A stretch of DNA of 64,000 nt from Cytospora piceicola (lineage: Eukaryota; Ascomycota; Sordariomycetes; Diaporthales; Cytosporaceae). Under the pieces are notes generated by a model. It was not told the DNA's origin. It did not search any database and saw nothing but the letters and a program-made list of their open reading frames with translations. Shown piece by piece: positions 1 to 64,000 of this stretch. The stretch is from assembly GCA_023375675.1 (NCBI GenBank), contig JALQBC010000008.1, positions 1-64,000 on the forward strand, given 5' to 3'. Position 1 is the stretch's first letter; every line of letters begins with the position of its first letter. The position numbers and the translations under genes are program-made.

Positions 1-110
1 ACCCTAACCCTAACCCTAACCCTAACCCTAACCCTAACCCTAACCCTAACCCTAACCCTAACCCTAACCCTAACCCTAACCCTAACCCTAACCCTAACCC
101 TAACCCTAAC
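1..110. repeat. Telomere repeat array (CCCTAA)n
   Basis: About 18 uninterrupted copies of CCCTAA (TTAGGG on the other strand), beginning at base 1 and ending abruptly at TAACTGACCC. This is the canonical telomere repeat of filamentous fungi, in the orientation expected at the left end of a chromosome. The window therefore starts at a physical chromosome end and everything that follows is subtelomeric. Confidence 0.98.
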
Positions 111-756
111 TGACCCAATTAATTCTATATATACTAGTAAGTAATAGGTAAGCTAGCTAGCTTATACAGAATAAGCTTAATAAGGCACTATATATTATAT
201 ATAGTAGTAGTATAATTAGCTACTTTAATAATATAAATAGTTATTTTTATATTAAAACGTTTATATATATAAATAATTTTAACTTTTTTATTATAAAAGA
301 ATTTCTTTTAAGTTATAATAAAACATTACTTATTTTAATAAAAAATAAACTTTATATTTAAATTAAGTACTTTTTTTTATTTAATTTAAATATCTTTTTA
401 TTTAATTAAAAAATAATAGTAAACTTATATATTAAAAAGGCTATTTATAAAAAAAAATTAAAATTTTAATAAATAAATATATTATTTAAGTTACTTTAAA
501 TATAATAAAGTAATGCTTTTTAAACGTTACTTTATTATATTCTCGATAGCTATAAGCTATTAAATAATAAACTAACTAATTAATTAAAGTAATTTTAATA
601 TATTTATTTACTTATTTAATTTATTATTTATATATTTTTAACTTAACTACTTACTAGTTAACTTATATAATAGTTAATTTATATACTTACTTATTTATTT
701 ACTTATATACTTATTTACTTACTAACTAATTAAGTTATTAGCTAACTTAGTAGCTA

Positions 757-817
<61 letters not shown>

Positions 818-1205
818 TTTACTTACTTACTTAATAATTTTATAACTAAGTTATTAACTACTTTACTAGCTAACTTATTAGTTAATTTACTTAGTAGTTA
901 AGTTACTAACTAACTTACTAGCTAACTTAGCTACTTACTTACTTACTTACTTACCTACCTACTTAGTTACTTACTTACCTACTTACTTACTTACTTATTT
1001 ACTTATTAACTTACTTAATAACTTACTTAATACTTAACTAGCTAACTTACTAACTACTTTACTAGTTAACTTACTAGTTAACCTACTTACCTACTTACTT
1101 ACTTACTTATTTATTTATTTATTTATCTACTTACTAGCTAATTTAATAGCTAACTTACTAAGTAACTTACTAACTAACCTACTTACTTACTTACCTACTA
1201 ACTTA

Positions 1206-1266
<61 letters not shown>

Positions 1267-1838
1267 CTACTTACTTACCTACTTACTTACTTACTTATCT
1301 ACTTACTTACTTATTTACTTAATTACTTATTAGCTAACGTATTTACTAATAAACTTACTTATTAGCTTATTAGCTTACTTTACTTACTTACTTATTTACT
1401 AGCTTATTTATTAATTAAGTAACTTATTTATTTACTTATTTACTTACTTACTTACTTTTAATTTACTTACTTATTTACTTACTTATTAACTAACTTACTT
1501 AGTTACTTAATTACTTACTTAATACTTAAATAATTAAATTACTAGCTATAATATAATAACGTAAGCTTAAAGGTTACTTAACTTAACGCGCTTATATATA
1601 AACTAAGTAACTTTTTAAGCTTTATTATATTTTAATATTTAAACCTTCGATTAAAAGGGCTTAACTATACTTAAGCCTTTCTTTTCTTTTTAAGTAAAAT
1701 ACTTATATTATATTAAAATTATAGCTTTACTTTTATTATTTTAATATATTATAATACTAGCTACTTTAATAACTACTTTACTAGTTAACTTACTAGCTAA
1801 CTTACTAGTTAACTTACTAGCTAACTTACTTACTTACC

Positions 1839-1869
<31 letters not shown>

Positions 1870-2059
1870 CTACTTACTTACTTACTTACTTATTTACTTA
1901 TTTAATAACAAATTTACTTACTAGTTAATTTACTAGTAAACTTACTTACTTACTTACCTACTTACTTACCTACTTACTTACTTACTTACTTAGTTACTAG
2001 CTAACTTACTAACTAACTTACTAACTTACTTACTAACTAACTTACTAACTAACTTACTA

Positions 2060-2096
<37 letters not shown>

Positions 2097-2100
2097 ATTC
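111..2100. repeat. AT-rich subtelomeric DNA with TTAC/ACTT microsatellites
   Basis: Almost pure A/T sequence with no gene-like reading frame. Long runs of the tetranucleotide TTAC (for example 760-830, 1200-1320, 1830-1900, 1950-2010 and 2060-2095) alternate with variants such as TAGCTAACTTAC. The very low GC and many TpA steps are what repeat-induced point mutation (RIP) plus replication slippage would leave. Whether RIP acted here is inference; no intact transposon or helicase frame can be read. Confidence 0.85.
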
Positions 2101-2122
2101 GAATCTAAAGGCTTATATAAGC

Positions 2123-2790
2123 CTTCGGTAAAAAAGAAAGGAGGGAAAGGCTAAGGTTCGGGTTAAGAACCTTAAGAACTTATAGAATTAAAACTATTAG
2201 CTTTAATAGTAAGCCTACCTTAAGGGCTACGATTTAATTAAATATACCGTTTAATAGCCTTTTTTCTATAAACTTAGATTTAGGTTAGTTTTATTTAATC
2301 GGACTAAAAGTCGAGCGTACATCTTAGTTCGAACTTAAGGTCTTCGGTAAAGAAAAAGAGAAGGAAAGGCTAGGGTTCGGGTTAAGAACCTTAAGAACTT
2401 ACAGAATTAAAACTATTAGCTTTAATAGTAAGCCTACCTTAAGGGCTACGATTTAATTAAATATACCGTTTAATAGCCCTTTTTCTACAGACTTAGATTT
2501 AGGTTAGTTTTATTTAATCGGACTAAAAGTCGAGCGTGCATCTTAGTTCGAACTTAAGGTCTTCGGTAAAGAAAAAGAGAGGGAAAGGCTAGGGTTCGGG
2601 TTAAGAACTTAAGAAACCTAAGAAACCTAAGGAATTAAAACTATTAGCTTTAATAGTAAGCCTACCTTAAGGGCTACGATTTAATTAAATATACTATTTA
2701 ATAGCCTTTTTTCTACAGACTTAGATTTAAGTAACTGCTTTTTAATCGGATTAAAACTTAGGCGTATATCTTAGTTCGAAGCCTTATTAT
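2123..2790. repeat. Three tandem copies of a 219-bp subtelomeric repeat
   Basis: The landmark CTTCGGTAAA occurs at 2123, 2342 and 2561, exactly 219 bp apart. Each unit then carries GGTTCGGGTTAAGAAC, ATTAAAACTATTAGC and TAATCGGA-type blocks in the same order. Copies 1 and 2 are nearly identical apart from transitions. Copy 3 has small changes in the AAGAACTTAAG part and diverges after about 2720. GC is much higher than in the TTAC tract next to it. No coding frame is visible. Confidence 0.88.
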
Positions 2791-3228
2791 AAGTCTGACC
2801 TTATCTAGGCCTTAAAGTAACTATAAGTCTTCCGGCAGGCATTAAAAGGCCTTATAATCTCTAGTTCTCTTAGCCGTTCGACAGCTAAAATCACTGCTTT
2901 TTATAACTAATCAGATCTTCTAAACAGGTGCTATAGCGAATCAGCATAATTGTAATTCAGAGCTAATCAGAATCAAAAACAGGTGGCACACATCTTAAGG
3001 GCAACAATTTTCTATTATGCTCGCCCGCCTTGTAAAACAAACATCAACCTTCCTAACGGAAGGCATCTTTTTAAGGTAAAGAGTAAGATCGGTGTAAGAG
3101 AAGAGGCTGCTAGGAAGCGACCTATTAGGTGTAGGTTAATTATTGTCTAAATATTTACACACAACCTTAAGTTCCTGTGAGGAGAGTGGTCGATTTTTCC
3201 GGTACGGTGGTATTTTTGCCTAGCTTAG
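2791..3228. other. Gene-free spacer between subtelomeric repeats and first gene
   Basis: Single-copy sequence of intermediate GC in which composition shifts from AT-rich telomeric DNA to ordinary genic DNA. It holds the 3' flank of the transporter gene on the minus strand. I see no ORF, RNA gene or repeat here. Confidence 0.6.
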
Positions 3229-5328
3229 TTAGAGTCTCTCACGGCTTGTTTTCTCCTCGGCTGGCTTTTGAAACATCTCAACCTCCACGATCCTAGCCTG
3301 GAGTTCCTGCAATTGCGGAGCAGTCCGCTTGTCCTGCCACCACACAACACCGATCCACAGGACAAGCATAACAGAGACAACGGTCATGGCAATAGTACCC
3401 TTCCGGAATCCCTTTATCGTTGTGATTAGCGTTTGGATTTTATAATTCATAGAGGTAAGCCAGTACTTACAGTTGCCGCATCAGTTGTCGGGTAAAGAAC
3501 GATCCCCCAGAAAGCAAAGAGCACAGAAGAAGCGCCTAGATAGTTGTTAGAATAAGTATAGGAGAGACAACCTGAACGGATACTTACCATTCATAGAATA
3601 TAGGATAGTAGCACGCGCAGCATCATCTCCAGTCCGTGATAATATGTTGCTCGCCCAAATGAAGGTAACCGGCTGAATCAAGTAGGCAGTTCCAGCCAGA
3701 TCTACACCGCTTAGTTTTTTCTCTTTTCTTTTTCTCACTTTGTATCACGCCATCTGCATCCGTTTTGGTGTGTTGAAAACATACAATATGCGCCCATTTT
3801 GGCTCCTGTCCCCACCACGTTCCAGCAGAGAAGGACAACGCAGGCGATGATCTGAACGCCGCAGGCAAATAGTCCGAACGGAGCATGGCGTCCTGTAGCA
3901 TCAATTCCCACAGACGTAAGGAGTGTGACCACGATGCCTAAAACTATTCTTAGTTTTCTTCGCTTCAGGGTCATCTATGGAAGATGATACCAACCGATTG
4001 CGGTAAGTCCAAGAGGGTAGGTGTTGTTCTGCGGAACGGTGAAGAGCCCTGATGCTCGCATCCAGAGGAGCATGCACGATTGTGTAGAAAAGGCTTCGAG
4101 AGCCCCTCCAATTACCCAGAACATCGTGAAGATCCAACTAAGAGGTATATGAGCATCAATTCATGCGATATAAGGAAGGGAACAGCGGACTTACAAATTC
4201 GGCGTTAGAAGGACCCGCTTGATCAGCGAAATCCCGATATTGTGGCCCTCTGGGTTCTTAAGGGGCAAACGACTTAAGGCGAGTTGGCGCTCGTGCGGCT
4301 TGAGGTAGAAAGCTTTAGTTGACTCTGGGAGATCGGGGAAGAAGATGAAGCCAAAGATAGCCACTGGGACCGTGATTAAGCCATCGATGATGAATGACTA
4401 TTTAGATATCAAGGTCAGCCGGTTGTGATAGAACAATCTTCATATGGCCATCCACTCACCCATCTCCATCCGGCCAACCCAGAGACCCCGTTCATAGTCT
4501 TCCAAATAGCAGTCATCATGACACCTAAAACAATGTTTTAGAAAGAAATCCTCACATGGTTAGTAGAAACTTACCAGAAAACATAGTTCCAACCATTCCT
4601 GATGCCTGGAAGAGGCCGATTCGCTTTCCGACCTCGGACCCCTTGTACCAACTCCCAATGATGTACTGCGTACCGCTGTAGGTCGATGCTTCAATCATCC
4701 CTTGGAAGAATCGTACGGCGGCCAGAGAGCTGAAAGAATCACAGGCAGCACAGACCATAGTCAGGCCAGACCAAATGAGCGTCATCAAAGGAAACCAGAT
4801 GCGAGGAGGAATCTTCTGGATAGCTAGGCCATGCGGGACTTGCCCAATAATATCTACTTTCTGTGAGTCTTATGATAAACTTGAATCCAAGATAGGAACA
4901 GATATTACAGCCGACTGAAAGACATGTTACCAACAGGTTGTACTGGTTGCCTTCGAGGTTGATATCTTCTTTCATTCCAGACACATAGGCGTTGGCTAGG
5001 ACAGCACGGTCTGCCATAAAGACAGATCAGTTGACTTGTACTGGAGCAGTGTGAGGACGAATCCGACGAAGCGTACCGAGGTAGTTGAAAAAGAAAGCGG
5101 TACAGCAGTATGTCTAGACAGACCGTCAGCAATCGTGTAGAGGGAGGGGGCAGTGTGCGGTTGAGAGTCTTACTAGAATAGTAGTATCGATCTTTTGTAA
5201 AAGCTGAGAAGATGAAGTGTTAATTATCCGATTTCCTGTGAATAGGGCTGGAAACTCACTTTCCGCTCTTCTGGGGTCTCGGGCAGTTCACCCCAAACCG
5301 CAACGCGAAGATCGTGGAGTTTGCCCAT
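3229..5328 (-). CDS. MFS transporter, ACS family (Dal5/allantoate permease type)
   Basis: Predicted polytopic membrane permease of 480 residues. Twelve exons on the minus strand: 5328-5260, 5203-5174, 5113-5077, 5010-4909, 4853-4575, 4524-4460, 4397-4195, 4137-3995, 3937-3785, 3701-3588, 3535-3471 and 3411-3229, totalling 1443 nt. All introns are GT..AG and 50-83 bp. The start at 5328 (MGKLHDLRVAVWGELPETPE) leads into the family signature EERKLLQKID, then FFNYLDRAVLANAYVSGM and a following GNQYNLL. Later segments FQASGMVGTMFSG, AGWRW, FPDLPEST and NNTYPLGLTAIG are typical of fungal Dal5/Liz1-type anion:cation symporters. It is divergent from the murQ homologue across 555 bp. ACS carriers move organic anions, so the carboxylated sugar anhydro-MurNAc is a plausible substrate; that is inferred from context only. 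Confidence 0.9.
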
Positions 5329-5883
5329 GGCGTTTCTTGCTTCAAGGTAATCAAGGCAGCTGGGAGTTGATCTAGGCTGGTTGACCACTTCGCTGAGGTC
5401 AATGTTTTAAGGAGACGATCAGCCAAGGTCGGGTGGCAGTCGCTGAACACAGGACACAGGGCGATATCATCCAAAATGGCAAGATAGTCGACACTATTAT
5501 TCTATCTTTAATTAACGTATCTTTGAGTCGCCGAGTTCTCTCATCTAGAATCAACCTTCGTATCTAGCATCTCGCCAATCAACTTGGGCAACAGATGGGC
5601 CGAGTCCCGGGGACCTGGACGTGACTCTTAACACGGTAAAGATATGCAGATGATAAGAAAACAGAGCCCAAGTAGTTCGGCAGAAGCATCTGCCGATAGT
5701 GGGGGATGGAATGGCTTTTGCCGAAGATGGAAGAATGGCTGCCGCCCCATCCGCCGATGCTCAGGTGCTGTAGATAGTCGATGCCTAGATAATACAGCGA
5801 ACACATCGAAGTCGAAAGTCAGCGGATGGAGATCGTTTCTTTCGCATATGTTCATGATTACCATTCTGACACGATTCAACGCT
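5329..5883. promoter_or_regulatory. Divergent promoter region of transporter and murQ homologue
   Basis: A 555-bp non-coding interval between two head-to-head start codons (5328 minus, 5884 plus). It contains the palindrome described separately and further CCG/CGG triplets around 5720-5765, the usual half-sites of fungal Zn2Cys6 regulators. Shared control of transporter and catabolic genes is inferred from this layout. The in-frame extension of the murQ frame upstream to 5644 lacks family similarity and is probably leader. Confidence 0.55.
5678..5695. promoter_or_regulatory. CGG-N12-CCG palindrome, candidate Zn2Cys6 operator
   Basis: CGGCAGAAGCATCTGCCG has perfect 7-bp arms (CGGCAGA/TCTGCCG) around a 4-bp centre. 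Inverted CGG triplets at fixed spacing are the standard binding form of fungal binuclear zinc-cluster activators. It lies about 190 bp upstream of the murQ start and 350 bp upstream of the transporter start. Function is not shown by sequence alone. Confidence 0.4.
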
Positions 5884-7149
5884 ATGACCGTCCATCTAGC
5901 CACCCTGCAAACGGAGCAGAAGAATTCCAGAACGACGAATATCGACACCTTCTCTTCCCTGGAACTATGTCGTAAGATGGCACCCTATCACACCACAGAG
6001 ATAACGTGCCATGTGCTAAGATATAACGCAGAGGTTATCAATGAGGAGGATCATACCGTAGCCACAGCTGTCAAGACATGTCTGCCTCAAATCGCCGCCG
6101 CCATCGACGTTATTGTGCCTCGTCTTTTGAAGGGCGGCAGGGTGGTCTATACCGGGGCAGGAACGAGTGGAAGGTAACGACTTTCCATGGATTCTACATA
6201 GCGGTCCTTGAGGGTTAATGCTTACTGTTTTCTCTCAGACTCGGTATTCTCGATGCATCTGAAATGTAAGTCCGATCACACTGCGGCCAAAATCTGGGTA
6301 TCACAGAGTTGCTTTGCCTTTGGCTCACCACAGCCACAGTCCCCCGACATTTTCATCGCCGCCAGGACAGTTCATTGGCTTGATCGCAGGTGGCGATGGT
6401 GCAATTCGAAATGCCGTAGAGGGCGCGGAAGACTCGGATCAACTGGGCGCAGCTGATCTCTCATCATTATCGCCCCCTCTCTGCAAAAACGATGTCCTCA
6501 TAGGCATCGCTTCTTCGGGACGAACCCCTTATGTCTTGGGCGGCCTGAAGCATGCTCACCATGTAGGAGCTGCCACCGTCGGCCTGGCATGTGTGAAGCC
6601 CAGCACGTTCGAAGGGCTCTGTGATATCCTGATCGAGTGTGTGACCGGGCCAGAGGTGGTTACAGGCAGTACCCGACTCAAGGCAGGAACGGCAACTAAG
6701 ATGGTACGTACGCCCGCTGTGTATTATTAACTATATCGTGTAGAGGTGATGCTAAAAAGACAAATTGGCGTCCAGATTTTAAATATGATCTCGACAGGGT
6801 CGCAGATTCGCGTAGGCAAGACTTTCGGGAATATGGTCAGTCTATCCAAAATTTGCCTTGATAACACAGCTGCTGACACTGACTGAGAATGAAGATGGTA
6901 GATTTGAAAATATCAAACGAAAAGCTACGGGACAGGGCGCGTCGTGTAGTGCGGGCCGTGGTCCCCCCGACGTCGGCTCTTGACGTCGAACAGGAGGAAG
7001 TGTTAGATGAGGTACTGGCCCGTTGCGATGGGAATGTAAAGCTCGGCATCCTTGTAGCCACCTTGGGATGCTCTCCGGAGGAGGGCAGGACGAAACTACA
7101 AGCCTTAACAGGATCGCTGAGGCGGGCGTTAGCCCAAGAGGCGATATAA
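5884..7149 (+). CDS. murQ: N-acetylmuramic acid 6-phosphate etherase (MurQ family)
   Basis: Predicted cytosolic SIS-fold lyase of 311 residues. In bacteria MurQ cleaves MurNAc-6-phosphate to GlcNAc-6-phosphate and D-lactate. Six exons: 5884-5971, 6032-6173, 6239-6265, 6340-6703, 6776-6835 and 6895-7149 (936 nt); the third is only 27 bp. Family motifs follow in order: NIDTFSSLEL (19-28), GRVVYTGAGTSGRLG (65-79), LDASEIPPTF (81-90), NAVEGAED (110-117), IGIASSGRTPYVLG (140-153), GTATKMILNMISTGSQIR, GKTFGNMMVD and NEKLRDR. Glu85 and Glu116 match E. coli catalytic Glu83 and Glu114, with identical 31-residue spacing. Start 5884 (MTVHLATLQTEQKN) aligns with the family N-terminus. It lies 469 bp upstream of the anmK homologue on the same strand. 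Five spliceosomal introns argue against bacterial contamination. Confidence 0.93.
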
Positions 7150-7618
7150 AGCCGCCAAAGCTTTAGCTTTGATTAAATTTTCATTTTTCTCGCAAGACAA
7201 ACATGAAGGCGGCACTGTATTAAGCAACGTCTTCTCGTAATGACCATTACCGTTCAGGAAACATGCCCCCCAGCTGCTATACAGTACACTTCTGGTCCCT
7301 GGATGCCTTGGGGGTGATACTTGCGCCCCGTGAATGCAGCGTGAAATGCCTGGTCGCGAGCCAAAGAATTACTTTGCAGATATCAAGGCAATCAATCATA
7401 TTTTGACTTCTTATCATGTAGGGCTTACGGGAAACCAGAATGGGACACATGGCACCTCCTGATCCACTAAAAAACTCATTAATACCCTGCTACGATCTCC
7501 CCCCGCCCAGACGAACAGAACTTTGACAAAACATCGCCACGGCCACTGCTTTAATAGCCCTGCAACGTTTATACAGACTCTGGTGGCAACCACCATATTG
7601 AATCGAGTCTATTGCAGA
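7150..7618. other. murQ-anmK intergenic spacer
   Basis: The 469-bp gap between two genes transcribed in the same direction holds the 3' end of murQ and presumably the anmK promoter. I see no ORF with coding character, no repeat and no obvious copy of the palindrome found upstream of murQ. Confidence 0.5.
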
Positions 7619-9245
7619 ATGGTGACTCTCGATGTCCTGGGATTAAATTGCGGCACAAGCGTTGACGGTAAGCTGTTTTCACTAATTAATATACCAACTC
7701 ATAGACCAAGCTGTGATCTATGCACATCAGCAGCCTTTCACTCCGGCGTTCCTTGCTCCCCTGTGTTGCGTGGCTACTGGGAAGAAGAAGCATCTTGCTA
7801 ATAATGAATCACATCGGTAGGCGTCGATGTCGCGCACTGCCGTATCTCTTCGGTGCCATCTTCGAATGATGTGAGAATCGAATTGCTCTCGTACACCGAA
7901 GTTGCCGTGGACCCAGCCATTCGCTCCCAAGTCCTTCGCTTATGTAGGCCCAACCAAGAGGTCGCGGCTACTACTATGGCAGAAGTGTGCGACCTCAACT
8001 TCGCGCTGGGGAGAGAGTTCTCCCGCGCAATCGAGGAGTCCGGAGTCGACTTAGCACAGGTCGACCTCGTTTCCAGTCATGGACAGACACTGTGGCACCA
8101 GCCGTTGGGAGAACAACGATCGACGCTGCAGATGGCGGAACCTGCCGTGCTTGCGCAAAAGACAAGAAGGTATGTCTCACAGAAACCTACCGGATGTCCT
8201 TTTTCTTAACGATATATCAGGACCGTTGTTTCCGGCTTTCGGGTTGCCGAGCTGGCCGCGGGGCGCCAGGGTGCTCCGCTATCTGGGTTCTTTGAAGCTG
8301 GTCTTCTCTCCCAGCCAGGGTTGACAAGAATCAGCCAGAATATTGGCGGAATGGGTGCGTATATAAATAGGAAGATCAATTTATTTTACTTATTTCTTTT
8401 TAAATATGGAAATGGGTTCGGCACTCTCATATTCTTCTGCCTGCTTCAAGTTTCATTTGTAACCAAGGTCAGTTTGTTAACAACCCTCATACATAGGCAA
8501 TGCAACCGTGCTGCTGGACCGCGGCAAGACCGGGCCGAAGGTGTCTTCTACTACTTACTTTGCCTTCGACACCGGCCCGGGAAATGTTTATATCGATGCT
8601 GCGATGCGTATTCTGACCGACGGCCAACAACACTATGACCGTGACGGCGCTCTCGGCGCTCAAGGCGAATCACAAATCGATATGACCGTTGTCAACGAAT
8701 ACCTGGCAAACGAGCCTTATTTTCACCGAAAGCCACCGAAGACCACAGGACGAGAGCTCTTCTCCGATGATGTCGCTCGAACATTGGTGGAGAAAATGAG
8801 GTCCAAAAGCAGGTCTCCGGAGGCGATTATTGCCACAATTACTCGCATAACGGCGGAGTCGATAGCTAGGGCATATCAAGATTTCGTTGTGCCACTGCTT
8901 CGCGAGGACGGCAAAATTGATGAGATCTACATCTGTGGAGGCGGAGCATACAATCCCAACATTCTGCGGCACCTCCAAGCCCGGTTCCCTAGGAGCCGGG
9001 TCTTAAGACTCGAAGACGCGCCGATCAAACTCGATGCAAGTGCGAAGGAGGCAGTCCTGTTCGCGCTGCTCGGCTTCCTCTGTGTATGCGGCCGAATTGT
9101 TCCTATCGCAGCAGACGCGGAAACTACCGAATCTGCTATCTTGGGTGTTATTACCCCTGGAGACAACTACCGCGATATACTACAAACGGTAGTCCAAGAC
9201 CAAGAATTTACCAACGGACGTATCTTAGGGCGTGTTCTCTTGTAA
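7619..9245 (+). CDS. anmK: Anhydro-N-acetylmuramic acid kinase (AnmK family)
   Basis: Predicted cytosolic ASKHA-fold kinase of 426 residues. Bacterial AnmK hydrolyses the 1,6-anhydro bond of anhydro-MurNAc and phosphorylates it to MurNAc-6-phosphate, the substrate of MurQ. Four exons: 7619-7667, 7821-8169, 8221-8354 and 8497-9245 (1281 nt). Motifs: [14 protein letters not shown] (8-21), [11 protein letters not shown] (101-111), [15 protein letters not shown] (139-153), NIGGMGNATVL (173-183), [12 protein letters not shown] (201-212), [12 protein letters not shown], then [14 protein letters not shown] and a C-terminal [10 protein letters not shown]. Asp202 in DTGPGN corresponds to the catalytic Asp of bacterial AnmK. 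The first intron (153 bp) splits GTSVDG from VDVA. It is encoded downstream of murQ in the same direction, the pathway's preceding step. Confidence 0.93.
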
Positions 9246-11362
9246 AGCTAGGGCAGAGGAATTTTGTAGGCGAGGGAGGGGGGGGGCGTTTCGCACGCTT
9301 GTTGTGGACTGCGCCGCGATAACCTTTCTAACAGGTATTCTTAGGCGTCTCGACTAGCCTGGCCTGGCCTGGCTCTTGTGTCTTTATATTCTGTCTGTTA
9401 CCTATTCTATCCTTGAAACCTTTCTTGCTCAGCGCTTATTTTCCTTTGTCCGCCTTCAGATTGACTTTCGACTTGTTCCCTCCTTTTTGATTTTATTCTT
9501 AGATCACTGTCCTCCTATCTCTTCTGCCTACCCGTTCACAACGGGCTATATAAAGACCGGCGCGTCACGGTTTAACGAGCAGAACACGAAGCCTGAAGAT
9601 AGCGACGATATATAGCTGGCGGCGCTTCTGCGGGATAGAAACCTAATGCTGGCTAAAGTTACGATGCTCGGCCGAAAACGGGTGTTCTCTGACTGAAATG
9701 CCTATATTTATACAAATTCCGGACCGTGAAATCAAATGGGTAAGGTATGGAACCAGCCCTGATGGTTTGTATCAACAATTGTAATTGATGATGAGGAGAA
9801 AAGGTCTCCAGTACATGTATGTTTAGAGTGGGAAGAATTTTCTCAAAAGCACGGAATTCCACCAGTCGCTCTTTCCAGCTACCACAACCGCTAGGTCATC
9901 CACTGTAGTGTACAGCTCTTACGGCTAACGTGCCTCGGTCTCTGCTAGTTTATATGCAATAAGCATCCTTAATTCGATCGCGATAAGGTCATAAAAGATA
10001 GGGAGAAAAAAAAGGGATAGTAAGTGAGGGAAGGAACGGTCGGTTTGTTTACGGCGGTGTATTTAAGAACAACTTTGGTATGGTAAACGTACTGGAGATC
10101 TTTTCTCCACAACATCAATCTTACTACCTAAAACAGGCTGGCCCCGTTACTCACTTTACCTCTTGTCAATGGCTGGGCAAGCAGGAAACCTCGAGGGGGA
10201 AGGGGGGTGAGATTGCCGGACGTCAAGTGTGTATACGATCCACAACATTAGTGATATCCAGATGTCGAGGTCGAGAAGCTATAAGTCTGTTGCTCTTACG
10301 CTTTATAGCAGAGTCATTGCTCGCAGAGAGAAGCAAGATGATTTTCGTTCTGAAATATTATGTCTGTGAATCCACTCCACACTAGATATCACCGCTTCCG
10401 AAACGGGATAATGTAAACGATCGCGTTGGTCCGTGGTAGACCGTCCGTGGTGTTGTTGAGTGTTGACGTGATGGATATGAATCGTGACCGTAGGGTAAGA
10501 GGGAAGTGAACTGCCCCAATTCCTCCTTGAGCCCTTTGCTTGTCTATCCATGTAACTAAACTGCTAGTCTGATCACCAGCTATTCAGCTAGTTAACCTGA
10601 TCGATGACGGCTACATATAGTCTGTTCAACTGCCCGTGCAGAGGGGTAAGCGATTATTGATATGTACCTGCACCCATATCCACACCTACACGGACGATGA
10701 CCACAACCTCCAGCGCAGCAGGCACCGGTGGAACACAGACAACTGCCCTAACAGCATCAAACCCGAGTCCATGCTCAACGGCCCGCCTCGTACTTATCAC
10801 GCACGGGTGGGTTTCGCCCGGACACTCGTCACGGTCTATTGTAACAATGACACTGGCAAAGCTGTTTAGAGGGAGGGCACCGCGAGCAGAAAGTTGCACT
10901 CAGGACATGTTGCTATAATTCTAAAGCCCTCTTGTCACGGACTGGGTACAGGCCTAGCCGCGCTTTTAGGCCTTCGGCCACTAACACCATTCTCATCGGC
11001 TATAGCTTAGCCTTCCTTTAAGACTTAGCAACAACAACCAAACCTACAATAAACCCATGACTATTACGTTTCTCCTACATCTCTGCATATATTAGGGCCA
11101 GATAATCGAGTGTAATGAGTTCATATATCGACGCTTTGATCGAGATCTCATTCACCAACATAGCTCGATGGTCAGTAAACCACAAGGGCTCAGCGGACTA
11201 TAAAGTTCGGTCCCCTTTTCCATTCCATTTGATCACCACAATCGACACAATCAGTCATCTACCCCATATAAACCGAAATCCCTTACTTTACAAGTTATCA
11301 ATACAACTGCTGCTCCGTTCGGGCTCGTATCACAAGATACTCTACCGACTCCCACATACAAG
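9246..11362. other. Gene-poor interval (2.1 kb)
   Basis: Only short frames without family similarity or coding character on either strand. A G-run lies at about 9278-9287. A patch around 10625-10920 is open on both strands (for example 10697-10918 plus and 10899-10654 minus) but shows no recognisable protein. The final 200 bp form the promoter of the secreted-protein gene. Confidence 0.5.
11267..11272 (+). promoter_or_regulatory. TATA box of small secreted protein gene
   Basis: TATAAA 91 bp upstream of the ATG at 11363; a second TATAAA lies at 11199-11204. The distance suits a short 5' leader. Assignment is by position only. Confidence 0.4.
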
Positions 11363-11869
11363 ATGCGTTCTCAATCTACTATCTTAGCCTCTGTGGCTTT
11401 CTTCCTGTCTATATTTACAGACCCTACCGCCGCCAGTCAGGACCACGTCCTTGCCTGGCCCGCCGGTCTCCCCGGCTGGGGGTATATTGAGGTCGACCGC
11501 GAGGGATTCGCCTATGCTATCGGAAAACCTACCAACCCAGAGGTATCTAGCTTCCTCGAGAAGATGCCGGAGGTCCAGATTGTCCAACGTCAGAGTCCAG
11601 CCGGCCTTGATGAACCCTGCACCAATCCCCACGACTTTCATTCCAACGAATTTGTCAGGGGCTTCTACTGCCTTCCCGACGGCATAGAGCCGGATCAAGT
11701 GGAGCCGGATCAGATGGAGACCGATGATGTAGCTGAGGGCGCGCTCAGCGGTGCGTCGGAATTAGGATTGATGGAGTCCTCGACAGCGCCTTTTGAGAGC
11801 TGCCTCGAATGCGTGTTCAAGTGCCTCTTCTCACTTCCTTTCTGTTACCACAAGTGTAAGATGTGCTAG
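11363..11869 (+). CDS. Small secreted cysteine-rich protein, effector candidate
   Basis: Intronless gene for a 168-residue protein of no family I recognise. The N-terminus MRSQSTILASVAFFLSIFTDPTAASQ is a typical signal peptide (hydrophobic core about 7-18, cleavage near 24-25). The mature part has Cys in DEPCTNPHDF and GFYCLPDG, an acidic stretch with repeated EPDQ and ending METDD (around residues 111-122), and a cysteine cluster at the C-terminus (SCLECVFKCLFSLPFCYHKC, then KMC). Signal peptide, small size, even-numbered Cys pattern and subtelomeric position are the usual profile of fungal secreted effectors or antimicrobial proteins. Role unknown; that class assignment is inference. Confidence 0.75.
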   Translation: MRSQSTILASVAFFLSIFTDPTAASQDHVLAWPAGLPGWGYIEVDREGFAYAIGKPTNPEVSSFLEKMPEVQIVQRQSPAGLDEPCTNPHDFHSNEFVRGFYCLPDGIEPDQVEPDQMETDDVAEGALSGASELGLMESSTAPFESCLECVFKCLFSLPFCYHKCKMC

Positions 11870-12590
11870 TTTTAGGTAGTGATCAGTCACTTCTAGATGT
11901 TCCTCTTTAAATATAGAATAATATCTAGGTCTGGCTTCTTCTGGAAATAAACTTTGGCTTCTTAAAGATAGTAGCTACACTAATATTAACCCCCCTCGCG
12001 TAAAGTGGGAAGGAAGGAATACGACCCTAACCCTGGGAACAAACTCATTTACAGATATAAAAAGTAGCACATTTCTTTTGTTTCTTTCCTTTCTATTACA
12101 TAGTATGAAGGGCAGTCTATGAAACCCATTTCCAAGCTCGGTGCATTGTATCACCACAGTTGATGCTTCTTGAATCTTATACAATGTGTGAGCGGTTTCT
12201 TTGTAGCAGGGCTAAGAAACGTCGGTAAATCAGTATATCTAGGCGAAGTACCCTAGGGTAGAACTAAGGATAGGCTCTAGCTGTGTACCGTAGTAAGGGT
12301 ACTCAGACTTGGCCCCACCCAAAAATATAATCTCATAATGAATGCCATTGATCGCAGACCTACCTTCCACATACAACAGTCCAAGTTCGACGCTGACCCA
12401 CCGTTCTCGCAGTCTGTCTGTCAATTCTAGTTTATATTTGAATTAAGGTCTGTCTGTCATTTCTTCTAGTTGCCCACAAATGCTTGCTACCCTAAGTATA
12501 TCCGCAGTCCTACCAGTTAAATTGTATGATGAACAGACCGAGTTATTGGCTAGACAACATCAAAGAGCCACAGAGAGTGTCGAAAGCAGT
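11870..12590. other. Gene-free spacer with TACCCTAGGGTAG palindrome
   Basis: This 720-bp stretch between the 3' ends of the secreted-protein gene and the convergent Ola1 gene has no supported ORF. It carries the 12-bp palindrome TACCCTAGGGTA at 12249-12260, also found at 14589 and 41109. Confidence 0.5.
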
Positions 12591-14367
12591 CTATTTCTTG
12601 TTTGCAACGTCTGTGAAGAGATGTGTTAGTCGTTAGTCCCAACATCCACGGGCATTCAAATAAACTCACTGAACTGGAAGTGCATAATGTCTCCGTCTTG
12701 GACGACCTATGAAGAACGTGGTGTTAGCAACCGAGTCAATCACTGATAGCAGTCATGGGCCTCGTCCGGAGAGCATGCATACATATGTCTTTCCTTCTTG
12801 CCGGTACTTTCCAGCAGCTTTGATAGGAGCCATGGACTTGCCACCCTCACAGAGGTCGTGGAAGTCTTGGTACGCAACAACTTCAGCCTTAATGAACCCC
12901 CTTTCGAAGTCGCCGTGGATACATCCAGCGGCTTGGGGCGCGAGACAACCTTTCTGTACGGTCCAGCATCGGATCTCCTTCTCACCAGCTATTGCGAACG
13001 AGTCAGCTCGGATATGCTTAACAAAGCAGAGGATCTTGCTGCACTTACCGGTGAAGTAGTATTGCAGGCCCAGCTTAGTGAAACCCTCGGTGATGATCTT
13101 GTCCAGCCGACTCTTGACCTTGCTCTCCTTGAGGAACTCTCCTTGTTTGGCGGGATCATCCTTCATGCTGTAGAGCTTTTCCTCGAACTCGACAGAAAAC
13201 GGGATAACATCCCGAGGGAGGCCTCCATGCTCGGTGACCCATTTGGCAATGGGTGCCAGATACTTGCACTTCTGTCTCAGATAGTCCTTCATGGTTAGGT
13301 TGACGAGGTAGATGACTGGCTTGGTTGTGATGAGCTGGATCTTCTCGTTGATGAGTGCGATCTCCGCCGGTGTCCAGCTTCCATCCCGGACCGGCTTGTC
13401 ATGTTCCAACATCTATTAGACAGAGCTGTCAGCATTATTTCGGAGACGAGTTTCATTGGGTTCCGTTATCTTATCGGTGGTACTTACTTCTTTGATCTTG
13501 TTTGTTGTCTCGGTAAAGAGGGGCAGCATCTTATACTTGCCTCCTGCCTTTCTCACGATGGCTTCCTCAGCAACAATGGTCTTCTGCAGAATATCTATAG
13601 TAGATCCACAGCTATTAGCGAGAGACCGGCAGTGACTGGATCATGGTCGAGACTAACCTAGATCCTTCTTGCAAAGCTCGCTTTGGATGGTATCTAGAGA
13701 GACACCGATTAACTTCCTCCGCCTCGATAAGCCCAGGACATGAACTGACTTAAGTCTCGGACGGGATCGATAGAGTCGTCGACGTGCAACACCTCATCAT
13801 TATCGAATGCTCTATCGGACAAATCGGTTAGCACATGTAAAACATAAGAGCTCCGTCCTGCAGATAAGGAGTCTCGTACCTCACAATGTGAAACATGCCA
13901 TCGACAGCCTGGATGTGAGAAAGGAAGGCGTTTCCAAGTCCCTCTCCCTGCGAGGCACCTCTGATGAGTCCCGCAATATCCGTCACTTGTAGAAAGGCTG
14001 GATACATGGAAGGCGGCTTCCAGAGATCACACAAGAAGTCCTGTTGAATTTCGTGATTAGTACATGTAAGCGACCAGTTGACTCGACCCATTGGGAGTGC
14101 TATTGCCCAACCACCCATGACGAGCATCACATCTCAGCTGCTAAAACTTACGTATCGGGCATCAGGCACAGCACATCTCGCCTCGTTAGGCTCAATGGTG
14201 CAGAACGGATAGTTCTCAGCCGCCGCGCTCTGCTCCGTGAGAAGATTGAACAGACTAGACTTGCCCACATTTGGCAGGCCGACGCATCCCATTTTTAGAT
14301 TCTTGCGAACTCTCCCAAAGGCGACGACATTGTCCTTGACATCCTCGGTGGCTTTCTTAGGAGGCAT
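12591..14367 (-). CDS. Obg-like ATPase 1 (Ola1/YchF)
   Basis: Conserved cytosolic P-loop ATPase of the TRAFAC class, OBG/HAS superfamily, linked to ribosomes and protein homeostasis. Start at 14367 ([20 protein letters not shown]). Walker A is [15 protein letters not shown], followed by [35 protein letters not shown] (switch II), [35 protein letters not shown], helical-arm residues [15 protein letters not shown], the base-recognition strand [16 protein letters not shown], and the TGS-domain [20 protein letters not shown] ending [26 protein letters not shown] and stop at 12591. I traced at least seven introns, all joinable in frame; the last exon encodes only VANKK. The housekeeping gene appears intact. 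The 5' boundary lies about 220 bp from the MITE-like element. Confidence 0.93.
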
Positions 14368-14583
14368 TGTAACTATCGGACGTTGTTGTAATCGGGTGCG
14401 GTTTCTCTAGTGATGAACGGCGTACAGTTATGAGACAGCACGCGACTTAAGCACACATCATTAGCAAACTTTTCTAAAGAAGCCCGTGGGCCGCTCGCTT
14501 AAGCATAAGAGCGGGTTTCGGCTCCATTAGCACGTGACACCCCCACCCGGGCGGTCCCTTTGACTTGAGTACTTATGCTACTA

Positions 14584-14820
14584 CCGCATACCCTAGGGTA
14601 GTCTGGTGAAACTGGAATCGAACCCCCACTGTTTTTGACTATCGTTACGTACCTCAGGCCTATTTTAAACCTATCGTTTTCTGGATAGGCGATGTGCAAG
14701 GCTCCTAGGCTGTATAGAACCAAAGTGACCTATAACATCTATTGATGGTGATTGAGTCTGATGACTGAGTATATTAAAAGTGGGGGGTTCGATTCCAGTT
14801 TCACCAGACTAATTATGCGG
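14584..14820. mobile_element. MITE-like element, ~40-bp inverted repeats with TA flanks
   Basis: The left arm starts CCGCATA (14584), then TAGTCTGGTGAAACTGGAAT and CGAACCCCCAC (to 14629). The right arm is its inverted copy, from about 14780 to TATGCGG at 14820. Arms differ by one G and by an 8-bp CCCTAGGG block present only on the left. Both ends are flanked by TA (14582-14583 and 14821-14822), as for Tc1/mariner-type insertions. The roughly 150-bp interior has no ORF. The element abuts the broken end of the MFS relic. A non-autonomous DNA element is the best reading; no transposase or second copy is present in the window. Confidence 0.6.
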
Positions 14821-14829
14821 TACAGTATA

Positions 14830-15771
14830 GTAGATATGGTGGGGCTAACGGGTGCCAGCCAATAACTAGGCCCAAATCGACAAGCCCACAAACGAAACCT
14901 GCGACAATGCTACCGTCAGACCAAGACTTGATTGGGCCACCGTATGCCAAAACCAAGAGCTCGGAGACTGTCGATTTTAAAATGAGTACTGTGCCGAACC
15001 AGTCGACGCGTCAAAGGCGTTGGGAGAACGACCCTCCTTGCGATGGGATACTTGAAGCCAGGCGACCATAATGCCGATGCAGAATCCACCGATGAATGTT
15101 TATATAGAAGACCCATCGCCATGCCCCGGCATCAGTCAAAGCACCAGCTATGAGAGGGCCTAGAGCAGACGCAGTTACGGCAAGCCCGAAAATACGCTCC
15201 ATATAGGTGCCTCGATCCCGCAACGGCTAAAGGTCGCAGACATTAATATCGAAGCCCCGGGACCAACATGTTGATGCCGCTAGCGCCGATACCTTGATCC
15301 CATGGCGGCAATGAGAATCTTCCCCGAAGTAGAACCGCCGATGAGCCCGATACCGAGAACGAACAGGGCTATAGTGAAGAAGAAGGTCGATCGACGGCTC
15401 CAAAGATCGGACAGCTGGCCGAATAGCGGCTGGAAGGCGGCCGTTGTGTGAAAGTAGATGACGGTCACCCACACGCAGTCCGGCCCGAGGGAGAACTTGT
15501 GCACGATGGACGGTGGCGCTGATGAGTGCGGCCATGATCAACCCTGCCATGGAAAATCCAGAAGCGAGGGCCGCGGTCACTGTCTCCCTGGCCCTCGCCT
15601 TGGTCCTGCAAGGGGTCCGCAGGTGGTCATGGTTTGCCGGCAGTTGTTTCTCTTCGAATCCTCTTGGAGCTTCGCCGTTGGAGCAGGCTCGGCAGTGGCA
15701 AGTTGAGCATCCTCCGGGCCGAATGAACTGTCGACCGCGAATGACTTCTCGGTGTTTTGTGTCACTGTCAT
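14830..15771 (-). pseudogene. MFS drug/toxin efflux transporter, degraded (DHA2-like)
   Basis: Reading 3'-ward from MTVTQNTEKSF (15771), recognisable MFS blocks appear in different frames: FSMAGLIMAALISA, then WVTVIYFHTTAAFQPLFGQL with SDLWSRRSTFFFTIALFVLG, then QGIGASGINMLV, then INVCDL-stop-PLRDRGTYM, ALGPLIAGALTDAGAWRWVF, FIGGFCIGIMVAWLQV, and LLVLAYGGPIKSWSDGS. There are at least four frameshifts or deletions (one removes the LDTTIVATALPT part of TM1), an in-frame TAG, and no C-terminal half. The sequence stops next to the MITE-like element. Similar to multidrug or toxin pumps of secondary-metabolite clusters; clearly non-functional. Confidence 0.8.
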
Positions 15772-15799
15772 GGTTCGCAAAAGTCCACGCACGGGGAAC

Positions 15800-16665
15800 T
15801 ATAACAACCCGGAGATCAAGGAGCTGACCAGGACGCGACAAGAGGCCGCTGATTTTGCTCAGCCCGTCCTAGAAGCCCGTTACTATGTCATGTACCATAG
15901 ACAGTCGACTGAAGGGACGAAAAGACCTGAGGATGCCATGCAGTGGCTGCTGGATGAACATGCCGCACAGGGCAACGAGCTCACGGCAGATGAGCTCGTC
16001 CAGAACATGTTTATTACTATGGTCGTATCCATTCATAGCACCGCCATGCTTTCCCTCTCCGTCATTTTTGATCTCCTCGATCATCCCGAGACTCTGCAAG
16101 AAATCCGAGAGGAAATTGACCGGGTCAAAAATGAGCACGTGCTCTGCACAGGGACCTGGACTCGTCGGGCACTGGACAGTTTCATGCGAGAAAACTTACG
16201 CGGTCAATCTTTCAATGAAGGTGAGTGAGGCCTATTGTTTCTTCTTTCTTTCTTACTTCCTTTCTTTCTTCATATTTGCCTTTCTAATCCACTAGTGCTG
16301 CTGCGCGTGAGGTAGCAAGCTGGAGCTAACAGCCACGCAATAGTATCTGTTCATCGAATGGCCGTTGTGTCCTTCACCTTTGAATATGGGCTACGCATCC
16401 CCGCTGGCACGCAAGTTGCATTTAGCAGCCAGCAGCAAAACCTTGACCCGGACTACTACCACAACCCGGAGGAGTTCGATCCAAAGCGCTGGCTGAAACA
16501 GCGCGAAGAGATCGACCTCAACAGGTTTCATTTCCTGTCGACTACAGACAACTGGCTCAACTAGGGCAGTGGTCTTCATGCTTGTCCGGGACGATTCTTG
16601 GCCGACGTATCGATAGGCCCGTATTCACTGATCTGCTAACACACTACGAAACCAAGTACCCCTAA
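15800..16665 (+). pseudogene. Cytochrome P450, N-terminally truncated and disrupted
   Basis: Similarity begins around NNPEIKELTRTRQEAADFAQ (about 15805), followed by RPEDAMQWLLDEHAA, the I-helix region LVQNMFITMVVSIHSTAMLS and the helix LDHPETLQEIREEIDRV. After an intron-like gap (16220-16342) come RIPAGTQVAFSS, YYHNPEEFDPKRWL and NRFHFLSTTDNWLN, then an in-frame TAG, then the heme-binding block GSGLHACPGRFLADVS with its Cys ligand, ending at TAA 16663-16665. The first half of the enzyme is absent. The remnant lies head-to-head with the MFS relic, less than 40 bp apart, which suggests a deletion or recombination junction. Confidence 0.78.
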
Positions 16666-16732
16666 GAGGGTCCACAGAACCCTGCCGCTATGCCTAGCAT
16701 ATATATATATCTCTCTTCTAAAATTCTAGATA

Positions 16733-17340
16733 TTAGGCTGAAGGGTTTACCAGAGCATTACACTTCTCTACACTAACTACCCGATCCTTGAGAGATGATA
16801 TAAGTGTATCCCAGTTAGCACAAAGTTGCTTAGACCCCCCATTCAAATCGACGCTAGGATGTAATTTGCCGGGCTCCCAGTTTAATGTCGTTAACGAGGT
16901 ATCACTCGCGCACAGTGCACCCTGGCGCAAAACCTCTAGACAATAATCTGAGATGACATGTAAGCGTTTTTCTATGTTTGGGATGGAGTACAGAGACTCT
17001 CACCGGCGTGCGACCTGAAGTAGTACATGTCACCGTCGCTAACGTTTGCGGGGAAGTAAGAGTCGAAATAGACGTATTGACGCAGAAGTTGCTTCCAATA
17101 ATCAGCATAGTGAGGCAACCACCTGGGTTGTGAAGGTGAACAAACCACGCAGTGAAGCTGATGATAGACACCAAGCCGTACCATATTCCCTGTCTCGTAC
17201 AATGGGATTGACGTGCGTTTGTTGTAACTTGGCAAGCTCCGTATCCGACACTCGAATTCTCATCGTGGACATCAAGCTTCCCCATTTTCTATCCACCTCG
17301 CCCCCAGTACCCGACGTAGCAACATTGAAAACATTCGGAA
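16733..17340 (-). pseudogene. UstYa-like (DUF3328) oxidase, probable pseudogene
   Basis: On the minus strand, GGEVDRKWGSLMSTMRIRVS and DTELAKL (about 17325-17228) run into SIPLYETGNMVRLGVYHQLHC (first HxxHC copper-motif region) only after a frameshift near 17215. There follow HYADYWKQLLRQYV, an intron (about 17005-16953), then SHADYCLEVLRQGALCASDT, KQLCANW and a stop at 16733. UstYa proteins carry two HxxHC motifs; the second here reads HADYC, with His replaced by Tyr. No N-terminal transmembrane exon can be joined. UstYa homologues act in oxidative cyclisation of fungal RiPPs and cyclic peptides, fitting the neighbouring P450 and MFS relics. Confidence 0.7.
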
Positions 17341-18309
17341 GTCGCCGTTGGAGCGCCTTACATATGCGTCCAAGTGAATTCGGTCAATGCAATCGGTCAA
17401 TGCAATCGAGATGCGGAATTAGCCAGCGGTAGGTTTGACTGAAAGCTGAACGCAATACTGTAGCATCCATGGATTCAGCAACTGGGGACACATGGGAATC
17501 GGACCGAATTCAAGGGCCAACTCACCTGCAAACCAGACAGGGCTACAAAATCAACTTTGTTCTCGGTTGCTTATCAACATATATGCAGTACATGTCCAGA
17601 GCATCTACACCAGCATGCACATATTGGTAGAATACAGTCCAAATCTAGCCCACCTGGGCAGCGCAAGAGACCAGCGTCAGCTTTGACCGTAGCTAATTCG
17701 TCCGCATGATCGCAGGATCCGTGTATGTGTACATTGCTTATTGATAAGCCGCATAATCGCAGGATCCATGTGCATTGCATCTTGATAAGCCGCATAATCA
17801 AGACGCAGTATCTACCACCCGTTCCGTCTAAGCTTAGCATGAGACCAGATCTAGACCGAAGTCTGTATAAACTGGGCTGGACTAGCGTGCCTCGGAGGTT
17901 GAACCGAAAGAGGAAGGCCAGGCTCCAGGTCGTGATAATCGGGTCGAGGTCGTCGGCCATCTATTATGTTGGTGCGGATATACTCCGGAAAATCACAGGC
18001 GTCATTGATATCAATAGCTTGAGGCATCATCGCCGAAATAATCCCCACGATGTGTCGTATCTTCCTAGAGAATCACTGATCAAGAGACTCCTTCGTTATT
18101 CCTCTCAAGGTTCACAACAGCGCAAGTAAACCCTCCTGCTCATCACCAAGATGTCGTCCAACCCTTTCTTCATATCTTAATGTTTCCCTGCCAACCGGAA
18201 ACTCTGGCATGGTCAGCAAGTGTACGCCCGCGTTCAGTCGAACGCGGGTGAGGAGGAAAGAACACACAATAACGCATTGGATCCAAACACTTCATCTAAC
18301 GGGCGACTT
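17341..18309. other. Spacer with short tandem repeats
   Basis: There is no supported gene. GGTCAATGCAATC is duplicated in tandem at about 17386-17412. A degenerate repeat of 41-47 bp starting CCGCATRATC occurs at 17702, 17749 and 17790, with GCAGGATCC in the first two copies. The region also holds the unclear 5' end of the following membrane-protein gene. Confidence 0.5.
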
Positions 18310-18876
18310 ATGCAGTTCATCGCTATCTTCTTTATGGTTTTGTCCTCTGCAGCGCTGTTCTACCTTACCACCTGGTCTCATTCACATAAGATAGAGCTTC
18401 AAACATCATTTTCAAGCTCGAACACAAATGCTGCTATCAGTCTGTCGCCTTGTGGCACCACTCCCTCTGAAGCCCGGGCCGCCGGCTGCATTTTCGATAT
18501 CATGGCTTTCTCCTGGCTTCCTCCACGATGCCACGACGTTGAACTCGCTGAGGAATTCCGGCAGCTGAAGAACTGTGAGTATTTTATTGATCGCAATTGT
18601 ACTCGACCAATCTCGCAAGAGCTCGCACTCAGTAGCGAGTTTGCTGGACTTTACACGGAATTCGAGTATCATCTGCGTCATTGCACATATGTATGGAAGA
18701 AAATGCACTGGGCTTTGCTAAGCGGTGGAGGAGGCAAGCAGGCTATCGATTCAGTGACGGCTGGATATGCTCACACGGAGCATTGCTCGCATGTGCTTAT
18801 GACAAGGCGAGAGGTGGCACAGGATGTACTGAGTGCATTGATTGTGGTCAAATATCCGGATTGTGGTATGGCCTGA
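18310..18876 (+). CDS. Single-pass membrane protein with two HxxHC motifs
   Basis: Predicted type II membrane protein, 188 residues from the ATG at 18310. The frame stays open upstream to 18184 without an ATG, so a 5' exon is likely. The TM segment is FIAIFFMVLSSAALFYLTTW. The lumenal part has CGTTPSEARAAGCIFDIMAF followed by SWLPPRCHD, then EYHLRHCTYVWKKMHWAL and YAHTEHCSHVL. The CG..P.EAR..GC.FD and YHL.HC.Y.W.KMH patterns define a common uncharacterised fungal family. The two HxxHC motifs (HLRHC, HTEHC) recall UstYa-type copper proteins, and UstYa, P450 and MFS relics lie just upstream. No disruption is visible within the frame. An oxidative role is inference. Confidence 0.68.
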   Translation: MQFIAIFFMVLSSAALFYLTTWSHSHKIELQTSFSSSNTNAAISLSPCGTTPSEARAAGCIFDIMAFSWLPPRCHDVELAEEFRQLKNCEYFIDRNCTRPISQELALSSEFAGLYTEFEYHLRHCTYVWKKMHWALLSGGGGKQAIDSVTAGYAHTEHCSHVLMTRREVAQDVLSALIVVKYPDCGMA

Positions 18877-19576
18877 TATGGAAATTGAAAAATACTTGAG
18901 TACCGTAAAGGTAGATAATCATTTCGAGGAAGTCGGGAATGTGCCATTTATCAGATAGAAGATGATTAATTATACACAAGAACCTAGGCAGTCTCTGCTA
19001 ATTATGATTCTGCTGTGGCGAACCAGTTGACATTCGAGATACTTTCTTCATAAAGTTCTTAAAGCATTGACAATACGTATGTATCATTTACCAAGGTAGC
19101 AATATCAACCGTGATAGTCCCAGGACGAAACACAGCACCAAATGAAAGAACTTAGTATGGGCACCAGGATATTTGAGAAACTCTTCATGTGTACCGGCTC
19201 TGTGCTCTAATCAGAGTGCTGTGTACCGGAGGGCCCTCTTCGTCTTAGCAGGGGTGGGATAATGAGGCCTGATATCACGATACTCACCCTTTCAAAGGCA
19301 CAAGAAACCTTACACATTCCACCTGCCTATTTCGCTCAAGTCCTGCTCCGTTGGTCGAGACCTGCATGAGCTGCTTATCTGCACATTCAACCTGGGCAGT
19401 GAAGCGCTGGCCTGGCTTGCAGAACCGCCGGAAGCTTCCGAGGTTTAAAACTCTGGGCTTCGCACCGAGCGCTCCCGTGACACATGAGTCCGCACAAACA
19501 CCCGCACATCTCCTCCATCATCTCGAACTGATCCCAATTATTTGTGGTTCGGACACACTATCCGAATACATAAGAC
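18877..19576. other. Intergenic region upstream of serine hydrolase
   Basis: This 700-bp stretch has no ORF I can support. It should contain the promoter and leader of the gene starting at 19577; no clear TATA box or repeat stands out. Confidence 0.45.
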
Positions 19577-21332
19577 ATGGTGAGGTTTACTGGCTTCTTA
19601 AGGACCCTGCCATTTGACGATAAGTCGCTAACGCTCACAGTAGGCTCCCCAATTCGAAAGAGATCCGTTCAATAGTAAGACGGACGAAGTCGTCACAAGG
19701 ATTCTGAAGGAACTGCACGTTCCCGGTGCCGCATTGGCTGTCGTTGATGGTGAGAAGACATGGTCGAAAGTATGCTCTGTCCAGGCTGTTTACACTTTCC
19801 ACGAATACGGAGCTTACAACGCTCGATAGGGATATGGAGTGGCCGATGTTGATTCCCAAGTCGTCATTACTCCCAAAACGCTATTTTCCTGCGGTGAGGC
19901 CCCTCTGGCAATTCCTTCTAGCTCCTTTGCATGTACTAACGAGGATATGGTGCCTCTCAGGAAGCGTCACCAAGCCCTTCACGGCAGCCGCAGCGGCGGT
20001 GCTGGTCAACGACGAGAAGCATGCCGATATCACCTGGGAAAGTCACATGTGCGACTTGATTCCAACTGATTTCTTCCTCGCCGACGAGTACGCCACCAAG
20101 CATGTCACCCTCGAGGACTGTCTCAGTCATCGTACTGGTATCGCCACCCATCACGCAGAATTGGGCGGCCATTCCCTGAAGCAAAACGTCAGGAACCTGA
20201 GGCATCTCGACCTTGCGGAGGAGTTACGAACCAAGTGGCAGTACTCTAACCACATGTATCAGGCCGTGTCTCTCGTGATCGAGGAGAAGACCAAGCAAAC
20301 GCTCGGTGAATTCATGCACGACAGGCTATGGCAGCCCTTCCGCATGAAAACGACATTCCTCGGTGTTCAGGACGCACTTGCGTATCAGAGGTCGCACCCG
20401 CATGTTGGGATTGCCGCACGGCATATGTGGGATGAGGAGGCGAAAACATTCAAGACGTTGCCCACCTGGGATGACCTCGGCTTAAGTGGAGCTGGGGCGA
20501 TGATATCCAGCGTCGAGGACTGTGCTGAGTGGATCCGGGCTTTTATCGAACAGAAAGCGCCAATATCCGCCAAGGGTTATGAGACGTTGACAAGTGCACA
20601 CATGATATCGAAGACGAGATCGCCTCGGTTCACAGGTCCGGTGTGCTATGGCCTTGGATGGTACGTCGCGATATACCACGGTGAGAGGGTAATCTACCAC
20701 CCCGGCGGTCTCATTGGCTCGGTGGCCAGTTTGATCATTCTCCCGGATCGCAAATTTGGTGTCGCAGGAATGTGCAATATCACGAATGAGGAAGCCCTCG
20801 ATGCGGCCATGTGGCATATCATTGATGAGCACCTTGGAGTGCCTGAGGATTCGAGGACAGACTTTATCCAAGAGTAAGTCCACTCTTGAACATTGCAGTC
20901 GCTTGCTTTGAGCTAACCTGCCAATAACGCAGAGCAAAGGAGGGGCTCCAAGGCATGAAATACTTCGCAGAACATGCCAAGGATATTATGTTTCCCCCTG
21001 AGAGCGTTCAACAGCCAGTTCTTCCGCCGTCGGTGTCAATGACACAACTTCTCGGGTCTTATTGTCACCCGGCTTATGGGACCATCATCATGAAAGAGTA
21101 CGATGAGCAGGTCGCTCTACACGGGGCGTTCCCGGGAAGGCTGCCGCTCGACCCCCTGGTTCTGGAGCATATCAATGGCGATTGTTTCCTAGCCAGAGCC
21201 GACCTCGTGGGGTTCATACCGGTCAGAGCCAAGGCGGCCTTCAAAGCCGATGTAGCAGGCAACTCGCTTAGGTTAGGGGTTGAATTCTCTGAGGGTCTGA
21301 CTACTTGGTTTGAGCGTAATACAGATGTGTAA
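19577..21332 (+). CDS. Beta-lactamase/penicillin-binding-fold serine hydrolase
   Basis: 501-residue protein of the class C beta-lactamase/transesterase family. Five exons: 19577-19579 (only the ATG), 19644-19769, 19830-19893, 19961-20873 and 20933-21332 (1506 nt). The start is an ATG followed at once by a GTGAGG intron; splicing gives MAPQFERDPFNSKTDEVVTRI. Catalytic motifs: Ser66-x-x-Lys69 in LFSCGSVTKPFTAAAAAVLV (61-80), Tyr159-Ser160-Asn161 in KWQYSNHMYQ, and YHPGGLIGS as the third-motif equivalent. A C-terminal domain of about 130 residues (LLGSYCHPAYGTIIMKEYDE onward) resembles the lipocalin-like domain of this family. No signal peptide, so probably cytosolic. Substrates in fungi range from esters to acyl transfer in secondary metabolism (LovD-type). 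Intact beside a decayed biosynthetic locus. Confidence 0.9.
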
Positions 21333-23670
21333 TCTATACAAAAATGATAGGTAGCAGGTGAAAGGGTAGTCAATACCTATTCAATTATTTAACACTCTCA
21401 CGGATATCAATGAGCTTGCATGATCTGGAACGTCTGCTGTCTATTTATTCAAGCTATACTTGGTTCAAAAGCTTGACCTCTTTCATTCATGTCTTCTAAT
21501 TACCATAACACTACACGTACAAACCCCCCTGAAACACTACAGAGCAAATGCTATTTACTTTTCCTATGTGTCTCAAGGGAACTCTTCTTTCTGTGACGGT
21601 TACAGACGATACGGTGCTGCTAAGCTGTGTCAAGTCATGATAACGTTCGTACAACACCTGACACAACCCCTACCTGCGAACAAGATCTAACAAATAAGGC
21701 AGATCTGAGCTCCAGCGCCGCATCGAGACGGATTCTATTCTTAAGAACTTATCAGTCCTGCTATAGATCCTGGCTCGACACCCACTCACCTAGTCCGGCG
21801 AGGGTACTGGAGAATCCGTGGTCTCTGGACCTACATCATGCCGTGGCTAGTGGTTATACTTATATGGCTATGGCCCAATGGCTCCAATCGCACTACGAAG
21901 AAGTCCTCAGGAGACATTATCGCCACTGCGTTTGACTGAAATCCAACGTTAGGGGAGCGGCCCAAGGCTTCATATCTAGACGGAGAAGAGAGAAGGGAAA
22001 TGGCGGCCGAGGCACGCGATCCCAGGAAGCGAGAAATTCTGTGGCGTGACACCATGAGGTACACGGGGCTGAAAAAGACTGATACTATTCTTGCCAACTG
22101 GGCCTAATCAGGACCAGAAGGTTTTCTAGTAGCATGGTATTGATTGTCCCAGTAATGCAATATCATACTACGCAACCGATCTTTCTCATAACTGCTTCAG
22201 GGGTACGCCCCTCACCCTCCCTTGAATGCCCGCTCCCTACTCCCCAACCTTCGTTGCGGAGTTCTACATTTCCAACATGCTGCAAGTATACCAGGGGAGC
22301 AGATCGCTCAGCCTTTCTTTAGCAGGTCTCATGAACTCCAACTGTCAAATAGCCAAACCACCAATTATCTTGAAAGCCTCGGGTGATCCTCTCCATCAGC
22401 TGGGCAGGCCAGCATGACCCCCACCCCCCCTCCCGCATATCATACTCTAGATTCACAGTCATTAGTACGGTCCAATAGAGCGATGCCAGAACTTCCGTTC
22501 TGTTGGGGATTCTTACACGGAAACGGAGTTCCATGGCTGATTTTGTAATGGATTCGCCTATCTCTTACACATTACAGCCAAAGGGTTGGGCATACTATGA
22601 GAGCTCTATAATTATTGCTGACTTTCATCTACGTGAAGTGTTCACTTTTTTTTTTTTTTTTTTTTTTTTGAATAAAGCTCAATTAGCTATCCACTTATCG
22701 TCATGTAAGCAATCCCATACAGGTGTATCTATGCCAAGAAATTTACTTGCATAAATATAAAGATATATTGATATATGGTGCCCACCTATACTAAACCATT
22801 GGGTATTAACAGCTTCTTTGGCTTCTAGATGTTCCACCTTTCCACCTACTGCCACGTAAGAAAGAAGCAAGCCATAAGGATATAGTAAGAGGAGGTGAAT
22901 CTTGCCATATCGACAGAGTTTCCGCAGAATTGTTGCTCGAAATATCATTATCACTTATAAGAAATATACAACAAAGACAAATATTACCTTTCCAATGCCA
23001 TGAGACAACTTGATGTTGTCGTACTATTGGGACCAGAATAGACACAAGCACCCTCAACTTCAATGTGGTCTCGGTTGAAGCTGTGGTCTCGGTTGAAGCT
23101 GTGGTCTCGGTTGAAGCTGTGGTCTCGGCAGACAAGACGCGTGAGCCGAACGGGACGGTCTGGTCGACGACACGCCAGCACCTTACACACTGCGCGTAGA
23201 GTCTGAAGCGCGTACTTTAGTCGTACGAGAATGAGTTTGGGCAGTACTAAAATATTTCTCAGATGTACCATGTTTTCCCATTGTGTTGATACGCTATATC
23301 GAAGGGCGGTGATGGGGGATCATGATGTCAACTGGTGGATCTGATAACCACCACTGGAAGAGTCCGTTTTGGAACATGCACATTCTGGTTATTATTTACC
23401 TACCTATGTGGTGGGAGACGCCTTCTATATTTATAGCGTATTGTTCAGGTGAATAGCCAAGTATGTACGTATATATAATACTGTTTAAGAGAGATGCTGA
23501 GATGTGTAATGTGGTTTGTTGTGTAGGCATCATGGCACAATGACACAGTTGTAAGGGTGTGATGTGGGCATGTTATGACTCTACTCTGGGAAACAATCTA
23601 TATAAGTATATAGCACTTCATCTATTTCCAACAGGTTCTAGACCCTCAGAATCTGTAATGGAAGCCGGGT
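21333..23670. other. Gene-poor interval (2.3 kb)
   Basis: I found no convincing gene on either strand. The interval contains a 24-nt T tract (22646-22669) followed by AATAAAGC and an 18-bp tandem repeat at 23064-23130, listed separately. Small frames such as 22806-23135 minus are open mainly because of that repeat. Confidence 0.5.
23064..23130. repeat. 18-bp tandem repeat, 3.6 copies
   Basis: TGTGGTCTCGGTTGAAGC repeats at 23064, 23082 and 23100, with a partial copy at 23118. On the minus strand it reads as an ETTAST peptide repeat in a 109-codon frame (23135-22806) that begins MSAETTASTETT. Because 18 is a multiple of three, open frame and repeat go together. Coding status is uncertain. Confidence 0.7.
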
Positions 23671-24648
23671 TTAGATCATCGCATCGTCAGGTTTAACACC
23701 CATTACATGCGTAACGCCCTCGATGATTTCGAATGTCTTGCCCTCAACATCAGCATTCACATCGATATTGAGTTTCATCTCATCATCTAGGCTTCCCCAC
23801 CCCCTAGCTCTCCCGAAGGATGTACCTACTGTTGGGGGGAAGCTCAGTCTCGTGGGATCCAGCGGCCGGAGAATTGGCGGGTCTTCTTCCTCATCTGCTT
23901 CGTCCTCGTCGCCTTCGTCATACAGGGGAATGAAAATAACACCGATCCCATAGTCCCCCACAGCCTTTCTGATGGCTATCCTATGCCACCGGTCCAGCTC
24001 CGGGTGCGACAGCACCATCAAAGCTGGGTTTGCGCGTCTGGTTCTCTCCTCCGGGGAAAAGGTAAAGACCGCGTTAAGGCCGGAGGTGGCAGCATTAGTT
24101 GGAAAGGTGCTGGTCACTGGTAGCACAACATTTTGCGGGCAGCTTGTACTAATTAATGCAGACTGGTCGGGGTTGCTGCTACTCGCGATGCTGGGCGACG
24201 TCTCCAAGTTTGAGGACACTGAGGCGACTGAACTTGTAGATCCCCTACGGCTGGTCGAGGTCGAGGTCGGCGACAAGCCGCCGAAGCCAGAGAAGCCCGA
24301 GGTTGCAGGCTTCGACTCCTCTGGAAACAGAAGGCCGGTCCGCGTCAGCTTTGATAGCCACATGCGCTGGTAGCGGGCTTCTTTCTGTATGCCCGAGACG
24401 CCGACAGTGGCGGCCTTGGCCGAGGAGTCGTGAATGCTGTCGCCCTGGTACAAAGGGCAGGATAGCCCGCTGGCCACGGATCGCGCGATCTGGAGCTTTC
24501 CAGCTACCGCGGTAGACCCCATGATGAGGATGATGTATTTGGATGGCTTGCGCGTGGTCTCTGATGCATCATCGGGCGGCTTATCGGGCAGGCGATGCAA
24601 CAGAACTTGTGGTGTTGGAGGCCGTAGTGGGATTGGCAAATCTGACAT
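23671..24648 (-). CDS. Gluconokinase-like P-loop protein with degenerate Walker A
   Basis: Intronless, 325 residues starting at MSDLPIPLRPPTPQVLLHRL (24648; an in-frame Met lies 7 codons upstream). Residues 38-65 (KYIILIMGSTAVAGKLQIAR, then SVASG) look like a P-loop kinase strand-loop-helix, but the loop reads GSTAVAGK-Leu rather than GKS/T. YQGDSIHDSSAKAATVG and ARYQRMWLSKLTRTGLLFPE follow the layout of gluconokinase-type proteins. A Ser/Thr-rich insert fills roughly residues 120-170. HPELDRWHRIAIRKAVGDYG is followed by a beta strand and acidic EGDEDEADEEED, and the tail is FEIIEGVTHVMGVKPDDAM. It may have lost kinase activity. Fungal homologues with this architecture exist to my knowledge but have no known function. 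Confidence 0.72.
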   Translation of the reverse strand: MSDLPIPLRPPTPQVLLHRLPDKPPDDASETTRKPSKYIILIMGSTAVAGKLQIARSVASGLSCPLYQGDSIHDSSAKAATVGVSGIQKEARYQRMWLSKLTRTGLLFPEESKPATSGFSGFGGLSPTSTSTSRRGSTSSVASVSSNLETSPSIASSSNPDQSALISTSCPQNVVLPVTSTFPTNAATSGLNAVFTFSPEERTRRANPALMVLSHPELDRWHRIAIRKAVGDYGIGVIFIPLYDEGDEDEADEEEDPPILRPLDPTRLSFPPTVGTSFGRARGWGSLDDEMKLNIDVNADVEGKTFEIIEGVTHVMGVKPDDAMI

Positions 24649-25259
24649 TGTAGCACAGTACGTGATCAAGATAAAAAATGCCCAGCAGCAACCTTGATTT
24701 CATAGAGAGAGGATCGGTAACTCCGGCTGGGGGGGGGGGGGTATTTATCGCGTACCTAGAGGCATATAAGTGTCCAGAAGACAGAGCGTGGACACAAAGC
24801 CAAAACTGAGCGCAATCTTGTTTCCGTAATCTACCCCTCCCCCAACCCTCACATATTTTACCCCGCTCTTCATATTCCGCACGGGTTATCTGTAGCTTAA
24901 TATTCCTGATGTTGACACCAGGCAGCTGCACGGTGTAATTGCGCAGGTGGGGGATTTTCGAAACGAGTCTCGCAGGCCATATAGAATGTGTCTAGCATCC
25001 AATCACCTTCTTCCGACCATATGGACACCCACAGTGAGGCGTCCTCTTCCGCGATGGGTAGTAAAGTATTTGACCATTCCAGATGTCAAGGTGCCTAGCG
25101 AGGCCGTTGCCAGTAGGTACTGCGCCTACAGACGCCAACGGTAATCCAAGACAGGTCCAGTAGTATGTTGTACACCAGGACCTACCAAAGTTATACCCTA
25201 TGCCGCTTCTCTGAGTAGTCAAGAAACAATGACTGATAATTCTCATCAACCACGACATA
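24649..25259. other. Divergent intergenic region
   Basis: Separates two divergent genes (23671-24648 minus, 25260-25851 plus) and presumably contains both promoters. A run of 11 G lies at about 24730-24740. No ORF with coding character. Confidence 0.45.
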
Positions 25260-25851
25260 ATGGACCGACTCACAGACAGGATGGAAGATGTGAGGAACCG
25301 ACTCTCGTCAACAACGAGTGACCTTGGTGCTGCCCTTCTTCCACATAAGTCTAACACTTCGCAGGCATTCAAGCTCGGCCTCCGCGCGACCAGTGCTTTC
25401 AACAACGCACGGGACGCGGTGGAGGGTATCCAGGCCGGGCGCACGTTCGAGAACCAGATTGGCTTCGACGAAATGGTTGACCTGCTGCTCAACATGGCCG
25501 AAGACCTCTCGGGATATGGCATGGTGCGATCGAACGATGCCACCACTGGAGGTGTTGACTGGGAGGCCAATCTGGAATCTGGCACTGGCGACCCGCTGGA
25601 GAAGGCAGCAGTTTTGGTGAACATTCACACCGGCCTTCCCACTGCCTCGATTCATGTGAAACTAACCAAGAGCGTTGCAGGGGCCCCTCATGGTTGACGA
25701 CTACGATACGGCGATGGACATGGCGGAATCGGCAAATGCGGCCACAAGAAAGACTGTTAAGAAGGTCGTAACGCATGCACAGGTCCTGGGCAACGTGCAG
25801 CAGTGGCTCGACAAGTTGTATCAGTTCGCCGACAGCAGCGTGTATTTGTGA
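25260..25851 (+). CDS. Small hypothetical helical protein
   Basis: Two exons, 25260-25616 and 25681-25851 (528 nt, 175 residues), joined across a 64-bp GTGAAC..TTGCAG intron. The track of the first frame past the intron is out of frame, which supports splicing. The protein starts MDRLTDRMEDVRNRLSSTTS, continues with amphipathic stretches such as AFKLGLRATSAFNNARDAVE and GFDEMVDLLLNMAEDL, and ends LDKLYQFADSSVYL. It looks all-helical, with no signal peptide or transmembrane segment. I do not recognise the family. Possibly part of a divergent pair with the kinase-like gene. Confidence 0.65.
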
Positions 25852-26401
25852 GGGAAACAGCTGGCCCGGTGGGCAGTCTTCTCTCTCTCTCGTCTCAAAG
25901 TAATCACTCACAGAGAGGTTCTCATGATATAGGCATATCAAGTCGTTACTTGTAAGATGATTAATTCCAATACAGTTCCTTATAAGGTATTTACTCAAAA
26001 GCTAGTTACTTGTAGAGTAGTAGCTTGTAAGGTGGTTACTCGCAGGATACATAGTTTCAGAGTAGTTGGTTGTGGGGTAGCTAATTGTCGTGCATCAAGG
26101 ACAGAACGGATCTGTTAATATGCGGCCACACCTCCTCTATACACACCTTCGCGATGTTCAGAGTCGGTTTGTAGCACTAGGACATCTGCAAAGCATCTTT
26201 GTTTCCTAACCCTCAAAAGATAAATGGTATATTTTCTCTCAAGTCTAGAAACAAGCGAGCTTAACATGCATTCGAACGAAATCCTTCGTCTAGCGTTCTC
26301 ATAACACGTGCAGTGTTACTTCCCTTTCGTCCCTAGGTTCCGGTATATTCTCATCCTGGCTACAGCTGGATTAACAACGTAGCAGCACCAGTGTAAGCGA
26401 C
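25852..26401. other. Intergenic spacer, convergent 3' ends
   Basis: This 550-bp region lies between convergent genes. Around 25940-26080 it is rich in GTTACTTGTA/GGTAGCTT-like imperfect repeats. No gene or RNA seen. Confidence 0.45.
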
Positions 26402-27472
26402 CTAAGCAGGTGGGGGGCCGCCGCCACCTCCTCCAGGGGAATCAGGGTTCTCCACACCGCCAGACTCGTAGTAGAACGCAGCGGGAGTGACAGAGCTGCT
26501 CTCAGTGGCGTTGATACCGAAGGCAATCCAGGCAAAGAGACCATCGGCGAGGTCGTCACTCAGATAAGTGTACTCGAACACGGGGTCGACGCCATTTGTT
26601 GCGGTCTCCTCGGCAAGGATGCTGTCATCGGCGTTGGTGGTGATCACCTGGGTGTTGTGACTATACGGGGAGACCTCATCGGCAGAGTAGATGAGATCCT
26701 GGTCGAAGAATGCCTGGCCAACGTGGCTGGAGGTGACCTCGTTGCCCAAAGTTCCGTTCGGGTATACGGTGGCGTTGGTGTGGATCAGGACATGGATGTG
26801 GGTGGCACGGCTGATGTAGTGGCCGGGGAAGGTGGTCTCGAACTGGGCAACACCATCGGAGTCGGTAGGCCAGATACCGCGCAAGAAGGTCTCGTTGAGG
26901 TTGCTCGTGTCGGCGCTGTTTCCATTTCCGAAAGTAGAGACACCAGAGTACACGCCGGTGGAGTTGCAATGCCACATCTCGAGGTAGACGTTGGGGACAG
27001 GCTCACAGGTGTCGACGTCGATGACCTGGTAGTCGATCACTGTGTCGATACCCTCCTGACTCTCGCGGACATCCTGGCGGATGTACTCGCCGCCGACATA
27101 ATAAGGCCCTTGAGTGACATCGGGGGTCAGGATACAAGACGCGTTACTGGTGAACAGAGAGGCCGGGCTGGAGTTGACGGTGTAGCCAAGGCCGGTGGCA
27201 TTGTGGTCGGCAGCCAGAACGGTGGCAAGGTCCCGCTTCGACTTGAGGCCACGCTTAGCACGGGCAGCCTCTGCAGTCCTCTCGCGACGGGCGATGTTGC
27301 GGGCCTCGATGCCACGAGCCTTGAGCTTGTCAGAGCAGTGGTTGAGGTCACGGACTTGGGCGTTGGCAAAGTAATCGCGGCGCTCCTGGAGCTCCTCATC
27401 AACCGAGTGACCAGGGTGAGCGGCGGCCGAGCCAGCAAGAAGGGCCGGAAGAATAGTCTGGATGAAACGCAT
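26402..27472 (-). CDS. Secreted intradiol ring-cleavage dioxygenase
   Basis: Intronless gene for a 356-residue extracellular dioxygenase expected to open catechol-type rings between the hydroxyls using non-heme Fe(III), acting on plant phenolics or lignin fragments. A signal peptide (MRFIQTILPALLAGSAAAHP) is followed by a basic propeptide-like region with KR sites (RAKRGLKSKR, 71-80). The core begins at LTPDVTQGPYYVGGEYIRQD. Iron ligands of the family are all present: Tyr124 or Tyr125 (GPYY), Tyr219 (FPGHY), and His225 and His227 (RATHIHVLIH). A Gly/Pro-rich tail ends the protein (PGGGGGGPPPA). Several NxS/T sequons fit secretion. The 281-codon open frame on the opposite strand is a compositional shadow. 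Confidence 0.92.
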   Translation of the reverse strand: MRFIQTILPALLAGSAAAHPGHSVDEELQERRDYFANAQVRDLNHCSDKLKARGIEARNIARRERTAEAARAKRGLKSKRDLATVLAADHNATGLGYTVNSSPASLFTSNASCILTPDVTQGPYYVGGEYIRQDVRESQEGIDTVIDYQVIDVDTCEPVPNVYLEMWHCNSTGVYSGVSTFGNGNSADTSNLNETFLRGIWPTDSDGVAQFETTFPGHYISRATHIHVLIHTNATVYPNGTLGNEVTSSHVGQAFFDQDLIYSADEVSPYSHNTQVITTNADDSILAEETATNGVDPVFEYTYLSDDLADGLFAWIAFGINATESSSVTPAAFYYESGGVENPDSPGGGGGGPPPA

Positions 27473-29423
27473 GGCAATGGTGCAGTGTGCTCAGTCTCTT
27501 GAATGCTGAAGGATGTATGTTGTCCAAGAGTACTTACATGAGTACTTATATGAAAAATCCATTGATTCCATTTTTCTTGGTCACACCCTTACACCACTCT
27601 ACTATGGTACGCGTCCGGTGGCCGATTAATGTCCACTAGGATCGTGACTAACCCTGCGATTTGCTATTAGCATCCTCGAAGATGCGACAATGCTTATGCG
27701 AACAGTGGGTACTCATGCATCTTCCCGGGGCTCGGACCCGACAGCTCAAGTGCTATCTCCAATGAGACTCGCAGAATAAGTCATCTGCATCTCTGTCTAG
27801 TTTCGTCTGGGGTTTACCCAGGTATCTCTAATTCCCGGGGAGGGCGAACGCCAAGGCTGGTTGTACGCGGACAGATCGGGATGTGGGCGAAATATTCATG
27901 GATGCTCCATAAGGATATGATCATCATGGTGACAACCCCGAGACTCACCAGGTTCGTATCTTATGGCCATTCATTTATTTTGACCTGAGCGAGACTTGTC
28001 AAGGCACATGTGAGCTCTGCGATAAGGCCTCAACATATACAGGCTATTGATCAAAACCATCGAGTCTAAGCCCTACATGGTAATTAAAGTAACCGAGGCG
28101 TTGCAAGAACATAAGCCCGCTTCAACTCCGCCTATTTATTGACCCACTGTGTCGTACAGATGAACAGAATGCACTTGGTGACTACCATCCCTCTCGACCG
28201 AACTTGCCAGACATGGTGTCGTCCATTCACCCATATGCACGTACGCCTTCAATATTCTTAATAGCAGACCACAAATAGCAGACCACACCCGCACGTATGT
28301 AGATCAGTCTGTGTACGTTTACAAAAGTCAAGAAATGCGTAACACACTAGTGTAAAGTAAAACAATGTCACTGCGGAGATGTGAGCAATGTGTGGGTCCC
28401 GGTCCGGCTTTTCGGGTTCAGAGGCACTTATAAGGCAGGTGAGGCATGTCAGTCAAGACCCCGGAGTTGAAGCTCTTGTGGAGCATAGGTCATTTTCGGC
28501 ACGGAAACGATTCGCCCTATTATCAGTCCCGGAATAGCCATACTCCCGTTTAGAGTCCCTATTTCGAAAGGTAACGACCACAAGGGGCTGGGGATGGCCA
28601 ATACTAGAGTCGGGAGTACGAATCACCGGAGATGTGTTGCAACAACACAACCTGGATGTCAACGTTCAAGTATCCACCTGAGAACCCTGGGAAGATACCT
28701 CGGTCCTCAGATAAGGCATAGTCGCAAGTACACACTGAATATGTAAACCATCCCCGTCCGTGGCCCCACGGTCGTACCAAGAGGCACATGAAACTGGACT
28801 TAATGATTAGTGCAATAACCCAACTAGCTACATATTGAGAGAACGGTTGACTCTACATATAATCACGCCATCCCGAACGACCAGACGGGGATCCAGTTGA
28901 TGCTTCAGCATGGAAGCAATCCCAGCGTCTCACTGACGGCCGTACAGCATCCATAACAAACGAAATTACAGGACCAGCAACAGGAGACGTTCAGTCGTAA
29001 ACGACTTTGCAACCGACAAAAGGTACGATGATGAAAGCGAACAACCTAATCTTTGCTTTTTTTCTCTCTAAGAAACAATCAAGAGTCAGGGTATCCTGGT
29101 TACATATCTCTGTACGAAGGGCACGATTATATGCTGGCGAGGGAGACGACAGGGAACAATAGAGACAATAAGCAAATCGGTGTGAGCCCTTGATATTATA
29201 GGTCATACCTAAGGTAGTGAGCCTGAGAGTAGTGAAGACTCCTACATTTAGTTGGTAGGTAGGTCGACCTGAGGGACCTTGTAGGCCTGATAGTATTCAT
29301 TACGTCGAATACTAGATGCTTCGATATAACTCACAATCTCCAAGATGAGACAGCCAGTTGTCTGAGTCTCCCAGATATATGTATTAATTCAGTGGGCGTG
29401 CAGCCTCCTATCTTCGGTTGCTA
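27473..29423. other. Gene-free interval (1.95 kb)
   Basis: No supported gene on either strand. AATAGCAGACCACA occurs twice in tandem at about 28260-28290. The left part holds the dioxygenase promoter. The remainder has stops in all frames at short intervals. Confidence 0.5.
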
Positions 29424-32173
29424 CTACTGCCTTGTGACCTTCATACTGCCCTCATTCCCGCTTCTGATATCATAGACTCCCACCGAGCCCTCAGCGTCCC
29501 CAATCAGAAATTGGCATCCATCTGCCGAGAAGGAAATGGTTGTCACTCTACTCAAATCCAACAACTGCTCACTTCCGCCTGCTAACCCCGTTCCTCCCCG
29601 AAAAGTTGGTGTCCGCCACATCTCTCGCCCACCATTCAAGGCATCCAAAATTACTAAACAATTCCGTGTCCCTCCTGTCCCTGTGTCAGCTCCAGGGCCT
29701 TGTCGGTACGCAACGTATCGGCAGTCGGGGCTGATACATGTGATTGTGTTCTCGTCCGGAATGGCAAAGGTGTTCGTATCATTTGTGACCAGGTTCCATA
29801 CTAAAACATGCCGGTGAAGCACTGTTACTGGCACTACCTGCCATGCCCTAGGCTGACCTACCACACGGATGTTATTGGGGATCCAGATGGATACCACCAC
29901 GCTTTCATGTGTAGCTAGGCCGCAGGGAAGGGCAGTCTCAAGTTCTTTGTGCTTAGGCATACAGAACCGACAGGGTCTGGAGCTCTGCCCTGATGGGTTC
30001 GGGTCCAGCTCCCAAGCCAGCAACAGGGCCGAGTGTGAAGGCGGAGGATGACCGGGCAGTGGAGGTCTAGGCCCAGCAGCTGCAACCAGAAGTGGAGCGG
30101 TCGAAGAGTATGCCAGTTCCGGGAGTTTGGGGATGTGAGGTAGTCCGGCTTTGCATAGTTCGATGGATGTGGGCCTACCAAATGGTTCCTTGCCGACGCC
30201 TTTCGAGCCTGTAGAAGAGCTGTCTTGGACAACAGGGTATAAATCAATAGCATCGCCGGCATCCCTGTAACATGCCAACGGGGCGAAGGTTGACTCATAG
30301 ATGTCTACACGGGCCGACGCCCAACGATATGCTGACTCGATGCTCTGAAGCTTCTTCTTCCGTATCCAGTTCCAGATTTCCAGGTTCTGGCCGAAGCCTG
30401 AAGCCACAGCGACGAGAGTCCTTGTTTCTGACAAGATCGAATGGCTGGTAACGAAGAAGTCCCGCGAACGCTGCTGCATGTTGACGTAGAAGTTTACTTT
30501 CAGAGTCGACTGGAGGTTGCATTGCGGAAGTCCATGGATCTTAATGGTCTTGTCACCGTGCTTGCTTGTCAGTATATAAGAAGCTGGTGACGTGTCGATG
30601 TGGAAGACTGTGACAGCGTTTCCGGAGCCCTTCTCGTTGAAGGAGAGGAGCTTGGTACGAACTAGACTAATGGTAGCCAGGCTATTTCGCTGCGTATGTG
30701 GGAGAGAAATGTCATCTGGGTCGATATAGATCTTGTCAGGTAGGCTGACAGCAAAGAGGGGCAGGGCTGTCGTGCCCCCAGACTCGTGCTTCTCCGACGA
30801 ATACGAGGTACCAGAAACTGAGGTGGAGGCTTGCTCAAGAACTGCAGGAGGGCTCAAGGATTTCGAGTCGAGGGGTGTCGGTGGAGATGGCATTATGTCC
30901 ATACTTTCGTCCATGGAGGCCAGTATTGACCGCCGAGGGTTTCTCGACGGTGGCATTGGCATTGGCAGAAATAGTCCAAATGGTACAGAGGCAGAGGCGA
31001 CTTTGGACCCCTGGCTGGAAGTATTTGACATCACTGAGTTCTGTGATCTGTGGGATGTGTATGATGCTTGTCGAGAAGTACTGGAAGTCTGCGGTGCACT
31101 GCTCGCTGTAGACGAATCATCATCGTCGGCATGTATGTTGGGAGAGGACAGGCCTGATGAGGGCCGCAATAAGGAGCTAACTGTCGATGTCAGTGTGGAG
31201 ACAGCGGTGGATTTCTTGGGCGAGCTTAACGACCACTTAGAAAACGCGCTGGTCAACTTCTTTGCTGGTCTGAGTCCACTTCCGAGTGGTAATCGCGATG
31301 CTGGGTGTTCTGGTTCGGGAGGAGCAGGATCGGGGTTTGTCACCGAAGTCACGACCGTGGAAGCATCTCTGCACAGTACTTTTGTCAGCTACGAATAACT
31401 GTCAGCTCCAGGTTGGGGATACAGACTCATCAAAATTGTCAGCAAGTGGTTCATCCATCGTAGCTGGTAGGCTTGTCGGCATAGCCTCTTCTCTAGTAAT
31501 CTTAGGAGACCTGCAGAGGGACTGCACATAAAGGCGGACGTCGTCAAGAGATTGTCTCAGACTAGTATTGAAGGCTTCCTTGTTCTCGCTCTCCTGGACC
31601 TGCTGGAGCGTCCGACGGATCAGAGCTAAGACTCTGGATGTGTCTTGGTCCAGGTATGTGTTGAAAGTCTCCGCGTCAGCACCAACGTCCTTGGCTGCGG
31701 CCCTACATATCATCAGCATTAGTGACTCGGAACTTGGAGGGAGAAGAACCAATTCAAATAAAAATATCAAGAGGCACATACAGGTTCACCACCTCCATCG
31801 TGAGCTGTAGTGCCCTTCGACATATCTGCAACCCATTCTTCAACTCACACACTTCTGGGGCCTTCGCCTCCCAATTTGAATCTCGCAGGGACCCTTTAGC
31901 ACATTCACTGAGCACAGCATCAACGCGGGCGAGTGCATCTCCGCAACCACGAACAACGGCTAGAAGAGGGGGATGTAAAGGTGTCGGTATGACAAGGTCG
32001 GAGTCCCCCAACCGCTCGAGCGGGGTGCGAAGATCAAACAGTTCGTATGTGAGGGTATCTAAATCTTCATTCGCGAAGGAGGCGTTCTGCAGGAATTCAT
32101 CCACCAACGTGGCTGTTTGTTGAGTGGCTGAAAGAGCGTAGAGGACAGCTGCTTTGAGGAGGTATTCGTCCAT
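29424..32173 (-). CDS. Helical N-terminal domain fused to WD40-like beta-propeller
   Basis: Three exons on the minus strand, 32173-31782, 31702-31427 and 31368-29424 (2613 nt, 870 residues). The last donor is GTCTGT, weaker than usual, but it is the one that keeps frame. Residues 1-220 (MDEYLLKAAVLYALSATQQT onward, with DALARVDAVLSECAKGSLRD and ALQLTMEVVNLAAAKDVGAD) are helical and resemble the N-terminal domain of fungal STAND/NLR proteins. Residues 230-410 are low-complexity Ser/Thr/Pro-rich. The C-terminal half has propeller strands such as DKTIKIHGLP, LEIWNWIRKKKLQSIE, HVLVWNLVTNDTNTFAIPDE and ISFSADGCQFLIGDAEGSVG. No NB-ARC or NACHT domain lies between. Possibly a scaffold or signalling protein. 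Confidence 0.75.
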
Positions 32174-33615
32174 GGTGGCGGTTTGGTTACTATCATTCCT
32201 CAGATATAACATTCCGGTGTCATCTCCGCACACTGCTGCTGCTACAAATCCGTAGCCGAGAGTGGGAGTACTTAGAAGAGTTGACACAGTGTAGAGAATT
32301 GCGTTGTTGGTTCCACTTTAATAGCGGTTTCTATGTTTCATTGTATTGAGGTATGACTTATCCCGGGTGGGTGCGACCATGCTGATGGTGCCCTCCATGT
32401 CAGCGATCATCATGATGGTACAACAGGCTGGCAAATGCAGCCAGTGATGAATCTTGTCTGCCTTTCCTCTTCTCTTGTTCCGACTTTCTGCAAAGACAGA
32501 CGCAGCCAAGCTTTATTCACCTTCGATATTAGCGAGCGAATGAAGATTATTGGTTCTGCTTATCACGCTGTTGGAGAAAGTGTATACTTCATCAAGGAAG
32601 GGATCCTCCCTATCCTCATCCACCACAAAGTCAGGTTTACAAAGCTCTCAACCCACATCTTGGTTGCTACATATCGTGGCGCAAAGATGTAACCAGTAGT
32701 TGATACATATCACCAAGCCCCCTGCTGCTATCACTGTTACACTAACAGCCTATTATGGTGCCACTGGCTTGTGCGCCACAGACCACTAGGGAGTCTCATG
32801 GCTGCCAACTCGGAGTCACATCCCCTCACCCTATAGTTACTCTAATAGCTAGACGTCTTAGTTGGGAGGACTATGAGATAATCCTCAAGATCCCTTATCT
32901 CAGTGGGTCATAGGTCACAGTAATTATATCTCATATCGCATCAATGTATTTGGATTCTAGTAGCCTTACGTAGTGACGAGCCAGCCAGTAGAGCAGGTCA
33001 AATCCTCGTCTTATTTCCCGGCATCACTCAACCTCCATGTCATTCAACCCGGCTACCTCATGTTCTCTCCTCTTCTCTTCTCTTCTCATCTCAATGTCAT
33101 CATTCGCTCTGCGCATTGCATCTTGTTGAGTAAAGACATTTTCAACTGAAACCTTTATTGCTGCCACCATCGTCATGAGTTTCACCTGGGAAACGGCACT
33201 TGTCGCCATAATCTGGTACAACCTTGGAATCTGGCAATTTTACTTCAATTTGTGGTGTGACCATCGGGTGTATCGGTTTTCTCGTCTTACTTTCCTGCAG
33301 GTCGGTGCAAATTGGAAGCCTTTCGAATCAGCCAACTTGAGAAGTATGGGGCAACTGCTATACCCGTAGGTATTTATATGGCATATTATATCTACTACCT
33401 AAAATATGTAGGTAGAACCCGATTTTCATACTGATAACAAACCTTGGCACATCTGAACCCATTTCGTACTAGGTATGTAATCTCAGTGCGATCGTTGTTT
33501 AGAAAATAGTTCTCATGTATGCTACAAGACTTAGTTGCCTTGATACGCAGTTTTGTTCCAAAAGAAGTTATACCTGGAGGCTCGTGATATTCGGAACATC
33601 TTCTTGTTCCTCCTG
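32174..33615. other. Gene-free interval (1.4 kb)
   Basis: No convincing ORF. A CTTCT-rich pyrimidine tract lies at about 33060-33095 on the plus strand. Small frames (32435-32692 plus, 33515-33877 plus) lack family similarity; the latter overlaps the F-box gene antisense. Confidence 0.45.
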
Positions 33616-35223
33616 TCAACCCAATTCAGGGGCAAGACACAACACCCGGATAGCCTTGGTTGGGAAGTACCTTTCCCTACCTGGCTGCCCCTCTTGGTCC
33701 CCATCCCCATCATCCTCCAGCTCCATGCCCAGTGTTGCGAAAGTACTCATGAGGCAGTCGTCATACACAGCCATGAAGCTCACAGGGACGGTAATTTGCG
33801 GCGCAATGCTCGGTGCAACTGCGAAAGCCGGCTTTCCCATGGCCAACCTTCCCTCTTCCCCGAGAGAGAGGAAGTAGATTCGCTCTTTGACCTCAAGCAT
33901 CACTCGTTTGCCGGCCACCGTCTCGTGGATCGAGAGCCAACCGCCCAAATCAAAATTACTGTCGCCGTTTGGCTCACATTCCACCACAGCGGTCACCGAG
34001 ACGAAGTCCTGTACACTGCGGAGGGCTCGACGCCAGTCCCAACAGACAATGAGGCGCCCACCTCGGGACACGCCAACCATGGTGTCCCCTTTCAACATTC
34101 CTGCGCCCCATTCATCCTCGTTTATGGGTGGGATCAGGTGCTGTGCCTCTGCTTCCGGGTCAACTGGCCGCTCGTGCGAGGAGAGATGGCCCCGCTGGAT
34201 TGCAACGGGTGTGAGGCGTTCCCTGTAGTTTTGGGGCCCAAAGGCTGAGCCGGTCTGGGTCGAAAGCATGCCGCCCAAACCGCCGATAATGTCGACTATA
34301 CTGCTGGGATCGGATGCAAATGTCGAAGGGTGGGCGATGTGGTAAACCTCGGATTCACTGACGTTCTCTGGCTGGATGATACCGAGAAGCTCGCCAGAGG
34401 TTTTGTCATGGAAGTGGTAACCATTAGAGCCCATGGAGTACATGACCACGTCTCCATCCTGGTCCAGATGACCAATTGCCCCATCGGCGATATCCAGGTG
34501 TGTCCGTAGCGTCACCGGCGTATCCGGACATGATGGCGGAATGTTGTAGACAAAGCCCTCCCCTTCAGTCGAAACCACGCTGAGTGTATCAAACGACAAC
34601 TGGAAGCCTCGCGTCTCAGTATCATGAGGCAACAAGGCGACCTGACGAAACTCGCCCCTGGCACATCCAGGTAGGTCCGTCTTCCATACTTCAATAGCGT
34701 TGCCAAACCGATCCCACACAGCAGTGCCATCTTGATACTCCAAGTGAGCAAATGGTCGCACGTCCCCATGGCCCAGTGACCAGATAAGGTTCCCTCTATC
34801 CATGTCGGTCACATTGAGTCCACCCGCTTGGCTCGTTGAGACAATAATGCGGCGTTTGAAGTCGGGCTTGAAGCGCCAGACTGGACGGTTACCAACTTGA
34901 ATAACAGATACAGTCGGCCTTGGGTCGGGTGCGTTCCAGGCATCTGCAAGAAGGTTGCGCCGTCGACAAGCATCTTTCCACGACTTGATTCCACTCGAAA
35001 GATTTTTCGAGCGGAATGCTGCCATACTCCTGAACTGAGCATCCGGTGCCATCGAGGGCGAGGAGTCTGGTAACCGGGCCGCGTAAATAGCGTCTTGGTG
35101 TATGTTGTCGATAAAGTCGTGCCATGTCCGCGATGTTTGGGTCAGGGCTGCGAGACTGCCGAGCGACGCGAAGTCCAGGACGCGAAGCACGATCTCGACG
35201 GGAAGTACTGTCAACGGATCCAT
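33616..35223 (-). CDS. F-box protein
   Basis: Intronless, 535 residues. The F-box is at the extreme N-terminus, MDPLTVLPVEIVLRVLDFAS then LGSLAALTQTSRTWHDFIDN, so the start is set at 35223 rather than the in-frame Met 21 codons upstream. F-box proteins dock substrates onto SCF ubiquitin ligases through Skp1. The remainder looks like a divergent beta-propeller: PVWRFKPDFKRRIIVSTSQA, GNLIWSLGHGDVRPFAHLEY, GNAIEVWKTDL, GHLDQDGDVVMYSMGSNGYH, GGRLIVCWDWRRALRSV. The substrate cannot be predicted. The family is large and often subtelomeric in filamentous fungi. Confidence 0.88.
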   Translation of the reverse strand: MDPLTVLPVEIVLRVLDFASLGSLAALTQTSRTWHDFIDNIHQDAIYAARLPDSSPSMAPDAQFRSMAAFRSKNLSSGIKSWKDACRRRNLLADAWNAPDPRPTVSVIQVGNRPVWRFKPDFKRRIIVSTSQAGGLNVTDMDRGNLIWSLGHGDVRPFAHLEYQDGTAVWDRFGNAIEVWKTDLPGCARGEFRQVALLPHDTETRGFQLSFDTLSVVSTEGEGFVYNIPPSCPDTPVTLRTHLDIADGAIGHLDQDGDVVMYSMGSNGYHFHDKTSGELLGIIQPENVSESEVYHIAHPSTFASDPSSIVDIIGGLGGMLSTQTGSAFGPQNYRERLTPVAIQRGHLSSHERPVDPEAEAQHLIPPINEDEWGAGMLKGDTMVGVSRGGRLIVCWDWRRALRSVQDFVSVTAVVECEPNGDSNFDLGGWLSIHETVAGKRVMLEVKERIYFLSLGEEGRLAMGKPAFAVAPSIAPQITVPVSFMAVYDDCLMSTFATLGMELEDDGDGDQEGQPGRERYFPTKAIRVLCLAPELG

Positions 35224-35767
35224 GGTGTTTTGAACAAAGGGTTGCACAAGTACCGTGATGTTAATTGAATATTTTTCGCCTATCACTGGACGGAAAAGGG
35301 GCGAATTGCTCAGGTTTTAACAAGCAGACTGCATACAGCGCACGTCGGAAATAAGACATGGTGAACAGGTCAAGAAGAAATGAACACAAGCAACGACAGG
35401 TATGGAAAACCAAAGATGACATCATTGCCCACTTATTCTCCTAACCCTGGGTCAGTCACCTGACCAACCAAATCGTTACCATTTTACTTGCTGGCACACT
35501 CACATCTTATAAGACCTATTGTGTTACAACGAGAGTATGCATACCCAAGTACCTAGGTACTTAATCGCTACTACATATAGGCCTTGGATTATCGCTAACA
35601 ATCGAGAAATATCTTAGTGGGTTGTTTTTCTCTCCTGAAGCTTCCGAGATACATGCATGAAAGGAGATATTGTTACGCCGTATATTGATTATCATTTAAA
35701 AAGCAATCCAAGGGTAAAAATGGGATAACGACCAGATCATTGATGGCCTCCCTGAATCCTGATGACC
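35224..35767. other. Intergenic spacer
   Basis: This 544-bp region lies between the F-box gene start and the 3' end of the hydrolase gene. It contains one TACCTAGGTA palindrome near 35550, the first of the motif class that becomes frequent further right. No gene seen. Confidence 0.45.
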
Positions 35768-37392
35768 TTAATTGGTAGGAATAAGGATGATGCGCCGGTA
35801 CGCAACAAGGCTCATTGGTCGGGAGTCTTCCACAGTCAGGATAATGTGCATCGTCTGTATTGGTTGATCCAATGTCAGCATGTTCACTCAGATTCGGGGG
35901 CGGAGGGGGGAGGGGGGAGGGTAGGTGACAGGAAGATACTCACTTCATTATCTTTGGGCGTAACATCAACCACAGACCCAATTCTGTCCAATGGATCGAA
36001 TGTCACGTTGGGAGAGATCCTGGGTATATTCCCCTGCATCCTGAACGTCGGTTCCCTATAATGAAACCACTCGAAGCTCACCTCGTCTCCATCTGGATCC
36101 CAAGACTCCGAAGCATCTAGGACGATCGAATCCCCGAGCACATAGGGAATCTCCAATGTTTCACACGACCCGTTTACCACCGCAACGGGTTGTCGGTTCG
36201 GGCCTCCAGTTCCATTCCTCGGCGTTACGGTCCACTGCATCCTCGCTGCAAAGTCATACTGGTATGCCCTCCTCCATCTCCAGATAGTCGCAAATTGGCT
36301 TAGGTATGTATCATTGTTGACGCCGACAGCCCAGTCGGCAGCATCACTGAAAGTAGCCTGCGCGCCAGAGCTATCGGCAAGGGTATACCGACCGCCCCAG
36401 CCGCCCCATTCTGGGTGCTCTGGGGCACTGAGCCCGTTGGGTATGAGGCCTAAGAAGGAGGGTGTGTCGCCTTCCATGATATACTTCCACTCGGGGTAGT
36501 TCTTGCCTAAGGACCCAACACGGATGTTTGCTTGGAGCCACTCATTGGTTACGAGAGAGGTATCGGGGCCGCCTTTGTCGAAATGACGGTAGAGGTCTCC
36601 TGAGATGCCCTGGTGGTCCTATTAGCAGATTTCAGCGAAGTAAGGGTCACACCAAAGTTGACATACGTTCCATGAAGCTAAGGCATACTCGCTGAAGCCA
36701 TGAACAGACACAATGTAGAACAGCGTCGGGAAGTTCATCCGGATCCAAGCTCCAGCGTCGTCTTGGTCCGAGATGGAATACACTCGTAATCTTCTCACAA
36801 AGGCCGCAACTTCTTTCTCGTTCCTCTCGTTCTGTACCTGTTTGAGAGCCTCAGCCAGGACATTTGCACCACCCCAGGCAGTTACCCAAAGCGGTTCATC
36901 ACTCGCATCGACTCCGGCAATCAGTGCCGTTGATGCGTTGCTAGGACTTGGCTCGTTTAGTGCAGCTAAGCCATATACGGGATGTCCAGTCACCACTTTG
37001 GCTGCGATCTCATCGCCTGGAGGATACTCCCCAGCAGCGGGGACGTTGTTGTTGAGGTTGTCGACAACCTTGCTGTAACTATCGATCACACCAAATATGG
37101 TTGGCGTGTCGATGGAATTGTTTTTCCATGTGGACGTGACGGCGGCGATATTGATGATATCGAGTTCATTGGAGTACGTGAGGAAGCGGACGAGACTCAT
37201 TTGGTCGTCTGGTTCGTTTGAGATGTCTGTCATAATGAAGACGCGGGACTTGTTCTCATATTTGGTGGTCTCACATATGCCGCTGCTTTGGCTAGTCTCA
37301 GTGGCGTATACACCGCCATTGACGAACGTGAGGAAAAGGCTGGCCAGGGCCAAGAGGCCGCGAAAGGAGATGTCACCCATAACCACTGACAT
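35768..37392 (-). CDS. Secreted Sde182-like/nucleoside hydrolase-fold protein (DUF1593)
   Basis: Three exons: 37392-36667, 36618-35944 and 35854-35768 (1488 nt, 495 residues). The signal peptide MSVVMGDISFRGLLALASLF runs on to LTFVNGGVYA. The nucleoside-hydrolase-like domain starts RVFIMTDISNEPDDQMSLVR, with its Asp-rich loop, and continues AAVTSTWKNN and WVTAWGGANVLAEALKQV. VYSISDQDDAGAWIRMNFPT and GFSEYALASWN follow. After the first intron come YRHFDKGGPDTSLV, EGDTPSFLGLIPNGL and WGGWGGRYTLA. A C-terminal Ig-like portion has VLGDSIVLDASESWDPDGDE. Length and order match the Sde182 cellulose-binding/DUF1593 family found in bacteria and fungi. The substrate is unknown; an extracellular glycoside-related role is likely. 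Confidence 0.9.
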
Positions 37393-38676
37393 GGTTCTTG
37401 GTCTGTTGATGGAAGGTGTGGGAAATATTGGGCGAAGTTTGTATCTTGCCCCCCAGGCAAGCTTGTGTTGTCTATATAACCGCAGTCGTGTGATTGATTC
37501 CCCGGGAAGCCGATCCACATCGCTATGGTTTCCCACGAGTAAGTCTACCTTCCCTATTGTCCAACGGAGAGTTCCTCTGATGGCCGTCAGCAAACTCAAT
37601 TCGGTCCATTGATGTCATCAAAACACACCCATCAGCCACTGGAGCCACTTAAGTAGAAGGGCGGCCCGATTACCAGGCACCGTTAAAAGGTCAACTAGCG
37701 TGGTAACGGTCTCACGAGACCTGCGAAGGATCCCTGAGTGATATTCAAGTCCACATAATCCCCGCGTTGTCCAAAGGGTAGTCTGGGGTTTGTCCGGGGT
37801 GCAGATCCTTATACGGTGACGAGTAGAGTGGATGTCATGTATGGTGCCCGCCGGGCCGGGGCTACTTCTTCGGGTACAATAATGCCGAACTGATCCGAAG
37901 CCAGAAGCATCCGAGGGGACAATACGGAAAGGTAAGATGAAAACAACACCGAAAAGAAAAGAAAAATTGTAGTCCCGAGATATGCTAAGACGCGTCATGA
38001 CCGGCGACTGAAGCGACCTCGGGAAAACAGTTTGGGATCAGCAGAAACACCCTACGTTCTTTTACATATCCTGAGGTCAAGGTGTCGTATTTGGTTGGCG
38101 CTGGAAAAACATGTGCGCTCAATGATAACGAATTCTAATGTTCTTGTGTTGCTTATCCATATCTACCCATCCAAGAGGAGCAATGTGGTGATCATGTTGA
38201 TACCGAGCGTAGGGTTCTTACTTAGTGCCCTGCGAGTCTATTCCTTCAGTCTATTCTATCCGCGGTACGTCTATCAGTCGTGTCTATCCCGTTTACAATT
38301 CTGTCGCATCAGGTATACCCACCCTTCGGCCAAAAAATAGACCTGGAACACCCCCTATTCTTCTAACTTTATGTTCGCCTTCTCTTCCTTCCTCTTCTTC
38401 GATAGTATCCTATTCGCCTTTGGTGATCTCTATTCATCCCTAGGTGGGTAGCGATTCATCAATTGTCGCCATCCAATTGGGCTCTGTTTTGAGCCGAGGG
38501 TGGTGCAAGTCGTTGGCCGTCACGGGCTGGTTGTTCTTTTCTCGGTTGTAGATGTCGTGATCACTTTATCGGTCAGTCATCTGGGTATATGCAATTCAAA
38601 ATGCAGAGATAAGGCAAATGAACAGGGTTCGGTTTCGGAGGGGTTCCAGGTAAGGGTGGGAGGGTGCAGGAGAAGC
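37393..38676. other. Gene-free interval (1.3 kb)
   Basis: The left part is the promoter and leader of the Sde182-like gene; an in-frame extension to 37599 lacks signal-peptide character. The rest shows no supported ORF, and plus-strand frames at 38032-38443 have no coding character. Confidence 0.45.
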
Positions 38677-40536
38677 CTACAAAGCGTGATCCTCGATCTC
38701 ATGTCGCCTTCCATCCTGGTTATTCACCCAGATAGCAACGCTCCTCGGCGCGGCAGCAAAAACACCCCATCCATCGTGATCGATATCTACCTCACCCCAG
38801 CACCCATGCAACAGATCGGTCCATCTCTCACCCCTGTGTTCGGAACCGACGAACATTTTCTTGGTGGTATATGTCCAGCCATTTGTCATGAGAACAGCAA
38901 GACCAGATCCTACAGCTGCAGGATATTCGCCCGTGACAAGTCCAAGCCTAGTGAAGCCGATACAGTGTGGGTGGTCAAAGTAGTCAAGTTGCCGCCCGTA
39001 GGCATAAACTCTACGGGTGAGGACAATCTTGGGAAGGATCTTGCCACCGAATGGAGGTTCCACGAAGCCTTGACCATCCGGTCTGGGATAGCCATAGAGG
39101 TTACCGTAGAAGACGCAGGGAATTCCGCAGTCTGCGCGGAGGAGTATGAGAGCATAAGCCAAGGGGAGGAAGTATTCTGCGACCGGTGCCTCGAGAGATT
39201 GTCCTTCCATCTGGCAGCAATTTTGTCAGCAAGAAGAGTGGTCTTCGAGATATGGGTATATACTCAACTGACTGTGTCATGATTGGCGACCAATGTCTTC
39301 AAGACTGTTAGTTTTATCGACTTCTTGCAAGCATAGCAATTCAGTGCAAGAACTTACCACTGCATTCTTGGGCATGATGGATACCAGAGTACCGTCGAAA
39401 ACAGTACGAAGGTCTGCGTTTTCTTGAAATGACAATCTAGAAAAGTTATTGACAAGTCTGACATCAAACAGCGAAATTCTGCCATCCATGAAGTTGATGA
39501 ATTTGGACAGCACACTCTGTTCTTCCCGCCAGTACTCGCCAACAATGAACCAGTCGTGGCCAATGGTTCGGTCGATGTGGTTGATGAAGTCCTTCAAGAA
39601 GCTAGCGGAGTAGTGTTTGATCGCGTCCAGGCGAAGACCTCCAAGCTTGACTTGAGAGGCCAGCCACTGGATCCAATGGAAGAGATCTTGGCGGACCTCA
39701 GGATTATTGTGATCAATATCAGCGAACATTCTGCCGGGTATTGGGTCAGTAATCATACTCCTTACAGCACAGTCTCATGGGATTATCATCAGGCTCTCAC
39801 AAGTAGTCGTAATTGCCGAGCTCCTCATCGACGTCTTGTGCCCACTCCTTCCCCTCGAATTTCCAGACTCCATTATTCCTCGTCTTATGATCGTAGTCAA
39901 TGCCAGTGAAGTGATTCCTGTTCCACTTCAAATGGCTGTAGGTTGTACCACGTCCAGGAAAGTCATAACCAGTCCAAGCTTCGATGGGATATGGCTCCCC
40001 AAGGATCTCTTCTCGATCTGCGGACTTTGTCAACCAAATGACGAATCACTTGCTACAACTCATTGTTTCAACCTACTCTTTTGATTGACCTGCACAGCAT
40101 CCACCTCCTCGCTGTAGTCTGCCGCCGCCTTATGATTAAGCACTGCATCGAACAGGATTGTGATGCCATATTGCTCAGCCCGCTCGGTCATTGCAACAAG
40201 CTCCTCCTTCGTACCCCATTTTGTATGGCGAGCGCCCTTTTGGTCAAACTCCCCCAGGTCATAAAGATCATAGGTATCATATCCGTTGCCCGTGTACCAG
40301 CTCGCTTTGCAGGCAGGAGGTATCCACATGCTCGTGATGCCGAGGGAAGCAAGACAGGGCAGGGCGCTCTCCAGGCGTCGCCATTGTTTGTAGTCAGCCG
40401 GCACATACCATTCAAATCCCTGGAATATGGTAGGGTTCTCTGTGGATTTGGTATGGTTTCCTGGTGGTTGCAACGTGGGCCTATGCTGGGTGTTGAAGCC
40501 CCGGCAGGACTCTTCATGCTGGCCGGCCATGGCCAT
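38677..40536 (-). CDS. Alpha-amylase, GH13 (intracellular/GH13_5-like)
   Basis: Five exons: 40536-40090, 40024-39801, 39730-39358, 39296-39273 and 39210-38677 (1602 nt, 533 residues). Hydrolyses alpha-1,4-glucan. The start MAMAGQHEESCRGFNTQHRP has no signal peptide. GH13 regions in order: region I DAVLNH (Asp130), region II GGLRLDAIKH (nucleophile Asp259), region III WFIVGEYW (acid/base Glu289) and region IV LVANHDT (Asp355). FQGFEWYVPAD, ACKASWYTGNGYDTYDLYDL and DCGIPCVFYGNLYGYPRPDG are typical of the bacterial-type or fungal intracellular GH13_5 group. The 24-bp exon carries the region IV Asp; without it the enzyme would lose a catalytic residue. The C-terminus is WVNNQDGRRHEIEDHAL. Confidence 0.92.
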
Positions 40537-41320
40537 ATCCGGAAGATAGGGAGTTGGCGGGGGCGTGAATTATCCCATGGGAGACGACGAGGCGGGATAC
40601 CCAGCAATCATATGGTAGGGATGAGATTGTGTTAGGGCAGAGAAGTCCAAGACAGCATTCACAAAGATGGGATGGTTAACTAAAAAGTCTGCGGTTTTGA
40701 TTAACGTCAACAAGATCTGACGTGGGACACTTTGTCGGTATCCTTATGTAAGCAACTTGCACTGCCCCCTGACCCACGTAAAATCACTCGGGCTGCTGGG
40801 TCGATACGAGCATATACGCGCATCCTGACGTTGAATCATCTCAATGGGGGCCGAAGAAATCAATAATGTAATTTGCTTCCTCTTTTCTTGCATCTTATAA
40901 GCCAGTTGAAAGTATGTCTTTCGCTTATTAGTCACTAAGGCTCAGAATCCCGAGTTGGGCGAGTTATATGGTGTGTTGTTCCTACCAAGTTCACGGGGTT
41001 CCAGTGACCCGGGCCGGCTTTGTGCATGCCACATCACAATCAGCGTAGCATGTCCTTGGTTCAGAAAGTTCACTGGCAAATCCGGATCATCTTGCGAACA
41101 TGAAAGATTACCCTAGGGTAGCGGGAAGACTGGGTATTTATACCAGCCAGTTACTAGATTTCTTGTGGTGTTCTGCGTGTTGAACAGGGGTTGGGTAGGT
41201 TGGGTCTGTAGTTCTATAGTTCTGTACTCGGTGCCAGGCCACCTAGATGGGTGTCAAGTAGTTATTCCACAATTTCTATGGGAAGAAAAACATTCCTGCC
41301 TAGATCTAAATTCATCAGAC
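40537..41320. other. Intergenic spacer with TACCCTAGGGTAG palindrome
   Basis: This 784-bp region upstream of the amylase gene has no supported ORF. TACCCTAGGGTAG occurs at 41109-41121. Confidence 0.45.
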
Positions 41321-41998
41321 TCAGCTACCCATACTTTTGGTGAGAAGAAACTCCGTCTCAAAAAGATCCACGATTCTCTCTGTCGCCTCTAGTAAATATT
41401 CCCTTCCAGACATCTCATAACTCAAGCATCCGTCCTGCTCTTTATACTCACGTAACCACCTATCCCAATTATCTTCGACCATACGATGCAATCTTCCTGA
41501 TTTACTATCCCCAGCCTGCATCCCTCGTTTGGTAATTCTCCCCAGCCACTCCGTCTTTAATCCTTGCTGAGGGTACACCAAGACCAAGTCGACGCCACTC
41601 TCGATGAGGCTGGTGTAAATAAGTCGATGCATCGAAATCATCAGTATACACCTCTCTCCGATTTTGTCGCTGACTGCGTCTAGGTAGTTCTTGGGCCACT
41701 CCGGCCCCTTGGCGAAGAGGCTTGAGTCCATGTCCTCCACTCTATATCCCCTGTAGCCGGCTTCGTTCGCTGCTTTGAACGTCGACTTTCCGATCGCAGG
41801 GAATCCGCATATGACGATGGCATGTTGGGTCCTTTTCTTATCTGGGAGTTTTGTTTTGGCGTCGGAGGGAGCCGAGCTGGGTAATTGTTTTGTACGGTGC
41901 AAGTGGAGGTCCATCTCCAGGTAAAGCTGTAGAGAAGTCGTCGGGGTGATGACCACATGCTCAGGAACAGCGGTATAAGCAGGGGTTCCGATAATCAT
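41321..41998 (-). CDS. P-loop nucleotide kinase-like protein
   Basis: Intronless, 225 residues, start MIIGTPAYTAVPEHVVITPT (41998). An N-terminal extension of about 57 residues precedes a strand and Walker A loop, HAIVICGFPAIGKSTFKAAN (59-78, loop GFPAIGKST). EDMDSSLF (a DxD-like second motif), WPKNYLDAV, ERCILMISMHRLIYTSLIES, VDLVLVYPQQGLKTEWLGRI and a lid-like KRGMQAGDSKSGRLHRMVED follow. The order resembles small dNMP/adenylate kinase-like P-loop proteins found in phages, bacteria and scattered fungi. Substrate not assignable. Patchy distribution of such proteins would suit a transferred gene, but nothing in base composition shows it. Confidence 0.75.
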   Translation of the reverse strand: MIIGTPAYTAVPEHVVITPTTSLQLYLEMDLHLHRTKQLPSSAPSDAKTKLPDKKRTQHAIVICGFPAIGKSTFKAANEAGYRGYRVEDMDSSLFAKGPEWPKNYLDAVSDKIGERCILMISMHRLIYTSLIESGVDLVLVYPQQGLKTEWLGRITKRGMQAGDSKSGRLHRMVEDNWDRWLREYKEQDGCLSYEMSGREYLLEATERIVDLFETEFLLTKSMGS

Positions 41999-44900
41999 GA
42001 GAGCCTTTGAATGTTTCTGTTACTGTATAGTATTTTTTCTGTTCGGGCTTGGTTCTTTTTCGCTCTTTTGAACTGGGGTGTCGGACCGTGGAAACTTTGG
42101 CAATGTAAGACTCGCAAGTATGGTGTTGCAAAGCAGTGATATTCGACGCCGAGACAGAGTCGCCTTTTGCTTCTTATTTAGTTTGTAGTGATAGACACAT
42201 CTAACAGTAGGACTCACGTAGTACAGGACTGAGCCTCACTCTGCCTATCATATATACTTATACACTAGAATGTCATATACTAATCTGTAGGTGAACAAAG
42301 AGTCATACAATACGGCACAGCCACATGTGCACCCAACCATCCGACCGACCCCGACTGACCCAGCCGTTGTAAACCATTCAACCCCACCAAAACGCCTAGA
42401 TTGCCTAACAGGCCTCCAATTTGGGCCTTAAACCCGACTCACGGTCAATGTAAAAACACTCAACCTGACCCAGGTAACCCGCCCCGGGGGCCGGGCTGCC
42501 GGGGCACATAACTCCACCAGAGCGGCTTCCGCTACATGATCATACATTCATTTTCCCAACAACTTCTGATGAAACTCTGGCCACATTAACCAAGGATTAC
42601 TGAAACGCAATCATGTTACAAGAGAGAGGCATCTGTCCTGAAATCATTCTCACATCCTTACTTGTAGTCCGTTCCATTTTTATGTCCTACCCTGCCAAAT
42701 GTTTCTATCGCTGTACTCCATTCGCATCTCCGTCATCCCTATAAGCTCACCCACGCACCATCATAATATTGCTGTCATTGGTCGCCCCCAATCGTTGCCG
42801 GAGACTGCGACTTGTTTCGCGGAAGGCAACTTGGTCAAGTGAGAAGACCCGGAGGGATATCCCGTATTCTTGGCTACTCGTGCCAAACGATCGGCTCCTG
42901 CTAGGCTTCGAGAACTGGTTGCCACCGTAAGTGGCGTTGGTGCAGGAACAGAAGACGCTGTGGCCAGTAGGAAAAGGTGGTCAGGTTGATGATGTTGACT
43001 CTTGTGAGAGAAGTGAACATTGAAGTCTTAACTGTACTACTTACCGACATTGAGAGCAATGCCGTACCAATCAAGTAGGAAGTAGTATTGGTCTGTCGTG
43101 TCGGAAAGCAGCAAGGCGTAGCAAATCGAACACAGCCGACTGTATAATGATAGTCATGTTAGTGTCAGTTAAGAAAATCCTACTCAGCTGCTCCTGCGCC
43201 GAAAGACATGAGCAGAAAGACTCACTGGCAACACTTGAGAGACCTAGAGCAAAGATACCGAGAACATCCACGTTCTGCTTGAGCGGCATCCTGGTCGCAT
43301 CAATCGGGTTAGACACAAAATAACACCCTAGGTTGATAGTGATTTTCGATTGCTGTTGACACTGTAAAAAGTTAACTGCCCGAATTCCGCCGCCATGCAC
43401 GTCCACCCCCCTCCTCCGCCCCTAGATTTTGCCCAAGAACATCGCCGGCGGACTAAGAGAGACGGCGGCTATCCAGGACCATATGATTCAGAATACTATA
43501 ACGATTCCCGTAGATATGTAGAGGTATAAGCACATGGGTTGTCGTGGGTCGAGGCGCGGAAAGCAGACAATATTGGTTTTGGAGATGTGGAGAAGGCAAG
43601 TAGAGTAAATGGACCGGAGCATGAAGTATAGGGTCTGAGAGGGGATGCTATTGCTATGCAGGCCTATGCTTTAGGTTGCTGCGATGACAGAGACGATAAT
43701 CAGAGGGGCTGAAGGTCAGAACCAGATATACCAGTCAATAAGAAGTTCACGTCACGACAGGTGGTTCATTTGACACCTACAGTTCACTGTCAGGACTGAG
43801 ATGAAGAAACTACCGAATCAAGGAAACAAATCTCACAATGCATGGCCAAGAGACTCGATTTGACAACGGTCGGAGCTTGTCATCGTCCAATCCAGCCTTC
43901 TTGCTTATAAAAATCTTCACATACATCCTGCCCAGGTGGTTCCCATGACAGCCAAGATCAAGGCCACGAAGGTGATGTTGAGCACATGGAGAATGTTCTG
44001 TCTCGAATTGACACTGACCCGCCATGATCTCATAACGAGCAGTGACATATATCCGAAGTTCATCGAAGCATTTTGACTTCAAGAGTGTTTCAAGCTGGTG
44101 ATGTGAGAAACGACTAACCGTGGGAATAGAATAGATAGGGAATTATCAGCCCCTCTCTGAGTGTCAAATCGTTTTTCTGTATTCCTCCCTTGGAACCTCA
44201 TTACATGTGGACACTAGTCAGATCCTGTTGACTGAAGTTTCACGTTCTCATTAGCAGGAAGACCTAGGGAGTTGCCGGTGACCAAAGCCGACTCCTGTTT
44301 GTAAGTCAAACTATCTCTGATACCCACTGCCGATGGTTTGCCTTTCTCTAAGACGTCAACTCTGCACATGCAACCTGCGAGAGCGGTGGCGCATTTTCCC
44401 GGCCCTACAGGTCTCCTGATATCTCCGATTTATCGATGGATGGTGACGTAAATACCAACATATGTATGTTGCATGTTCTAATCCCGAACCTTGGAAGCGA
44501 TTCAGTTTTCGGATAGGATACTTGACCATCTATACATGGGTGCAGGAGTAGATCTCCGCATACACACGACATAGGATTCAGGCAGAAGTAAACGTAGAAC
44601 ATCCCTTCTGTGGAAACTCGACAGCAGATCGACGATTGAATACGTGATATGTGTCGTTGATCCAATCCCCGAGTACCGGAATACTGGGCAGAGCCGAATG
44701 TGATGTATTATCCACATGGCCGGGCCGCGTAGTTGTCCCCGCATCCTCGACCGTGAACTCCCGAGTCGATACCACCATATACGCCCCTCGAGTCTCGCGA
44801 TTGCGAGACCCGGGGCATATTGGGGTATCAATATCACGTCGGCAAGTGGCTAATAGGCCCGTAGAAGTCTGGTTGTGATGGGTTCCATACCAATTACTTC

Positions 44901-45158
44901 ACCACGTGTGACCTAATATGGCTGCCCACGGACTGCAATAGCCCGTAGATTAGCCAGCCGAACCTTGGCCAAGTCCCCCGGACTCTGTCATATATATATA
45001 TATATATATATATATGCATCTCTCCCGAGACCTGGCATAATTCAGATGTTCGAGCACCACAGTTGTCCGAGCTGTGCCTTTCTTGATGCGTTGTGTTCAC
45101 TAGCGCAACACATCTTTCACTGAAATAAATATTCGAGCAATCAGAAGACGATTTCATC
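41999..45158. other. Gene-poor interval (3.2 kb)
   Basis: No intact gene supported. A SAT4-like relic (42960-43320 minus) is listed separately. On the plus strand 43395-43529 encodes 44 codons of coding-like composition (MHVHPPPPPLDFAQEHRRRT...). On the minus strand 44778-44578 encodes 66 codons starting MVVSTREFTVEDAGTTTRPG. Either could be a gene fragment. A hairpin GTCTCGCGATTGCGAGAC lies at about 44794, and an alternating TA tract at 44991-45014 sits about 150 bp before the reductase start. Confidence 0.5.
42960..43320 (-). pseudogene. Fragment of SAT4/PTH11-type rhodopsin-domain membrane protein
   Basis: Minus-strand MPLKQNVDVLGIFALGLSSV (from 43290) followed by an intron-like GTGAGT..TATACAG and GCVRFAT, then in another frame LLSDTTDQYYFLLDWYGIAL, resembles the fourth to sixth membrane segments of fungal SAT4-domain proteins (pattern MPLKQK..VLGIF.LG). 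Frames do not join and flanking helices cannot be found, so this is at most a relic. Identification rests on short motifs. Confidence 0.35.
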
Positions 45159-46719
45159 ATGTCTGTTTCAAACGGCATATCATCGACCAACAGACCGGAA
45201 GGTTATACCGCCCTCGTGTTCGGCGCCTCGGGGATTTCTGGCTGGGCTGTTATGCATAATCTTCTGATCTACCCCAGTCCGAACACCTTCCGCCGCATTA
45301 TTGGCCTTACCAACCGTCCCTTGTCTAAGGCAGAGGGAGATTTTCCTGATGATGACACGCGAATCGAGCTGTACTCTGGCATTGATCTGCGGCAGGAGTT
45401 GGAAGGGGTGACGACGCGGTTGACCAACACGGTTCCGATGGTAGAGGAGGTAACCCACGTCTATTACTGTGGTAAGTGAGCGAACAAGCAGGGACTGTAC
45501 TGTGTTACTTGACCTGATTGCACCTGGGATTGGCCAGCATCGAAGTTGACCAGTGCGTGCCGCAGCATATTCCAACGCCACGGCATACAGCGAGAATGTC
45601 ATGGCCATCCGCGACATTAATACCGGCATGACGTGCAACGCCGTGTATGCTTGTGCTGCAATCATGACCTCGTTGAAGTTCTTTGTGCTCCAGACAGGGA
45701 CCAATGTAGGTCGCCCTGCCCACGACATCTCTTGTTCCGGTATAATGTGATTTGACTGACAGTAGATGGTTGTAAGGCCTACGGCGTTGCCGTCTACCAG
45801 CATATAGACAAGATCCAGATCAACCCGCCGCTTCGAGAGTCAAACCCCCGCATCCCATCACCGTACGGTGACGAGATATTCTATTATGCACAGGTAGACG
45901 TTCTCAAGGAAGCGTCGAAAGGAAAGGAGTGGGGATGGTGTGAGGTCAGGCCGGATCAGATCATCGGTAAGTGGCTGGCTGACCGTGGCCAAACATCGAA
46001 GACCGGGGAGCCTCAAACAACTCGAGTCCCTAAGGCAGACTTCTGCTTCATAGATGTACCACCTGCGAGAGGCACGGCAGCTAACGTTGTGTGACCTTGG
46101 GTTTCACCCCACAGGAGCCGTACCTAACCCCACGAGCATGACATACGTCGAGCCGCTCGCGCTGTACCTGGCCCTATACCGGTTCATCCACGGGCCGGGC
46201 GCCGTAGTCAAGTTCCCGGGTACAGTGTCGAATTTCAACTACACATACACGGATTCGAGCCAAGATGTGATCGCGCGAGCCGAGATCTTCTTGTCGGTGC
46301 AAAAGCCAGGCGAAGCGAACGGCGAGGCGTTCAATGTTGCTGACACGGCGACTCCGGGCCCGTGGTCGGTGAAGTGGTCGATCGTTGCGGCATACTTTGG
46401 CCTTGAGGGTGCTGGGCCGGGTGACCTGGGCTGGGGGGCAATTGATGAATGGTGGTCTGCACACCATGAAGAATACCAGGAGATGTGCGACAAGTTCGGG
46501 CTGAAGAAGAGAAACATCGCACGAGAGACGTGGGTGTTGTTCAAGTGCGGGTTCACGTTGCTGGACAGGGATCGAGAGCTGAGTCTGGATAAGATCCGAG
46601 GCCTCGGGTTTGTGGAGGAAAGGAAGGTTGGCGAGGGACACACGTTGTCATTCGATCGGATGGCAGCATTGAAGGTGATACCGGCAAAGCAGGACTTGGA
46701 GAGTGTCAGTCCGCAGTAG
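45159..46719 (+). CDS. PRISE-type NAD(P)-dependent reductase (extended SDR)
   Basis: Four exons: 45159-45471, 45566-45705, 45777-45966 and 46115-46719 (1248 nt, 415 residues). A cytosolic Rossmann-fold reductase of the progesterone 5-beta-reductase/iridoid-synthase-like group, which reduces enones with NADPH. Features: cofactor loop ALVFGASGISGWAVMHNLL near residue 20, VTHVYYCAYSNATAYSEN, FFVLQTGTNAYGVAVYQHID, NPRIPSPYGDEIFYYAQVD (Tyr and Lys region), KEWGWCEVRPDQIIGAVPNP, YTYTDSSQDVIARAEI, FNVADTATPGPWSVKW. All blocks are in order and in frame. An alternating TA tract lies upstream at 44991-45014. Fungal members often belong to secondary metabolism, but no cluster partner is seen here. Confidence 0.9.
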
Positions 46720-48776
46720 TGAGTGTAGCACGGTCACGTCACACTTTGCACGCGAGCACCACGTGTGGGTGGACAGCCGCGGGACTACATAGTAATGACC
46801 TCGATATCGCAGTGACAGGATGCCCTCTCTTCTTGTTGTCTGAAACCCTTCCCCATTCCCCCTCTTCTAACTTACTTAGGTAGGTAGAGTGGCTACATGG
46901 TCTTCAGGCCTCCCTTGACGCGTGTAACTCCGCACACCAGAAATCAGGGCGTGTCATCGTTGTGACAAGCGAGTTTGACTGACGGTCGCAGACACGGGAA
47001 TACACAGGAGAGTCTAGAACACATGGGCACATGAATATATATGTACGAGAAACAGAACAAAATAAAGTTGCATGATGGAGACACGGACGGACACGAAGCC
47101 TGGGGGGTACTGTGTGAGTACGGATCCATAGTTGCAGATCGGATATCGGCTCATACGAATCACAATGTCGTATGGGATCCGTGCAGGACATACATACATA
47201 CATACATACATACGTAGGTACCTACATATGTAGGTTCGTTTCTTATTTACGTAGGCACTTACATATCTAGGTACTTAAATACTTCGTTCCCTTTCTACGA
47301 GCCTCCTTTTCCTCTTCCGGATGCTTTAGTCCACTGGTATGTACCTACTTAAGTACTTAAGTACCTAGGTGAAGCACACTAATTGCCCCAGGTGAGCACT
47401 CAGATACCCGATGTCTAGGTAGATATGTACGTACGGGCGCAGTACTCAAGTATCTTTCGGGGCGTATCCGTGCGTAAAGGTACTAGGCGACTTACGTGAG
47501 GTACGTGATAGACAAGTAGATCTGGCGATCCGGCCAGTCACAAGGTCTTAGCCCGGCCCCCACATGCTGCTTTACCACCAATCAGATACCGTATATTCTC
47601 AACCAAGGGATATTCCCTGTCGAGTCGTCAGCCCGCTAGTCTCGATTCAGGATATTTCGGGATTCCCAAGGATGGCGCTGTTATCACAGTAACTGTTGTT
47701 GGTGAGTACTGGCGCGCAGCAACTGTTAGCGTTGGAATGGCTGCAATCCTGCCTTCTTATTATTATTATTGTCATTGGAATTCCTCCCGCCGCCTTTTTC
47801 GCCCGTGCCACCACCCACAGATAAACTTGGAAAGAGACGGAGAGAGAGAAGAGAGAGAGAGAGAGAGACAGGCAGGCATACCACACACCACACCACACCA
47901 CACCACACCACACTACACTACACTACACTACATACACTACACTACACTACACCACACGCGGACACACTCTCTTCCTCTTTCTCACCCTTCAATTCCCTCC
48001 GCTCCCTTTCTCTCCCTTGCGGTCCCCTCAAACCTACCAGCGACAGCAACAGCAACGGCAACGAACAATAACGTTAATCACAACAACACAACAAACATCC
48101 CACGCTCGTTTTGACCCAGACGGAGTACGCTACGACGAATATACCCACGAGATACCCACGACTCCCAGATCCCACCCTACTCAGCTCACGATCCAAAGAT
48201 CCGTCCATCCATCCCTGCATTCGCTCAGCCACCGGATCCCTACAAATACGCTCTCGGCATCAAGTTCACTTGGCCCTGCCCGGATTCCACCAAACGAAAC
48301 ACTCCCGATCTGTCCGGCCTACCCACCTCTGCCATCGCCGTCACCATCACCTCTTGATCAACATATCCGGAGGCCACAACGACGTACCATTGTTCGACGG
48401 GCACCGACACGGGTTACAGTAGACGGACTGAAGCGCCGAGGCACCAGCATAATACAAAAGAGGAGGACAAGCGACCACGAGAATAATACATTCATACATA
48501 CATATACATACATACATACCATCACCCATCGTACGTACGCGAAAACCTGCAAGAGGGAAACGAAACGAACCCAAATTCAGGGTCGCCCTGCGCCCAGAAA
48601 CGAAACGATCGATACCCACCAAAATCATTTGGCCGAGCACTTTCGGGCTTCTGTACAAAACAACCCACATATACAACCAATCCACCAACCAACCGACCTG
48701 AACTTGTTCCGGCTGTATGCACACACCATACGAGATCGATATATTGTAATAAATAATCTCTGCATCAACCTCCAAT
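46720..48776. other. Long intergenic/leader region with microsatellites
   Basis: Contains CATA repeats (about 47190-47212), clustered GTACCTA/TAGGTAC palindromes (47205-47480), a GAGA tract (about 47835-47870) and a CACAC/ACTAC pentanucleotide array (47880-47962). From about 47960 it is C- and A-rich like a long 5' leader of the next gene, with an upstream open frame of 266 codons (48017-48817) of low-complexity composition that I do not regard as a protein gene. Confidence 0.5.
47830..47962. repeat. GA and CACAC/ACTAC microsatellites
   Basis: GAGAGAGA-type purine repeat from about 47830 to 47870, then about 15 near-perfect pentanucleotides that change from CACAC to ACTAC midway. They lie 0.8-0.95 kb upstream of the membrane-protein start and are expected to be length-variable between strains. 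Confidence 0.8.
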
Positions 48777-49754
48777 ATGGGTATGTAACCTGTTGTCCTC
48801 TCCCCCGGTGGTCCTGAGAAGAAGGAAGCATCATCAACATCGAATCACTCCGGTATCATCTCCCTTACCATTCTCAAACCCGGCCCCGTTCTCCATCTTC
48901 CCTCCGTGTTACCCTCGCCATCTTCAACCGCCACCCACCACGACCACGACCACGACCACATGCACCTACCACCAGAGTCGCAGGTTCATGATCTACTAGC
49001 TAACATCACCACCCAGCGACAACGACCCTCATCCCCTTCGCCAACCTCCCCGCCTGTGCCACTTCCTGCGGCCCACTTTACGACGTTAACGGCGCCTGTG
49101 TACCACCCGCAGCGGCGAGCGCCGCCGCCTCCGTCTACGATGCCTGTTTCTGCTCCGACTCCCGACTAGCAGCCTTCTCGTCCACAACTGCCGGCGTGTG
49201 CGATGCCGCGTGTGCGGCCACCCCTAGCGCATACAACAGCATCACTAGCTGGTACAACAGCCTTTGCGCCACTGACGGGGCCGCCGCCGCTGTGTCGACG
49301 ACAACCAGCGGTTCCGGCTCGGGCAAGAGTTCCTCGAGCAGCTCAAGTTCAAGTTCAAGCGGTGGTGGTGGCTGGTACATGTCCCCTTCCCTTCTGCCCC
49401 CGTACCTTTACTGACCCATACTTTTTCAGGGTCTCATCCCACTGGCAATGGGTCATTTTCATTGTCGTGATGGTCGTCGGTATCGCAGGCATCTGGATAG
49501 GCGCGGCCTTCTGGCGACGTCACTACCTCCGCAACAAGGATCGACAGTACTCCCTCGGCAAGAACCTCGCTCGTAGAACGGGCTCCGGCCAAAACCCATA
49601 CGGCGGTCCCATGAGTGGCACGCCCGACAGATCGCAGGGCTCCATGAGCTCACGCCCAGGAATGTTCATGCCGGCGCCCATTGGTGCGTCTAACATGTCC
49701 CATGAGAAACCACCCAAGGGCAAGAAGAAGTGGACCGTTACGGGAAGGACGTGA
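48777..49754 (+). CDS. Eight-cysteine single-pass membrane protein
   Basis: Three exons: 48777-48780 (ATG plus one base), 49017-49374 and 49430-49754 (687 nt, 228 residues). Splicing the 236-bp first intron gives MATTTLIPFANLPACATSCG. The ectodomain has eight Cys spaced C-x3-C, C, C-x-C, C, C, C (ending SWYNSLC), recalling CFEM-like domains, then a Ser/Gly linker (STTTSGSGSGKSSSSS...). The single TM segment is HWQWVIFIVVMVVGIAGIWI (about 125-147). The cytosolic tail starts with basic RRHYLRNKDRQYS and has PYGGPMSGTP and a basic C-terminus KGKKKWTVTGRT. This architecture is a recognised but functionally undefined ascomycete family; surface sensing or a wall role is possible. Confidence 0.85.
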
Positions 49755-50653
49755 GACATGAAGGGAGCAGGTATTCGCGGTGTCGTCTTGTAATGAGGCA
49801 AAAGGACTGGGAAGATTTACGTACAGAAGAAGGGCGGAGAGGAACAGTGATTGTGGCTCTGACCAGGTGTTCATTCCATGCTATCCTCACCCCCCTCTGA
49901 CGACTGGGTTGACTTAAAAAGGAAAAAGGACGGCGGACTGGCGTCCTGTTTGCTAATCTTGGTGATGTTTGCTACAAGAGGCGTTCTCTATTTTGGACTT
50001 GGACGATTCGACGGAACATCTATTCTGCCCTATCAAGGTAGCACATGCGTTTTTTATGAATGGATCTTTGTGGGCGCCATCGCAATAACCGGGTTTTGTT
50101 TCTATTGTTCCAGATTTTTTGTTGTATTCTTACACCTCAGAAACGTACTCATGTCTCCAAAGTTGATAACATTGACGGCAGCCCCGATGCCTCCTGACGG
50201 ACGGCGAGCTCAGGGGGGCTTCATGATCACGCGACAAGTCGATCTCAGGTCGCACACTCGAGTGTTGCTGGGAGTGACGATCATGGCAGACCCGGCAGCG
50301 TTGAGATTTGAAAAGGGCCTGGTTCAATGTAGATGAGACAAAGATGGGTCCATTCCTAAAGAGCAATCAAGGGTGTCCGGTGGGTCATACTAATACTGCG
50401 CGCTCGAAATAAAAACACCTTTGCCTCTAATAAGTCTGTTGTATGGATTCTAGGTCTTCATGTTTGGTGTCGCGCCATCTACTTTTGCCACCTCTACTCC
50501 AATGTCCATCTCCGTTCTGTTATATGCAAAATCATTGTCCATTTTTCCATGCGAGAAAACATGTGTGTGCTCTCCAATTTCAACCATGCCGTTTGCCGAC
50601 CTGCCCGCGGGGGGGGGGGGGGGCTATTCAAGCTTCAACAATGCATCGCCGTT
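49755..50653. other. Convergent intergenic region
   Basis: Nearly 900 bp between converging 3' ends. A run of 13 G (50610-50622) lies just beyond the debranching-enzyme stop. The frame 49878-50336 plus has no similarity I recognise and no coding bias. No RNA gene seen. Confidence 0.45.
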
Positions 50654-53600
50654 TCAAGTCGAGATACGCAGTTTGTTCAACATGGTCTCATTCCCACCAT
50701 CCTGGTACTCCGCAGCATCCATGTAGACATCAATCAGGCAACTAGCCGACCAAGCTTGGGTGGGGCACTGTGAGATATCTCGTCAGCGCAAATGCTCCTT
50801 CAAGCCTCTAGAAATCCTCCTTCCATCAGGGTCGACCAAGATGGGGAGGGAAAGGGTTCACTTACACTGTCGCCGCAGAAATCTCCGCTCTTCTGCGTTA
50901 ATTCTGCCAATCCAGCCCAAGGATTACTCTTGATCATTTCCTTGCACCCCATCAATCTCTTTGTGACTTGCTGGAACGCCTCCGTCCTGCCCTCGACATC
51001 CTTGGGGTCCCTCCTCATCAAATCAAACATGAGTAGCGCACGCAGGAAATAGCCCGTGGGCCACAACCATTCGGGACCTTGGTGGTAGTTTCTCCCTTTT
51101 GACGTAGCAAAGGCGTCTGAATCTTCAGAATTGATATAGTACGGCCTGTAGTTGAGGTCGGCAGGGTCGAGAGTGGCCATACCCGTCGGTCCGCGGAGAA
51201 CACCGTCCGCGAAGACGAGCGCGCTCATGGCGTGCTCGGGAACGAAAAGATCAGGGGCGGCGGTCATGGCGATGGGGAAGTTGGGCCGGAGTTGGTAGTC
51301 TTCGTACTCCTTGCCCGACCTGTACAAGTCCTTGTAGATGCCGCGTCGGTTGACAATCGCCGAGTTTATATCGTACTTTGCGTCGTCCTCTCCGCTGCGT
51401 GGGACGTAATAGCACCGTTCGAAATTGGCCTTGATGAGATCTGCCCACTCCTTGAAATTGATGGTTGACTTGTCGGCTTTGGTCACAGAGTCGTACTTGA
51501 ATTTGCCTTGCTCCGACAGGGCCTGCACCCATCGCAGTGTAGAGTAACACAATCCCGTGATCTCCACCGCAGCACCGTCTCTTGGTGTGCCCGGGACACC
51601 CTTGGACCCAGCGCGTTCAGACTCGCCCATCTTGTCCATCCACGTGCCACAATTGGACTGGTTGCCGCCGAAGATGAAACCGTTGCTCCAATCGACCTTG
51701 ATCTCGATGTTAAAGCCTTCGTCTTTCATCTGTGAATCGATTTGTGGGCCTGCGTTGGCCTCACGGAAGGACATGCCCTCTGCGTGCCTCTGCAGAGCTT
51801 CCTGGATGACGTCCTCCATGGTCGACTCGGTGCTGTAGGCACGAGAATCTTCCGCGTCGAACCACGTGTCATCGTAGGGAAGGAATCGGCGTTTCGTCGT
51901 TGCCTTGAGGATATCAAGGCCGTTGGGTGCCATTTTGGTATACTCCTGGACGCACTGTAGGAAGAACCAGATAGAATCGCGGGAGTTGTAGCGGGGTGTA
52001 TTTCCTGAGGCGAGGAGGTTGGGGATCATTCCGTGCTTGAGGACGCTGGCAAAAGCGAGGATGTGCTCCTTCGCCTCGTCAAAACGACCTGTACCGAGGA
52101 GAAGACCCCGGAGGGAGATGAAGACATCGCGGCCCCAACAGCGTGCCCACTCCACAGCGAAGTGAGGTAGACCTGCGGCGAGTGACGGCACAAGAGTTTG
52201 GGGGTAGAGAGAGCCGGACTTGACTATTCCAAGCTCCTGCACACTGACCATGGCCAGGCTCTGCAGAAACCACTGGCCCGTCTGGACATTGCTATTCATG
52301 AGGGAAATGCCGCGCTCCCAAGCTGCCATGTACGCGGTGCGCAAGACAAGGCCAAAGTAACGAGGCAAGAGGAAGCTGGGGATTTTGCGAATAGCATCGA
52401 ACCGCTCCCTGAGCCAGGTCGTCGGCTTGCCCAGGCGAGGGTACAAATCAGACTTGGACGCGCGTTCTAGACGGCCAATGGTGTAGTCTAGCGCCCACTG
52501 GCCATCCCGCAAGTTCTGACACAGAGGATGGGCGAGATTGTTGTCCCGGATGACGTCTTTCAGTATACTCCACCACCCTTGCAGGCCGGCGAAGACAAGC
52601 TTTCCGTGGCCTGGGATGTCGTATACACCATCTCGCCCTTCACTGGAATCACGCTCTTCAGCCTCACAGCGGTAGAGGAGGAAGTTGAGGTCAATAAGAT
52701 CCAACTCCCCGAAAGCCTCCTTCGCCCCCGCCGTGACAAAGGTATCGAGACCTGCCGAATGTTCGGCGGCGGGGATCCATGTCTCGAAGAGAGCAATGCT
52801 TCCTGGCGGGAATCGATCGCGGACAGTGATGACCGTGTCATCACCCTTGGCATCGATGCGGACACCGGGGAGGTCAACGACGCGGGAAGGTAGGCCACGT
52901 AACAACTTCTCGTCGTCGAAGACCTCCTTCTTGGCTTCATCACTGGTATCGACCTCGAGCATCCAGCTGCCCAGGTGTCGAACCTTCGTCCCAGCGAGGT
53001 GGACTGGGCTAAAAGCGCCATTGCCGTTACCGTAACCCGGGAATGCAGTGTGGGCGATGAGAAAATAGCCCTTGCGAGACTCGGGGTGGACCCTGTGTAC
53101 GGTGACGTATTCATCCTCGTGATGGATGAAGGTCTCATCGTAGCCATCCTTGCCCATCAGTGTGTGGATCTGGTTCAAGAGCTTCTTGACACCGCCGATG
53201 CCGTTCTTTCCACCTCCGGTCTTAACCTCGTTGTTACTGGACGACTCCGAGGTGTATAATCTCGTCTCGCTAACCAAGTCAATGATCTTAGGGTAGATCT
53301 CGTCGTACCCCATAACACTGCCTGTCGCACTGGCACACATGTTGACCAGGGCGGCATTGGGAAGAGTATCCCGTGCGTCTCTCTTCTGCGCTGGTGTTTC
53401 GTTGTCATGTGTACAGTCCATGAACAAGGCTTGTACAGGCACAGGCTTGATACGTCGGATTATCTCCCTCGTCAGCTTCGGGTCGCCGTTACTCGTCGAG
53501 CCATTCTGCCCTGTGGGAGATGTGGGAGGCCTGCTGTCGCTCTTCGATATCTCGTCCACCTCGAAACTACCGATGGGACGACCTCCGTGACGATGGACTA

Positions 53601-55525
53601 GGCGGCTGAGTTCTCCAGTACTCCAAGCCTGCATGGCCTCGCGAATGAGTGAACTCAGACCGAGCCTCTTTACGAAGACGTAGTCCATCTCCTCGGAGCC
53701 GGAGAAGAGCTCAGCGACAACGTAAAGGTCGGGCCTAATCCGCCTAGCCTCGTCGAGGATATGCTCAGCTACGTGAAGTGGGGTAGAATGGCAGTTGTCT
53801 ATGCGGAAACCAGCAAAGTATTTAGCCAGCATACGAGCGTACTTGGTCATGTGGTCCCATAGAAAAGGACTGTCTTCAGGCCCTTTTCCGTACCGCAACT
53901 TGACACAATCACCCCAGACAATGACCTCGCGGCGCAGATACACCCGGGAATCAGGACCAGCGTTGTCGACGAGCGCGTTGCCACCCCAGACCCAGCCGTT
54001 GTTCACAAGAGCGAGGTCCTCCTTCCTGTGCTTGGCCGTCCTTTCGTTCGTTGGCAGGCGTGTGAAGTATGACTCGATCAGGGGGCTCTGAGTACTGATT
54101 GGGCCCATCTTCGGACCATGCTCGTCAAGGCGGCAGTACTTAATCCGGTTGAAAAGTTGGTCGAGAATCACAGCGGACTCAGAGTCGTATTCCTGGTAGA
54201 AAGAAACATTGACCAAGTCCAAGGCTGCGGCAAGTTTCACCCGAGCTTCGGTCTTTTGTGCATCGCTGGCCGACTCGAACTTCCCGATGATGGCCGTGAT
54301 ATAGGCAGCGCCAACCTCTGGCCTGAGCCTTCGGCGGAATCGTTCGCCCATGCGATCTGTGCCCTCAAGTCCGGATCGAGCGAACGCGGCTTGTTCTTCG
54401 ACAGCCCCGGCGGGCAGCTTCAGAGCAGCATCGTCCACCTTCCCGTCTGCCCATGCCTTGACACCAGCGTCTGCATCGCGATCAACATCGCAGACATAGT
54501 ACTCCCACATCCGAATCTCACTGAGCACAGCCTTGACAGCATCCATGATCTTCAACAAGTCATCGGCTGTCTTGAGATTCGTCGGCAAGCCGAGCTTCTC
54601 CAGATTGTAGCCAAGCTCAAGCAGCTTAGTATCCAGCAGGTAAGCCGACTCAAGCCATGGGGCCGTGGTCAGATTATAGGCGGCATCAGGATGCTCGAGA
54701 AGCCAGGCGGCATTGCTCGCCGTGTGGTTGAGGACGATATCCGTCAAGCTCAAGAGTGAGTGGTTCTTCTCCAGGCTGTGGACCAGTTTCTTGACGTCTT
54801 TCTCGCCGGCAGGGAAGCATTCAGGGTCGAACGCGAGCTGGTCGTACAGACTGTAGGGAGAGTTGGACTCTCCACGGATCTGCAAAGGGGTGAAGTGGAT
54901 CATGTTGTAGCCCCTGTTACTGATGCCGGCGAGGTGCTTCTCCCAGTCGTGGGGGTACTTGCCCATGAATTTGCTGAGGATGGAGAAGACGGACAATGCC
55001 GGCAGAGGCAAGGGTGAGCCGTCCAGAGTCAGCCGTGGAGCCACGTCGATGTAGTAGAATGGGGACTGCTGTTTCTCCTCGGCGACGGTGCCATCCTTGA
55101 GCTCACCGGACAGCTCCGGCAGAGCTGCGTAAGTGATATAGTAGGTGTAAGGCCCGGGCTGGTAGATGGGGACGGATATCTCTATGTCGCGAGTGAAATC
55201 GGGGACCAGCCTGGGCCATTGAGACGAACGTCAGCAGGAGAAGCTCAATTGAAGCATAATTTCTGAAGCTTATGCTTCTGAAGAAAGGGGGAATATCTGG
55301 GCTCACATACGGGTACTCTCTGAAGCTGTGCCTGTGGAACTCTTTCCCCTGCTCTGGTATGTTCACCCATAGGCTTCCATGACGGCAGATGCTGGATGTG
55401 CCCTCGATGGTGAAGCGGATGACGACGGGATCGTGTGTCTTGGGGGCAATATAGACATACTGGCCAGCCACATCGGGCGAGCCGTCGTCGTTGAGGGGCA
55501 GTAGGTAGATTTCGTTGGACACCAT
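50654..55525 (-). CDS. GDB1: Glycogen debranching enzyme
   Basis: Cytosolic bifunctional enzyme (4-alpha-glucanotransferase plus amylo-alpha-1,6-glucosidase) that removes branch points in glycogen. Three exons: 55525-55311, 55210-50866 and 50767-50654 (4674 nt, 1557 residues; yeast Gdb1 is similar in length). Start MVSNEIYLLPLNDDGSPDVA (55525; another Met lies 5 codons upstream). The glucanotransferase half carries NRGYNMIHFTPLQIRG, GFRIDNCHSTPLHVAEHILD, VVAELFSGSEEMDYVFVKRL and MDCTHDNETPAQKRDA. The glucosidase half carries GRDVFISLRGLLLGTGRFDE, NLLASGNTPRYNSRDSIWFF and NGFIFGGNQSNCGTWMDKMG. The last exon, easily missed, encodes CPTQAWSASCLIDVYMDAAE to the stop. Intact housekeeping gene. Confidence 0.96.
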
Positions 55526-57453
55526 GGTTTTTGGTATCATGTTGTCAAGACAGAGAAAGCTGCCCCGCGCTGAGCTGGGCGAGTTTTGGGCATGGACATG
55601 CACATGCACGTGTCCGGTCTGGAGGGGCAGAGGGGCTCTGGGGAGGGGCCCTGGGGGTAAAGACGGAGGTCGGGAACAAGTCCAAGAAGATCGGCGATCG
55701 ACACAGCTGGTTGCTGTGCTGGTGCTTTGTTGGAGCTGTGGTTCTGGTTCTGTTGTCTAGCTCGGCAGCAACCTTGCAGCTAGAGGATGTGGCAAGTTTG
55801 GGCCAGTTTAAGGTTCAAGGTCTAGAATTCTTAGGTAGATACAAAGTACAGGGGAAGACGATGATGATGATGATGATGGTGATGATGTTGATAATAAAGA
55901 TTATGAAGATCTTCCTCTTCGTCTTCTTCTTCAATGGCAGAAACTTAGGTAAGGGTATCACGGTGTGGTGTGCTTGGGACGACCTGAACTATAAGAAGGG
56001 AAAGGGTTCAATGTTCGAAGGAAGAAGGAAGAGGAAACCGAAACGCTCAAGTCAGCAGTACCTACGTCCTAAATCTACCTAGGTAAGTAACCTTGGAACT
56101 TTCATGCCTTGTAGATACCAGGCAGTACCTACCTAGGTACTGTGAGATGGTTTCCAGTGAACCCGGAAAACGGGGGGGAGATGGTCTTCCATCCTTCCGC
56201 TTGGAAGCTTTGAGGCGCTAGCTGCACGAGTGATCGTAGTGCCTACCTGGTACTTGGGGGCGTAAGCCGTTGAAGGTAGGGAGAACCTTGGAACCTTGGA
56301 ACCTTGGAAGGTTTATGTGGTACGGGGTACTGGGTACTGAGTACGGGGTGATGGGTGCTGGCCCGGGGAAAGGACGGGGTGTGTACTACACCAGTTTGAT
56401 GATGATGATGATGATGAAGATGGATGATAGTTGACGGGCGATGGTGGAATGCGTGAGAAAGGCCCAATATGGCGGGCAGGAACCAACCAAACCAGCCCCG
56501 AGTACCGGGGCCCCTTCTTTTTTGGTGCCTACCGGGCCTACTTTGTAGGTATCTATGAAGTAGGTATGGTGTGGGGTTCCGGTCCGGGGCTGGGGCGGCC
56601 AGTAGGTACTTAGATACTTTAGTACCTGAGTGCTGAGCATCTACTTGACAACATGTTGGCGAAGATGCCGTCCGGGTCTGATACATGATACTGCTAAAGA
56701 CTGTACTGTCACTACCTAGGTAGTCCATGCCAAATTTGAACAACGCTGACGGCAGAAAGATAAAGAAAGATGCCGCGTGACAGGAACAGGAAAGGTCTGT
56801 CTCTCTTAGTTGCCCCGGGTGTTTCGTTGACTAATTGTTGAGGGTCCCCTCTCTGTTGTGAGAGATTTCCGAGTCCGTCTGTGCTCGAAGGCATATATAT
56901 GTGCTACCTAGGGTTCTGGGTACCTAGGTATACAGAACCGCAAAACTCGGGCGGGTGGCGCTGTCGCCTTCTCCGCGTGTCCTGTGCAAATTTGCCAACT
57001 TTCGAGGGGGAGGAACAAATCCCCATGGGGTTGTTGAGGGGTTGGGCACAAACCAAGACGTCATTGCGATATGTTATTTTTACCAAGGAGCTTTCATCCT
57101 TGGCCGGGGCCGGGGGTCGAGGCCGGGGCCGGAGCCAGAGCTCCTTTTGACCAGGATATTGGAACAAGGTGTCCTGTACACACCCGTGGACTTACCTACG
57201 TACCTACCTAGGTACCTAGGTACGTAGGTAGGTACAGAGTACACCAAGCACCTCTCTGTTCCTATCAATGTCCTGCTGTCAGATGGAATGAGGCCGTTGC
57301 AGTTCGAGACCCCCAGGTGTCGGTTTTGTTCTGTTCGATGTCTGGGCCATACCGGAATAGATCATATGAAGGTTTTGGTTTTGTGGTGAGGGCAGTCATG
57401 CATATGCGCTCAAGATGTCTTCATCCATCCAGCCACCTAGTCCACCTATCCAA
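55526..57453. other. Long intergenic region rich in ACCTAGGT palindromes
   Basis: 1.9 kb without a supported gene. Microsatellites: GATGAT at 55859-55885 and TGATGATGA at 56396-56420; CCTTGGAA is repeated at 56286-56310. CCTAGG palindromes occur at about 56081, 56132, 56715, 56907, 56923 and 57208-57222, the last within a near-perfect inverted repeat spanning 57191-57235. The debranching-enzyme promoter is expected in the left part. Confidence 0.55.
57191..57235. repeat. Near-perfect 45-bp inverted repeat of TACCTA/TAGGTA units
   Basis: The sequence runs from CTTACCTACGTACC through CTAGGTACCTAGG to GTAGGTAGGTAC and is almost its own reverse complement. It could form a long hairpin. Similar but shorter blocks recur in this half of the window. 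Confidence 0.75.
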
Positions 57454-58720
57454 TTAATCATCCTGTATCTCTAGAGACAGGCTCGCTGTCCTCAAACGAT
57501 CCAGCACCCTCTCCTGAGCACCCGCTATCTGCTCCTCCACGTATTCCTCCAGCTCAAGCTTGACATAATCTACGCGGTCCTCTACCTTGACATCAATCCT
57601 ATCCTCGTTGTACTGTCTTACCTCATCTATTCGCTCGTCCACCTCCTCGACGCTGTAAACATCGAGCTCGTCTGCAACCTTGTCCAAACGCTTATCCACG
57701 TACTCCATAATATCCGCCCTGATCTCGCGCAGCTCAATTATCTCCGCCTTTACGTCCTTCCTCAGCTGTTGCAACTCCTCCATCTCCGTCCTTACTTCCT
57801 TCCTTGTCTCTTCCAGCTCATCCATCTCTTGCCTGGACTGGGACAGCAAATCTTGAATCACTTTTCGGCAAGCAGCCTCCACAGCTTGACTCCTATCACC
57901 TAGGGTGTCTTCGGCCATGTCCGAGGAACTACCTCGTCGCCGTTTCCTGGAAGAACCGGCTTGTGCCGCCCATATTTCTGCAAGACAGCGTTAGAAGTGG
58001 GGCAGCATTCAAGGACAGGCAAGCGGCTGTTATCTTACCCTCTTTCGAAAAGGGCGGCGGGGGCGGCGAGGCCCCTAGTCTATCGTATGACGGAGGAAGG
58101 CAAGAGTCCCCAGACTGAAAGACCTCACCACCTATGCCCGAGTAGAGTCCCGATGTATTAGCTGCCCTGTCAGGGGCGTGAAGGCTGCCATCGGCGACCG
58201 CCGCAGCGAGGGATCGAATCAGTGCCTCGGGTAGGGTGTCACAATGTGCCAGGTACACACTCAGTGAGGTTTGTTGAGCGAGGAGCTTCAAGGTGTCCAG
58301 TATATCACCATGGCCTTTCTGCTTCCTAGGTACTAGCGGGGACGCCCGAGGCACAATCATGTTTGCAGGCCTATTGAGGTCAAACCGGAGACAGATGATG
58401 GCATCAGTACCCAGCTTCAGTCGTATGTCATCGGGCGCTGCATCCTCGTAGACCAACGAAGCTACGCAGTCTGGATGTATGTAAAGGAACAACGGCGTCT
58501 TCTCGTGCGGGAAGTCCTTGAGCTTCAAAAACACACGAAGCTTGAAGAAGGCAGTCTTGGAGGTGGCGTTGAAATGGACGTCAAAGGTCACCTGGCCCCG
58601 CTCGTTGTGGTGGAGCTGGTGGGCATGGCCATCGGTGCCAGCCCACGCAATGACAGCCGGCGCTGCACTCAAATCGATCTCGCTCGGGATGGAAGGCGTT
58701 GGCAATGCATCATCGGCCAT
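57454..58720 (-). CDS. Hypothetical protein with C-terminal coiled coil
   Basis: Two exons, 58720-58039 and 57977-57454 (1206 nt, 401 residues). The N-terminal half starts MADDALPTPSIPSEIDLSAA and has beta-rich stretches (VTFDVHFNATSKTAFFKLRV, PLFLYIHPDCVASLVYEDAA, AIICLRFDLN). A Pro/Ser linker (SYDRLGASPPPPPFSKE) and a basic SRKRRRGSSSD (nuclear-localisation-like) follow. The last about 145 residues form a strongly charged heptad coiled coil (ELEETRKEVRTEMEELQQLR and onward). The layout is common in Pezizomycotina proteins of unknown function; I cannot name the family. Nuclear location is inferred from the basic patch only. Confidence 0.8.
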
Positions 58721-60685
58721 GAGGCCACAAGACCAAACGCAAGAGAGGCCCTGTTATTAGAAACAAAATATTAGTAGTCGGCTCTCAGGACGGATCGGTA
58801 CCTATAGAAAAACCAGGTGTCCACATCCATGCACATCACGCAAAGTGCGCCTGGAAAGTGAAGCCCTCCATGTGTATGGATGACCACACAGCATAGATTC
58901 CCACCCTCCCCGGCTTTTGTTCTGAATGGGAAGAGCAGCCTTGACTCTGTCCTGTTCCGATCTGGCACAGTACAGGACGACAGCAGAGGACACAGAGTGC
59001 AAAGCCCGTATACCGCGGCAACAGTACCCCAGAAAGAGCAAGTCTCACACCCCCAGGCGACTCCGGTAAACCACGCGAGCCCCTTCCCACCCCCAGGTTG
59101 AACAAGCCATCCTGTAGCTTGGTAGTGGGTGATGGACAACAAGTCTAATCTGGGAAACACCACGATGTGCGATGTGGTTTACGGTTGTGGAGGCATGTAC
59201 CCAGGCCGGTACCCAAGAAAGGCAAGTCTCGCACCCCCAGGCGACTCCGGTAAACCACGCGAGCCCCTTCCCACCCCCAGGATGAGTAACCCATCCTGTA
59301 GCTTGGTAGTGAGTGATGGATGACAAGCCATTCTCGGGACAGGACCACGACGTGCGATGTGGTCTACCGTTTGGGAAGCATGGACCCAGTCACCCGCGAA
59401 AGCGGACACATTGAACTGACCAAGTTGTTGATGTTGTTATTGATGTTGTGGCGGGTGCTGCTGACGCTGTTGGCCCTGTTGACGCTGTTGTTGGATCGAG
59501 GTAGATTAAGTAAACATTTGAAAAACCCGACAGAGATGCAAAAGATGCAATAGGAGATGGAGAGACTTGGGAATTGGAGGGATGGAGGGGATGGAGGACG
59601 CGGTTTGGCTGATGAAACACATACGGATTCAGGATTCAGTGGTTGGTTGGGATTCGTCACGACTCCTCGCGGCTCTGGGCACGTGATACGCATATGGAGC
59701 CCCGTGATTGGCTGGCGACAGGTCACTACCCACCGCCTCGCCAATTGATACCCACCTAAATGGATCACTAGCAGATCACGGCGCAATATTTATGCTGCTG
59801 GTGTTAGTGAAATAACGCCATGGATTACTCCACCTCACCTCACTTGTTCGCACGTCTGACACCATCTGGGGGGATCCCCCATCTGGGCAGTACCAGTACA
59901 TCAATACAATACCTACCTAGATACTTGGCACCTGAGATACCTACCTAGGTAGGTATATATTGTACATACGTCTGTATGTAACAACGGTAGCTCATAGATG
60001 AGAAATCCGGTACAGTAGTCTTTGCTTCTCTTGCCGAGCACCAAGATCGCTTTATCCGCTGCTTGTCTTGCCATCCCCACAGATCAATCTTCCCCGCATT
60101 CCGGGGTCTACATATTACTCAGGCTTCCTCTTCCTCGTATATCCTTCTACTTCGCTCATACATAGGTATATATGTAAGTAGTGTCTGCTTCTTCCTCAAT
60201 GCTCTCTACGGTTTTACAAACCTCGTTTCTTGTTATTCGACCAGAATCTGGCTTGCGTTCGCATAGCAGTCACAAATCCACATTATCATGTCAGGTAGCA
60301 GGAGATTTGAGTAGGTGGCACGGCATGGCGGGACCAGCTGACAGGGGGGGAGAGGCGAAAAAAAGGTCTGCAGGTTTGATGCTGGGAAAAATTCTATTTC
60401 GTCGTCGTCGTCGCACGGTCTCTTCACTTCTCGTCTTCTCGTCCCCTTCTAATCTATACCGCACAGCTCCTCTATCTTTTTTATCGCAATGCAACTTCTG
60501 CGGAATTCTCGAAGCAGAAACTGCGTCTCGTCTCTTCAGTTTGATTCAAAGGGAACAGAGTGGGGAGACAAAAGGTCATGGACTGAAAACGCCTTAGTTC
60601 CCCAGGACTGGCCGTATTAACAGATCGGGAAACCCCCGAGTAGACATCATCAGAGTTCGTCGGGACTCTCCCAAAGAGTTGACCG
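58721..60685. other. Intergenic region with 184-bp tandem duplication
   Basis: About 2 kb without a supported gene, between the coiled-coil gene start and the desaturase 3' end. It contains the duplication listed separately, a GTTGTTGATGTTGTTATT-type triplet-rich stretch around 59420-59500, and TACCTACCTAGGTAGG palindromes at 59910-59960. The plus-strand frame 60181-60597 has no similarity I recognise. Confidence 0.5.
59024..59391. repeat. 184-bp sequence duplicated in tandem
   Basis: The block AGTCTCACACCCCCAGGCGA followed by CTCCGGTAAACCACGCG recurs 184 bp later (59041 and 59225), with the rest of each unit, including CATCCTGTAGCTTGGTAGTG and GTGCGATGTGGT, in matching order. The copies are about 85 percent alike by eye, so the duplication is not recent. 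No protein is supported in it. Confidence 0.8.
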
Positions 60686-62232
60686 CTAATCCGAACCGAC
60701 CACCGTCTTGGACGCACCCTTCGCCTCTGTGGCAGCCCCCTTGGTGTGGTTCTTGCCCAAGCCGTTCCGATTCCTGAAGAACATAACCTGCTTGCCCGGG
60801 CCCTCAGCCTCGGCAGACGGCTCGACCCACTGGCACATCCTCGCAGACTTGTACAAGGCCTTGATGAATCCGATGGGGCCATCCGTGACATCAGCGCGGT
60901 AGTGGCGACCCATGACGGGCTTAATGGCCTCAGTGGCCTCATCAGCGTGGTAGAAGGGGATAGTGGACACATAGTGGTGCAAGACGTGGGTCTCAATAAT
61001 GCCGTGGAAGAGCCAGCGGCCGATGAAACCGAACTCGCGGTCGATGGTCGCGGCGGCACCCTTGACGAAGGTCCACTCTTCGCCGATGTAGTGAGGGAGG
61101 GAGGGGTCGGTGTGCTGGAGGTAGGTAATGGCAACTAACGGAGAAGACAGGGTTAGCGAAAGGGCTATGATTTGAGCTGGATGGAAGAGAACTTACCAAG
61201 CCAGTGGTTGACCCAGACGTATGGGACAAAGTACCAGACAAGCATGTTGTTCCAGCCGAACTTGTTGACAAGGAAGTACAGCGCAGTTGCCATGAGTGCG
61301 ATACCGATATCACTCAGCACGACCAGGTGAGCGTCCTTGCTCTCGAACAGCGGCGTGCGGGGGTCGAAGTGATTGACACCACCACCGAAGCCGTTGAACT
61401 TGCCCTTACCACGGCCCTCGCGCTGGCGCTCGTGGTTGTTGTGGCCGGTGACGTTAGTCATGAGATAGTTAGGCCATCCGATGAGCTGCTGGGCGACGAG
61501 CATGGTCAGGGTGTAGATCGGGGTCTCCTCGGTCAGCTCGCTCATCTCGTGGGCCAGCTTACCCAAGCGGGAGGCCTGCTGCTCGCGGGTGCGCGGCACA
61601 AAGACCATATCGCGCTCCAGATGGCCGGTGGCCTTGTGGTGCTTGCTGTGGGACATCTGCCAGGAGAAGTAGGGCACGAGAAGAGACGAGTGGATGATCC
61701 ATCCGACAAGGTCGTTGTAAGTCTTGGAGGGGGAGAAAGCGCCGTGGCCGCACTCGTGGGCGAGGACCCACAGACCAGTGCCGAACAGACCCTGGAGGAA
61801 GGTGTACAAGCCCCAGAGAGCAAAGCGTGCCGGGTAGGATGGTATATTCTCGGGAGTGACGAAGTTGTGGAACAGGTAGAAGGTGGCGGCTAGGCACGCA
61901 CAGTCACGGAGGACGTATCCCAGACCGAGAAGACCATCACGCTCGAAGCAGTGCTTAGGGATGGCGTCACGGAGCTCCTTGATGGTGTAGTCAGGGACTT
62001 CAAAAGCGTTACCGTAGGTGTCGACCAGCTTGCCGTACGAGGGCTTTTCTTTTCCTGTGGCATCGAGGGAGGACATGGAGGAGAGAGATGTCGAGGATGC
62101 GGAGGCCCGAGGGGAGTCGAGAGGAGAAGCGACACGGGTGGAAGGAGAGGACTCGGAGTCAACTGCGGAAGCAGAAGTGATGGTACGCCTCAGGGCCGGG
62201 TGGCTTTCGACGGAGGCTCCTGTCGAAGCCAT
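60686..62232 (-). CDS. Oleate delta-12 fatty acid desaturase
   Basis: ER membrane di-iron desaturase that makes linoleate from oleate. Two exons, 62232-61197 and 61134-60686 (1485 nt, 494 residues). The Ser-rich N-terminus MASTGASVESHPALRRTITS is typical of Sordariomycete delta-12 enzymes. Histidine boxes: HECGH (159-163), HSKHH (195-199) and HVLHH (395-399). Membrane stretches include LAATFYLFHNF, FALWGLYTFLQGLFGTGLWV and DIGIALMATALYFL. Near the end, CQWVEPSAEAEGPGKQVMFF is characteristic. The 61135-61196 intron splits VNHWL from VAITYLQH. It could be a delta-12/delta-15 bifunctional enzyme; sequence alone does not decide. Confidence 0.94.
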
Positions 62233-64000
62233 TTTTGTATGATTGGCGAGGTGTGGATGTGTAGACTGGAGTCGGTGTCAAAGAGGGTTGACAATCCAAG
62301 ACGAGGCTTTCTTGAGTCCGAGAGCAGGAACGTGCCTGCCGAACGAGCTGGACGGTCAGAAGCGTAGAGAGTGTTGGGATTGAGAAGGTAACAGCTCAGC
62401 TGCTTCCTTTTTTTTTGTCTTCTTCTTTTTGGTGTTTGTGGTAGTAGAACGTTTGGGAACTCAAGGAATAGTTTGAGGCTTTCCCCAGGTACGCCGCTCA
62501 GGGAGGATATGACTTTTAAGAGAGGCTGGCTGAAAAGGGAGGCCCAATTGAGGAAGAAGGAGGGAGAAGTTTAGGAGAGGGAAAGGGAGAAAGGAGGATC
62601 AGATGTGAGCTGAGGTGTAGCTTGGGATAATATGGGATGCGTTGGTTCAATTTGGGTTGGGACCGACGCTGGGGTCACGCTACAACAAGCCCAAAAAAAA
62701 AAGCCAGACCAAAGGTACTTCTTCTCTCTCCGATCCGAGGAAAAAGAGGAAAACGACCGGGAAAAAATTCGCAATTGTTGTGTGTACCTCGTGGTCCGTT
62801 CGGGGTATTCTCTTCGGATATTTCCTAGTGTCAGACACGCCCGGGCTTCTCTTCTCGCCATCTCTAAGTATTCAAGGGTCGTCCAGTGGGAGCAAATGCG
62901 AATCGTGGGATCCAAATCTGTTGGGGACGCCCCATTGAGGCCCGGCAGATGGGGAACCTTTTTTTCTCAGAAGTGGGGGCGGTTTTACTGCTGATCAATT
63001 GAACCCCTGTGGCAATTGGCATCCAGTCACTGGCTGGCAAGCGGGCTGCAGTGCTGTCTGTGCTGTCAGTGCTGTCAAGCTGCCCATCTCCCCTCTCAGC
63101 CTTGCAGTGACACTGACCTGCCCACAGCAAGTGCACCCCGTGCATTTACTGGGGTTGCCACTTGTGTCTGCCACCGGATTTTCATACTACAGATACATAC
63201 ACCAATTGACCGTACCTACCTAGATACTACCTTAGGTAGGTAGTTACCTACCTAAGTAGGTAGCTGAGTCTTTGTTATTTGAAGGGTCCATGCAGTCCAT
63301 CATGGTACGGTTTCGGCGTCGACTTCGACCGACCCGCCAGTCTTGGAACCTTAGAACCGATGCAACAAGCTAAAAATCATCGTCTCAGCATCGGTCGAAA
63401 GGAACAATCTCGGGATCCAGGGAGCTCGCTCGGAAGTAATGAGCATATGTGTGTACCTAGGTACCTAGGTAGTAAGTCATCTGGTAATGACGGGTCTGTA
63501 TCATCGATACAACAGTGTTTTGTGCTCCCTGATCTGCTGCGCTACATGGTCAACCTTGGACAAGTTCAGACCGCCTACGTAAAAGCGTGATCACAGAAGG
63601 ATAAAAATGAGGCTGACTCTATTCCCAACTCTCGCCACTGCGGATACGGACCGCATCGCACGGGGAACTGGTGATGATGAGGATCCATTGCGCAAATATC
63701 TCATCTCATCAGATAACAGAAAATCAAGCAGGCAGTCAGTCTGGCAGGCCCTGGCAGGTTGGTAGCCACGGCGGCACCTTCAACCGCTCCAGTCAAAACC
63801 ATGGGCCTCCGCGTCTAGAAGCCCTGGAGGTTTCTAGCGCCATTCCAAGCTGGCTGCTTCTCCCTGGAGAACCGCGGAGGAGGAGCCAAGGCCTAACCTT
63901 GTCCTGAAGCTCATACATCAATTGTATCATTGATCAGTGCTCAATTGGGTACGGTACTACCTGCCATGGTAAATGGTGATCTTATTGAGGGAAAGTGCAG
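62233..64000. other. Desaturase promoter and gene-free right end
   Basis: The left part has a T-rich tract (62405-62435) and purine-rich leader-like DNA. A second T/C-to-A-rich zone lies at 62690-62775. Overlapping small plus-strand frames at 62632-63250 (three frames open at once) reflect low stop density, not a gene. CCTACCTAAGTAGGTAG-type palindromes cluster at 63205-63262, and TACCTAGGTACCTAGGTA lies at 63455-63475. No gene supported to the window end. Confidence 0.5.

Follow-up and report, generated by a model that had tools for sequence, protein, structure and literature searches.

A subtelomeric locus of Cytospora piceicola encoding a MurQ, an AnmK/LGK-fold kinase and an MFS permease: a candidate cluster for the use of a bacterial-wall sugar

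The window, i.e. the whole 64,000-nucleotide stretch of DNA that was analysed, starts at base 1 of its own contig with a telomeric repeat array. About 3.1 kb away from this telomere, within positions 3229–9245, lie three genes coding for a permease, a MurQ protein and an AnmK-fold kinase. As originally predicted for this chromosome end, all three genes bear introns and are intact, their frames being open once the GT–AG introns are removed, and the array confirms their placement beside a telomere:

1–110, no strand: telomeric repeat array at the contig end, (ACCCTA)18.3, i.e. 18.3 perfect copies of the hexamer
3229–5328, minus strand: ACS-resembling MFS permease, 480 aa, 12 exons (gene model; Pfam MFS_1; DgoT; TIGR00893)
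Permease exons 1–6, minus strand (gene model): 5328–5260, 5203–5174, 5113–5077, 5010–4909, 4853–4575, 4524–4460
Permease exons 7–12, minus strand (gene model): 4397–4195, 4137–3995, 3937–3785, 3701–3588, 3535–3471, 3411–3229
5329–5883, no strand: intergenic region of 555 bp separating the start codons of the permease and of MurQ, which diverge (position only)
5884–7149, plus strand: MurQ, 311 aa, 6 exons, with Glu85 and Glu116 (TIGR00274; HI0754 and MurQ structures; conserved columns)
MurQ exons, plus strand (gene model): 5884–5971, 6032–6173, 6239–6265, 6340–6703, 6776–6835, 6895–7149
7619–9245, plus strand: AnmK/LGK-fold anhydrosugar kinase, 426 aa, 4 exons, with Asp202 and with His109, Thr118 and Gln120 (profile, tree, residues)
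Kinase exons, plus strand (gene model): 7619–7667, 7821–8169, 8221–8354, 8497–9245

The MurQ and kinase genes are adjacent on one strand, in that order. Judged from its position only, the 555-bp region is a putative two-way promoter; a simple motif search of it yielded nothing informative. The G+C content of the three genes is 48–52%, compared to 51% for the remaining window. Bacterial contamination was ruled out as unlikely because the genes contain introns, share their contig with a telomere and have a G+C content close to that of the window. Pseudogenes were likewise ruled out by the frames, which are open after splicing, and by the retention of conserved columns. In a search of the 43.6-Mb genome at E 0.001, this locus was the sole match to the kinase family (PF03702) and also to the MurQ family (PF22645).

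By family assignment, the MurQ protein is a predicted MurNAc-6-P etherase: it scores 354.8 bits on the NCBIfam equivalog model TIGR00274 (cut-off, 302), and its near matches are HI0754 and MurQ structures. It has the bacterial length, with one SIS domain, and retains 59 of 63 columns with a constancy of 95% or more among 99 bacterial MurQs. Glu85 and Glu116, which we take to be the catalytic residues, are both present, with the same spacing in HI0754, so that the identity put forward for this protein is borne out together with the two glutamates at the numbers given for them. Indeed, when the 60-nt intron at 5972–6031 is removed, the N-terminus fits the bacterial one and this numbering comes out exactly. 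A model retaining this in-frame, read-through intron and using an upstream start was rejected, as it reached only 335.2 bits on TIGR00274.

The permease matches Pfam MFS_1 (E 9e-34). Its best solved relative is the D-galactonate transporter DgoT (E 1.4e-7), and its best NCBIfam model is TIGR00893 (2A0114, ACS), on which it scores 114 bits, below the cut-off of 395. It therefore looks most like anionic-sugar carriers (ACS, anion:cation symporter), in agreement with the type initially proposed.

The kinase matches PF03702, the AnmK/LGK superfamily, with 230 bits over residues 6–398 (gathering score, 24 bits), and its DTGPGN motif holds Asp202. It nevertheless reaches none of the 14 NCBIfam cut-offs for AnmK equivalogs (best score, 339.8 versus 387), whereas the four bacterial kinases tried on these models all pass (438–507). 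LGK from Lipomyces starkeyi (residues 14–407) also fails the cut-offs, yet scores slightly higher than the window kinase (371.5). This LGK is the closest solved relative of the window kinase (PDB 4yh5; 44% identity), and in the tree, where they are the two fungal kinase rows, they form one clade (support 100/99), which is sister to all eight Ktedonobacter-class kinases (97/90). The closest kinase found by sequence is that of Ktedonobacter (46–49%). The original prediction of an AnmK thus stands as regards the fold and Asp202 in its motif but less plainly as regards AnmK itself, given the grouping with LGK and the missed cut-offs; the broader claim of bacterial-type enzymes holds for both the kinase and MurQ. 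Because the Lipomyces kinase is on the same branch, the window kinase was probably not acquired recently by this fungus alone, to judge from these two fungal rows.

Sixty-four columns reach a constancy of 97% or more in 42 murQ-linked bacterial kinases; of these, the window kinase keeps 54 and LGK 52. His109, Thr118 and Gln120, which are constant in 42/42 murQ-linked kinases, are present in the window kinase and absent from LGK, which carries Leu, Ala and Thr instead; this test is a criterion of our own, in which the LGK state comes from one LGK sequence and the residues were chosen by conservation, not by sugar contact. Conversely, Arg148 is common to the window kinase and LGK, with Gly at this position in 94/94 bacterial kinases, and Glu386 and Thr387 are also common to both fungal proteins.

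In the Ktedonobacter class, the kinase is found in 8 of 47 genomes and has murQ downstream on the same strand in all eight, with a gap of about 0.2 kb in six and 1.06–1.18 kb in two. The nearest named locus, that of Ktedonobacter, has a solute-binding protein, two permeases, NamZ, AnmK, MurQ and GH3 in a row, i.e. ABC transporter–NamZ–AnmK–MurQ–GH3. The murQ linkage of these kinases is not general: in the 80 nearest bacterial loci, murQ is at most 1.2 kb away and on the kinase strand in 28 and elsewhere in 12, and 40 have none (31 of these 40 had at least 2.2 kb of downstream flank). Relatives of MurQ, NamZ or GH3-NagZ, one or more per locus, occur at 52 of the 80 loci, a count made without a control set.

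MurQ falls within the Chloroflexota, with no donor firmly supported. In trees of 71 rows (29 long or near-identical rows were dropped from a 100-row set), the spliced model forms one set with 46 Chloroflexota rows (support 99/88, starred), and its nearest rows are not Ktedonobacteria. Holding MurQ with 17 Ktedonobacter-class rows was not rejected by the AU test with the spliced model (p 0.061), so that kinase and MurQ may or may not have been transferred together. The same constraint was rejected with the intron-retaining model (p 0.017), and the constraint to four of those 17 rows, applied to the intron-retaining model only, was rejected too (p 0.007). The long-branch placement (L123) of the latter model in a 100-row quick tree is probably an artefact.

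We think it rather probable, although well short of certain, that the permease, kinase and MurQ genes make up a catabolic cluster devoted to 1,6-anhydro-MurNAc, a sugar of bacterial walls. Uptake of this anionic sugar would fall to the permease; the kinase, by homology, would open the anhydro ring, with Asp202 presumably activating the water, and phosphorylate O6 to give MurNAc-6-P; and MurQ would split the lactyl ether of the latter to yield GlcNAc-6-P and D-lactate. Further use of GlcNAc-6-P has candidate receiving genes elsewhere in the genome: contig C10 carries candidate GlcN-6-P deaminase and NagA-like genes, so that a deacetylase and a deaminase could lead to fructose-6-P. In favour of anhydro-MurNAc we counted the sister placement to murQ-linked Ktedonobacter kinases, the gene row of Ktedonobacter, the 52 loci with wall-salvage relatives, His109/Thr118/Gln120, the MurQ equivalog score and glutamates, the adjacency of two enzymes whose families occur only here in the genome, the ACS-like permease and the candidate genes for the use of GlcNAc-6-P; against it, LGK as the nearest solved relative, the assays of AnmK-labelled fungal proteins as levoglucosan kinases, the missed AnmK cut-offs, Arg148, the limited murQ linkage and the MurQ tree.

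The tree and synteny suggest that the ancestor of the kinase was an AnmK of the type that adjoins murQ in Ktedonobacter and the other members of its class. More tentatively, and with the balance slightly against it, the fungal LGK family may have descended entirely from a Ktedonobacter-type anhydro-MurNAc kinase, the ancestral job being kept where MurQ adjoins and levoglucosan use being a side or derived activity. As for the source of the sugar, GH25, SLT and NamZ domains, the only wall-cleaving families searched for, had no match in the genome at E 0.001; the fungus therefore probably takes up anhydro-MurNAc freed by bacteria instead of attacking whole walls itself.

The kinase could instead be a levoglucosan kinase, serving with the permease for levoglucosan or another neutral anhydrosugar, with MurQ as an unrelated neighbour. 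The identity to LGK and the common clade speak for this, as do Arg148, Glu386 and Thr387, the AnmK-model scores lower than those of LGK, and the levoglucosan kinase activity that the AnmK-labelled Rhodotorula toruloides kinase gives in yeast, according to the part of PMC9476349 consulted. We nevertheless regard it as unlikely: the window kinase, unlike LGK, has the three residues of the murQ-linked kinases, an ACS-type permease would be better suited to an acid than to a neutral sugar, and the adjacent intact MurQ, the sole one found in the genome, would have no role for levoglucosan. Less likely still is a kinase that accepts both sugars, in a locus for a wider anhydrosugar diet; the mixed residues (54 versus 52 of the 64 columns) fit this, but sequence cannot separate dual from single use. 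That MurQ has turned to regulation or sensing and does not cleave MurNAc-6-P, like the related animal glucokinase regulatory protein (GKRP), whose SIS fold it shares, is very improbable in view of its bacterial length, single SIS domain, two presumed catalytic glutamates, near-constant columns and equivalog score.

We know of no fungus that makes peptidoglycan, so a muramic import–kinase–etherase route would be genetic evidence of bacterial walls as fungal food. If the fungal LGK family did descend from an anhydro-MurNAc kinase and the ancestral job persists beside MurQ, some fungi feed on a bacterial-wall sugar, and AnmK-labelled fungal proteins gain a physiological role. The best-studied fungal relative of the kinase is known for another sugar, levoglucosan, and the locus allows a clear substrate test, anhydro-MurNAc versus levoglucosan. 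It also suggests an origin for the fungal levoglucosan kinases, the natural substrate of which can be questioned.

Full-text literature searches did not turn up any description of a fungal cluster of this kind. Bacterial anhydro-MurNAc salvage (AnmK and MurQ; in Ktedonobacter with NamZ and a GH3 glycosidase) has the same two families, also adjacent, but the fungal genes contain introns, MurQ precedes the kinase, an MFS protein replaces the ABC transporter, and NamZ is missing from the domains found. In the sections consulted, PMC9476349 reports AnmK-labelled fungal proteins assayed as levoglucosan kinases, of which only the R. toruloides one was clearly above empty vector. AnmK-labelled genes adjoin MFS genes, as here, in Aspergillus nidulans (AN3498/AN3499, inside a deleted stretch of roughly 100 kb close to the end of a chromosome) and Zymoseptoria (ZT1E4_G1889/G1890), with no MurQ alongside in the table parts concerned (PMC8762651, PMC7317419). 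Monascus purpureus g1905 is likewise annotated as murQ, but the passage in question assigns it to chitin biosynthesis and names neither kinase nor cluster (PMC9159588). Camponotini ants also carry a bacterial murQ fixed in a eukaryote, acquired from Spiroplasma and described as a previously unreported transfer; it is named without kinase or permease in the portion cited (PMC13320244), whereas the fungal gene lies beside both. The present locus adds a eukaryotic murQ to the ant one reported in 2026.

The three-gene locus at 3229..9245 is real and coherent: a permease, MurQ (the MurNAc-6-P etherase) and a kinase, the trio named in the original prediction, are all present and are encoded after removal of GT-AG introns.

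3229..5328, minus strand: MFS permease, 12 exons, 480 aa, GT-AG introns removed
5884..7149, plus strand: MurQ, 6 exons, 311 aa, GT-AG introns removed
7619..9245, plus strand: AnmK-fold kinase, 4 exons, 426 aa, GT-AG introns removed

The permease and MurQ genes are divergent, with start codons 555 bp apart, and MurQ is followed head to tail by the kinase gene after a gap of 469 bp. Judging from the sequences, anhydro-MurNAc catabolism is the most likely reading of the locus, and one that we favor with moderate confidence. A pathway already known from bacteria would then occur in a new context, linked in evolution to the fungal levoglucosan kinase.

The refined MurQ model scored 354.8 bits against TIGR00274 (cut-off 302), and a search with the first, unrefined model returned HI0754 and proteins named MurNAc-6-P etherase as its nearest solved relatives. 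Of 63 columns with at least 95% constancy across 99 bacterial MurQ proteins, MurQ retains 59; Glu85 and Glu116, which we take to be the catalytic residues, were both found at the numbers predicted for them. The original prediction had also proposed building trees. With the corrected gene model, MurQ formed one starred set with 46 Chloroflexota rows (99/88) in a tree in which every other row is bacterial, and its five nearest rows were other Chloroflexota, all kinase-linked. Grouping with 17 Ktedonobacteria rows was not rejected (p 0.061, corrected model); with the earlier, wrong gene model the same constraint was rejected (p 0.017), as was a constraint with four Ktedonobacteria rows, applied to that model only (p 0.007). 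The top match in 301 Chloroflexota genomes was a Ktedonobacter gene (56%, 273.5 bits), with the best Bacillota matches close behind (53–54%, 270.8 bits; 43 of 199 genomes with a match at E 1e-30 or better). MurQ is likely to come from a bacterial source, and the repeated tree would make a shared source for MurQ and the kinase somewhat easier.

Pfam assigns the kinase to AnmK (230 bits), in agreement with the original prediction, but at a finer level the assignment is less clear: the kinase falls short of all 14 NCBIfam AnmK equivalog cut-offs, and among solved proteins it is nearest to LGK, the levoglucosan kinase of the yeast Lipomyces starkeyi (chain 4zxz, 332 bits; 4yh5, 323 bits), as against 131 bits for the best bacterial AnmK structure. 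This kinship, with 44% identity between the two fungal kinases, speaks for the main rival, levoglucosan use, which we nevertheless regard as unlikely: anhydro-MurNAc is preferred mainly because of the adjacent MurQ and a residue pattern that includes His109, Thr118 and Gln120. By overall profile, bacterial AnmK is no nearer to the window kinase than to LGK, since both miss the NF007148 cut-off of 387, the window kinase with 339.8 bits and LGK, scored from residues 14–407 only, with 371.5. Four bacterial kinases used as a control passed (438, 440, 507 and 447 bits), three of which adjoin murQ. In the available part of PMC9476349, four AnmK-labelled and two LGK-labelled fungal proteins were tried in yeast for levoglucosan kinase activity, and the Rhodotorula toruloides protein alone was clearly over the empty vector.

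Residues were compared at 64 columns with at least 97% constancy among 42 murQ-linked kinases, i.e. bacterial AnmK-type kinases with murQ beside them; of these columns, 54 are retained in the window kinase and 52 in LGK. His109, Thr118, Gln120, Thr181 and Ala200 are kept in the window kinase and lost in LGK, the reverse applies to columns 11, 132 and 143, and seven columns are altered in both, including Gly148 to Arg. This Arg148 (AAGRQGAPL) is common to the two fungal kinases, the position being Gly in 94/94 bacterial kinases. His109, Thr118 and Gln120, which lie within and directly after the SHGQT motif, occur in 42/42 murQ-linked kinases; because they are common in the other bacterial kinases too (51/52, 43/52 and 51/52, respectively), they are marks of the bacterial family, not of murQ linkage itself. 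According to a published abstract, LGK reportedly contacts its sugar at fewer points than AnmK, and its loss of these three residues would fit.

When one genome for each species of bacteria and archaea was scanned, with the aligned window kinase and LGK as query, the best 80 loci listed were mostly from Chloroflexota, with Ktedonobacter sp. SOSP1-85 on top. In a first tree of 59 rows (55 of these 80 loci and four others), the window kinase and LGK grouped in a single clade (100/99) whose sister was Ktedonobacter (100/90), within Chloroflexota. In a second tree of 51 rows, with extra genomes from the class of the Ktedonobacter genome, which we take to be Ktedonobacteria, the two fungal kinases were sister to all eight kinases of that class (97/90). 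This sister position makes it probable that LGK and the window kinase had one bacterial-type ancestor predating the split of these two fungi; a later fungus-to-fungus transfer could also have produced the clade, which holds two fungal rows.

Within that class, the kinase is present in 8/47 genomes, with murQ downstream on the same strand in all eight, and the three top kinase-match genomes are the three top MurQ-match genomes. The Ktedonobacter sp. SOSP1-85 locus reads, in order, solute-binding protein, two permeases, NamZ exo-muramidase, AnmK, MurQ, GH3 glycosidase and GNAT; the stretch concerned (L011, 5226–15280) amounts to a compact operon for wall-sugar salvage in Chloroflexota. Outside the class the linkage is looser: among the best 80 loci listed, murQ and the kinase share a strand and lie no more than 1.2 kb apart in 28, murQ is farther away or on the opposite strand in 12, and 40 are without it (in 31 of these the downstream sequence extends for 2.2 kb or more). 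This count makes a shared source somewhat less general, and together with the repeated MurQ tree it leaves the balance between the two readings unchanged. In 52 of the 80, one or more relatives of MurQ, NamZ or GH3-NagZ were found, a figure without a control set.

As for uptake, the top NCBIfam model of the permease is TIGR00893 (2A0114), with a score under the cut-off, and among solved proteins the permease is best matched by the D-galactonate transporter DgoT, in line with the anionic-sugar type that had been predicted. The GlcNAc-6-P product could feed the ordinary fungal GlcNAc route. Another contig of this genome (C10) carries a candidate GlcN-6-P deaminase gene, recognized by a PF01182 match and by eye, about 15 kb from a NagA-like gene whose main exon scores 192.8 bits, under the TIGR00221 cut-off of 225.65; a second PF01182 match, on contig C7, by eye resembles a 6-phosphogluconolactonase. 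No GH25, SLT or NamZ domain was found in the fungal genome, and the fungus would therefore depend on anhydro-MurNAc from other organisms, or on hydrolases outside these families.

No description of a fungal AnmK–MurQ cluster was found in full-text literature searches, which covered a minority of subscription journals. In the portions available of the papers concerned, one annotated fungal murQ, in Monascus, is assigned to chitin synthesis (PMC9159588), ants carry murQ, its transfer being unreported earlier according to the authors (PMC13320244), AnmK-labelled fungal genes adjoin MFS genes (PMC8762651, PMC7317419), and in Ophiostoma novo-ulmi a gene labelled AnmK is up in mycelium (PMC4632067). 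The terms "muramic", "peptidoglycan", "AnmK" and "murQ" are absent from the main text of two fungal-transfer surveys (PMC11708051, PMC11898892).

The genome comprises 43.6 Mb in 99 contigs, and the window, the opening 64 kb of contig C79, has the introns, telomere and neighbouring genes of a fungus and starts with 18.3 perfect copies of the telomeric hexamer. Inward lies an A+T-rich stretch of about 2.8 kb that holds, just inside the telomere, a degenerate four-base array of about 1.4 kb (684–2096; roughly 346 copies of the unit TACT according to Tandem Repeats Finder) and, after this array and ahead of the first gene, a 219-base unit repeated three times in tandem (2123–2780; 90% matches), without a match in the plasmid collection. 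The permease, MurQ and kinase genes are the first recognizable ones inward of the telomere. Farther in are a small-protein ORF (11384–11869) without a Pfam match, possibly a secreted protein given, by eye, its signal-like start and Cys-rich end, a YchF-GTPase C-terminal domain in a minus-strand reading frame (12753–13409), and a subtelomeric beta-lactamase-family protein (PF00144; 19708–20874).
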